From Eubacterium sp. (GTDB lineage Bacteria > Bacillota > Clostridia > Lachnospirales > Lachnospiraceae), in contig JAFRWY010000001.1 in the NCBI GenBank assembly GCA_017437905.1, forward strand, positions 1 through 38,439: a DNA stretch of 38,439 nucleotides, read 5' to 3'. Of this stretch, positions 1-38,439 are shown piece by piece. Position 1 is the stretch's first letter; each line of letters starts with the position of its first letter. Both the position numbers and the translations under genes were made by a program. Under the pieces are notes generated by a model. The model worked only from the letters and a program-made list of their open reading frames with translations, did not search any database and was not told the origin of the DNA.

Positions 1-57
1 AGCGAAGTCGCCAAACAAAGCAGTCATCCGTAGGGATTCTTTTCTTTTTTGATGAAA

Positions 58-984
58 CTATGATAAAAGAAAAACTCCACCGATGCAACAGTGGAGTCCG
101 GAAGAAAGGCTATCCCGCACCTGCGGGATTTGGTTCAAATAACAAAAAGGGATTTCATTTTTCCATACAGCGCATCTTCCTACCTCACCGCCTTCTGTAA
201 CGAGCAGATCACCCTCCTGCAATTCAAACTCCTTTCGATCCGCCTCATTGAAATCCATTTCATTTAACTGGCTAAAATCAAATCTGAACCACTGAACATT
301 AAAATTCGCTAAATATGGGCGCTGATGCTCTCCCGTTTGCTGTTTCGCATCTAGCATTTTCCCCAATCTTGATTCTGAGATATCAGACAGAGCGTATGCC
401 GGCAATCTTTTTTCATTGCAAATTACATCTCCAAAGAGCTCGACAAATCGGGCTTTGATGAGATTATCCAATGATTCGACTTCTTTCTTTCTCAATTGGA
501 TTACTCGTGAAAGCATTTCCAACGTTCGAACAACTTCAAGTTGCAAATCAACATCTGGAACATTGATTTCTATTGAAGACACAATCTGTTTTGATATTTC
601 CCTAAATGTAGCTCCTCGTCCTAACGAGTTTAAGTAATCTGTATTTCCTTTTAAGAACCAATAGAGATATTTATTATTAATCTTCTCTGAACATATCAGA
701 TTTTTAAACCCCTGGTTACAATACATCTCACATCCTGCGATTGCTACCTTTCCAATAGGCGCACGAGACGATAAAATAACCGTCCCCTCAGGAAATGGAG
801 ATAATCCTGTTTTCTCTACACCTAGTTCGGTTATCTTTCTTACACTATCACTCACGATATAAGAATCATCATTCAGTTCCGCCGGAGTAATCCATTTAAT
901 ATCTCCATCCCAGTATTCAGAAACGCTTGTTTTAGGTGTGCTCCCTGATACAATTTCACATATTTCTCCGAGTTTATATCGCAT
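58..984 (-). CDS. hsdS: Type I restriction-modification specificity subunit HsdS, C-terminally truncated
   Basis: HsdS sets the DNA target of a type I restriction-modification complex. The first target-recognition domain covers roughly residues 1-160 (start MRYKLGEICEIVSGSTPK). A helical spacer and the central conserved stretch ending in ARFVELFGD follow near residue 185, and then a second recognition domain begins. That second domain runs only to GEVGRCAVWKNEIPFCY, where family members normally continue with QNALHRVR-like residues for another hundred or so positions. Here the frame runs into an unrelated tail and stops inside a terminator-like hairpin. Full-length HsdS is about 400 residues; this one is 308. 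A TTG at 999 is possible, but the ATG at 984 sits just after a GGGGATGG ribosome binding site and gives a family-like N terminus. It lies directly downstream of hsdM. Truncation could leave half-specificity or inactivity; I infer a decayed or recombined allele. Confidence 0.85.
   Translation of the reverse strand: MRYKLGEICEIVSGSTPKTSVSEYWDGDIKWITPAELNDDSYIVSDSVRKITELGVEKTGLSPFPEGTVILSSRAPIGKVAIAGCEMYCNQGFKNLICSEKINNKYLYWFLKGNTDYLNSLGRGATFREISKQIVSSIEINVPDVDLQLEVVRTLEMLSRVIQLRKKEVESLDNLIKARFVELFGDVICNEKRLPAYALSDISESRLGKMLDAKQQTGEHQRPYLANFNVQWFRFDFSQLNEMDFNEADRKEFELQEGDLLVTEGGEVGRCAVWKNEIPFCYLNQIPQVRDSLSSGLHCCIGGVFLLS
62..97 (-). terminator. Rho-independent terminator overlapping the hsdS end
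   Basis: Read on the minus strand, ACTCCAC pairs with GTGGAGT across a nine- to ten-base loop and is followed by TTTTTCTTTT. The stem lies within the last codons of the truncated hsdS, so translation ends on the terminator itself. Confidence 0.7.
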
Positions 985-1007
985 TATCCATCCCCACAAA
1001 TCTGAAT

Positions 1008-2513
1008 TTATTCATTCGCCAACAGTTTTTCCAACTCATTCATTTCCTTGCCAATTTCTTCCTCAAGTGTTCTGAGATTTGCAAGGATTTCGGATGTTGG
1101 CGGATATTCTACCGGTACATACTCTGTTTCTTTATACTTGTTGATACTGAGATCATATTCATTATCTATAATCTCCTTCACAGGAACAAGGAAAGACTTT
1201 TCCGTTCTCTTTCTATCTTCTTCCTTATCACGGTTTTTGAATCTTTCAATAATGTCAGGAATATCAGATGCATCCACCGAAGTTCGCTTATCATCCAAAC
1301 TAAACCCGTCTGCAGTCATATCATAGAACCAAACTTTGTCGGTTCCTCCATGTTCCGTTTTGGTAAAGACAAGGATTGCTGTTGATACTCCGGCATACGG
1401 TTTGAAAACACCGGAGGGCATGGAAATAACAGCTTCCAATCTATGGTTTTCAATTATCTCTTTTCGAATCGACTTATGAGCCGTGGATCCTCCGAAGAGA
1501 ACTCCATCAGGCACGATACAAGCACATCGACCACCCACTTTCAGAATTCGAAGGAACAACGTAAGGAACAGAAGTTCTGTCTTCTTTGTCTTGCACACCT
1601 TCAAAAGGTCTGCGGATACAGAATCATTGTCCAGACTTCCCTTGAATGGCGGATTTGCAAGTACAAGTGTATATTTTGCCTTATCCGTATTTTGATCTGA
1701 CAGACTATCCCTATACTCAATGCACGGATTATCAATCCCGTGTGTCATCATGTTCATGGCACCTATTCGCAGCATGGTCCGATCCATATCAAAGCCATAG
1801 AACATATGATTCATATAATGGTCCTTCTTCTGACGGTCGAAGAATATCTCCTCTTTCTTCGTTTCCTTCAGGTATTCACCGGAAGCTACAAGGAATCCGG
1901 ATGTACCACATGCCGGATCACAGATGATCTCATCTGCGGAAGGATCCATCATTTCCACCATCATACGTATGATGTGACGTGGGGTACGGAACTGACCATT
2001 CCGACCGGATGTAGATATCTTGGAGAGCAGATACTCATATACATCTCCACGAACATCCGCACTCTGCTCCTCGCTCATTTTCTGATATATACCATCCAAA
2101 GAATCAACAACCTTTGAAAGCAACAACGGAGTGGGAAGTTTGAATATTGCATCATCCATGTATTTGGAATACGCACTGTTCTTGTCCGCATGCAGTGTCT
2201 TAATAAACGGGAAAACCCATTCCTGCATAACGCTATACATACGGTCAGCCGGATAATCGTGGAACACAGACCACTTCAGCTGTTTTCCATCAATCACTCT
2301 GTCTCCCAGTTTTAATTCATCCTGGAAAATGCTTTGGAACGGAAGGCCAAGCATTTCACTTTCCTTTGCCCTCCGATTATCCGAATCATCCAGATCATGG
2401 ATAAACATGAGGTATGTGATCTGCTCTACCACATCCAACGGATTCACCAATCCTCCTGCAGCAAAAATATCCCACAGGCCATCAATTTTGTTTTTAAGTT
2501 CTCCTGTAATCAA
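1008..2513 (-). CDS. hsdM: Type I restriction-modification DNA adenine methyltransferase HsdM
   Basis: HsdM transfers a methyl group from S-adenosylmethionine to the N6 of adenine in the target chosen by HsdS. The helical N-terminal domain begins LKNKIDGLWDIF. The SAM-binding motif DPACGTSGF is at residues 199-207 and the catalytic NPPF of N6-adenine methylases at 287-290. At 501 residues the protein is intact and of normal family length. The start is a TTG preceded by a strong GGAGGGG ribosome binding site, and this start gives the usual N terminus. hsdS follows after 23 bases. The gene is preceded by a 53-residue cysteine-rich ORF that ends 30 bases upstream, so the two are probably co-transcribed. 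The restriction subunit hsdR is not in the window; it may lie beyond position 1 or be absent. Confidence 0.95.
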   Translation of the reverse strand: MITGELKNKIDGLWDIFAAGGLVNPLDVVEQITYLMFIHDLDDSDNRRAKESEMLGLPFQSIFQDELKLGDRVIDGKQLKWSVFHDYPADRMYSVMQEWVFPFIKTLHADKNSAYSKYMDDAIFKLPTPLLLSKVVDSLDGIYQKMSEEQSADVRGDVYEYLLSKISTSGRNGQFRTPRHIIRMMVEMMDPSADEIICDPACGTSGFLVASGEYLKETKKEEIFFDRQKKDHYMNHMFYGFDMDRTMLRIGAMNMMTHGIDNPCIEYRDSLSDQNTDKAKYTLVLANPPFKGSLDNDSVSADLLKVCKTKKTELLFLTLFLRILKVGGRCACIVPDGVLFGGSTAHKSIRKEIIENHRLEAVISMPSGVFKPYAGVSTAILVFTKTEHGGTDKVWFYDMTADGFSLDDKRTSVDASDIPDIIERFKNRDKEEDRKRTEKSFLVPVKEIIDNEYDLSINKYKETEYVPVEYPPTSEILANLRTLEEEIGKEMNELEKLLANE

Positions 2514-2543
2514 GTCTCTTGCCCCTCCTAAATACTACATTTG

Positions 2544-2705
2544 TTAAAACACTGATATCACCTTAACGTCTGACCCTCTGTTGCAGTACGGACACCAGCA
2601 ATGCTGCCAGCCCTTCTCCTCCGGATCTACCATACCTTCATTTACAGGGAAGGTGTTATGGCAGACGATACATGCTACTTTGATTGTCTTATCATAACCA
2701 AACAT
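2544..2705 (-). CDS. Small zinc-ribbon-like protein (53 aa) upstream of hsdM
   Basis: This short ORF begins MFGYDKTIKVACIVCHN and ends ISVF. It has a CIVC knuckle near residue 12 and a CWCPYC cluster at 36-41, a spacing that suggests one zinc-ribbon or rubredoxin-like knuckle pair. An AGGTGG ribosome binding site lies a few bases before the ATG. It ends 30 bases before the hsdM start, on the same strand, so it is probably the promoter-proximal member of the restriction-modification transcript. I do not recognise the family. A role as a regulator or small partner of the methylase is only a guess from position. The ribosome binding site, the cysteine pattern and the tight spacing are what support coding. 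Confidence 0.6.
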   Translation of the reverse strand: MFGYDKTIKVACIVCHNTFPVNEGMVDPEEKGWQHCWCPYCNRGSDVKVISVF

Positions 2706-2718
2706 GAATTCTCACCAC

Positions 2719-2847
2719 CTATTCTGCATCTAAATACGGATGCCTTCCGTAATACTCTAGTTTTGTATCATCAACATCGAATAATCCCATACGGACCGGA
2801 CTCCTTTTCAGCCTCTTTCGGATACGAAAAACCGGAGCGTCGCACAT
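2719..2847 (-). CDS. Possible small basic/acidic protein (42 aa)
   Basis: The ORF begins MCDAPVFRIRKRLKRSPVR and ends YYGRHPYLDAE, with a strongly basic N-terminal half and an acidic, tyrosine-containing C-terminal half. A second in-frame ATG at residue 20 has a better ribosome binding site (AAGGAG, about ten bases upstream), so the true product may be only the last 23 residues. It ends 13 bases before the 53-residue zinc-ribbon ORF, and its stop overlaps that gene's ribosome binding region, as expected for translational coupling. I recognise no family and coding is uncertain. Confidence 0.35.
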   Translation of the reverse strand: MCDAPVFRIRKRLKRSPVRMGLFDVDDTKLEYYGRHPYLDAE

Positions 2848-2981
2848 GACAATCAACGCCTATGCATATAGACGCTTTCCGCCACGATATCGATCCGCTC
2901 CGGTATATTTCTTAATAGTCTTTTCCCCATACTCAATAACCTTCCCAACGCCCTAAAAATACGTATAAAACCCCGAATTTT

Positions 2982-2987
2982 ATTATA
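2982..2987 (-). promoter_or_regulatory. Probable -10 element for the small-ORF/hsdMS transcript
   Basis: A perfect TATAAT lies on the minus strand, upstream of the last small ORFs and hsdM. No good TTGACA lies 17 bases further up (TGCTTT-like sequence only), so the promoter would be weak or activator-dependent. Confidence 0.4.
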
Positions 2988-3081
2988 CCATAGAGCAGAC
3001 CGAAAAGCATGGAATAATTGCACGTTTCATGACAGGTTACTGAGTATAGAATTTAACCATCAACCTACTACTTCTCTTACT

Positions 3082-3234
3082 TTACGAATAACAATTCCGA
3101 TAGATCTGTTTTATATAATCCGGTGCATTTTCCGCCAACCACACCTTCAACAATCCGTGATCCACACTGGCGCGAAGCCAGGGTGCCAGCAGCTGTGTAA
3201 TCTCCTCATTTTCACTCGTGTATGACATTCCCAT
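3082..3234 (-). CDS. Small hypothetical protein (50 aa)
   Basis: The ORF begins MGMSYTSENEEITQLLAPWL and ends YIKQIYRNCYS. It is preceded by a textbook ribosome binding site, AAGGAG, nine bases before the ATG. The product is helical-looking with several tryptophans, no signal peptide and no recognisable domain. It follows the 42-residue cysteine-rich ORF by 33 bases on the same strand and lies within the AT-rich block that also holds hsdM and hsdS. The strong ribosome binding site makes translation likely. The function is unknown. Confidence 0.55.
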   Translation of the reverse strand: MGMSYTSENEEITQLLAPWLRASVDHGLLKVWLAENAPDYIKQIYRNCYS

Positions 3235-3267
3235 ATGTTTTATCTCCTTCATTCATAATCTGTTTAT

Positions 3268-3396
3268 TTACACCTCATCTTTGCCCATAACGTCGCATCT
3301 GCACATCTCGTAATATGGGCATTTCAGACAGCATTTTCTGCAGTCCTTCCCTTTCTTCATCCAAAATAAAAACCTCTTCCACATTACCCTTACCAT
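3268..3396 (-). CDS. Small cysteine-rich protein (42 aa)
   Basis: This short ORF has a basic, aromatic start (MVRVMWKRFLFWMKKGK), then CRKCCLKCPYYEMCRC, which places six cysteines within about sixteen residues, and an acidic end. The cysteine density suggests metal binding (zinc or iron-sulfur). An AAAGGAAGG purine run lies directly before the ATG, and an in-frame ATG at residue 5 is an alternative start with better spacing. It heads a string of small ORFs on the minus strand leading to hsdM. I do not recognise the family. Confidence 0.5.
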   Translation of the reverse strand: MVRVMWKRFLFWMKKGKDCRKCCLKCPYYEMCRCDVMGKDEV

Positions 3397-3578
3397 CCTT
3401 CCTTTCAGTTGCTTCTTCGAGCAATTAAGGTTTCTATACTACCATCTTACCGGATCACGAGTCCTATAGAACGGACAACCCGAACCCGCATAAATACTGG
3501 AGTTTGGAGATCCCGCATCCGTAAGCCCTTATTTTATAAGGCTTTCAGACGACTCTCTTTGAAAAACCGCATAAAATA
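3397..3578. other. Gene-free AT-rich spacer at the edge of the restriction-modification block
   Basis: I see no convincing gene here. It holds an inverted repeat around 3523-3544 (AAGCCCTTA pairing with TAAGGCTT) and a related AT-rich AAAATAAGGC sequence near 3573. Base composition changes from AT-rich to GC-richer on crossing this stretch, so it may be a junction of acquired DNA. Confidence 0.35.
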
Positions 3579-3621
3579 AGGCTGCAGACCAGGTGTTTAC
3601 CTGATCCACAGCCTATTTTCA
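3579..3621. terminator. Bidirectional terminator after the APH-like kinase gene
   Basis: AGGCTG pairs with CAGCCT around a nested ACCAGGT/ACCTGAT stem. The plus side continues TATTTTC and the minus side TTATTTTATG. On the minus strand it lies just after the kinase stop at 3648. Confidence 0.65.
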
Positions 3622-3647
3622 TGATATCCATTATCGCCGGATGTAAT

Positions 3648-4586
3648 CTACGAAATCGGGCGAAGCGAATCGATCATTTTGAAGAATTTTCTCTTATATA
3701 CAGCGATCACGGGCTTTCTCAGCCAGTTCTTTACGTTCGGAGATGTTGCCACGCCTTTGATCAGACCGACCATGGCATAGCCTTCTATGATCCGGTTGAT
3801 CCATGCAAGCTTCCTCTCATCCTTCGTGTTAAAGTATTCTTCCAGAATAATTTTCCAAACCCTTGCAAACTGTTCTTTCGTCAAATGCAGGGATGATATC
3901 TTATGTCCGGTTTTGGCAGCCGTTACATATACAAGATGCATGGCAGCCAGATCAAAGATCGGGTGTCCGAGACCTGAATCATCTACATCGATCAGTACGA
4001 TCTCACCGTTTTGGAGCATCAGATTTCCCGGATGAAAATCCTGATGGATGAAGGTATTTCTTTCGGGAATGGCCTCCACCAGTTTCAGGATCCGCTTTAC
4101 CTCAGCCGGCTTATAGTAACCGGCCTTCGCCGTTATAAGGACGTCATTCTTCATTTTCTCTTTTGAACTGGGCAAAGTCCCTTTCTTAAACCTGGTAGAA
4201 TGAAGCTTCTTCAGTGTTTCCGCGATCATATGTGCATACTCTTCCAGTTTCTCCGGATGTGCAGCGATCTCCTGACTGAGAGACTTGGCGTTGATATTCT
4301 CATAGATAACGCCATAGTTCTCTCCCACACGAACCATATCGAATGCGATCATGGTCGGAATGCCATTGACGAAAGCCGCCTTGGTGATTTCCCTGTTCCG
4401 GTCGATTTCTTCGGGGCCGCGGCGTTTGCTGAAATAAACCTTCACGATCGTTTCGTCATCCAGACGATATACTGCGCCGTTTCCGCCCTGTCCCAGGACC
4501 TCACAGCCGTCAACGGAGATTTCCCGCATGGGGCGTTCTTTCTTCGGGCTACTCTTCTTTTCAACCTGATCATTCGTGTTGCTCAT
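3648..4586 (-). CDS. Aminoglycoside phosphotransferase (APH)/choline-kinase-like phosphotransferase
   Basis: The 312-residue protein has an intact APH/kinase fold. A glycine-rich loop GQGGNGAVY lies at about 33-41 and the ATP-contacting lysine in TIVKVYF near 49. The catalytic HQDFHPGN motif is at 181-188 and the metal-binding LIDVDDSG at about 198-205. These are hallmarks of the APH superfamily, including a branch of small clostridial and Fibrobacter kinases of unknown substrate. It probably transfers phosphate from ATP to a small hydroxylated molecule; the sequence does not show which. The ATG at 4586 is preferred over 4592 because AGGAG lies eight bases before it. The gene appears monocistronic, with terminators on both sides. 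Resistance to an aminoglycoside is possible but should not be assumed. Confidence 0.8.
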   Translation of the reverse strand: MSNTNDQVEKKSSPKKERPMREISVDGCEVLGQGGNGAVYRLDDETIVKVYFSKRRGPEEIDRNREITKAAFVNGIPTMIAFDMVRVGENYGVIYENINAKSLSQEIAAHPEKLEEYAHMIAETLKKLHSTRFKKGTLPSSKEKMKNDVLITAKAGYYKPAEVKRILKLVEAIPERNTFIHQDFHPGNLMLQNGEIVLIDVDDSGLGHPIFDLAAMHLVYVTAAKTGHKISSLHLTKEQFARVWKIILEEYFNTKDERKLAWINRIIEGYAMVGLIKGVATSPNVKNWLRKPVIAVYKRKFFKMIDSLRPIS

Positions 4587-4729
4587 ACGCATTTCTCCTA
4601 TCTTTATCTACGATGCACGATTCCATATTCTATGAAAATAGTGATTATCCCTGCATAATAATTCTACCACATTGAATACACTCTTGAAAACCTTCAAATA
4701 GATCAGTTTACGATAGTTCCGGATAAAAC

Positions 4730-4777
4730 AAAAAGTCCGAATGATGGTTCTTCTCGAACCGGTCATTCGGACTTTTT
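4730..4777. terminator. Strong bidirectional terminator
   Basis: AAAAAGTCCGAATGA pairs with TCATTCGGACTTTTT, giving U tracts on both strands. It ends the galactanase-like pseudogene transcript on the minus strand and insulates the kinase gene. Confidence 0.85.
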
Positions 4778-4802
4778 GCATTATCATATTTACTTGATCA
4801 GG

Positions 4803-5358
4803 TTAAGCCACAAGATTCGCCCTGTCCAGTACCAGATCGGAGTAAACCGTTCCGAACCCTCTGTCGAGGGGTACCAGATTGATGGCGTTGTCCACATCGG
4901 CCAGATCCAGGTTTGCGGAGTACGCATCTTCCTCTGCCGAAAGATCGATCAGGATGTCTGCATTGAATCTTCTGGAGAGGTCGCTCATGTTGCAGCTGAG
5001 ATCGTAAAGCGTCTCGGAATCAAGACTGTATTTAAGGGAAATGATGTCGAAGGGCTTTCCGCCGGAAACCTGAAAACGGTTATACCATTTCTTCGCTTTC
5101 TCGTTATCCGTACTGTCCTCGGAAGCAAGGATGATCCTGCTTTCGGGGCAGGAGCTGCTGCGTGGCAGTAACCCCGGTATCCGAAGCGGTTGTGCCTGTG
5201 ATACCGGCTATGCTGTTCGTACCGGTGATACTGCTGTTCGCACTTTCCGCTGCACTGACCGGCATAGCAGGTACGGAACATACACTGCCCAGCAGCATGG
5301 AGCAGGATACCAGCACCGTGGCTGCCCTCTTCTTCATCCCCCTGTTCATCCTGATCAT
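4803..5358 (-). pseudogene. Remnant of a secreted GH53-like endo-1,4-beta-galactanase (frameshifted, internally deleted)
   Basis: The first frame encodes a signal peptide (MKKRAATVLVSCSMLLGS then PVSAAES) and a Ser/Thr-rich linker up to QQLLPR. A one-base shift in a CCCC run then moves coding into another frame. That frame runs SRIILASEDSTDNEKAKKWY, then GGKPFDIISLKYSL, then LYDLSCNMSDLSRRFNADIL and on to a TAA at 4803. This second part resembles the region of GH53 galactanases that reads DNEKFRWWFDKF, FDVIGLSYYP, DLSNNMNDLSKRYGKDV. The aligned part would be well under half of a normal GH53 domain, so a large internal deletion accompanies the frameshift. The start has a GAGGGGG ribosome binding site. 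I infer a dead galactan-degradation gene; the family assignment rests on motif memory. Confidence 0.55.
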
Positions 5359-5398
5359 AATCCCCCTCTCTTTCCCTTGAAATATCTATCGGAAACCG

Positions 5399-7360
5399 TC
5401 ATTCATATGATTCCAGTTCTTCGTACCAGGTAAGCAGCTGTTCTTCCAGTTCCTGCTGGCGTGTGGTAAGTTTCGTAAGGAGCTCCACGTTCGTCCCGTT
5501 CTCGGGAAGTGCCAGCTGCCGGTCGATCTCTCCCAGTTCCTCCTCGGCGGTACCGATCTGCTTCTCCAGCTTTCGCTTATCGCTGGCACGTTTCCGTTCC
5601 GCGGCGTAGGCTTCTTTCCGCTGCAGATACTCCGCCTTGCTTCCGCCGCCCGTCTCCTTCGCATATGCATCCACGGAGACGATGGAGAAGCCGCTGCGGG
5701 TCTCGGTCTGGTTCATATCCGCATTGGGATTATCCGCATTCTGCAGCCGGAAGAGCCGTTCCCGGTTCTCCTCATAATCATCATAGTTGCCCGGATAATT
5801 GGTCAGGACCTTATGCCGGAGTTCCAGGATCCGGGTGGCGGTCCGGTTGATAAAATACCGGTCATGGCTGACATACAGCACCGTACCGGTGTAATCCCGG
5901 ATTGCGTCCTCCAGGATTTCCTTCGACTGGATATCCAGGTGGTTTGTGGGCTCGTCCAGAAGCAGCAGGTTTGCCGGCGACAGCATCAGCTTCGCCAGGG
6001 ACAGCCGCCCCCTCTCCCCGCCGGAGAGATCCCCGATCTTCTGGAAGACCTTATCCCCCGTGAAGAGGAAGGCCGCCAGTACATTCCGGATCCGGGTGTT
6101 CGTCATTTCCGGAAATGCGTCCGACATTTCATCAAAGAGCGTCTTCTCCGGATCCAGGTCCTGGTTCTCCTGATCGAAGTAACCCATGCGGACCCGGACC
6201 CCCAGGGTTACGGTTCCCGCATCCTTCGCCAGCTTCCTCGCCAGGATCTTAAGCAGGGTGGTCTTGCCGGTTCCGTTCCCGCCGATCAGCGCCACATGCT
6301 CTCCCCGCTTGATGTCCAGTCCCAGCTCCTGAAAGAGCAGATTCTCTCCGTAGGCTTTCTTCAAATGCTCCGCAAAGAGCACATCCTCACCGGATTCCGT
6401 CACCGGTGTCAGGGTAAGCCGCATGTCCGCTCTTAGTTCCTCCGGCCGTTCGATCCGGTCGATCTTATCCAGCAGCTTCTCCCGGCTCTCCGCACGCTTT
6501 ATGGATTTCTCCCGGTTGAAGGATTTCAGTTTCCGGATCACGTCCTCTTCGTGGGCGATCTCCGCCTGCTGGTTCAGATAGGCCTTCATCTCATCCTGCC
6601 GTTTCTTCTCCCGCTGTTCCCGGTAGAAGGAATAATTACCCCGGTACAGGGTGGACTTTCCGTGCTCGATCTCCAGGATCTGGTTCGACACACGGTCGAT
6701 AAAATACCGGTCATGGCTGACCACGATCACCGCTCCGGAGTAGCCTGCCAGAAATCCCTCCAGCCAGGTAATGGAATTCATGTCCAGATGGTTCGTGGGC
6801 TCGTCCAGAAGGATCACATCCGGCCGGGACAGCAGCAGCCGTCCCAGGGCGATCCGCATCTTCTGCCCTCCCGACAGGGAGTTGATATCCCGGTCATAAT
6901 CGCTTTCCGCAAATCCCAGGCCCTTCAGGACTCCCGTGATCTCGCTCTCGTAGGCATATCCGTTCTCATGATCGTACCGGGTGGACAGACGGTTATAGGT
7001 CTCCAGGATCTTCGCCAGTTCGTCCCCTTCCGCATGCTTCATGTCCGCTTCCAGTTCCCGAAGCCGGCGTTCCATGTCGATCAGGTACTGCTTGGCCTGC
7101 TCCATTTCCTGATAGACCGTGTTGTCAAAGGAGATATCCTGATGCTGGGAGAGATACCCGACCCGGATATCCCGTGCCCGCACCACGCCGCCGGTGTCCG
7201 GCTCTTCTTCTCCGAGAATGATCCGGAGCAGCGTGGTCTTGCCCGCACCGTTCACTCCGACGATCGCCAGTTTATCATGTTCTTCAATATGAAAATTTAT
7301 ACTCTTTAGTATCTCCGCGTCCCCGAAGGACTTGGAGATATTCTGACATGCAAGTATCAT
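5399..7360 (-). CDS. ABC-F family ATP-binding cassette protein
   Basis: This 653-residue soluble protein has two ABC ATPase domains and no membrane segments, as in ABC-F translation factors that act on the ribosomal E site. The first Walker A, GVNGAGKTT, is near residues 35-43, with LSGGQKMR and LLDEPTNHLD following. The second half has GGNGTGKTT, LSGGERGRLS and LLDEPTNHLD. The charged linker between the domains (about 240-300) matches the P-site tRNA-interaction motif region. A basic coiled coil occupies the last hundred or so residues. The ATG has an AGGAG ribosome binding site, and radA ends 11 bases upstream, so the two are likely co-transcribed. A housekeeping translation role (Uup/YdiF-like) is more likely than antibiotic protection, though sequence alone cannot separate them. 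Confidence 0.92.
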   Translation of the reverse strand: MILACQNISKSFGDAEILKSINFHIEEHDKLAIVGVNGAGKTTLLRIILGEEEPDTGGVVRARDIRVGYLSQHQDISFDNTVYQEMEQAKQYLIDMERRLRELEADMKHAEGDELAKILETYNRLSTRYDHENGYAYESEITGVLKGLGFAESDYDRDINSLSGGQKMRIALGRLLLSRPDVILLDEPTNHLDMNSITWLEGFLAGYSGAVIVVSHDRYFIDRVSNQILEIEHGKSTLYRGNYSFYREQREKKRQDEMKAYLNQQAEIAHEEDVIRKLKSFNREKSIKRAESREKLLDKIDRIERPEELRADMRLTLTPVTESGEDVLFAEHLKKAYGENLLFQELGLDIKRGEHVALIGGNGTGKTTLLKILARKLAKDAGTVTLGVRVRMGYFDQENQDLDPEKTLFDEMSDAFPEMTNTRIRNVLAAFLFTGDKVFQKIGDLSGGERGRLSLAKLMLSPANLLLLDEPTNHLDIQSKEILEDAIRDYTGTVLYVSHDRYFINRTATRILELRHKVLTNYPGNYDDYEENRERLFRLQNADNPNADMNQTETRSGFSIVSVDAYAKETGGGSKAEYLQRKEAYAAERKRASDKRKLEKQIGTAEEELGEIDRQLALPENGTNVELLTKLTTRQQELEEQLLTWYEELESYE

Positions 7361-7371
7361 AAATGCTCCTG

Positions 7372-8736
7372 TTATATCCTCTCCAGCGCTTCCTGAATGG
7401 AAGAAACGTAGATCAGTTCCGCCTTCAGATCCGGAACCGTGCCCTGCTTACAGGCCTTCGGCAGGATCACCCGTCGATAGCCCAGCTTGTCCGCTTCCTT
7501 CACACGCTGCAGGATGTTCTGTACGCCGCGGATCTCCCCGGCCAGACCCACCTCACCGATGATCACGGTATCGTCCCCCACCGGACGGTTCCGGTAGCTG
7601 GACGCGATGGCGCAGATGATGCCCAGATCCGACGCGGGATCGCTGACCTTGATGCCGCCGGCAATGCTGACATAGCAGTCACAGCCGGAGAGGTTGATGC
7701 CTCCGCGCTTTTCCAGAACCGCCATCAGCAGGTTCACCCGGTTATAATCGACGCCCACGGAGGTTCTCCGGGGCATATTGAAATTCGAATCACTGACCAG
7801 AGCCTGCAGCTCCAGCAGTACCGCACGGGTGCCTTCCATGGAGCTGATGACCACGGACCCCGGCGCTTCCACGGGACGTCCGGTCAGGAACATCTGGGAG
7901 GGATTGGACACCTCCTCCAGCCCGGTCTCCGTCATGTTGAAGACACCGATCTCATTTGTGGAACCGAACCGGTTCTTCACCGCACGGAGCATCCGGAACC
8001 CGGAATTGTCATCTCCTTCAAAATAAAGCACGCAGTCCACCATGTGCTCCAGGGTTCTGGGGCCGGCCACGGTACCTTCCTTCGTCACATGACCCACGAT
8101 GAAGATCGCCACATTCAGCCGCTTCGCGATCTGCATGAGCCGGCTGGTCACCTCACGGACCTGCGTCACACTACCGGGAACGTTGTCCAGGTCCGGCACG
8201 AACATGGTCTGGATGGAGTCGATCACCACCACATCCGGTGTATTCTTCTCGATGGCCTGCTCCGCATTGGAGAGATCTCCGTCCGAAAGCAGCAGGATCT
8301 TCTCATCGAAGGCTCCCAACCGGACGCCGCGCATCTTGATCTGGGACAGGGATTCCTCCCCGGAGACATAGAGCACCTTCTCGTCGTCCGCCACCAGACA
8401 TTTGCACATTTCCAGCAGCAGCGTGGACTTGCCGATGCCCGGATCTCCGCCCACCAGCACCAGGGATCCCCGGACGATACCGCCGCCCAGCACCCGGTCC
8501 AGCTCACCGATATTCGTAAACATGCGGCTCTCCTGGGCCGAGGTCACCTCCGTGATGCTCACCGCCTCCGGCTTCTCGCCGGCAGACGCGGCCGCAGCAC
8601 CGCTCCGCTTCCGGACCGTGATCTTCTCCTCCGCAAATGTGTTCCACTGCCGGCATCCCGGACACTGGCCCATCCATTTGGCGGATTCATAACCGCATTC
8701 CTTACAGAAAAAAACCTGCTTCTCTTTCAAAACCAC
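7372..8736 (-). CDS. radA: DNA repair/recombination ATPase RadA
   Basis: RadA (Sms) is a RecA-like helicase that processes branched recombination intermediates. All its parts are present in about 454 residues. A four-cysteine zinc finger is at 11-28 (CKECGY, CPGC). Walker A GGDPGIGKST is at 96-105. The RadA-specific KNRFG motif is near 254, and the C-terminal Lon-protease-like domain includes YVSIAGGIKVSDPASDLG. Position 8736 is a GTG directly after AAGAGGT. A TTG two codons later (8730) has better spacing to that ribosome binding site and may be the real start. It lies upstream of the ABC-F gene in the same direction. Confidence 0.97.
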   Translation of the reverse strand: MVLKEKQVFFCKECGYESAKWMGQCPGCRQWNTFAEEKITVRKRSGAAAASAGEKPEAVSITEVTSAQESRMFTNIGELDRVLGGGIVRGSLVLVGGDPGIGKSTLLLEMCKCLVADDEKVLYVSGEESLSQIKMRGVRLGAFDEKILLLSDGDLSNAEQAIEKNTPDVVVIDSIQTMFVPDLDNVPGSVTQVREVTSRLMQIAKRLNVAIFIVGHVTKEGTVAGPRTLEHMVDCVLYFEGDDNSGFRMLRAVKNRFGSTNEIGVFNMTETGLEEVSNPSQMFLTGRPVEAPGSVVISSMEGTRAVLLELQALVSDSNFNMPRRTSVGVDYNRVNLLMAVLEKRGGINLSGCDCYVSIAGGIKVSDPASDLGIICAIASSYRNRPVGDDTVIIGEVGLAGEIRGVQNILQRVKEADKLGYRRVILPKACKQGTVPDLKAELIYVSSIQEALERI

Positions 8737-8762
8737 ACCTCTTATATGTCACCCGGCAGAAA

Positions 8763-8806
8763 GGGACAGACTCTCGGCGGCACTTCGGCCACAGAACGTC
8801 TGTCCC
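8763..8806 (-). terminator. Probable terminator or attenuating hairpin between the 139-aa gene and radA
   Basis: GGGACAGAC pairs perfectly with GTCTGTCCC around a GC-rich inner hairpin. On the minus strand it is followed by TTTCTG, a weak U tract, so some read-through into radA is likely. Confidence 0.5.
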
Positions 8807-8833
8807 CTCCGGCTTTCCATATGAATCTTCTGG

Positions 8834-9253
8834 TTACGCTTCGATCTTCTCAACAACCACGAAGATCTCGTCCTTCTCCTCCAGCAGTGCGGAGATGATC
8901 AGCTTGCCGCCCAGGTTCGTCTTCATGGTTCCGACAACGGCATCATCCACCGTTATCTTGTACTCCTGCTCCGGTTCCAGTTCCAGTGTTACCTGTGCAT
9001 CCTTGTCTCCCTCGACCCTGAATTCCACACGGTCAGCGGAAGCGCTAAAGGCATGTACTGCCGTTCCCGGTACCGATTCATATACAAATGATCCGTTCTT
9101 CTCCAGCTTTGTGATCTCGTTAAATGTTTTGATCTTGTAGCTGTCTCCCTTGTACAGGAAGCCGTCCTTCTTGGTCTTGGCTTCCAATGCATAGTTACCG
9201 AAGCTGAGGGTTCCATCTTCTTCCTCACGGATCAGTTCTTCGATTACTGCCAT
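8834..9253 (-). CDS. Conserved hypothetical beta-rich protein (139 aa)
   Basis: The protein begins MAVIEELIREEEDGTLSFGN, with ITKLEKNGSFVYESVPGTAV in the middle. It is acidic and rich in predicted beta strands, with no signal peptide or membrane segment. I recall closely similar proteins in many Lachnospiraceae, where databases sometimes call them endosialidase. I see no catalytic evidence for that name and would not transfer it. The start is secure, with AGGAGG about eight bases before the ATG. It has its own -10 box at 9353-9358 and a folded leader, so it is probably well expressed. Function unknown. Confidence 0.8.
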   Translation of the reverse strand: MAVIEELIREEEDGTLSFGNYALEAKTKKDGFLYKGDSYKIKTFNEITKLEKNGSFVYESVPGTAVHAFSASADRVEFRVEGDKDAQVTLELEPEQEYKITVDDAVVGTMKTNLGGKLIISALLEEKDEIFVVVEKIEA

Positions 9254-9289
9254 CTTTTTAATTCCTCCTGATTAAGATGCATATTTCCA

Positions 9290-9358
9290 TGTATCCGTGC
9301 CCCTGCGGCGAACCGCCTTTCCGAGATAAAGACAGGTTCCGGATACAAGTCTATTATA
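9290..9358 (-). promoter_or_regulatory. -10 box and structured 5' leader of the 139-aa gene
   Basis: On the minus strand TATAAT lies at 9353-9358, with no convincing -35. The predicted start near 9346 falls at the base of a perfect 8-bp inverted repeat, TGTATCCG/CGGATACA (9290-9297 and 9340-9347), which encloses a smaller GCGGTTCGCCGC hairpin. The transcript would begin with a long stem-loop, possibly a 5' stabiliser. Confidence 0.5.
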
Positions 9359-9368
9359 GCCGATTTCT

Positions 9369-11864
9369 CTATTTTTTTCCACCGGTTTCCACGGCTTTTT
9401 CAGCCTTTTTTTCTTTCTGGGTAAATGTAACCTTTCCCTGCTTCACTCCGATGGAGACCTTACCGTTCCTCTCGATCCGTCCCTGCAGGACTTCCTCTGC
9501 CAGAGGATCCTCCACCCAGGTCTGGATGGCTCTCCGGAGCGGTCTTGCACCGTACTTTTTATCATACCCCTTCTCGAAGATGAACTTCCGGAGGTTCTCA
9601 CCGTAGGTCAGTGTGATACCGAGACCTTCCGCTGCCCGTTTCGAAAGTTCCTTCAGCATGAGGTTGGTGATGTCACGAACATTTTCCTCGCTCAGCATGT
9701 GGAAGACGATGGTCTCATCGATCCGGTTCAGGAATTCCGGCCGGAACAGCTGCTTCACTTCTTCCATAACGTGATCCTTCATCTCGTTGTGATCCCGTTC
9801 CGCCGTATCCTCCGCCGTCACGAAGCCGAGGGTCTTCGGATCCACGATCCGCTGTGCGCCGGCATTTGACGTCATGATGATAATGGTGTTCTTGAAGTTG
9901 ACATTCCGTCCCTGGGCATCCGTGATCCGTCCGTCGTCCAGCACCTGCAGCAGGATGTTGAACACATCCGGATGTGCCTTCTCGATCTCGTCAAAGAGCA
10001 GTACCGAGTAGGGCTTCTTCCGTACCTGCTCGGAGAGCTGTCCGCCCTCATCGTAGCCCACGTACCCCGGAGGCGAACCGATCATTTTCGATACACTGTG
10101 CTTCTCCATATATTCCGACATATCCACCCGGATGATGCTGTTCTCGTCTCCGAAGAGGGCTTCCGCCAGTGCCTTCGAAAGCTCGGTCTTACCCACGCCG
10201 GTAGGACCCAGGAAGAGAAATGTGCCGATGGGCCGTTTCGGATCCTTCAGACCCACTCTGCCCCGGCGGATGGAACGTGCCACTGCCGTTACGGCTTCTT
10301 CCTGTCCCACAACCCGCTGGTGCAGCACCTTCTCCAGGGAGAGCAGACGCTGCTGCTCGGACTGTGTCAGACGGGATACGGGGATCTTGGTCCAGAGTGC
10401 CACCACATCCGCGATATCCGTCTCGGTGATCTCGGGTTCTTCGGTCTCCGCTGCCTTCTGTCTTGCCTGATCCGCCTGACGGAGACTCGTCTCCGCCTTC
10501 CGGATCTCCAGCTGGATCTCCTTCGCACGTTTCAGGTCCTGCTCCATCAGAGCCGCCTCCAGATCCGCATTCAGCGTCCGGATGCTCCGCTCCGCGGAGT
10601 TCATATGGATGCCGCGTCCGCCGGCCATCCGCTTCTTGGCGGAAGCTTCGTCCAGAAGGTCGATGGCTTTGTCCGGAAGGTACCTGTCATTGATGTACCG
10701 TACCGACAGCCGGACTGCCGCTTCCATGGCTTCCTTCGTAATGATGACGCGGTGATGTGCCTCATATCTCGGGGCAACGCCTTCCAGGATGTCCAGCGTC
10801 TCCTCCTCGGTGGGTTCCTCCACATAGACCGGCTGGAACCGGCGTTCCAGGGCCGCGTCCTTCTCGATGTATTTCCGGTATTCCGCACGGGTCGTGGCTC
10901 CGATCACCTGGATCTGGCCACGGGAAAGAGCCGGCTTCAGGATGTTGGAAGCATCCATGGCTCCCTCTGCCCCGCCGGCACCGATGATGGTATGCAGTTC
11001 GTCGATGAAAAGGATCACATTTCCGGCTTCGATCACTTCCTGGATCGTCCGTTTGATGCGTTCCTCGAATTCGCCCCGGTATTTGGAGCCCGCCACCATG
11101 CTGGTAAGGTCCAGGGACACGATCCGCTTGTCACGGAGCGCCTCCGGCACCGAGCCCGAATGGATCAGCTGTGTGATCCCTTCCACGATGGCTGTCTTTC
11201 CGACGCCCGCCTCTCCTACGAGGCATGCGTTGTTCTTCATGCGGCGGCTGAGGACCTGCAGCACACGCTGCATCTCGTTTGCACGGCCGATCACGGGGTC
11301 CAGCTTTCCGGCTTCGGCTTCCGCCGTCATGTCGCGGCTGTACTGGTCCAGGGTCGGGGTTGCGGATCTGGCCTTCAGCTTGCCTGCCGTAAATGCCTGA
11401 TAGGTCCGCTCCGCGTCCTTCTCACGCATTCCGTCCGCCACCAGAATGTCCACGTAAATGCGCTTCCGGTTGACCTTCATCAGGTCCAGCATCTGGCTTG
11501 CCACGGTCTCCCTGTGGGAGATCAGCGCCAGCAGGATATGCTCGGTTCCGATCTCACGGACACCGTAGCGTCTGGCTTCTTCACCGGCGTCACGCAGGAT
11601 ATCCCGCGTCTTCTCCGTCATGCCGTTGCCGTCTGCGTGGCCCTCCATTTCCAGGGCCAGCTGCCGGGCATCCTCCAGCATCGCGGTGAACCGGTCCGGG
11701 GTCACTCCGTTCCGCTTCAGGACCTTCTCCGCCACGCCCTTATGCACGGCGATGAGTCCGAAGAGGAGGTGCTGTGTCCCCACGAAGCCGCTGTTCATCT
11801 GTTTTGCAATTCTGTCAGCCTCCTTCAGAACCTGTTCGGCGGCTTTTGAGTACCTGTCTTTCAT
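9369..11864 (-). CDS. clpC: Clp protease ATP-binding subunit, ClpC/ClpA family
   Basis: This is a class I Hsp100 unfoldase of 831 residues that feeds proteins to ClpP. The N-terminal double Clp-N repeat starts at about residues 2-75 (RYSKAAEQVLKEADRIA) and is followed by the first AAA+ domain with GEAGVGKTAIVEG near 216. A charged coiled middle region near 430-480 has ClpC size. The second AAA+ domain carries GPTGVGKTELSKAL near 560. An LGF tripeptide in DPKTLGFVTAED matches the loop that docks on ClpP. The ATG has an AGAGG ribosome binding site. The usual companions ctsR, mcsA and mcsB are absent here; the gene instead follows purD after a 112-bp repeat-filled gap. Co-transcription with purD is possible. 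Confidence 0.93.
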   Translation of the reverse strand: MKDRYSKAAEQVLKEADRIAKQMNSGFVGTQHLLFGLIAVHKGVAEKVLKRNGVTPDRFTAMLEDARQLALEMEGHADGNGMTEKTRDILRDAGEEARRYGVREIGTEHILLALISHRETVASQMLDLMKVNRKRIYVDILVADGMREKDAERTYQAFTAGKLKARSATPTLDQYSRDMTAEAEAGKLDPVIGRANEMQRVLQVLSRRMKNNACLVGEAGVGKTAIVEGITQLIHSGSVPEALRDKRIVSLDLTSMVAGSKYRGEFEERIKRTIQEVIEAGNVILFIDELHTIIGAGGAEGAMDASNILKPALSRGQIQVIGATTRAEYRKYIEKDAALERRFQPVYVEEPTEEETLDILEGVAPRYEAHHRVIITKEAMEAAVRLSVRYINDRYLPDKAIDLLDEASAKKRMAGGRGIHMNSAERSIRTLNADLEAALMEQDLKRAKEIQLEIRKAETSLRQADQARQKAAETEEPEITETDIADVVALWTKIPVSRLTQSEQQRLLSLEKVLHQRVVGQEEAVTAVARSIRRGRVGLKDPKRPIGTFLFLGPTGVGKTELSKALAEALFGDENSIIRVDMSEYMEKHSVSKMIGSPPGYVGYDEGGQLSEQVRKKPYSVLLFDEIEKAHPDVFNILLQVLDDGRITDAQGRNVNFKNTIIIMTSNAGAQRIVDPKTLGFVTAEDTAERDHNEMKDHVMEEVKQLFRPEFLNRIDETIVFHMLSEENVRDITNLMLKELSKRAAEGLGITLTYGENLRKFIFEKGYDKKYGARPLRRAIQTWVEDPLAEEVLQGRIERNGKVSIGVKQGKVTFTQKEKKAEKAVETGGKK

Positions 11865-11903
11865 TGTTAACCTCTGTATATGACGAAGCGTGGATTGCTA
11901 TAC

Positions 11904-12052
11904 TGCTTCGTGCTCGGATCGGGGTTTGCGCCGCAAGCGGGCATTTCCTCCCGTATCTACGACGAAGCCCGGAGCGCTAGCTGCTTCGCAGCTCCCGCGC
12001 TCCTCCCGGTCCTACGCACTTCCGCACTTCGTGCTTCGTGCTCGGATCGGGG
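11904..12052. repeat. Short direct repeat pair with GC hairpin at the purD 3' end
   Basis: An identical 21-bp sequence (TGCTTCGTGCTCGGATCGGG plus one G) occurs at 11904-11924 and 12032-12052. Between them a long hairpin at 11971-12003 has GGAGCGC/GCGCTCC arms around AGCTGC/GCAGCT. The purD stop codon sits in this hairpin. The arrangement resembles a small dispersed repeat element inserted at the end of purD. Confidence 0.7.
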
Positions 12053-13347
12053 CGCATCCTGCGAATTGATCCGATGCTGGCTTCGTCTATGGCCTTCCCT
12101 ATATCATGGCGCATATATTTGTTGTCGAATTCCACCCACTCGGTTGCAGCGTATGCATTTGTGCGTGCCTCCTGAAGTGTACTGCCCAGTGCGGTTACGC
12201 CGAGCACACGACCTCCGTTGGTCACCACCTTGCCGTCCTTCATCTTGCTTCCGGAGTGGAATGCATAGTATCCGTCTCTTGTTGCGAAGCACTCCAGTCC
12301 TTTGATCTCGAAGCCCTTCTCGTAATGTACCGGATATCCGTCGGATGCCAGCATGACGCAGACAGCCGCGTTATCCTCAAACTGCAGATCGATCTGATCC
12401 AGCGTTCCGTTCACACATGCTTCCATCACGGTCAGCATGTCATTCTTCATACGCGGGATCACGACCTGTGCCTCCGGATCGCCGAACCGTGCATTGAACT
12501 CCAGCACCTTCGGTCCGTCCGGTGTCAGCATGAGTCCGCAGAACAGAACGCCCTTGAACTCTCTTCCCTCGGCACGCATGGCGTCGATGGTCTTCTGATA
12601 TACATGTTCCTTGCAGAACTTGTCTACTTCTTCGGTATAGAACGGACTGGGTGAGAAGGTTCCCATACCGCCGGTATTAAGACCCGTATCCCCGTCTCCC
12701 GCACGCTTATGATCCTGAGCGGAGGTCATGGGCAGGATGGTCTTTCCGTCGGAGAAGCAGAGCACGGACACCTCACGTCCGGTCATGAACTCCTCGATGA
12801 CGATCTTGTCACCGGCAGAGCCGAACTGCTTATCCACCATAAGGGTCTTTACGCCATCCATGGCCTCTTCCCTTGTCATGCAGATCAGAACGCCCTTGCC
12901 CAGTGCCAGGCCGTCCGCCTTCAGAACGATGGGGATTTTTGCAGTCTTCAGGTATTCCAGCGCATCCTCTGGATCATCGAATACTTCGTAGGCTGCCGAA
13001 GGGATGTCGTATTTCTTCATCAGTTCCTTGGAAAATGCCTTGGAAGCCTCGATGATCGCTGCATTCTTCCGCGGTCCGAAGGTGGGGAAGCCTGCATCCA
13101 GGAAGGCATCGGCCACGCCGGCTGCCAGCGGATCGTCCGGTCCTACGACCACGAAATCCACTTCCTTCTCTTTTGCAAATGCCACCAGTTTCTCCGCATC
13201 CATCACGGAAATGTCCACGCACTCAGCCAGCTCGCCGATGCCGGCATTTCCGGGTGCAGCATAGATCTTATCAACTCGGGGGCTCCTGGAAATCGCCCAT
13301 GTGATGGCATGCTCTCTTCCGCCACCGCCTACGATCATTACTTTCAT
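11977..13347 (-). CDS. purD: Phosphoribosylamine--glycine ligase PurD with an aberrant C-terminal tail
   Basis: PurD joins glycine to phosphoribosylamine using ATP, the second step of purine synthesis. The ATP-grasp protein starts MKVMIVGGGGREHAI and keeps the characteristic VVVGPDDPLAAG and LEFNARFGDPEAQ segments. Family members are about 420-430 residues and would be expected to end near KYMRHDIGKAIDEA. Here 33 extra residues (starting SIGSIRRMRPDPSTKHE) are translated from the repeat-hairpin element at the 3' end, giving 456. The tail is basic and unlikely to be part of the fold. The ATG has an AGGAG ribosome binding site. It is the last pur gene of the purM-purN-purD series. Confidence 0.95.
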   Translation of the reverse strand: MKVMIVGGGGREHAITWAISRSPRVDKIYAAPGNAGIGELAECVDISVMDAEKLVAFAKEKEVDFVVVGPDDPLAAGVADAFLDAGFPTFGPRKNAAIIEASKAFSKELMKKYDIPSAAYEVFDDPEDALEYLKTAKIPIVLKADGLALGKGVLICMTREEAMDGVKTLMVDKQFGSAGDKIVIEEFMTGREVSVLCFSDGKTILPMTSAQDHKRAGDGDTGLNTGGMGTFSPSPFYTEEVDKFCKEHVYQKTIDAMRAEGREFKGVLFCGLMLTPDGPKVLEFNARFGDPEAQVVIPRMKNDMLTVMEACVNGTLDQIDLQFEDNAAVCVMLASDGYPVHYEKGFEIKGLECFATRDGYYAFHSGSKMKDGKVVTNGGRVLGVTALGSTLQEARTNAYAATEWVEFDNKYMRHDIGKAIDEASIGSIRRMRPDPSTKHEVRKCVGPGGARELRSS

Positions 13348-13397
13348 ATCTTTTCTCCTATGGTAATTATAGATTCTTCACGTTGCCCGGAATATCC

Positions 13398-13994
13398 TCA
13401 GGAGATCTTTCCGGTTGCGATATCATTGATGGCCTGGGGAAGCAGCTTCCACTCCGCCTGCTCCATGATCCGGTGCTGCAGTACCTCGGGGGTATCGTCC
13501 GGAAGAACTTCCACTGCCTTCTGCAGGAGGATCGGGCCGGTGTCGGTGCCGCTGTCCACGAAATGAACCGTTGCGCCGGAGACCTTCACGCCCCGGGCCA
13601 GTGCCGCTTCGTGTACCTTCAGGCCATAGTAGCCCGTACCGCAGAAGGACGGGATCAGGGACGGATGGATGTTGATGATCCGACGTTCGTACTTCTCGAT
13701 CATTTCCGGCGGGATCACCACCAGGAATCCTGCCAGCACGATCAGGTCGGGACGGTATGCGTCCACGGCTGCAAGAAATGCTTCGTGAAATGCCGCGCGG
13801 TCCGGGTAGTCCTTCGGGCTTACCACTTCTGCCGGGATCCCGGCCTTCTTCGCGCGCTCCAGGGCAAAGACCCCGGGATTGTTGCTGATCACGCCGACCA
13901 GCTCGGTATTCTGTACGGTTCCGGCTGCAACTGCATCTATGATTGCCTGCAGGTTTGTGCCTCCGCCGGATACCAGGACGAGTACTCTAAGCAT
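13398..13994 (-). CDS. purN: Phosphoribosylglycinamide formyltransferase PurN
   Basis: PurN transfers a formyl group from 10-formyl-tetrahydrofolate to GAR, the third step of purine synthesis. The 198-residue protein begins LRVLVLVSGGGTNLQAI, the phosphate-binding start of the family. It contains the catalytic Asn-His in IINIHPSLIPSF (near residues 105-115) and the catalytic aspartate in VHFVDSGTDTGPIL. All expected residues are present and the length is normal. It lies 50 bases upstream of purD and 143 bases downstream of purM; the latter gap is filled by a repeat element. A GAAGGT ribosome binding site precedes the ATG. Confidence 0.96.
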   Translation of the reverse strand: MLRVLVLVSGGGTNLQAIIDAVAAGTVQNTELVGVISNNPGVFALERAKKAGIPAEVVSPKDYPDRAAFHEAFLAAVDAYRPDLIVLAGFLVVIPPEMIEKYERRIINIHPSLIPSFCGTGYYGLKVHEAALARGVKVSGATVHFVDSGTDTGPILLQKAVEVLPDDTPEVLQHRIMEQAEWKLLPQAINDIATGKIS

Positions 13995-14023
13995 AGTATT
14001 CTACCTTCATTCTTCTGTGTGTT

Positions 14024-14128
14024 GGGATTCTTCGCCCCTTCGGGGCTCAGAATGACATGTGGGGTGCGTCATAGCATTCTGCCCGGCTGTATTCCTATGT
14101 GCCGGGATTCTTCGCCCCTTCGGGGCTC
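14024..14128. repeat. REP-like repeat pair between purM and purN
   Basis: A 25-bp sequence with the core ATTCTTCGCCCCTTCGGGGC occurs identically at 14024-14048 and 14104-14128. Each copy contains the small hairpin GCCCCTTCGGGGC. The flank AGAATGACATG after the first copy resembles the widespread TTCGC...AGAATGAC repeat translated elsewhere as ASLRMT. It interrupts the pur operon without breaking a gene. Confidence 0.75.
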
Positions 14129-14137
14129 GACCCGGAA

Positions 14138-15163
14138 TTATAACAGGATCACACCCTCTTCGGATGCCACGGTTTCACCGATGATGTAGCCGGTATCGCC
14201 GGACTCTGCAAGGGCCGCGACGGTGCGGTCCGCATCCTCGGGACGTACAGCCAGCACCATACCGATACCCATGTTGTAGGTATTGTACATGATCTTCTCT
14301 TCCACCTTGCCCTCACGAGCCATCATTTTGAAGATCGCCGGTACTTCGTAGCTGTCCTTCTTTACCTGTGCGGTGATTCCCTTCGGGAGCATCCGCGGGA
14401 TATTCTCATAGAAGCCGCCGCCGGTGATGTGGCTGGTGCCCTTGATGGCAACTCCGGCTTCCTTTACTTTCTTTAATGCATTCACATAGATCCGTGTCGG
14501 TGTGAGCAGGGTCTCACCCAGGGTCCTGCCCAGCTCCGGCATATAGCGGCTGAGGGACTTCTCCGACATATCGAAGATCTTCCGTACCAGTGAGAAACCG
14601 TTGGAATGCACGCCGCTGGAGGCGATACCCACCAGCACATCCCCGGGAACGATGGATGCACCCGTGATCATTTCCTTCTTCTCAACCACGCCGACCGCAA
14701 AGCCGGCCAGATCGTACTCATCCTCTGCCATAAGTCCCGGATGCTCTGCCGTCTCACCGCCGACCAGTGCAGCGCCTGCCTGCCGGCAGCCCTCTGCCAC
14801 ACCGCTGACGATGGTGGCGATCTTCTCCGGATAGTTCTTGCCGCATGCGATATAATCCAGGAAGAACAGAGGTTCTCCGCCGGAGCATGCGATATCATTT
14901 ACGCACATGGCAACCGCATCGATCCCGATGGTATCATGCTTATCCATGACAAAGGCCAGCTTCACCTTCGTTCCGCAGCCGTCGGTTCCGGACAGCAGAA
15001 CGGGCTCCTCCATATTCTTGATGGCTGACAGGTCAAAGGCTCCCGCGAATCCGCCGATCCCGCCGAGTACCTCCGCACGCTGGGTCTTCCTGATATGCTC
15101 CTTCATCAGTTCCACTGACTTGTAGCCCGCCTCGATATCCACTCCTGAATTCTTGTAATCCAT
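14138..15163 (-). CDS. purM: Phosphoribosylformylglycinamidine cyclo-ligase PurM
   Basis: PurM (AIR synthetase) closes the imidazole ring in the fifth step of purine synthesis. The 341-residue protein begins MDYKNSGVDIEAGYKSVELM. It carries the family stretches LLSGTDGCGTKVKLA, AMCVNDIACSGGEPLFFLDYIA and SHITGGGFYENIPRML, and is of normal length. An AGGAGG ribosome binding site precedes the ATG. It is the first gene of the purM-purN-purD series and has a good sigma-A promoter about 150 bases upstream. The leader between promoter and start shows neither a purine riboswitch core nor another motif I recognise. Confidence 0.97.
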   Translation of the reverse strand: MDYKNSGVDIEAGYKSVELMKEHIRKTQRAEVLGGIGGFAGAFDLSAIKNMEEPVLLSGTDGCGTKVKLAFVMDKHDTIGIDAVAMCVNDIACSGGEPLFFLDYIACGKNYPEKIATIVSGVAEGCRQAGAALVGGETAEHPGLMAEDEYDLAGFAVGVVEKKEMITGASIVPGDVLVGIASSGVHSNGFSLVRKIFDMSEKSLSRYMPELGRTLGETLLTPTRIYVNALKKVKEAGVAIKGTSHITGGGFYENIPRMLPKGITAQVKKDSYEVPAIFKMMAREGKVEEKIMYNTYNMGIGMVLAVRPEDADRTVAALAESGDTGYIIGETVASEEGVILL

Positions 15164-15321
15164 GTGTTTCCTCCTGTATTTGGCTTCTGGTAACGCTGCC
15201 GGAAATGATCCTCCGTTCCGTAAGCAGCCGCACCGGTCCCGCCCCGCAGGGCATAAGCATCGTACGTGCCCGTGAAAACCCGCCGGAATACAGCATCCCG
15301 CATCACGTCACACGCCATTCC

Positions 15322-15350
15322 ATTATAGATGAATTCCCGCCTTTTGTAAA
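15322..15350 (-). promoter_or_regulatory. purM: Sigma-A promoter for purM-purN-purD
   Basis: On the minus strand TTTACA (15345-15350) and TATAAT (15322-15327) are separated by exactly 17 bases. The leader before purM is about 150 nt. Confidence 0.75.
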
Positions 15351-15533
15351 CAACGAACAGAAACTTTCACACTTTCTTTTCCGGCGGTTCCGTCCCCGGA
15401 GGCCTCTTGGGAATATTGCACATTTCCAATCACATTCCGCAGGATGATCCGGAGGTTTTTCCTGGATTTTCCCTGCATGTTTTTCTCCTCCGCCGCTACA
15501 CTTTCCGTCCTTCCTTCGTCCATAGCCGTGCCC

Positions 15534-15562
15534 TTGAATCTTGCCTCCTTTCATGCTATAAT
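15534..15562 (+). promoter_or_regulatory. Sigma-A promoter for the GGDEF gene
   Basis: TTGAAT (15534-15539) and TATAAT (15557-15562) are separated by 17 bases, about 100 bases before the GGDEF protein start. It is back to back with the purM promoter. Confidence 0.75.
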
Positions 15563-15665
15563 ACCAAATGGGTTTTTGTACTTTTTCGGACCTTCCGGTC
15601 CGCATCAGGATGTTGTCCCGGAGCCTTCAACGGATTCCGAGACGTACTTACGGGGGTAAATATCT

Positions 15666-17984
15666 ATGAAATCTGATCATAGACTGAATATCGGTTTTTT
15701 CACGTGTCATCTCGATAACGACTACGCGTTCGAGATCTGTAAGGGCGTGGAATATGCTGCGCGGGAGGCGGATGTGAATCTGATCATCTTCCCGGGCATG
15801 TATCTGAATGCGTCTTACAACGATCCGGTCAACGCGAAGTATGATTATCAGTACAATTCCATTTTCTACTATGCTTCCCAGAAGACACTGGACGCCCTGA
15901 TCGTGTCCATCGGTTCCATCGGAAGCTTCCTGTCCGTGGATGACATTCATTCTTTCCTCCGTCAGTTTAATGTACCGATCCTGACCCTTGAGATCCCGGT
16001 GGAGGGTTACTCCTCCCTTTATACCGACGGCCGGCCCGGCATGCGGGAGGAAGTGGAGCATATCCTCTCCCACGGCAAGACGAAGATCGGATTCGTCAGC
16101 GGCCGTAAGGAAAATGATGACGCCCAGGAGCGTCTCGCCGTCTACCGCCAGGTACTGGAGGAGAACGGCATCGAGTATGATCCGAGACGCGTGGTTTACG
16201 GAGATTTCTCCGAATTCAGCGAAGACGTGGTCGACAGCCTTCTGATCCGGAATCCGGATCTGGAAGCCATCATTTTCGCAAATGATTCCATGACCGTAGG
16301 CGGTTACAAATCCCTCGCTCGGCACGGCCTGAAGATCGGGAAGGATATCCTGGTGGCAGGCTTTGATAACGCGCCCCTTGCCGCTGCCCACTCTCCGGCT
16401 CTTACAACCGTAGACAACAAGATCCTGGAAATGGGCTACAATTCCGTATATCAGGTGATCGAGCTTCTCAGGAGCGGCATAAAGAAGGACGTTACCCAGT
16501 CCTCCAGCATGATCCGTCGGGCTTCCTGCGGCTGCAGTCCCTCTTCCGATCCTACGATCCTGTCCCGCATCAATGCGGCGTTGCAGGACATGCAGGCGGA
16601 GGATGTGCTTCGGGAATTCAAGCGGATGTTCCTGTCGCATTACGAAGCATGCTTCTATTCCGACCGTCTGTTTGAACTTCTGGATCCCTTCCTGATGCAT
16701 TTTATCCAGCCCATTTACAGCCGGAAGACGGTTACCACGGAGCGGCTGCTGGATGATTTCCACAATATCCTTGCGGCTGATGTGGTGCAGATCTACTTCT
16801 CCTACACCAAGCTGGCCAGCATGCTGAAGGTTCTGACAGGTTTCATGACACATCTTCTGATCCCCACGGCAAAGCGGGTGAAGATAAATGCCATGCTGAA
16901 CCTGATTCAGTCCGAAATGGCCTTCTCCATGTCCCGTGAACTGACCGAAGAGAACCACCGGCATAAGAGCAACATATGGGAATCCATTTACATTACACGT
17001 GATACGCTGGTTTCCAGCGGAAATGAGAAGCTGGCCTTCTCCCTGATCATGGACAAGCTCTATCAGGGAAGCGGTTTCCAGAGCGCATACATTTATCTGT
17101 ATGACAAGCCTGCATTCCAGCTGCCGGACGGAACCTGGCAGATCCCGGATTTCCTGCTGTTCCAGGCATGTGAGCTGGACGGGAAGCCCACCGTCTTCAC
17201 CGGAGACGACCGGATCCTGCCCTCTTCCATGATATTCCAGAACAAATACACACCCAACAACCGCAGGCATACCCTGTGCATCACGCCCATTTTTACAAAT
17301 GAGGTGCAGCACGGTCTCTTCGTCAGCGAGACCAACCTGCAGAATTTCAGCCAGATCTACGCCACCACACTGCAGCTCGGAACCTCCATGAAATTTATGG
17401 AACTGATGCATCAGCAGATCGCCATTCAGAACCGGCTGGAGTCCAGCATGAACGAGATCCGGGAGAAGAACGATCTTCTGAACCACCTGTCCATCACGGA
17501 TCCCCTGACCAATCTCTACAACCGTCGCGGATTCTTCGAGGCGGCACAGGAGCTGATCACCTCCCGCAGGAGCCGTGGCGCTGCAGCAGTGATCGGATAT
17601 GTGGATATGGATAACCTGAAGCAGGTAAATGATATCTTCGGCCACAGGGAGGGAGATTATGCACTCCGCGCCATCGGTGACACGCTGCGCGAGGTAATGC
17701 CCGAGAGGGCTGTGATCGCCCGGATCGGCGGAGATGAATTCGCAATCTGCGTGGTGAATGTGAATGAAGAAGAAACCAAGCAGCTGAAGGATGCTTTGAA
17801 CAAGCGCGAGGCAAAGCTCAACCGGACCTGCGAGAAGCCGTACTATATCGAGTGCAGCATCGGTCTCATCAACTTCGAATGCGGCGGCTCCCAGGATGCG
17901 GAGGAACTGATGATCAAAGCCGACGAGAAGCTGTACGTGAACAAGAGACGGAAGCGTAAGAACGTTGTAAAAGAAACGAAATAG
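15666..17984 (+). CDS. Cytoplasmic diguanylate cyclase with LacI-type periplasmic-binding-protein sensor domain
   Basis: The N-terminal ~280 residues match the sugar-binding domain of LacI-family regulators: NIGFFTCHLDNDYAFEICKG, DALIVSIGSIGSF, AIIFANDSMTVGGY and ILVAGFDNAPLA. There is no HTH before this domain, no signal peptide and no membrane segment, so ligand sensing would be cytoplasmic. A long helical middle region (about 300-590) follows, then a GGDEF domain. DPLTNLYNRRGF opens the domain and the active site RIGGDEF has GGDEF at 688-692, so cyclic-di-GMP synthesis should be possible. The RxxD inhibitory site is absent (PERA occupies its place). A GGGGGT ribosome binding site and a good promoter support the start. 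It is a single-gene unit followed by terminators. The ligand is unknown; a sugar or nucleoside is likely. Confidence 0.88.
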   Translation: MKSDHRLNIGFFTCHLDNDYAFEICKGVEYAAREADVNLIIFPGMYLNASYNDPVNAKYDYQYNSIFYYASQKTLDALIVSIGSIGSFLSVDDIHSFLRQFNVPILTLEIPVEGYSSLYTDGRPGMREEVEHILSHGKTKIGFVSGRKENDDAQERLAVYRQVLEENGIEYDPRRVVYGDFSEFSEDVVDSLLIRNPDLEAIIFANDSMTVGGYKSLARHGLKIGKDILVAGFDNAPLAAAHSPALTTVDNKILEMGYNSVYQVIELLRSGIKKDVTQSSSMIRRASCGCSPSSDPTILSRINAALQDMQAEDVLREFKRMFLSHYEACFYSDRLFELLDPFLMHFIQPIYSRKTVTTERLLDDFHNILAADVVQIYFSYTKLASMLKVLTGFMTHLLIPTAKRVKINAMLNLIQSEMAFSMSRELTEENHRHKSNIWESIYITRDTLVSSGNEKLAFSLIMDKLYQGSGFQSAYIYLYDKPAFQLPDGTWQIPDFLLFQACELDGKPTVFTGDDRILPSSMIFQNKYTPNNRRHTLCITPIFTNEVQHGLFVSETNLQNFSQIYATTLQLGTSMKFMELMHQQIAIQNRLESSMNEIREKNDLLNHLSITDPLTNLYNRRGFFEAAQELITSRRSRGAAAVIGYVDMDNLKQVNDIFGHREGDYALRAIGDTLREVMPERAVIARIGGDEFAICVVNVNEEETKQLKDALNKREAKLNRTCEKPYYIECSIGLINFECGGSQDAEELMIKADEKLYVNKRRKRKNVVKETK

Positions 17985-18009
17985 TCCGCGTCCCCGGTTA
18001 AACTATTTA

Positions 18010-18064
18010 ACGGGCAGCCATTCCACCTTCCGGATTACCTCCGGATAGCAGAACAGCTGCCCGT
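18010..18064 (+). terminator. Long inverted repeat after the GGDEF gene
   Basis: ACGGGCAGC pairs with GCTGCCCGT around an inner TCCGGATTACCTCCGGA stem, followed by CAAAAAA. It lies directly before a second, stronger terminator. Confidence 0.45.
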
Positions 18065-18065
18065 C

Positions 18066-18104
18066 AAAAAACAGGAAGGCATGTTGCTATGCCTTCCTGT
18101 TTTT
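18066..18104. terminator. Bidirectional terminator between the GGDEF gene and metF
   Basis: AAAAACAGGAAGGCAT pairs with ATGCCTTCCTGTTTTT, giving U tracts on both strands. It serves the convergent GGDEF and metF genes. Confidence 0.85.
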
Positions 18105-18192
18105 ATATGCCATACATGGATTTATACGTCGTACGTACCCGTATCTGCTCTGTACCTGTATCCGTCTTTCCGGGACTTTCTGTCTTACCGGA

Positions 18193-19050
18193 TCAGATAA
18201 CTGCCTGGTAGATTTCTCTTGTGACATCCGCCTTGTTCATGGTATAGATGTGGATCCCGGCGATGCCGTTCTTCATAAGATCCTCCACCTGACGGACCGC
18301 ATATTCGATGCCTGCCTTGCGCATGCCTACCGGGTCCTCGGAATATCTGGCGATCATGTTCGAGAGTTCCGTCGGAACGGACGAACCGGACAGCGACACG
18401 CTGGTGCCCAGCTGGTTTACCTTTGTAATAGGCATGATCCCCGCATGCAGTTCCGCGCTGATCCCGACACGGTTCAGATTCTCACGGAACCGATAGAACT
18501 TCTCATTGTCGAAGAACATCTGGGTGATCAGTTCACTGACGCCCAGATCACATTTTTCTTTCAGATATGCCAGATCCGTCTCCACATCCGGCGATTCCGG
18601 ATGCTTCTCCGGATAGCAGGCAGCCGCAAGCCGGAAGTCTCCGAAGGCACGGATCCCGCGGATCAGATCCGATGCATAGCGGAATTCTCTTGCTTCGAAC
18701 TCTTCCTCCGTCATGGTCCGGGGCTTGTCGCCGCGAAGGGCCAGGATCCGGCGGACGGACTTCTTCTTCAGTTCCTCCAGCCGCTCGGTCAGACTCTCCT
18801 TCGTCATTCCCACGGCCGTCATATGTGCCAGCGCCTCTACATCGCAGACGTTCTGGATGTAAGATGCGATCTTCGCCGTCTTCCGGCTGTTGCTGCCGCC
18901 GGCCCCATAGGTCACGCTGATGAAATCCGGCTTCATATCCTCGATGGCGTCCAGGGTCTGGAAGATCTCATACATATCATCGTCCCGCTTCGGCGGGAAT
19001 ACCTCGCAGGAGAATTCGATGTCCTCTCCCGTGTATCTGTTGTGTATCAT
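18193..19050 (-). CDS. metF: Methylenetetrahydrofolate reductase [NAD(P)H]
   Basis: MetF reduces 5,10-methylenetetrahydrofolate to 5-methyltetrahydrofolate with FAD, supplying methyl groups for methionine. The 285-residue protein is the short bacterial form. FSCEVFPPKRD near residue 13 carries the catalytic glutamate. DFISVTYGAGGSNSRKT, LALRGDKP and ELITQMFFDNEKFYRF match the FAD and folate barrel. An AGGAAC ribosome binding site lies before the ATG. The thioesterase gene ends 46 bases upstream in the same direction, so co-transcription is possible. No SAM or cobalamin riboswitch is visible before it. Confidence 0.95.
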   Translation of the reverse strand: MIHNRYTGEDIEFSCEVFPPKRDDDMYEIFQTLDAIEDMKPDFISVTYGAGGSNSRKTAKIASYIQNVCDVEALAHMTAVGMTKESLTERLEELKKKSVRRILALRGDKPRTMTEEEFEAREFRYASDLIRGIRAFGDFRLAAACYPEKHPESPDVETDLAYLKEKCDLGVSELITQMFFDNEKFYRFRENLNRVGISAELHAGIMPITKVNQLGTSVSLSGSSVPTELSNMIARYSEDPVGMRKAGIEYAVRQVEDLMKNGIAGIHIYTMNKADVTREIYQAVI

Positions 19051-19096
19051 TTTCGTTCCTGCTTTCGTCTTAATCTGTGTATCTGAACGCCCGCTG

Positions 19097-19522
19097 CTAT
19101 ATGGATGCGTCCTCCACGGCCTGCAGCATGTTCTCGTAGATCTCCGGAAAACGCTTCTTCATGTTCATGGGTTTAAACTCCGTATCCACGAATGCATGGC
19201 TGGTCTCCGCCGTATGCAGGAGCTCCCCTTCCGGACTCCGGATCTCGTATTTCAGGCTGAAACGTACCGGCGTCAGTCGGGTGATCACCGGGAATATGTC
19301 GATCGTATCCCCGAAATGCAGCGCCATGGTGTAATAATCGTGCAGCTCCAGAACCGGTATGATGATCCCCAGTTCTTCCATCTTCCCGTAGGGAAGTCCC
19401 AGCTGCTCCATCAGATCCAGCCGCGCCTCCTCCAGGAATCTTGCATAATTGGAATGATGCACCACCTGCATCTGATCGGTTTCGTAATAGTTGATCTTTC
19501 TTCGATATGGTTGTAACTTCAT
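19097..19522 (-). CDS. Acyl-CoA thioesterase, 4-hydroxybenzoyl-CoA (YbgC-like) hotdog family
   Basis: The 141-residue protein has the hotdog thioesterase signature YYETDQMQVVHHSNYARFLEEAR near residues 11-33, with the catalytic aspartate in ETDQMQ. The rest of the hotdog fold follows (YYTMALHFGDTIDI, RFSLKYEIRSPEGELLHTAETSHAFVD). It should hydrolyse a short or aromatic acyl-CoA. A longer frame open to 19633 runs through tandem repeats. The ATG at 19522 has AGAGG seven bases before it and yields the normal family start, so the longer version is rejected. It sits between a coiled-coil gene and metF on the same strand. Confidence 0.85.
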   Translation of the reverse strand: MKLQPYRRKINYYETDQMQVVHHSNYARFLEEARLDLMEQLGLPYGKMEELGIIIPVLELHDYYTMALHFGDTIDIFPVITRLTPVRFSLKYEIRSPEGELLHTAETSHAFVDTEFKPMNMKKRFPEIYENMLQAVEDASI

Positions 19523-19570
19523 GGTGGACCTCTGTGTTTGTATCTTTATATCCTCCGGCATGCAGGTCAT

Positions 19571-19635
19571 ATATACATGCCGCACGCCGTATATACATGC
19601 TTCGTTCCCAGCCTGACGCACGCCAATATACATGC
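19571..19635. repeat. Imperfect direct repeats upstream of the thioesterase gene
   Basis: The 10-mer ATATACATGC occurs at 19571-19580, 19591-19600 and 19626-19635, with a degenerate CTGCATGC near 19665. The 8-mer CGCACGCC accompanies two of the copies. The repeats lie in the gap between the coiled-coil gene and the thioesterase and read as GCATGTATAT on the transcribed strand. Confidence 0.6.
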
Positions 19636-19693
19636 CTCATACCGGCCTGCTTCAGGCCGCATCTGCATGCTCTATGCCAACCCGGTTTATATC

Positions 19694-20533
19694 TCACTCG
19701 GTCTTCGGCTTCGGTTTCTTCGGGTGGGGCTTCGGCTTTCCCGTGCGCACAGGTGTCCGGTCCGGATTGATCGGTTCCCGCTCCGCCACCGGTGCGGATG
19801 CCTGATCGATGGCAACCGGCGTCCGATCTTCTCCCTGCAGTCCGTCCTGGGGACGTACAGCCGCAAGATCCATATCGAACCGGATCTCCATCTGAGTTGC
19901 ACGCTCCTTCTCCTTCGCTTTCTCTTTCTCCTTCTCACGGTACAGTTCCACGGACAGCAGCTGCGACAGCTCTACAATCTGCGCATAGCGGTCCTCCTTC
20001 GTGAGGGAGTTCAGCGAACGGAGCAGCTCCGTCTTATTATCCGTGATGGCATCCATCTTCTCCTTCAGCATGATCTGCATCAGCTTATATTCCTGCTCCA
20101 GCTTATCGTATGCATCCGCAAGAAGGTGATCCACCTCCGTCAGCATTTCATCTGTGTAAATGAGAGACGCGGCATAGATATCCCCGGCAGTCCGAAGGGC
20201 TTTCTTCTCCTCCGCATCCATTTCGGCCAGGGAGAAGTTCAGCGGTTCGCCGTCTCTCCGCTTTGTAACGCGGATCCGGCTGGCGCTCTTCTCTGCCTCA
20301 AATATGATCTTATCTGCTTCCTTCTTCGCGTCGCTCAGGATCTTTGCCCTTTTATCCGTCACTTCGCGGTACGCCTTCAGCTCCTCGCACACATTTCCTT
20401 CGAGCTGATCCAGAAGCTCCAGCAGCTCGGCGCGGTTGATCACCACTTTGGCCGGCTGCAGAGGGAAATTCTGTCCCTCCACGATGCGCTTACGCATCTC
20501 CTCTATCATCGCTACGGAACGATCCTTTTCCAT
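19694..20533 (-). CDS. Coiled-coil protein resembling ATPase subunit H/DivIVA-type proteins
   Basis: The 279-residue protein has a short N-terminal segment (SVAMIEEMRKRIVEGQNFPL). A long charged helical region (about 40-215) includes ILSDAKKEADKIIFEAEKSA, typical of proteins annotated as vacuolar-type ATPase subunit H or DivIVA-like in Clostridia. The tail is rich in Pro and Lys and ends KPHPKKPKPKTE. There is no membrane segment or signal peptide. Such proteins often organise cell-pole or envelope processes, but nothing here shows a specific partner. No ATPase genes are nearby. It is likely transcribed together with the thioesterase and metF. Confidence 0.65.
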   Translation of the reverse strand: MEKDRSVAMIEEMRKRIVEGQNFPLQPAKVVINRAELLELLDQLEGNVCEELKAYREVTDKRAKILSDAKKEADKIIFEAEKSASRIRVTKRRDGEPLNFSLAEMDAEEKKALRTAGDIYAASLIYTDEMLTEVDHLLADAYDKLEQEYKLMQIMLKEKMDAITDNKTELLRSLNSLTKEDRYAQIVELSQLLSVELYREKEKEKAKEKERATQMEIRFDMDLAAVRPQDGLQGEDRTPVAIDQASAPVAEREPINPDRTPVRTGKPKPHPKKPKPKTE

Positions 20534-20642
20534 AGTTGTACCTGTCCTTTGCCCTTATTCCCCATTTTTCATACATTTCCCAACATCCTTCGCAAGAGCC
20601 GGGCATTCCTATTTTACTACAAAACCGGTCGGATGAAAAGCA

Positions 20643-21806
20643 CTACTCCGTGTCCTGCCCCGACATTATTTCCGCGAGCGCCCCAAAGAGCCGGTCCTGT
20701 TCCGCTTCCGGCCGGACCGAAATCCGGATCCTGTCATCCGTAAGAGGCGGCATGTCTCCGCAGCACCTGACAAGGATCCCCTTCGCCAGAAGTGCATCAA
20801 AGAGCCGTCTTCCCGGGATCCCCCAGCCGTCGGTAAGGAGGAAATTCGCCTCCGACGGACATATTTCGATTGTTCGCCCAAAGCGTCTTCCTGTATCGTA
20901 AAGACCTTCTTTCATCCGTTCCCGAAGACGCGCCGTCTCCCGTGCCGTCTCATCCAGAAAATCATACAGCACCTTCCGGTGCTCTCCTGCCGCTGCCAGC
21001 ACGGCTTCCGCAAAGCATGAGAGATTCCATTCCGGAAGCGCTGCGCGGATCTGCTTCCCCAGCTCCTTCTCCCTGCAAATGAGACACCCCAGCCGGACTC
21101 CCGGCATGGCAAAGATCTTCGTAAACGCCCGGAGCACCAGAAGGTGGGAATATTTTTCCTGCAAATGCAGTCCGCTCTCCGCTTCCTTCCCGGTAAATTC
21201 AAGGAAGCATTCATCCAGGAGCACGGGAATCCCATACGCCGCCGTCTTCTCAAGCAAAGCACGCAGGACACCCGGAGCGATCATGCTGCCGCCCGGATTC
21301 CCCGGATTTACCAGGATCACAAGGTCCGTGTCCGGAGTGATCCGGTCCGCAAATTCCGCATCCGGCTGAAACCCATGCTCCCAAGCTGCCGGGTATTCTT
21401 CGAGCCGGACCTTTTCTGTCCCTGAAGCTTTCACAGTATCTTCTTCTGTCCCACGGCCGCTTCCTTCATCCCGGATTCCGCGGATTGCCCGGAGATACCC
21501 TGTAAACACCGGCGCCGGAAGCAGCACCTTCCGGGGATGCAGGGCATGTATGACCGCCATGATCAGCTCGGAGGCTCCGTTCCCGGGGATCATCCACTCC
21601 GGGGATAGCCGAAGTCCAGCCCGTTCCCCATAGAAAGCCGCTGCCGCCCGCCGGGAAGCCTCCTGCTCCGGGTCCGGATAGAAGGCCGCTGATCCTGCAG
21701 CACTTTGAATTGCATCCTGCAGCACCCGGGGCATCCCCAGCGGATTCACATTTACCGAAAAATCATATTCCACCCGGTTCCGATACCGGTCTCCACCGTG
21801 TGCCAT
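20643..21806 (-). CDS. cobD: L-threonine-O-3-phosphate decarboxylase (CobD type)
   Basis: This PLP enzyme makes (R)-1-amino-2-propanol phosphate, the linker joined to cobyric acid by CbiB. The N terminus MAHGGDRYRN...YDFSVNVNPLG matches CobD (HGGD...DFSxNxNPLG) rather than histidinol-phosphate aminotransferase. The NPGNPGG loop is near 168-173, the LLDECFLEF aspartate near 198, and the PLP lysine in LRAFTKIFAMPGVRLG is K230. A frame open from 21824 exists, but GGAGG four bases before the ATG at 21806 decides the start. It is separated from the other cobalamin genes by two glucanase genes and appears to have its own promoter. Confidence 0.88.
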   Translation of the reverse strand: MAHGGDRYRNRVEYDFSVNVNPLGMPRVLQDAIQSAAGSAAFYPDPEQEASRRAAAAFYGERAGLRLSPEWMIPGNGASELIMAVIHALHPRKVLLPAPVFTGYLRAIRGIRDEGSGRGTEEDTVKASGTEKVRLEEYPAAWEHGFQPDAEFADRITPDTDLVILVNPGNPGGSMIAPGVLRALLEKTAAYGIPVLLDECFLEFTGKEAESGLHLQEKYSHLLVLRAFTKIFAMPGVRLGCLICREKELGKQIRAALPEWNLSCFAEAVLAAAGEHRKVLYDFLDETARETARLRERMKEGLYDTGRRFGRTIEICPSEANFLLTDGWGIPGRRLFDALLAKGILVRCCGDMPPLTDDRIRISVRPEAEQDRLFGALAEIMSGQDTE

Positions 21807-21899
21807 AGATCCTCCAAATCCCATGCTTTATAAACAGTTTATTTGATGATTAAAAAATCCACCCATCAGTTATTTATCAGACTGCTGTCAAACGAAGGT

Positions 21900-21927
21900 A
21901 TTATACCATTTTTCATAAAGGAATAAC
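21900..21927 (-). promoter_or_regulatory. Probable promoter for cobD
   Basis: On the minus strand GGTATAATACC provides a perfect -10 (21900-21905), and TTATTC about 16-17 bases upstream is a weak -35. The 95-nt leader is AT-rich and shows no cobalamin riboswitch. Confidence 0.5.
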
Positions 21928-21944
21928 AGAAAAAAGCCAACCGG

Positions 21945-21989
21945 ACAAAAGAATCCCCCGCCCGGCATCAAAACCGCCGGGCGAGGGAT
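21945..21989 (-). terminator. Terminator after the GH5 gene
   Basis: On the minus strand ATCCCTCGCCCGGC pairs with GCCGGGCGGGGGAT across a nine-base loop, followed by TCTTTTG. It separates the glucanase unit from cobD. Confidence 0.75.
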
Positions 21990-22044
21990 ACATCACTTTA
22001 TTCGGTTTAGAGGCCTGAAATTCTCTATCGGTCTTTTTCTTAAT

Positions 22045-23085
22045 TTACAGCAGCTTCAGGAGTTCCTCTCTCACGCCGTCCATCCGTGCATCTGCGATGC
22101 CGAAGTCCATCTCCCGATAGGTCCAGGCCGCACGGCCGATGTTATACTTATCGAAGCATGCGGTGATCATCTTAAACCACTTCAACGTATCCTCCGGTGT
22201 TGCGCGGTCGATCACACCGTACTCACCGCAGTAAAGCGGTACATCACGTTCCTTGGAGATCCGTACGGCCTCTTCCATCATCCGCTCGAAGTAGCCGACA
22301 CTGATCGATTCTTCCGTATCAAGTCCTGTAAAGCAGTTCTTCTCCAGATCCTGATACATCTTCAGCTGCTCATGGGAATACTCCAGATACTTTCCGTAGG
22401 TGCATTCAAACGGCATACGGAATCCGGTATCCATACCATCAACCCATGCAGCTCCCTGATGGGTGAACACAAGGGGTTCGTAACAATGGAAGTTATATAC
22501 GATCCTGTCATCTACCGGCCATGCCAGATCCGCCAGGGGTTCGATACTGTTGTTATAGTATCCGCCGAGCAGAATCCAGATATCCGGCGCAAAGGCACGG
22601 ATCCTGCCGATGCAGACAGTGGAGATCCGGTTCCATTCATCACTGAAACGTTTCTCCGTCACCTCATTCAGCAGCTCAAATGCCAGACGATCCTTGTATT
22701 TTCCGTAGCGCTGTGCGAACTGCTCCCACAGACGGTAGAAACGCTCCTGATCTGCTTCATTTTCAAAGAAGCCGAACTCATTCTCGCCTACATCAAAGGA
22801 GAAGCCGAAGGTCTTATGCAGATCCAGGATCATGTTGAGTCCGTACTCACCACACCAGTCGATCACGTTCTGAAGCCGCTCGAAGCCTTCCTCCTTATAG
22901 TTTCCTTCCTTGTCCTCTACCACGTTGTAATCCACCGGTATGCGGACGTGATCCAGTCCCCAGGACTTGACTACTGCCAGATCTTCCTTGGTAATAAAGG
23001 TGTCATACCTTTCCTGGGTATGGTTGCACTGGGAGAGCCAGCCGCCCAGGTCGATTCCGTGCTGATAACCTGCAAATTCTCTCAT
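22045..23085 (-). CDS. Glycoside hydrolase family 5 glucanase, cytoplasmic
   Basis: The 346-residue GH5 barrel starts MREFAGYQHGIDLGGWLSQC, an opening like that of exo-beta-1,3-glucanases (GxNLGGWL). DHVRIPVDYN is near 45-54, the acid/base glutamate is in AFELLNEV (N140-E141), and the nucleophile glutamate is in LYCGEYGV (E288). Both catalytic residues are intact. It has no signal peptide, so it should act inside the cell on imported beta-gluco-oligosaccharides. An AGGAGG eight bases before the ATG at 23085 fixes the start. It lies 95 bases downstream of the GH16 lipoprotein gene, forming an outside-then-inside beta-glucan pair. Specificity (beta-1,3 versus beta-1,4) cannot be settled from sequence alone. 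Confidence 0.9.
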   Translation of the reverse strand: MREFAGYQHGIDLGGWLSQCNHTQERYDTFITKEDLAVVKSWGLDHVRIPVDYNVVEDKEGNYKEEGFERLQNVIDWCGEYGLNMILDLHKTFGFSFDVGENEFGFFENEADQERFYRLWEQFAQRYGKYKDRLAFELLNEVTEKRFSDEWNRISTVCIGRIRAFAPDIWILLGGYYNNSIEPLADLAWPVDDRIVYNFHCYEPLVFTHQGAAWVDGMDTGFRMPFECTYGKYLEYSHEQLKMYQDLEKNCFTGLDTEESISVGYFERMMEEAVRISKERDVPLYCGEYGVIDRATPEDTLKWFKMITACFDKYNIGRAAWTYREMDFGIADARMDGVREELLKLL

Positions 23086-23180
23086 CTTGATCCTCCTGCA
23101 ATTCCGTTCCTGATCATCCGGGAGGAGGCGTAAAACGCCTCTCTCCTGTCCGATCTGCTCATACATCTATAGTAACATAA

Positions 23181-24659
23181 TTACTGCACTTCCTCAAGAC
23201 GTACATTACGGATATGGATGGTTGCAGTGCTGCCCTGATTACCCATGTTAAACTCAACGCGTCCGCTGTCATCATCCTCGGCTGTCATGTCAAATGTGAA
23301 TTCATAAGTCTGCCAATCCGTGGTAAGATCCACCGGTGTATCCGGGAAGTAACGGATCCAGTCCACAAGCGGTGCGGTAACGGCCGGCTTCATCTGGCGG
23401 TTCTCATCCGCATAAGCCTCGAAGGAGAGCTTGTACTTCTTGCCCTTCACCATGGGCATACCCGGCTGAACCAGCTGGATGGAGTACTCCTCGGTTCCGA
23501 AATTCTCCGTCTTGATGGTGATCTCGCCGTCCTTGATCTCAGCCGAGCCCACACCGTCATTCAGCTGCAGGAACTTCCAGTTCACATCGTCATTCAGGTC
23601 CTCTGTCTCTGCAAAATCACCGTTGGTGACGAAGTTGCCTGTGGCATCTGCTTCCTTCCAGACCATCTCACGAACCGGTCTGGTTACATTTTCATCGTAG
23701 CTGTCCTTCTGATACATGCGGACATAATCCACATACATGCAGGTTTTCTCATTGAATTCCAGATTCGGATCCGGATCGCCGGGCCAGTCACCGCCCACTG
23801 CCACATTCAGGATCACATGGAAATTCTGATTGAAGGGAGCCGGATACAGCTTCTCCTCTTCGCCCTCAACTGCAGTGAACCAGTCGCTGGTCTCAAAATA
23901 CTGTACACCGTCCACATACCAGCGCATCACGCCCGGATACCACTCAAGTGCATAGGTGTGATATTCCGTGGAGAAGCTTCCGGAAGACAGGGTGTAGCTG
24001 CCCTGCTGCTGCTTGTGAGGCTCGCCGTAATGCAGGGTTCCGTAGTTCATGGACGTGCTGTTTCCGAGTACCTCCATGATGTCGATCTCACCGCATTTCG
24101 GCCACTGGCCGTAATACTCTTCATCATCCGGCATCATCCAGAAGGCCTGCAGGAAGCCCTTGCCCTCCGGAACCTTCAGTCTGGCTTCAATATAACCGTA
24201 CTTCAGGGAATGCTTATTCTGCGTGTTGACACGGCCGGAGATATAATGAACGCTGCCGTCCGATGCCACTTCCTTCACCGGCTTGATGACCAGTTCGCCG
24301 TCCTTTACATATGCATAGTCAGTGCTGGGGATGTATTCCTGCAGCTCATGGTTGACCCAGCCCACCTCATGCTCTTCATAATTCCAGTCTGCATCGGCCA
24401 GCGCGCCTCCTTCGAATTCCTCAGCCCATACAAGGTGGTAACCCTCCAGAAGCGGATTCGATGTCGCCGGATCCTCCGTGGTAACTTCCTCCGGACCGCC
24501 GGTGGGTAACTCCGTCTTCTCCGTCAGGGGCTCAACGGTTCCCGCGGTAGAAGCGTCCGTAGCCTGTGTCGAGGTATCCGCATCCTTACCGCAGCCTGTC
24601 ATCATGAGACCTGCCGTTGCTGTAAGAAGCAGCATTTTTACCAGATGTTTTCTTCTCAT
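23181..24659 (-). CDS. GH16 beta-glucanase lipoprotein with C-terminal carbohydrate-binding domain
   Basis: A lipoprotein signal (MRRKHLVKMLLLTATAGLMM then TGC, lipidated Cys23) is followed by a Thr/Glu-rich linker. The GH16 jelly-roll (about 72-335) carries the active site GEIDIME (E191, D193, E196). From about 345 a CBM4/9-like beta-sandwich begins with NFVTNGDFAETED and ends RVEFNMGNQGSTATIHIRNV. The WAEEFEGGALADADWNYE start is typical of laminarinase-type GH16, so it should cleave beta-1,3 or mixed-linkage glucan on the outer face of the membrane. Upstream in-frame starts at 24674 and 24701 exist, but GGAGG five bases before the ATG at 24659 gives a proper signal peptide. It lies between cbiB and the GH5 gene. 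Confidence 0.93.
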   Translation of the reverse strand: MRRKHLVKMLLLTATAGLMMTGCGKDADTSTQATDASTAGTVEPLTEKTELPTGGPEEVTTEDPATSNPLLEGYHLVWAEEFEGGALADADWNYEEHEVGWVNHELQEYIPSTDYAYVKDGELVIKPVKEVASDGSVHYISGRVNTQNKHSLKYGYIEARLKVPEGKGFLQAFWMMPDDEEYYGQWPKCGEIDIMEVLGNSTSMNYGTLHYGEPHKQQQGSYTLSSGSFSTEYHTYALEWYPGVMRWYVDGVQYFETSDWFTAVEGEEEKLYPAPFNQNFHVILNVAVGGDWPGDPDPNLEFNEKTCMYVDYVRMYQKDSYDENVTRPVREMVWKEADATGNFVTNGDFAETEDLNDDVNWKFLQLNDGVGSAEIKDGEITIKTENFGTEEYSIQLVQPGMPMVKGKKYKLSFEAYADENRQMKPAVTAPLVDWIRYFPDTPVDLTTDWQTYEFTFDMTAEDDDSGRVEFNMGNQGSTATIHIRNVRLEEVQ

Positions 24660-24701
24660 TTTGTCCTCCTTCATAATCCTCTCTCCTGCATTTTTCGTCA
24701 A

Positions 24702-24822
24702 ATGATGTGCTGCCGCCCATCCTTCCTGACCTGCAGCTTTTCATCATCATATCGAAGAATGCCGGAAAACTCTACTTTTTTCATGCCTTCTATATCGTTC
24801 TTATGTCCATCTTGCGGATATC
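24702..24822 (-). other. Gap between cbiB and the GH16 gene, with a possible 28-aa ORF
   Basis: A minus-strand frame beginning MKKVEFSGILRYDDEKLQV, preceded by AGAAGG, stops after 28 codons. It looks protein-like but may be a remnant. No terminator follows cbiB clearly, and I see no strong promoter for the glucanases here. Confidence 0.25.
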
Positions 24823-25806
24823 TCACCCGGAGATCCAAAGCGGGATCAGTACCGCCGTCACCAGAAGCACCAGGCATCCCTCCGCCAGAAGCATCATCCG
24901 GTTCGTCCGGGAGATATCCTCTCTTTGAATCTCCCTGTCCGGATCTCCGATCTTCAGCTTATGCACCAGTTCCCCATGGTAATATGCGTCTCCCAGAAGC
25001 TCCACTCCCAGCGCGCCGGCCACGGTCGCTTCCGGAACACCGGAATTGGGACTGGTACTCTTCTTCGCATCTCTCCGTCGGATCCGTACCGAAGCCGCAG
25101 CTCTGCAGCCCGGCAGCAGCAGGGCCGCCAGCGTCAGCAGCCAGCCGGTGAGCCGGGCCGGGATGTAGTTCACCACATCGTCCAGCTTCGCCGCCCCGCG
25201 GCCGAAATCCAGATACCGTTCACTTTTATATCCCACCATGGAATCCATGGTATTGATGGCTTTGTATGCACATCCGAGGACCGGTCCTCCGATGAGCAGA
25301 TAGAAAAACGGAGCGATCACGCCGTCGGACGCATTTTCCGCCACGGTCTCCACCGCTGCACGGATCACTCCCGGTTCATCCAGCCGTTCCGTCTCCCGGC
25401 CCACGATCCTGGCCACTGCGGACCTTCCGGCTTCCAGTCCCTCCGTCTCCAGTGCCTTCGCCACACGGCTGCTCTCCCAAGCCAGCGAATGCGCCGCCAG
25501 CATGTAGGCAGAGAGGATCGCTTCCACCAGGATCCCCAGCCAGGGGTGGATGGTGTATGCGAGAAATAGCGCTGCCCCGCTGTAGACCACCGTCAGCACC
25601 AGCACATTTCCCACCATGCGCCTGCCGCGGCTGCGGCGTTCCTCCGGGGAAAGCGTGGGCAGGTTCCAGCGCTCCTCCAGGTCGCCGATGGTCCGTCCCA
25701 TCCAGCGGATCGGATGCGGGAGCCACTCCGGATCACCGATCAGAAGATCCAGCAGAACTCCGATACCCAGCGCCAGCATATGATATTTCAGCCATTCAGG
25801 TAACAT
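24823..25806 (-). CDS. cbiB: Adenosylcobinamide-phosphate synthase CbiB
   Basis: CbiB is a membrane protein that joins aminopropanol phosphate to adenosylcobyric acid. The 327-residue protein has several hydrophobic segments. It carries LLIGDPEWLPHPIRWMGRTI near residues 20-40, the family core NASDGVIAPFFYLLIGGPVLG, and AYKAINTMDSMVGYKSERYLDFGR followed by DDVVNYIPARLTG. All family blocks are present and the length is normal. It is the last cobalamin gene before the two glucanase genes; its substrate maker cobD lies beyond them. It follows the rhodanese lipoprotein gene by about 60 bases. Confidence 0.93.
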   Translation of the reverse strand: MLPEWLKYHMLALGIGVLLDLLIGDPEWLPHPIRWMGRTIGDLEERWNLPTLSPEERRSRGRRMVGNVLVLTVVYSGAALFLAYTIHPWLGILVEAILSAYMLAAHSLAWESSRVAKALETEGLEAGRSAVARIVGRETERLDEPGVIRAAVETVAENASDGVIAPFFYLLIGGPVLGCAYKAINTMDSMVGYKSERYLDFGRGAAKLDDVVNYIPARLTGWLLTLAALLLPGCRAAASVRIRRRDAKKSTSPNSGVPEATVAGALGVELLGDAYYHGELVHKLKIGDPDREIQREDISRTNRMMLLAEGCLVLLVTAVLIPLWISG

Positions 25807-25866
25807 ATCCGCTCCCCTGTATTACCTCCGAAGCAGATCCGGCGCATACCGGAGCTGTTCCGCATA

Positions 25867-26769
25867 TTATTCCTCAACGATCCGGACCGTCAGATTGTCG
25901 CCGGAGAGCAGATCCTCCAGATCTTCCTGCGGAAGATGGATATGCCCAAGAGGGGTGTAATCATTTGTGCTCGTCTTATAGAAAATGCCGATCCGGTCAC
26001 CGCAGTACAGAACAATATCTCCGTAATCAGCGGTGATCCTGTGATCTTCTTTTGGGATGCTCTGACCCAGGGGGCCGATCTGCTCCATGTCCTCAAAGTT
26101 GGACATATTGATCTCCAGGGGAAGAAGTTCCTTCAATGCGGCTACGGATTGATTTTGCAGCCATGTAACGGCAACCTTCGTCTCACCGAGGTAAATACAG
26201 AGATACTTCTCCTCCTCTTCCGGTGCTTCCGTCACGGTCTCCCCTTCCCACAGAAGGATCCCGCCGAATTCGTAGACATTCTTATAACCCATATCCGCCA
26301 GTTTCTCCGCCGCTTCCTTGCTGCGGACGCCGCTTCTGCAGTAGACCAGGATGACCTGATCCATATCCGGAAGCGCCTTGGGCGGTTTCGTTCCGATCTC
26401 TTCATTCGGAAGCAGGACCGCGCCTGGAATATGTCCCGAATCATACTCATCCTTCCGCCGGACATCCAACACCACATGGCCGTCGTCCCGGGTCATCATT
26501 TCCGCTGCCAGCTGCTGATTGATCTGTACGTAACCGATCTTGGAGGGACTCTCTGTAGTCTCCGTTCCGCCTGTAGAAGTATCCGCTTCATCCGTGGAGG
26601 CCACCCCTGCCTCCGTATCCGTCGAAGCCGCCGTGGCAGCCGTTGTTGTGACATCTGTTGCATCCTTTGCAGCCCCGGCAGCCTGCTCCGTCGATGTATC
26701 CGATCCGCAGCCCGTCAGCCCCAACATCAGTACTGCCATCAATACACACCCTTTTCTCACACGCCTCAT
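25867..26769 (-). CDS. Lipoprotein with rhodanese domain fused to a cyclophilin-like domain
   Basis: The N terminus is a lipoprotein signal (VLMAVLMLGLTG then Cys21). A 50-residue Thr/Ala/Asp-rich linker follows. A rhodanese domain (about 80-178) has LDVRRKDEYDSGHIPGA and the active-site loop VYCRSGVRS with Cys144. The last ~110 residues (188-300) read ELLPLEINMSNFEDMEQIGP, then DIVLYCGDRIGIFYKTSTND and LGHIHL, the pattern of the bacterial cyclophilin-like fold domain (Cyclophil_like2). The product should be anchored outside the membrane and could carry persulfide sulfur or act as a redox protein. It sits inside the cobalamin gene run between the cobU paralogue and cbiB. No known cobalamin step needs such a protein, so the link may be only positional. 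Confidence 0.82.
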   Translation of the reverse strand: MRRVRKGCVLMAVLMLGLTGCGSDTSTEQAAGAAKDATDVTTTAATAASTDTEAGVASTDEADTSTGGTETTESPSKIGYVQINQQLAAEMMTRDDGHVVLDVRRKDEYDSGHIPGAVLLPNEEIGTKPPKALPDMDQVILVYCRSGVRSKEAAEKLADMGYKNVYEFGGILLWEGETVTEAPEEEEKYLCIYLGETKVAVTWLQNQSVAALKELLPLEINMSNFEDMEQIGPLGQSIPKEDHRITADYGDIVLYCGDRIGIFYKTSTNDYTPLGHIHLPQEDLEDLLSGDNLTVRIVEE

Positions 26770-26856
26770 GTCTGTGACACCTCCGTATTCTCCTTTACCT
26801 TCTCTATATTTCCGTGCTTCCCTGCACGTTCTGTCCTGTTACCCCTTCGGGCAAGG

Positions 26857-27372
26857 TCACTTCAGCCGTTCCGGGATCCCGCAGGTGACTCTCCAGACCT
26901 CTTCCGCCTGTTCTGCCAGTTTTACCTGCAGCCGACCGACCGCTTCCCGGTACCGTTCTTCCTGCGGATCCACCGGGATCACCCCGCAGCCCACCAGATC
27001 GGAGACCACCACCAGCGGTTTTCCGGTCTGCTCCTGCGCAAGGATCTCCGTGAGGACGGATGACACGATATCCTTGATCTCAGCCGGCGCATCCGCCGTA
27101 TTCCCCGTCAGCGTAGCTGTCGCTGTCTCTGCCGGTACACCCGCCACAGTCCCTGTCGGCGCATCCGCGGCGATTTCTGCACGCTCCTCTGCAACGATTT
27201 CTGTCGGCGTAACCGCCGCTGCCTCTGCCGCTACCTCCGCCGGACTGCCTCCCATCCGCAGTCGGTGCAGGATCATCTTCTCGGGATGCAGCACCAGCCT
27301 GCAGTCCGTGCCGTGTATTTCATTTGCCAGCGCCTCTTGCCCCTGCGCTCTTCCGCCTACATAGAGTATCAT
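26857..27372 (-). CDS. Degenerate CobU paralogue (adenosylcobinamide kinase-like) with 8-residue tandem repeats
   Basis: The C-terminal part, VVVSDLVGCGVIPVDPQEER and then WRVTCGIPERLK, matches the end of CobU kinase/guanylyltransferases. The N terminus MILYVGGRAQGQEAL occupies the P-loop position, but GK[ST] is replaced by GQE, so ATP or GTP binding by the normal mode is unlikely. Residues 55-101 are six imperfect 8-residue repeats (PTEIVAE-, APTGTVAG-, VPAETATA-like) with no counterpart in CobU. Without them the core is only about 125 residues against a usual 180. The ATG at 27372 has GGAG six bases upstream, and cobS ends 17 bases before it. It may be a pseudo-enzyme or partner of the true CobU nearby; I infer loss of kinase activity. 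Confidence 0.7.
   Translation of the reverse strand: MILYVGGRAQGQEALANEIHGTDCRLVLHPEKMILHRLRMGGSPAEVAAEAAAVTPTEIVAEERAEIAADAPTGTVAGVPAETATATLTGNTADAPAEIKDIVSSVLTEILAQEQTGKPLVVVSDLVGCGVIPVDPQEERYREAVGRLQVKLAEQAEEVWRVTCGIPERLK
27070..27210. repeat. 24-bp in-frame tandem repeats in the cobU paralogue
   Basis: Six adjacent imperfect 24-bp units encode 8-residue blocks with P-[TA]-[EG]-[IT] near the start of most units. The unit is multiple-of-three, so the reading frame is kept. Confidence 0.75.
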
Positions 27373-27389
27373 ATTTTCTCCGTCTTGTC

Positions 27390-28199
27390 TTAACCTGCCT
27401 GTTTCATCACAGCATATTCCACCGCCAGCGAGAGCAGCATGGCGCACTCACTCACCGACAGGAACCATCCTGCCAGATCCCCGGTGATTCCTCCCACGGG
27501 ACGCACCCTGCCGAGAAGGAACCAGCCCGTAACGAAAATGAGAGCCAGTAGTTCCAGCGTCATCATCAGCGGGGACAGGATCAGTCCTGCGATCACGACT
27601 GTCAGTCCCTGCACGGCCAGGAGCACCAGATTCACCGAAACCGATGCTCTGTCCTTCAGTGCCGCCGCCATCCCGTCTTTTTTGGCAGCCGGCTGTGTCA
27701 GGACCAGGATCCCGGACGCCACTCGCCCGAGGATAAAGCTTCCTGCAAAAAGCAGTACTCCTTCCTTCTGCAGCTGGTCATCCCCGGTATCCTGCACCAG
27801 GATAAAAAGTCCCGCCAGATAAAGTCCTGCCAGGATCAGCACCCGGATCACCGCGAAGGATCCGATGTGCGGATCCGAAAGGGTCTTCAGTTTCTTCTCC
27901 CTGTCGCCATAGGAGTGAAATGCGTCCGCAGTATCCATAAACCCGTCCAGGTGGATCCCACCGGTCACGATCAGCGGAAGCACTCCCATGATCAGGGCTT
28001 TCGCCGCTGCCGGTACCGGAAGAAACCGGTAGCAAAGATACTCCAGCACTCCCGTCAGGATCCCCACCCAGGGGAAGAACCCCAGCGTATAGCGCATATC
28101 CTCCGGGTTCCAGTTTGCTGCCTTTCCCTGAGGGACCGGGATCCGCGAATAGGTGGAGAACGCATTTCCTATGGATTTAATGATCGATCGGAATCCCAC
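27390..28199 (-). CDS. cobS: Adenosylcobinamide-GDP ribazoletransferase CobS
   Basis: CobS, an integral membrane enzyme, joins activated cobinamide to alpha-ribazole to finish the cobalamin nucleotide loop. The 269-residue protein begins GFRSIIKSIGNAFSTYSRIP and has the signature GGIHLDGFMDTADA at 80-93, followed by SDPHIGSFAVI. It has several hydrophobic helices. The start is a GTG with GGAGG six bases before it. The gene overlaps the end of cobU by 23 bases, strong evidence for translational coupling. Length and motifs are normal. Confidence 0.95.
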   Translation of the reverse strand: MGFRSIIKSIGNAFSTYSRIPVPQGKAANWNPEDMRYTLGFFPWVGILTGVLEYLCYRFLPVPAAAKALIMGVLPLIVTGGIHLDGFMDTADAFHSYGDREKKLKTLSDPHIGSFAVIRVLILAGLYLAGLFILVQDTGDDQLQKEGVLLFAGSFILGRVASGILVLTQPAAKKDGMAAALKDRASVSVNLVLLAVQGLTVVIAGLILSPLMMTLELLALIFVTGWFLLGRVRPVGGITGDLAGWFLSVSECAMLLSLAVEYAVMKQAG

Positions 28200-28830
28200 A
28201 GACTACCTCCGTCACACGGTCCGCCCGCTCCGCCAGCCAACGGTGCAATTCACCGAGATTGTCCAGATAGCCTTCCGTTGTATCATCATATACCGCACCG
28301 TCTTCGAAGATATCTCCCGATACGATGATCAGCTGTTCCGCATGCCGGGACAGCTCCAGAAGATCGGTTTTCAGCTTCCGGAGGATCTCTCTGCGGTGCA
28401 TATCCTCACCTGCGCCGGCATTCTCCGTTGATACATCCACGCCTGCGCCGGCATCCCGCGGCGGTACATCTTCGCCCGCTCCGACATCCTCCGTCGGTAT
28501 ATCCCCGCCCGGACCAAACATCCGGTTTGCCAGCAGATTCGGCAGGTCCTCCAGCAGGATTACCCCTGCTGCAACCCCGTCCCATGAAGGTATATCCAGT
28601 TCCGGATCCTCCATGGTGATAAATCCCCTGCCCCGTCTTTGCTCCACATGCTTCCGGATCCGTTCCTCCGCTGCGGCACTGCGGCGCATGGTAGCCAGAT
28701 AGATCCGGACATTCGGTCCTTTCAGGGCAAGACCCTCGGCATATTCGGATTTCCCGGATGCCGCACCGCCGAAAATGAGGCGGATCCCCCGCCAGGTCTT
28801 CAGCATCGGTTCGATTCGCATTTCACTCAT
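28177..28830 (-). CDS. cobU: Adenosylcobinamide kinase/guanylyltransferase CobU with an 11-residue tandem repeat insertion
   Basis: CobU phosphorylates adenosylcobinamide and then attaches GMP. The P-loop FGGAASGKSEYAE is at 20-32, the putative guanylylated histidine lies in RIRKHVEQRRGRGF (H61), and ILLEDLPNLLANRMF follows near 91-105. Between 108 and 143 there is a glycine/acid-rich tandem repeat (GGDIPTEDVGA, GEDVPPRDAGA, GVDVSTENAGA) that normal CobU proteins lack. After it the fold resumes with LIIVSGDIFEDGAVYD and ends VCGIPIDH, a divergent form of the usual NEVGxGIVP segment. The ATG has AGAGG eight bases upstream. It overlaps cobS and starts 35 bases after cobQ. The paralogue downstream keeps the C-terminal motif this one has altered. 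Confidence 0.87.
   Translation of the reverse strand: MSEMRIEPMLKTWRGIRLIFGGAASGKSEYAEGLALKGPNVRIYLATMRRSAAAEERIRKHVEQRRGRGFITMEDPELDIPSWDGVAAGVILLEDLPNLLANRMFGPGGDIPTEDVGAGEDVPPRDAGAGVDVSTENAGAGEDMHRREILRKLKTDLLELSRHAEQLIIVSGDIFEDGAVYDDTTEGYLDNLGELHRWLAERADRVTEVVCGIPIDH
28405..28503. repeat. cobU: 33-bp in-frame tandem repeats in cobU
   Basis: Three adjacent 33-bp units (28405-28437, 28438-28470, 28471-28503) with partial units on both sides encode 11-residue blocks of the form G-x-D-x-x-x-x-[DN]-x-G-A. Confidence 0.8.
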
Positions 28831-28865
28831 CCGGTCATCCTCTCCTCATCTCACGGGTCCCCGGT

Positions 28866-30479
28866 TCATAGTCCCAGGATCCCGTATATCAGCTTCATAT
28901 CCAGTGACCCCCTCAGCAGATCTGCCAGGCGGTCGTATTCTCTTTCTTTAAATGCGGCATGATCCACCGGCTCCGCCTCCGGCAGTTCTATCCCCCGGAG
29001 ACGTGCAAGGCTCCTCCTAAGTGCCGGGATCACCTCCGGCCCGTCAAAGAACCCATGAAGATAGGTTCCGTAGGCATTTCCCGCTTCCACGAGGATGCCC
29101 GTACAAGTATCTTCCGAACCGGCGGCATCCAACCTGTCCTGCGCCTTCGGTCCGGCGGCATTCGACCTGTCCTGCGCTTTCGATCCGGTGGCATCCAACC
29201 TGTCCTGCGTTTTCGATCCGGAGACACATGACACATCCCGAGCTCCAGCCTCCTGCTCCCGCAAATGCACCGTCCGGCCCATATGGATCTCATACCCCTG
29301 CACCGCGCATCCCTCCAGTTCCCGAAGGGGTCCCTGCAGTGTACCGATCCGTCCTTTACTCCGGGTCTGCACCTTTTCTGGCATAAGGACCGTGGATACC
29401 GGGAGCAGTCCCAGACCCATTTCCTCTCCGCCCCGCTCCGTCTGCCCCGGATCACGGATCATTTCTCCCAGCATCTGGAAGCCTCCGCAGATTCCCAGTA
29501 CCGGCCCTGTGACGGCGTAGGCCCGGATCGAACGGGCAAGTCCCGTTTCACCCAGCCATTCAAGATCCGCCAGTGTGTTCTTCGAACCCGGCAGGATGAG
29601 CAGATCCGGATGTCCCAAATCCTCCGGCCGTGTCACGTACCGGACGGACATATCCGGCCACGCATCATATACATCCAGGTCCGTGAAATTGGAGATCCTC
29701 GGATACCGGATGACCGCGATGTCGAAAAGCGCTCCTCCCTGTCCGGAAATGTGCTTCAGCCGGTCGGACATACTGTCCTCGTCGGAAAGTGCAAGTTCCA
29801 TATAGGGAACCACTCCCGCCACCGGCAGTCCGGACCGTTCCTCCAGAATCCGTACCCCGTCTTCAAAAAGGGAACGGTCTCCCCGGAACTTATTTACGAT
29901 CAGGCCCTTTACCCGGGCTCTTTCCGCCTCCGTCAGGAGCTCCAGCGTGCCCAGCAGCTGTGCAAAGACACCGCCTGGATCAATATCTCCCACCAGCAGC
30001 ACCGGTGCATCCACCAGTTCCGCCAGTCCCATATTCACCAGATCGTCCTGTTTCAGATTCATTTCCACCGGACTTCCGGCGCCCTCGATCAGCACGATAT
30101 CCGCCGCAGCCTCCAGCCGTTGAAAGGATTCCAGGATCCGCGGACGAAACTCCGCCTTTCTCCGGTAGAACTCCTTCGCTGTCATGTCAGCCAGCACCTG
30201 CCCCTGCAGGATCACCTGGGAGCCGGTAAGACCGGTGGGTTTCAGCAGCAGCGGATTCATGTCCGCGTTCGGTTCCACGCCTGCTGCCTCCGCCTGAAGG
30301 ATCTGTGCGCGGGAGATCTCCCTTCCCTCCGGCGTGATGCAGGAATTCAGGGACATATTCTGGGCCTTGAAGGGCATTACAATATACCCGTCCTGCCGGA
30401 AGATCCGGCAGAGGCCGGCGGTAAGAAGGGTTTTTCCCACATTTGACATTGTCCCCTGAAGCATCAGCCGTCGCGCCAT
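28866..30479 (-). CDS. cobQ: Cobyric acid synthase CobQ/CbiP with an 11-residue tandem repeat insertion
   Basis: This enzyme uses glutamine and ATP to amidate four carboxylates of adenosylcobyrinic acid a,c-diamide. The N-terminal synthetase half has LQGTMSNVGKTLLTAG (P-loop 9-17) and MPFKAQNMSLNSCIT. The C-terminal triad glutaminase has the cysteine nucleophile in LGICGGFQMLGE near 330 and the histidine in YGTYLHGFFD near 475. Between IHMGRTVHL and GNAYGTYLHG lies a hydrophilic insert with three 11-residue repeats (GSKTQDRLDAT, GSKAQDRSNAA, GPKAQDRLDAA). The insert sits in a surface stretch between conserved strands, so activity is probably kept. GGGAGG precedes the ATG. It is the first gene of the late cobalamin run and stands back to back with a plus-strand gene. 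No cobalamin riboswitch is visible upstream. Confidence 0.93.
   Translation of the reverse strand: MARRLMLQGTMSNVGKTLLTAGLCRIFRQDGYIVMPFKAQNMSLNSCITPEGREISRAQILQAEAAGVEPNADMNPLLLKPTGLTGSQVILQGQVLADMTAKEFYRRKAEFRPRILESFQRLEAAADIVLIEGAGSPVEMNLKQDDLVNMGLAELVDAPVLLVGDIDPGGVFAQLLGTLELLTEAERARVKGLIVNKFRGDRSLFEDGVRILEERSGLPVAGVVPYMELALSDEDSMSDRLKHISGQGGALFDIAVIRYPRISNFTDLDVYDAWPDMSVRYVTRPEDLGHPDLLILPGSKNTLADLEWLGETGLARSIRAYAVTGPVLGICGGFQMLGEMIRDPGQTERGGEEMGLGLLPVSTVLMPEKVQTRSKGRIGTLQGPLRELEGCAVQGYEIHMGRTVHLREQEAGARDVSCVSGSKTQDRLDATGSKAQDRSNAAGPKAQDRLDAAGSEDTCTGILVEAGNAYGTYLHGFFDGPEVIPALRRSLARLRGIELPEAEPVDHAAFKEREYDRLADLLRGSLDMKLIYGILGL
29121..29219. repeat. cobQ: 33-bp in-frame tandem repeats in cobQ
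   Basis: Three adjacent 33-bp units (29121-29153, 29154-29186, 29187-29219) differ pairwise at about four positions. Several differences are third-base or conservative changes. Confidence 0.88.
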
Positions 30480-30579
30480 ACGTAAGCCTCCCGAAGTCCC
30501 GTCCGGGAGCGGTCTTTCCCCCTTCCGGACCCTCTTTAGAGTATATCATAAAGAACGCTTCCTTGCATCGAATAATTCA

Positions 30580-30608
30580 TTGACATGTCCCTCAGAAAAC
30601 TCTAAAAT
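30580..30608 (+). promoter_or_regulatory. Sigma-A promoter for the 125-aa hypothetical gene
   Basis: A perfect TTGACA (30580-30585) and TAAAAT (30603-30608) are separated by 17 bases, about 34 bases before the ATG. Confidence 0.8.
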
Positions 30609-30641
30609 GATTAGGAGAAGATATTTATGAGGAGGTGTACC

Positions 30642-31016
30642 ATGAACGAACCTAACAGCTTTGCGGTAAATCCGTATATGCCCGAAAAGAAAATCAAGCC
30701 GGTAAATGAGCTGATCTCCGTAAAGAGAGGATATATCAGCGGGATCAAGTATTACTACTTCATCATCATGAAGGAGCGTTCCCTGTCCGAAAATGTAGAG
30801 ATCTATGAGGCTCTGGTCCAATTCGGATCAAACCTTGCGGATCTGCTGGAGTCCGAGAGCGTCGATGCGGTGGCAAATATGTCCGCCCTGTTCAAGACCT
30901 TCTATCCGGACGGACAGCTGCACAAGGCATTTGAGACTTTGCAGCTGGAGGTAGCCCTGGACGGGATCAGCGAGTGTCTCTTTAACCTGAAGAAGATGTA
31001 TCATCTGGACGGAAAG
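30642..31016 (+). CDS. Hypothetical helical protein (about 125 aa)
   Basis: The protein begins MNEPNSFAVNPYMPEKKIKP and continues with helical, acidic sequence (ENVEIYEALVQFGSNLADLL, FETLQLEVALDGISECLF) to LDGK at the TAG ending at 31019. A GAGGAGGTG ribosome binding site six bases before the ATG at 30642 and a near-consensus promoter show a real, single-gene unit. There is no signal peptide, membrane segment or motif I recognise. It lies between the divergent cobQ and convergent purF-like genes, and nothing ties it to either. Confidence 0.75.
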
Positions 31017-31105
31017 TAGATCGCGGTTCACACCGCGCCCATCAGGAAACCGGCGTTATAGCAGTCGGATCCCTGACGGACTTTTGCAGTGCCTGCTTCA
31101 AGGGT

Positions 31106-31161
31106 AAAAAAAGAAGAACAGCAGCCGTTTCATGCAAGCATGAATGGCTGCTGTTCTTTTT
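31106..31161. terminator. Bidirectional terminator between the 125-aa gene and the purF-like gene
   Basis: AAGAACAGCAGCC pairs with GGCTGCTGTTCTT, with A/T tracts on both sides (TTTTTC on plus, TTTTTTT on minus). It serves both convergent genes. Confidence 0.85.
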
Positions 31162-31201
31162 CTGCAGTTCTTTTTTCCGCAGTTTTTTTCTACCGCGGAC
31201 C

Positions 31202-32617
31202 TTACTCTCTTCCGTCCCAGCAGTAGGTACACAGTGACTCCTTCGGAAGTCCCGTGGCTGCGATCATATCATCCAGACGGTTGTAGGCCAGGGTTGTAAA
31301 GTTCAACTGCTGGCGGATCCTCTCCAGCATCCGGTGATAACGGTCGGAATCCGGATTCGCATAGTCCTCAAGGATCGTGCGGGTAACTTCCACGCCTTCC
31401 TCCTTCTGGATCACCCGTCTTGCGATCAGTTCCATATCGGAATTCGATCTGGAGAAGTTGATATATTTACATCCGAACAGAAGCGGCGGACACGCCGGAC
31501 GGATATGCACTTCCTTCGCACCGCTGTCATACAGGAATTCGGTGGTCTCCCTGAGCTGTGTTCCGCGGACGATGGAGTCATCGATCAGAAGCAGGCGCTT
31601 GCCGTTGATCAGCTCATGAACCGGGATCAGCTTCATATGTGCGATCAGGTTCCGCTTGTCCTGGTGCGTCGGCATAAAGGAACGGGGCCAGGTGGGAGTG
31701 TATTTTACGAAGGGGCGTGAGAAAGGAACGCCCGATGCATTTGCATAACCGATGGCATGTGCGGTTCCGGAATCCGGCACACCTGCCACACTGTCGATAT
31801 CGGCTGTTGTATAGCCGTCACGCATAGCCAGCTTCGCGCCGCAGGCGTTCCGCATGGTCTCCACGGAGATGCCTTCATATTCCGAAGAGGGATAACCATA
31901 GTAGATCCAGAGGAAGGTACAGATCTTCATCTCCTTCCCCGGCTTCGAAAGGGTTGTCACCGCTTCCGGAGTCATGACCACGATCTCCCCGGGGCCCAGC
32001 TCGCGCACCGGACGATAGCCCAGATTCAGATAAGCAAAGGATTCAAATGTAGCACAGTATCCGGTATCCTTCTTACCGATCACCAGCGGCGTACGACCGT
32101 AACGGTCACGGGCACAGTAGATGCCCTTCGATGTCAGAAGCAGGATGGTCATGGAGCCGTCGATCATTTCCTGCGCATATTTGATACCGTCAACCAGATT
32201 ATCCTTCGTATTGATGAGCGTTGCGGTAAGCTCGGTCTTGTTGATGTCCCCGCCGCTCATTTCCAGGAAATGGGTATGATCGTTCTGGAAGATCAGCTTC
32301 ACCAGTTCATCCGTGTTATTGATCTTTCCGACTGTCAGGATCGCGTAAGTTCCGTGATGGGAACGGACCAGAAGGGGCTGCGGATCATAATCGGAGATCG
32401 AACCGATTCCCACATTTCCTTCCATCTCCTTCAGATCGGCATGGAATTTGCTCCGGAAGGGAGAATTCTCAATGTTATGGATCGCACGGTTGAACCCGTT
32501 CTTTCCGTACACTGCCAGTCCGGCACGTCGTGTTCCCAGATGTGAATGATAATCGGTTCCGTAGAAAAGATCAAAGACGCAATCTTCCTTCAGTGCCGCT
32601 GCAAAAAATCCACCCAT
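31202..32617 (-). CDS. PurF-like amidophosphoribosyltransferase paralogue lacking the glutaminase cysteine
   Basis: The phosphoribosyltransferase half is intact. VAGVPDSGTAHAIGYA and the PRPP loop LLLIDDSIVRGTQLRET match PurF. The iron-sulfur cysteines also seem kept (KICTFLW, FGCKYINF, LCTYCWDG). The N-terminal class II glutaminase fold is recognisable (YHSHLGTRRAGLAVY), but the nucleophile is gone. The mature start would be MGGFF where PurF has a Cys, the RY of the glutamine pocket is replaced (GIGSISDYD), and NGN reads GKINN. It should therefore use ammonia or another nucleophile, or have a different role. The ATG at 32617 has AGGAG seven bases upstream; the frame open to 32647 is not used. 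I recall similar MGGFFG-type proteins in Clostridia. It is not with the pur genes. Confidence 0.82.
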   Translation of the reverse strand: MGGFFAAALKEDCVFDLFYGTDYHSHLGTRRAGLAVYGKNGFNRAIHNIENSPFRSKFHADLKEMEGNVGIGSISDYDPQPLLVRSHHGTYAILTVGKINNTDELVKLIFQNDHTHFLEMSGGDINKTELTATLINTKDNLVDGIKYAQEMIDGSMTILLLTSKGIYCARDRYGRTPLVIGKKDTGYCATFESFAYLNLGYRPVRELGPGEIVVMTPEAVTTLSKPGKEMKICTFLWIYYGYPSSEYEGISVETMRNACGAKLAMRDGYTTADIDSVAGVPDSGTAHAIGYANASGVPFSRPFVKYTPTWPRSFMPTHQDKRNLIAHMKLIPVHELINGKRLLLIDDSIVRGTQLRETTEFLYDSGAKEVHIRPACPPLLFGCKYINFSRSNSDMELIARRVIQKEEGVEVTRTILEDYANPDSDRYHRMLERIRQQLNFTTLAYNRLDDMIAATGLPKESLCTYCWDGRE

Positions 32618-32660
32618 GTCAACTCTCCTATCTGTTATCCGTTTCAAATAATCCGTGTTT

Positions 32661-32717
32661 GAAAATAAAATAACCGTTCAACCTTCCCGCCTTCGCGGGC
32701 GTACGCTGAACGGTTAT
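32661..32717 (-). terminator. Terminator after the tubulin-like gene
   Basis: ATAACCGTTCA pairs with TGAACGGTTAT around an inner CCCGCGAAGGCGGG hairpin. On the minus strand TTTATTTTC follows, separating the tubulin-like and purF-like units. Confidence 0.75.
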
Positions 32718-32807
32718 CATTATGCGATACAAAGCAAAAAAAGTAAACCCAAAATTTTGCCGTTTTCCCGCCCCATTTCTATGCACTTTTCACATGCAGG
32801 GGCGTTC

Positions 32808-35297
32808 CTATGCATCAGCCTCATCTGTATGAAGTCCGAAGAATGTACTCCGGTCGATGGCATCATAGGAATTCTTCAGTTCATCGATACACTGCAGTTG
32901 TTCCTTCGGTACATTGACGTACATATCCTCCAGGGAGATCTCCGTCTCGCCGGCATTCAGCGTGATGGTCTCATCCAGCTCGTTGTAGGGCTCCCGTATC
33001 ATGATCTGACGGACTGCCTCCGAGAAATACGGCATGTTCTTCGGCAGGGAAATGATGCGCTGCATCTCCAGGAAGGAAATACCCTCCTTCTTCAGAAGAC
33101 AGAGCTGCTTCTTCTGGATCTTCTCGGTAGCACCCTGTACAAAGGCCTCGGCTGCACGGTGCATGATATCCTCGCGCTGTGCATTTGCCGGGGATACGAA
33201 CATCATATTGAGTTCCTGCAGGGTGATGGGATTCTCCGAAAATGCCGATGCGATCAGCTTCTCCGGTGCGAATCCGCCGATTCCCAGCAGCAGGTTCCGG
33301 TAGATCTTCTCCATTTCCTGACGCACCGGTACCACACGGCCGTTGTCGATGTCCGCCTCGTGATTGATCATCAGGTTGATAATTCCCTTCCGCACGTCCT
33401 CGATCTTCTCTTCGGTGACATAGTCGGATGGCAGATATTCATGGCGGTTTGCCTTCTTCATCATGTAACTGATGACATTGTTGCCGGAAATGGCAAGATC
33501 CTCCACGGAATTCCAGAGATCCTGGTCGAACCGTGCGTAGGTGTCCACGATCTGCTCTGCGCGCTGGCGCAGCATACGGATCACATCGCCGAACACATCC
33601 TGATCGTTCAGACCCTCGCGAATCGCCTTCCGCTCCGTCTCAAGGATCTGCTTCGTGCAGGCATCATAATATCCTTTCTCTGTCTCACGCTTTGCGGACG
33701 GGAAAGCAAAGAACCTCTTGGATACGATCTCCAGGATCGAATCGATGATACGCTGATACTCTCCGACCTCCATGGGAGTACGGCAGAGTTCCTCCAGGGC
33801 TTTCGCCTCGGCCACCATACCGGAATCCTCTGTCAGGCCTTCGAAGCCGTTTGCACCGATCATCTGCACGGTGATAAACGGTCCGTAGGTATGGAGATAC
33901 TCCTGGATATGCCTCTCCAGAGAGGACATCATGGTGTTCTTGATGGACTTGACAATGACCGGAACCTCCCGGTTGAAATTGTCAAGCTGGCGGGGAACCG
34001 CATTGCGGAACTCATCCTCGCCCTTTTTGATCTGCTTATAGGTGGGGCGTGTAAAGGAGGTTACCTTGATCAGACCCTTTTCCTGCAAATGGATATCCTC
34101 ACCGGGCTGTCCTTCCAGGAATTCTCGGATCTCTCCGAAGCTCTCCTTCTTATACGCCATCATTTTCTGCTTATCTTCCACCAGTTCATGGATCCGTTTA
34201 TACGCTTCCTTGAACACCTGGAACTCGCAGATATTCTCGATCTCACGGATCGGGATACGATAATCCGATTCATTCAGCACCTTAAAGAGACGGGAACCGG
34301 CCTTGTCAAAGAACGCATCCCGCATCAGCATCTCGGTGCCTTCTTCCCGACGGCTGCCCACATACTTCACGCAGGTCAGCTTGTACAGGAAATATGCAAT
34401 ATCACTGTAGATCACATGCTCCGGAAGATATCCCTGATCATCCTCCTTGCCGGATACCAGCATACAGGAATCGAAGATATTCTCCTTCATGGAGATCCGG
34501 TGTGTACCGCTCTCAAATACGTAGCTTTCTCCCCGTTCGGTCAGGGTGAGAAGGCTTTCCAGTTCCTTCAGTGTCGCGTATGCATTTGCCTCCAGTACGC
34601 CCCGCTTAGCCCAATCCAGTTTGGAATTCGCAAAGAGTACATCCGGTGTCAGGAGACAGCCTCCGATCCGGAAATTACGCCATTTCTTTGATCTTGCAAA
34701 TGCGCGGATGTTGTAGGTCACATCCGCCAGGATACCGCTTCCGGTACCACCGCCCAGGCTTCCGATCACCATCACATCCAGCTTGCCCTCGGAACGGTTA
34801 TATACCTCTTCCAGTTTCTCAAAAAGCAGAACCCGCATGTCCTCATATGCGTTCGAGAACATGAGACGTCCCACCTGACGGTTTCCTCTCGCTCCGTCCC
34901 TTCCGATCTGGATCGCCGGGAAATCCGGACGCATCCACTTCGCAAGCGTGCTCTGCACCGGTCCCTCGGGAGTTCCCTCCGTCAGGATATTCTCCAGATT
35001 CGGCCGGTAGATACTGATAACCTCCAGTGCATTCAGTCCCACACCGTCTCTGGAATCCTGGATCGTTGCCTCCATCTCGGCAATATCCGAATCAATCAGA
35101 AGGAAATGGACATTATCTTCCTGTCTGATCTTCCCCTGCATCATCCGTTTATATGCAGTTACACATTGGCGTCCGACGCCACCAAGTCCGATCAGAAGAA
35201 AATCCCCGTAAAACTGGTTCTCTTCCTCTGCTTTATTCAGTATCCGGATATGTCGCAGTTTACTGAACTCTTCCTTTTGTGTGTCAATCAGAATCAT
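32808..35297 (-). CDS. Tubulin/FtsZ-superfamily protein (tubulin-like, Tubulin_2 type)
   Basis: The 829-residue protein has a GTPase start DFLLIGLGGVGRQCV (glycines 37-42) and the tubulin signature VMVIGSLGGGTGSGIL (GGGTGSG at 182-188), the GTP-phosphate loop shared by tubulin, FtsZ and TubZ. HFLLIDSD near 64-71 and ARGNRQVGRLMF near 136-148 fit the Tubulin_2 (FtsZ-like) branch. The remaining ~600 residues are mostly helical and unlike FtsZ. It has no membrane segment. AGGAG nine bases before the ATG at 35297 fixes the start, and an extended -10 TGTTATAAT at 35399-35407 is a likely promoter. It is a single-gene unit. Earlier work on this branch suggested membrane remodelling with partner genes, none of which lie here. 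Function is unknown. Confidence 0.85.
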   Translation of the reverse strand: MILIDTQKEEFSKLRHIRILNKAEEENQFYGDFLLIGLGGVGRQCVTAYKRMMQGKIRQEDNVHFLLIDSDIAEMEATIQDSRDGVGLNALEVISIYRPNLENILTEGTPEGPVQSTLAKWMRPDFPAIQIGRDGARGNRQVGRLMFSNAYEDMRVLLFEKLEEVYNRSEGKLDVMVIGSLGGGTGSGILADVTYNIRAFARSKKWRNFRIGGCLLTPDVLFANSKLDWAKRGVLEANAYATLKELESLLTLTERGESYVFESGTHRISMKENIFDSCMLVSGKEDDQGYLPEHVIYSDIAYFLYKLTCVKYVGSRREEGTEMLMRDAFFDKAGSRLFKVLNESDYRIPIREIENICEFQVFKEAYKRIHELVEDKQKMMAYKKESFGEIREFLEGQPGEDIHLQEKGLIKVTSFTRPTYKQIKKGEDEFRNAVPRQLDNFNREVPVIVKSIKNTMMSSLERHIQEYLHTYGPFITVQMIGANGFEGLTEDSGMVAEAKALEELCRTPMEVGEYQRIIDSILEIVSKRFFAFPSAKRETEKGYYDACTKQILETERKAIREGLNDQDVFGDVIRMLRQRAEQIVDTYARFDQDLWNSVEDLAISGNNVISYMMKKANRHEYLPSDYVTEEKIEDVRKGIINLMINHEADIDNGRVVPVRQEMEKIYRNLLLGIGGFAPEKLIASAFSENPITLQELNMMFVSPANAQREDIMHRAAEAFVQGATEKIQKKQLCLLKKEGISFLEMQRIISLPKNMPYFSEAVRQIMIREPYNELDETITLNAGETEISLEDMYVNVPKEQLQCIDELKNSYDAIDRSTFFGLHTDEADA

Positions 35298-35398
35298 AGT
35301 ATTCTTCTCCTTCACCTGACAGTTCTCGCGCCATCCCTGCCAAGGATATCATTTTCTGTTACACATTCATTACGTTTTCCGATTCCACAGATATTTGG

Positions 35399-35407
35399 AT
35401 TATAACA
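35399..35407 (-). promoter_or_regulatory. Extended -10 promoter of the tubulin-like gene
   Basis: TGTTATAAT on the minus strand is an extended -10 element. The leader is about 95 nt to the ATG. The sequence upstream is very AT-rich (GGTATATTTGC) and could act as an UP-like region. Confidence 0.55.
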
Positions 35408-35505
35408 CATTCTGTGCAAATATACCATATAAAAGTCCAAATTTTATGCGATATCAATAATTCTATAGAAACGGATATAATCCGCTATTGATGTAAAAAG
35501 GAAAC

Positions 35506-35542
35506 AAAAAAAACCGGAAACAGCCTATGCCGTTCCCGGTTT
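35506..35542 (-). terminator. Terminator of the tRNA-Trp transcript
   Basis: On the minus strand ACCGGGAAC pairs with GTTTCCGGT, followed by eight T. It lies nine bases after the tRNA 3' end. Confidence 0.85.
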
Positions 35543-35550
35543 CCCGTGTG

Positions 35551-35621
35551 CAGGGGATGAGAGAATCGAACTCCCACCAAAGGTTTTGGAGACCCCTATC
35601 ATACCATTTGACCAATCCCCT
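35551..35621 (-). tRNA. tRNA-Trp (anticodon CCA)
   Basis: On the minus strand the gene folds as a full cloverleaf. The acceptor AGGGGAT pairs with ATCCCCT, with discriminator G. The anticodon stem GGGGT/ACCTT holds loop CTCCAAA (anticodon CCA), and the T arm is GGGAG-TTCGATT-CTCTC. It is 71 nt to the discriminator base, and CCA is not encoded. It stands alone with its own promoter and terminator. Confidence 0.93.
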
Positions 35622-35626
35622 AAGCC

Positions 35627-35643
35627 GTGGTTCTCGCAACCAC
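35627..35643 (-). other. Perfect hairpin in the tRNA-Trp 5' leader
   Basis: GTGGTT pairs with AACCAC around GCGAG, only six bases from the tRNA 5' end. The predicted transcription start falls at its outer edge, so the precursor would begin with this stem before RNase P removes it. Confidence 0.65.
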
Positions 35644-35650
35644 AAGGCAT

Positions 35651-35679
35651 AGTTTACCCTAAAACCGTCTCCTTGTCAA
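35651..35679 (-). promoter_or_regulatory. Sigma-A promoter of tRNA-Trp
   Basis: Consensus TTGACA (35674-35679) and TAAACT (35651-35656) are separated by 17 bases, about 8 bases before the leader hairpin. Confidence 0.85.
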
Positions 35680-35780
35680 CCAAAAATAAAAGGAATTTGC
35701 ATTGTTCTTTCCGCCGTTTTCATATAGAATGAAAGTAAGGCTCACTGAGATATTATACGAAAGGATACGAAGGAAACCGT

Positions 35781-37955
35781 ATGTCCATCCGACATTTCCC
35801 AATCAAATATGCCGGCAGGGATCTTCTGATCGGTGTCCTGATCGCTCTGGTCTCGATCCCGATCTCCATGGGCTATGCCATGGTTGCGGGACTTCCCCCG
35901 ATCTACGGTCTTTACGGCTCTTTCCTGCCGATCCTGGTCTATGGCCTTCTGACCAGTTCTCCCCGGTTCGTCTTCGGCGTGGATGCCGCCCCTGCGGCCC
36001 TCACCGGCGCCCTGCTCACTTCCCTGGGGATCACCGCAGGCTCCGAGGATGCGGTACGGATCATGCCTCTTATCTCGATCCTGGTGGCCATGTGGCTCCT
36101 GATCTTCTTCCTGCTGAAGGCCAACCGACTTCTGAAATTCATCTCCCAGCCCGTTATGGGCGGTTTTATCACAGGCATCGGTATCACCATCATCTGCATG
36201 CAGATCCCGAAGCTCTTCGGCGGCGTCTCCGGAAGCGGTGAGCTGGTGGAGCTTCTGATCCATATCTATGATCAGGCAACCGTCACCTTCCATCTGCCTT
36301 CCTTCCTGCTGGGACTTTGCACCGTAGTGGTGGTCCTGATCAGCAGACGTCTGATGCCAAAGCTCCCCATGCAGGCCATCGTCATGGTGGTGGGCGCACT
36401 TCTCACTGCGTTCACACCCCTGAAGGACGCGGGGATCGCCTGTCTTCCCTCGGTAAGTTCCGGACTTCCGAAGCCGGTGCTTCCGGATTTCAGTTACATT
36501 TCCGCAGACTTTCAGACGCTTCTCATCTCCACCTTTACCATCGCAGTGGTGATCCTTTCGGAAACCCTGCTGGCTTCCAGCAATTACGCACTGAAATATG
36601 ATGAAACACTTCGACCCCGTCGCGAGATCCTCGCCTATTCCCTCGGAAATGCGGCTGCCGCAGCCACCGGATGCTGTCCGGTGAACGGCAGTGTCTCCCG
36701 TTCGGGGATTGCAGACCAGTTCGGCGTCCGTTCCCAATGGATGTCCGTCTCCGCCAGCCTGACCATGATCCTGCTCCTGCTCATCGGCACCGGCCTTATC
36801 TCTTATCTGCCGGTTCCCGTACTGACCGGGATCGTGATCTCGGCGCTGATCGGAACCTTCGAATTCCACCTGGCCAACCGACTCCGGAAAGCGGATAAGG
36901 CGGAGTTCATCATTTTCCTGTCAGCCCTCGGCGCCGTACTCCTTATGGGCACGGTTTACGGGGTTATCGTCGGCGTACTGCTCTCCTCCATCACATTTAT
37001 CGCGCGGCAGTCCCGCCCGAAGATCGAGATCCTTGGAGTGGATCCCGAGGAGGAAGGGTTCCACAGCCTGAAGCGGAAGGGAAGCTACGCACCGATCCGC
37101 CATGTGCTGCTGTACCGGTTCTCCGGCGCCCTCTTCTTCGCAAATATCTTTGATTTTGAGCAGGGACTTACCGAAGCGCTTCGTCCGGACACCCGGGTCA
37201 TCGTTGTGGACGCCGCCGGTATCGGAAGCGTGGATGTGACCGCCGCGGAGCGGCTGCTTCAGTTATATCAGAAATACCGGAAGCAGGGGATCCGCTTCTA
37301 CCTGGCGGGTCATATTGCCGACGTAAATGTACAGCTCCGTGCCTTCGGAGCCGAAGAACTGATCTCCTCCGGAGCCGTTCGTTCCAGGATCTCCCTGGCA
37401 CTTCGGGATGCCGGATATGATAAGCCCTATCAGTTGGAGGAAAATGCCTCCGAATCCCACCCCGCCTACAGCAAGCAGCTGGCAGAACTTTCCTGGGCCT
37501 ATGGGGAAGATTCGGATACCATGCTCCGGGATATTGCGGCAAAGCTTGCCGCGAAGCTGGAAGAACAGCCGGATACGGACCTTAACTCCCTGCTTTCAGA
37601 CGAGCGGAAGCTGGCACACGGCTACTGGAACTATGCGGATGAGGACGAATTTCTGGATTATCTGGAAATGCAGCTGCTGATGGATGAGAATGCGCCTTCC
37701 GGCGGAGAACACCGGAAACTTGAGGACCGGATCGTAGAACGTCACATGCTTCTGGAGGAAAAGATCCTGACCCGGAATCCTGCCTATGTTACCCGTTTGA
37801 GAGAGCATCGGGCCAAGCGGGACGCCCGTTTCCGTGAGACCCATCCCGAATCCTGGCAGAAGCTCCGGGACGCACGGACGCGGTATCTTGAGAAACTCAG
37901 GGATCGGAACCCGGAACTGGCGGAACTGATGCAGGCGACCGAAGAAGAATCTTAG
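35781..37955 (+). CDS. SulP family anion transporter with STAS domain and a long C-terminal extension
   Basis: The protein starts MSIRHFPIKYAGRDLLIGVL. It has about ten to twelve hydrophobic segments through residue 415, including the SulP signature PPIYGLYGSFLPILVYG, GVDAAPAALTGALL and PVNGSVSRSG. A cytoplasmic STAS domain follows (about 440-545: YRFSGALFFANI, VIVVDAAGIGSVDVTAAERLL). SulP proteins carry sulfate, bicarbonate or dicarboxylates; the substrate cannot be read here. After the STAS domain come about 165 extra residues, acidic then highly charged and helical (HRAKRDARFRETHPESWQKL), ending EEES. I do not know this extension. AAGGA precedes the ATG. It is a single plus-strand gene between tRNA-Trp and the rRNA operon. 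Confidence 0.92.
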   Translation: MSIRHFPIKYAGRDLLIGVLIALVSIPISMGYAMVAGLPPIYGLYGSFLPILVYGLLTSSPRFVFGVDAAPAALTGALLTSLGITAGSEDAVRIMPLISILVAMWLLIFFLLKANRLLKFISQPVMGGFITGIGITIICMQIPKLFGGVSGSGELVELLIHIYDQATVTFHLPSFLLGLCTVVVVLISRRLMPKLPMQAIVMVVGALLTAFTPLKDAGIACLPSVSSGLPKPVLPDFSYISADFQTLLISTFTIAVVILSETLLASSNYALKYDETLRPRREILAYSLGNAAAAATGCCPVNGSVSRSGIADQFGVRSQWMSVSASLTMILLLLIGTGLISYLPVPVLTGIVISALIGTFEFHLANRLRKADKAEFIIFLSALGAVLLMGTVYGVIVGVLLSSITFIARQSRPKIEILGVDPEEEGFHSLKRKGSYAPIRHVLLYRFSGALFFANIFDFEQGLTEALRPDTRVIVVDAAGIGSVDVTAAERLLQLYQKYRKQGIRFYLAGHIADVNVQLRAFGAEELISSGAVRSRISLALRDAGYDKPYQLEENASESHPAYSKQLAELSWAYGEDSDTMLRDIAAKLAAKLEEQPDTDLNSLLSDERKLAHGYWNYADEDEFLDYLEMQLLMDENAPSGGEHRKLEDRIVERHMLLEEKILTRNPAYVTRLREHRAKRDARFRETHPESWQKLRDARTRYLEKLRDRNPELAELMQATEEES

Positions 37956-37997
37956 AAAGAGAAAAACAACAAGCTAAATATCAGGAACCGTATCAGC

Positions 37998-38040
37998 AAT
38001 AAAAAATGAGTCGCGGCCTAAATGGTCACGACTCATTCTC
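37998..38040. terminator. Terminator shared by the SulP gene and the rRNA operon
   Basis: AATGAGTCG pairs with CGACTCATT around an inner GGCC/GGTC stem. Six A on the left give a U tract for the minus-strand rRNA transcript, and CTCTTT follows on plus. Confidence 0.8.
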
Positions 38041-38127
38041 TTTGGCATTGTGCCTTCAAAACTTCATACAAACATTAAGACAATTGTGAATCAAACCGTT
38101 CAATTTACCTTGGCGAAATCCCGGCGC

Positions 38128-38230
38128 AAAAATCGCTGTGCGATTTTTCAAACCCTGCTTCGCAGGTTTTGGTTCTGCTGTCGCAGAACGCGTCCTCGCT
38201 TCGCTCGGATTCAGGAATTCTACCTGAATC
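38128..38230 (-). repeat. Row of consecutive hairpins just after the 23S rRNA gene
   Basis: Four stem-loops lie end to end. AAAAATCGC/GCGATTTTT (38128-38148) is perfect, AAACCCTGC/GCAGGTTTT (38150-38170) has one mismatch, and GTTCTGC/GCAGAAC (38172-38189) and GATTCAGG/CCTGAATC (38208-38230) are perfect. A weaker CGCTTCGCTCGG element lies between the last two. Confidence 0.8.
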
Positions 38231-38235
38231 TTTTA

Positions 38236-38439
38236 GGAAAAGCCCTCGACCTATTAGTACACATCCGCTGCATGTGTCGCCACACTTCCACTCTGTGCCT
38301 ATCAACCTTGTAGTCTTCAAGGGGTCTTAACTCCTTATGGAGTGGGATATCTCATCTTGAGGCTGGCTTCACGCTTAGATGCCTTCAGCGTTTATCCGTT
38401 CCGGACTTGGCTACCCAGCTCTGCTCCTGGTGGAACAAC
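38236..38439 (-). rRNA. 23S ribosomal RNA, 3' end (gene continues past the window)
   Basis: The reverse complement reads as the last ~200 nt of 23S rRNA, including the conserved CGCTGAAGGCATCTAAGCGT stretch, CTCAAGATGAGATATCCC and GTACTAATAGGTCGAGGGC. The 3' end is placed near 38236 by comparison with the usual ...GGTCGAGGACTTAACC end. The 5' part lies beyond the window. No 5S gene follows before the terminator. Confidence 0.95.

Follow-up and report, generated by a model that had tools for sequence, protein, structure and literature searches.

The repeat inserts in cobalamin enzymes of this rumen-type Lachnospiraceae genome are best explained, at a probability of roughly 0.77, as lineage-specific tandem duplications that are frequent in the genus, pass a reading-frame filter, and persist in permissive loops of dispensable enzymes. 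The window, by which we mean the whole stretch of 38,439 nucleotides that was analyzed, belongs to a draft and possibly metagenome-assembled genome of 133 contigs and carries on its minus strand the gene order cobQ, cobU, cobS, and a short cobU paralogue. As the first-pass annotation had claimed, the repeats in cobQ, cobU, and the paralogue are mutually unrelated in sequence and in frame, with periods of 33, 33, and 24 bp that are all multiples of three inside open frames, and the self-similarity of each of the three loops exceeded that of 300 codon shuffles (1/301 each). The cobS gene that sits between the repeat-bearing genes (27390..28199, minus strand; Pfam CobS, 144.7 bits) gave no TRF row at a score of at least 30. 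The threonine-phosphate decarboxylase CobD has a hydrophilic insert of a related kind, which TRF does not report as an array, at approximately 21408..21494 (minus strand). The insert amounts to a median 17-aa insertion against five homologues from other sources; the CobD of the window has 366 aa over 313 profile positions. No second genome of the same species was found among the genomes searched, from which very near records may be missing, and the nearest full CobQ match among the genus genomes searched was at 72% (G049).

The cobQ gene (28866..30479, minus strand) encodes a 537-aa cobyric acid synthase, residues 4-534 of which align full-length to positions 2-478 of NCBIfam PRK00784 at 593.5 bits, above the curated cut-off of 273; at E 0.001 it had no sequence match among solved structures. 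Alignment with homologues places a variable loop of 64 aa (29070..29261, minus strand) between the motifs YEIHMGRT and NAYGTYLHG. Within this loop lies the 33-bp array described earlier, which TRF resolved as 3.4 in-frame copies (29111..29221, minus strand; score 166) encoding the units TQDRLDATGSK, AQDRSNAAGPK, and AQDRLDAAGSE. In 28 genus loci the loop measured 10-92 aa, compared with 19-40 aa in 74 unassigned loci, meaning loci that matched none of the genomes placed in the genus. Six duplicate loci and matches below 150 bits were removed beforehand, and L107 and L109 are truncated. Loops longer than 40 aa were found in 5 of the 28 genus loci and in none of the 74 others. Two congeneric loci carry units of their own at this position, one of 13 aa repeated about three times (L087) and one of 12 aa repeated about five times (L088). 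In the four nearest relatives, whose CobQ shares 58-78% identity, the CobQ loops measure 38, 21, 21, and 14 aa and lack the unit found in the window. When the cobQ array was searched in its own genome, no second copy appeared, the next matches spanning only 14-19 bp; this single copy rules out that the cobQ array is a mobile repeat, with inserted copies of one element. With 67-68% identity to genus rows, L008, L010, and L012 may belong to the genus or to a sister genus, and arrays are plentiful in L012 as well.

A similar picture emerged for cobU (28177..28830, minus strand), which encodes a 217-aa adenosylcobinamide kinase/guanylyltransferase with solved relatives (1c9k/1cbu, 7tm8, and 9vio). 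It matches Pfam CobU at 80.4 bits (cut-off 27) and misses the stricter NCBIfam equivalog cut-off (60.8 of 161 bits). Its P-loop columns G26, K27, and S28 are invariant in 25 sequences, the CobU of the window among them. Following LLEDLPNLLANRMF, alignment with homologues delimits a variable loop of 44 aa (28384..28515, minus strand), in which TRF recovered the 33-bp units claimed earlier as an in-frame array of 3.3 copies (28402..28509, minus strand; score 118). With the short CobU paralogue (row L002) and an additional short row of L028 set aside, this loop spans 7-53 aa in 27 genus rows and 6-29 aa in 38 unassigned ones; it reaches at least 30 aa in 8/27 genus rows versus 0/38 others. The congeneric locus L169 holds 14-aa units of its own. 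By profile, then, CobQ and CobU belong to the known families and differ from known members in a loop between conserved blocks that tandem repeats have enlarged. The expectation that homologues normally lack such inserts was not borne out for either enzyme, as a loop whose length varies occupies the same place in the aligned homologues and some congeners fill it with unrelated repeats. Because unrelated repeats recur at the same two loops in some relatives, we read them as tolerated, group-wide repeat growth and not as a special B12 device. Their position in length-variable loops suggests that the inserts are exposed at the protein surface.

The third array is far more degraded. The short CobU paralogue (26857..27447, minus strand) is an incomplete CobU domain corresponding to the C-terminal half, with a Pfam match confined to residues 124-194 and profile positions 97-167. 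Six 24-bp units had been described in it; a 24-bp period is indeed detectable, but TRF did not report it and returned just two weak rows with a 12-bp unit (27171..27203, score 34; 27213..27242, score 46). About seven degenerate units at about 27082..27249 (minus strand) have a mean identity of 0.57, but their autocorrelation at period 24 was higher than in all 2000 codon shuffles (p 0.0005). The hydrophilic character ascribed to all three blocks did not fully extend to the paralogue, whose block is rich in Ala, Thr, and Glu and not strongly hydrophilic. Across the arrays, the mean divergence between units ranges from 16 to 43% of bases, with pN/pS values of 0.93, 0.79, and 0.75 that are imprecise given the few sites.

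Such nearly neutral units, together with replacement of the P-loop lysine of the paralogue (GGRAQGQ), a residue that 14 of the other 18 genus rows shown retain, could indicate a decaying pathway in which inserts mark enzymes that are becoming pseudogenes. We regard this as quite unlikely, given that the frames are open and that CobQ and CobU share all columns invariant across 36 and 25 aligned proteins, respectively (the proteins of the window included). Moreover, CbiD, CbiG, CbiH, CbiJ-CbiE-CbiT, and CobB, encoded elsewhere in the genome, have open frames with strong profile matches. An assembly artefact might be suspected in a genome of so many contigs, and many relatives have records with a MAG label; it is nevertheless extremely improbable, as the frames remain open, the single-contig congeners G006 and G004 hold similar arrays, and the base differences between units show that these are not duplicated reads.

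Arrays proved to be abundant well beyond the cobalamin locus. An 11% sample of the genome contained 34 arrays in 340 kb, or 10.0 per 100 kb, mostly in linkers or tails where Pfam could name the gene. The spread of repeats through the genome, which the first-pass annotation had named as evidence against its own proposal, was largely borne out. Densities were 5.0-13.5 per 100 kb in seven congeners and 1.2-3.7 in five other genera of the family. When pooled, the genus had 112 arrays in 1.12 Mb, from stretches that are partly cobalamin regions, versus 9 in 0.40 Mb for the outgroups (p 2e-7); the unselected genus sets alone (the genome itself, G006, G004, and G001) gave 80 arrays in 820 kb. At score 60 the window has 2 arrays in 38 kb (5.2 per 100 kb), a lower density than that of the genome sample, and local enrichment was rejected on this ground. 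The spacing of the arrays, with those of cobQ and cobU about 0.6 kb apart and the degraded third within about 2.2 kb, could be taken to reflect a local hot spot, in which a feature of replication or recombination around 27-30 kb on the contig promotes repeat expansion. However, 10 of the 34 arrays in the genome sample also have a neighbouring array within 1 kb (four, for example, lie within 1.7 kb in L181), and congeners bear repeats in the same loops. Together with the lower density of the window, this makes a hot spot very improbable. The suggested tendency to expand short repeats that are tolerated in loops was therefore supported, but as a property of the genus and not of the locus. All 16 genomes checked, 9 from the genus and 7 from other genera, have MutS (MutS1) and MutL above the cut-off, so no simple loss of mismatch repair lies behind the repeat richness, and this source was ruled out.

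Reading frame and protein context both appear to filter these arrays. Periods that are multiples of three were found for 70 of the 76 genus arrays in frames of at least 250 codons versus 4 of the 21 in frames of fewer than 150 codons or none, frames being assigned as the longest open frame over the array, a rule that can choose the wrong strand. Pfam naming was applied to 30 frames covering 24 of the 34 arrays in the genome sample, excluding the GW/choline-binding type arrays in L175 and L182 and the arrays without a long frame. Those inside a Pfam domain were in one ABC transporter and a choline-binding repeat domain, and one further array touches the end of a sub-threshold DUF4129 match. That arrays are rarer within enzyme domains than in linkers counts against the explanation we favor. 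In CTP synthase (PyrG), insertions of 12-14 aa were present in 2 of 43 genus sequences by a block criterion, and no repeat was seen in the insertion blocks of these 43 sequences; the third block consists mostly of masked letters.

The clustering of arrays in cobalamin genes can be accounted for by the loops that these enzymes own and by the dispensability of the pathway, without joint action of the repeats. Of 61 genus genomes, 34 gave a CobQ match (in G020 only a short amidotransferase-like one), as did 20 of the 31 good ones, compared with 59 of 61 for PyrG, and the cobalamin pathway is thus dispensable in the genus. Large inserts showed a moderate bias towards cobalamin enzymes in a comparison with family profiles that was post hoc, made after the first values had been seen. 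Here, an excess of at least 30 aa over the profile was seen in 6 of 12 cobalamin enzymes and in 1 of the 15 controls chosen first (Fisher p 0.024, Mann-Whitney p 0.016). These controls comprised 11 of 20 random proteins and 4 of 10 window proteins, and excluded proteins without a family or with a partial match as well as MutS, MutL, and PyrG. Widening the set to 22 measurable controls by adding those three and four more measurable proteins, with ClpB-like and MacB-like proteins still left out, weakened the bias (6/12 versus 3/22; p 0.040 and 0.043). A pairwise scan for median insertions of at least 15 aa lends weak support to an insert excess in the genus, with 12/53 genus, 0/4 family-outgroup, and 16/471 other-locus ORFs positive (Fisher run on 53 versus 471); only these ORFs could be scored because most random genes found no partner, and they came largely from cobalamin regions.

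This bias also speaks for a functional reading, in which disordered linkers in CobQ, CobU, and its paralogue, as well as in CobB, CobD, CbiD, and CbiG, help to tether consecutive pathway enzymes under selection on length and disorder, not on sequence. CobB, on another contig, likewise holds a 24-bp repeat of 2.2 copies inside its loop insert. We nonetheless consider such tethering very unlikely. No motif common to the enzymes or species was seen, the nearest CobQ loops lack the unit, several congeners have CobQ or CobU loops of only 10-21 aa or less, and unit change is near-neutral, so the earlier idea of linkers that join the enzymes found no positive support. Furthermore, the excess over the profile is no more than 12 aa in CobS, CbiB, CbiH, CbiJ, and CbiT, arrays also occur in proteins as unrelated as IF-2 and a cell-wall peptidase, and MutS (+54) and MutL (+97) of the same genome exceed their profiles as well, as do their outgroup counterparts. 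A weaker version survives because of the moderate, post hoc bias: throughout the genus, tandem duplication may repeatedly give cobalamin enzymes disordered loop extensions that are selected for length and flexibility but not for sequence, for example for loose enzyme association, with sequence turnover hiding a conserved physical function. We judge this version very unlikely too. Under the favored explanation of tolerated duplication, even tolerance alone would not predict over-representation in cobalamin enzymes, and relaxed constraint on the pathway must be assumed.

On that explanation, segments of tens of bases would be tandemly duplicated unusually often all over the genomes of the genus, a high rate that we propose as the cause of the repeat richness. 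Duplications of 24-33 bp would arise in place, in loops under weak length constraint; within genes mainly those of a multiple of three bases would survive, and within enzymes mainly those in loops of already variable length. Once formed, the units would drift nearly neutrally until hardly recognizable. Judged by unit divergence, the array of the cobU paralogue probably represents the oldest stage and that of cobQ the youngest.

Several features of these arrays have precedents. Prokaryotic coding satellites have units of 10-200 nt, most long ones being multiples of three, which suggests amino-acid repeats, and those of C. difficile are all unique and unrelated to each other (PMC6749651). The cobQ and cobU units resemble them in being multiples of three and mutually unrelated; unlike that survey, which demanded at least four repeats, we describe arrays of 3.3-3.4 copies placed between conserved enzyme blocks. 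Legionella pneumophila carries intragenic tandem repeats whose copy number varies between strains (PMC2639597); the repeats described here are likewise in frame and intragenic, with strain variation measured in Legionella and a single strain represented here. A census of protein tandem repeats found them enriched in intrinsic disorder and often located at sequence flanks (PMC7230257). Our repeats share the disorder-promoting composition and an origin mostly by duplication, but occupy internal enzyme loops. A literature search over titles and the starts of abstracts, covering part of the matching literature, found no report of repeats in CobQ, CobU, or enzymes of rumen Lachnospiraceae.

These results carry the caution that length and low complexity alone are no sign of function. 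They also reveal a natural insertion-scanning experiment in conserved enzymes, in which two loops were enlarged several times independently by unrelated repeats within one genus. The experiment maps the tolerance of CobQ and CobU for long insertions, which is useful for tagging, and the genus offers a setting for following how coding tandem repeats arise and decay and whether they are biased towards a dispensable pathway.

Using NCBIfam and Pfam, we identified four cobalamin genes, all on the window's minus strand: cobQ (28866-30479), cobU (28177-28830), cobS (27390-28199) and, as the fourth, a short paralogue of cobU (26857-27447). The first-pass annotation had claimed in-frame tandem-repeat inserts in CobQ, CobU and the paralogue, with repeat sequences unrelated to each other. 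TRF detected clear 33-bp arrays in cobQ (29111-29221; 3.4 copies, 84% matches) and cobU (28402-28509; 3.3 copies, 74% matches), and these two arrays are real. Their translated units (TQDRLDATGSK/AQDRSNAAGPK/AQDRLDAAGSE in CobQ and GPGGDIPTEDV/GAGEDVPPRDA/GAGVDVSTENA in CobU) indeed show no relationship. The third insert survives as a decayed array: TRF returned no 24-bp row in the paralogue, just two weak 12-bp rows (27171-27203, score 34; 27213-27242, score 46), but an in-frame reading of the block gave about seven 24-bp units with a mean identity of 0.57, and its 24-bp autocorrelation exceeded that of all 2000 codon shuffles.

The paralogue, which adjoins cobS, comprises the C-terminal half of CobU and a reduced N-terminal P-loop region. 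Such short proteins recur in the genus, in other Clostridia and in a Coriobacteriaceae record (loci L006, L011, L020, L023, L026 and L027 beyond the genus); the P-loop lysine is lost in the window's copy and kept in 14 of 18 other genus rows. Elsewhere in the window, its start (61-2534) encodes specificity and methylase subunits of a type I restriction-modification system.

We located the CobQ array in an alignment of 80 loci of the genome collection plus congeners, where it is flanked by the conserved blocks YEIHMG and GTYLHG. The segment enclosed by them spans 10-92 aa in the 28 genus loci of full length, as opposed to 19-40 aa among the 74 loci without assignment to the genus, three of which (L008, L010 and L012) are 67-68% identical to genus rows and may, judging from sequence, represent congeners or a sister genus; it exceeds 40 aa in 5/28 and 0/74, respectively. 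The CobU array follows LLEDLPNLLANRMF; its segment measures 7-53 aa in the 27 genus rows as against 6-29 aa in the other 38, with lengths of at least 30 aa in 8/27 and 0/38, respectively. Columns invariant among 36 CobQ and 25 CobU sequences (the window's included) contain CobQ Cys330 and His474 and the CobU P-loop, residues with a catalytic role in these families. Length variation and composition suggest that the inserts are solvent-exposed.

The window's CobQ units are absent from its four nearest relatives (CobQ 58-78% identical), whose loops measure 38, 21, 21 and 14 aa. Other congeners carry repeats of their own at exactly these sites: in the CobQ loop, L087 has about three copies of a 13-aa unit and L088 about five of a 12-aa unit, and in the CobU loop L169 has a 14-aa unit. 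Therefore, repeats were born here several times, independently. A second strain of the window's species was not found in a search that may omit records very near the window's genome. In two congeners (L092:568-3006 and L087:2-2485), CobQ comes after a FecE/corrinoid-type ABC transporter ATPase within a single reading frame, and several other genus and family genomes have open frames for CobQ that run to about 770-850 codons.

Counting arrays with a score of at least 60 and a period of at least 12, we found 34 in 20 stretches of the window's own genome (340 kb, 11% of the genome; 10.0 per 100 kb), against 2 in the 38 kb of the window (5.2 per 100 kb). Because 10 of these 34 arrays have another within 1 kb, the close cobU/cobQ pair is unremarkable. 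Density was 5.0-13.5 per 100 kb in seven congeners versus 1.2-3.7 in five genera of the same family, and pooled counts were 112 in 1.12 Mb versus 9 in 0.40 Mb (p 2e-7), about a fourfold richness over the sampled outgroups. Some congener stretches cover cobalamin regions, but the unselected genus sets alone (80 arrays in 820 kb) gave an equal density. The 74 other cobalamin loci had 2.8 per 100 kb in an earlier count. Simple loss of mismatch repair does not explain this richness, as its genes were found in 16/16 genomes checked. In-frame tandem repeats also lie near cobQ in a rumen Methanosarcinaceae genome (L058:8508-8651 and L058:10161-10326), possibly a sign of a broader pattern in the rumen.

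Periods were multiples of three in 70/76 genus-sample arrays within open frames of at least 250 codons, as compared with 4/21 in frames below 150 codons or outside frames; frame-breaking duplications are therefore mostly missing from genes. Nonsynonymous/synonymous ratios between units (0.93 in cobQ, 0.79 in cobU and 0.75 in the paralogue) come from few sites, at which divergence within arrays appears close to neutral.

Pfam was applied to frames covering 24 of the 34 own-genome arrays. Those in named proteins lay mostly in linkers or tails: the N-terminal part of IF-2, a PcsB-like M23 peptidase, a polysaccharide deacetylase, zinc-ribbon proteins, a protein kinase tail, and the N-termini of a YceG-like and a DUF3137 protein. 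Arrays within a domain were found in an ABC transporter and in a choline-binding repeat domain, itself inherently repetitive; one further array reached the end of a DUF4129 match below threshold. Repeats in CobQ, CobU and CobB, by contrast, lie between conserved blocks; the insert of CobB, which is encoded on another contig of the same genome (L351:5750-7582), is 55 aa long and includes a 24-bp x 2.2 repeat. In genome G016, a 300-codon frame with homologues elsewhere (L234:5951-6850) contains both a 30-bp tandem repeat and an insertion of 42 aa.

Among the cobalamin enzymes, excess measured as protein span minus profile span in aa was large in CobQ (+54), CobU (+36), CobD (+53), CobB (+57), CbiD (+32) and CbiG (+43), and between -2 and +18 in CbiB, CobS, CbiH, CbiJ, CbiE and CbiT. 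Among 15 control proteins RsmF (+42) alone reached 30 (Fisher p 0.024, Mann-Whitney p 0.016). That set had omitted measurable proteins; after widening with MutS (+54), MutL (+97), PyrG (+16) and four more, 3/22 controls were at 30 or above (p 0.040 and 0.043), and outgroup MutS and MutL likewise extend past their profiles. Since we settled on this comparison once the first values were known, we regard the cobalamin bias as a lead rather than a result. The MutS of the window's genome carries a hydrophilic insert close to its C-terminus, before the C-terminal segment, and thus conserved non-cobalamin genes are not exempt; MutS of genome G025 has one before this segment too. Our reading of the bias is that constraint is relaxed because the pathway is dispensable: CobQ matches occur in 34/61 genus genomes (20/31 among good ones; one of the 34, in G020, is just a short amidotransferase-like match) compared with 59/61 for PyrG. 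A selected role of the inserts is the most interesting alternative.

Together, the arrays involve no unusual mechanism and do not characterize the cobalamin operon as such. They are most likely coding minisatellites that arose by tandem duplication, were filtered for reading frame and were retained in tolerant loops, in a genus where repeats of this kind abound. Among the papers listed by literature term searches, none dealt with repeats in CobQ/CobU or in this bacterial group; comparable coding repeats have been described in prokaryotes (PMC6749651, PMC2639597, PMC7230257).
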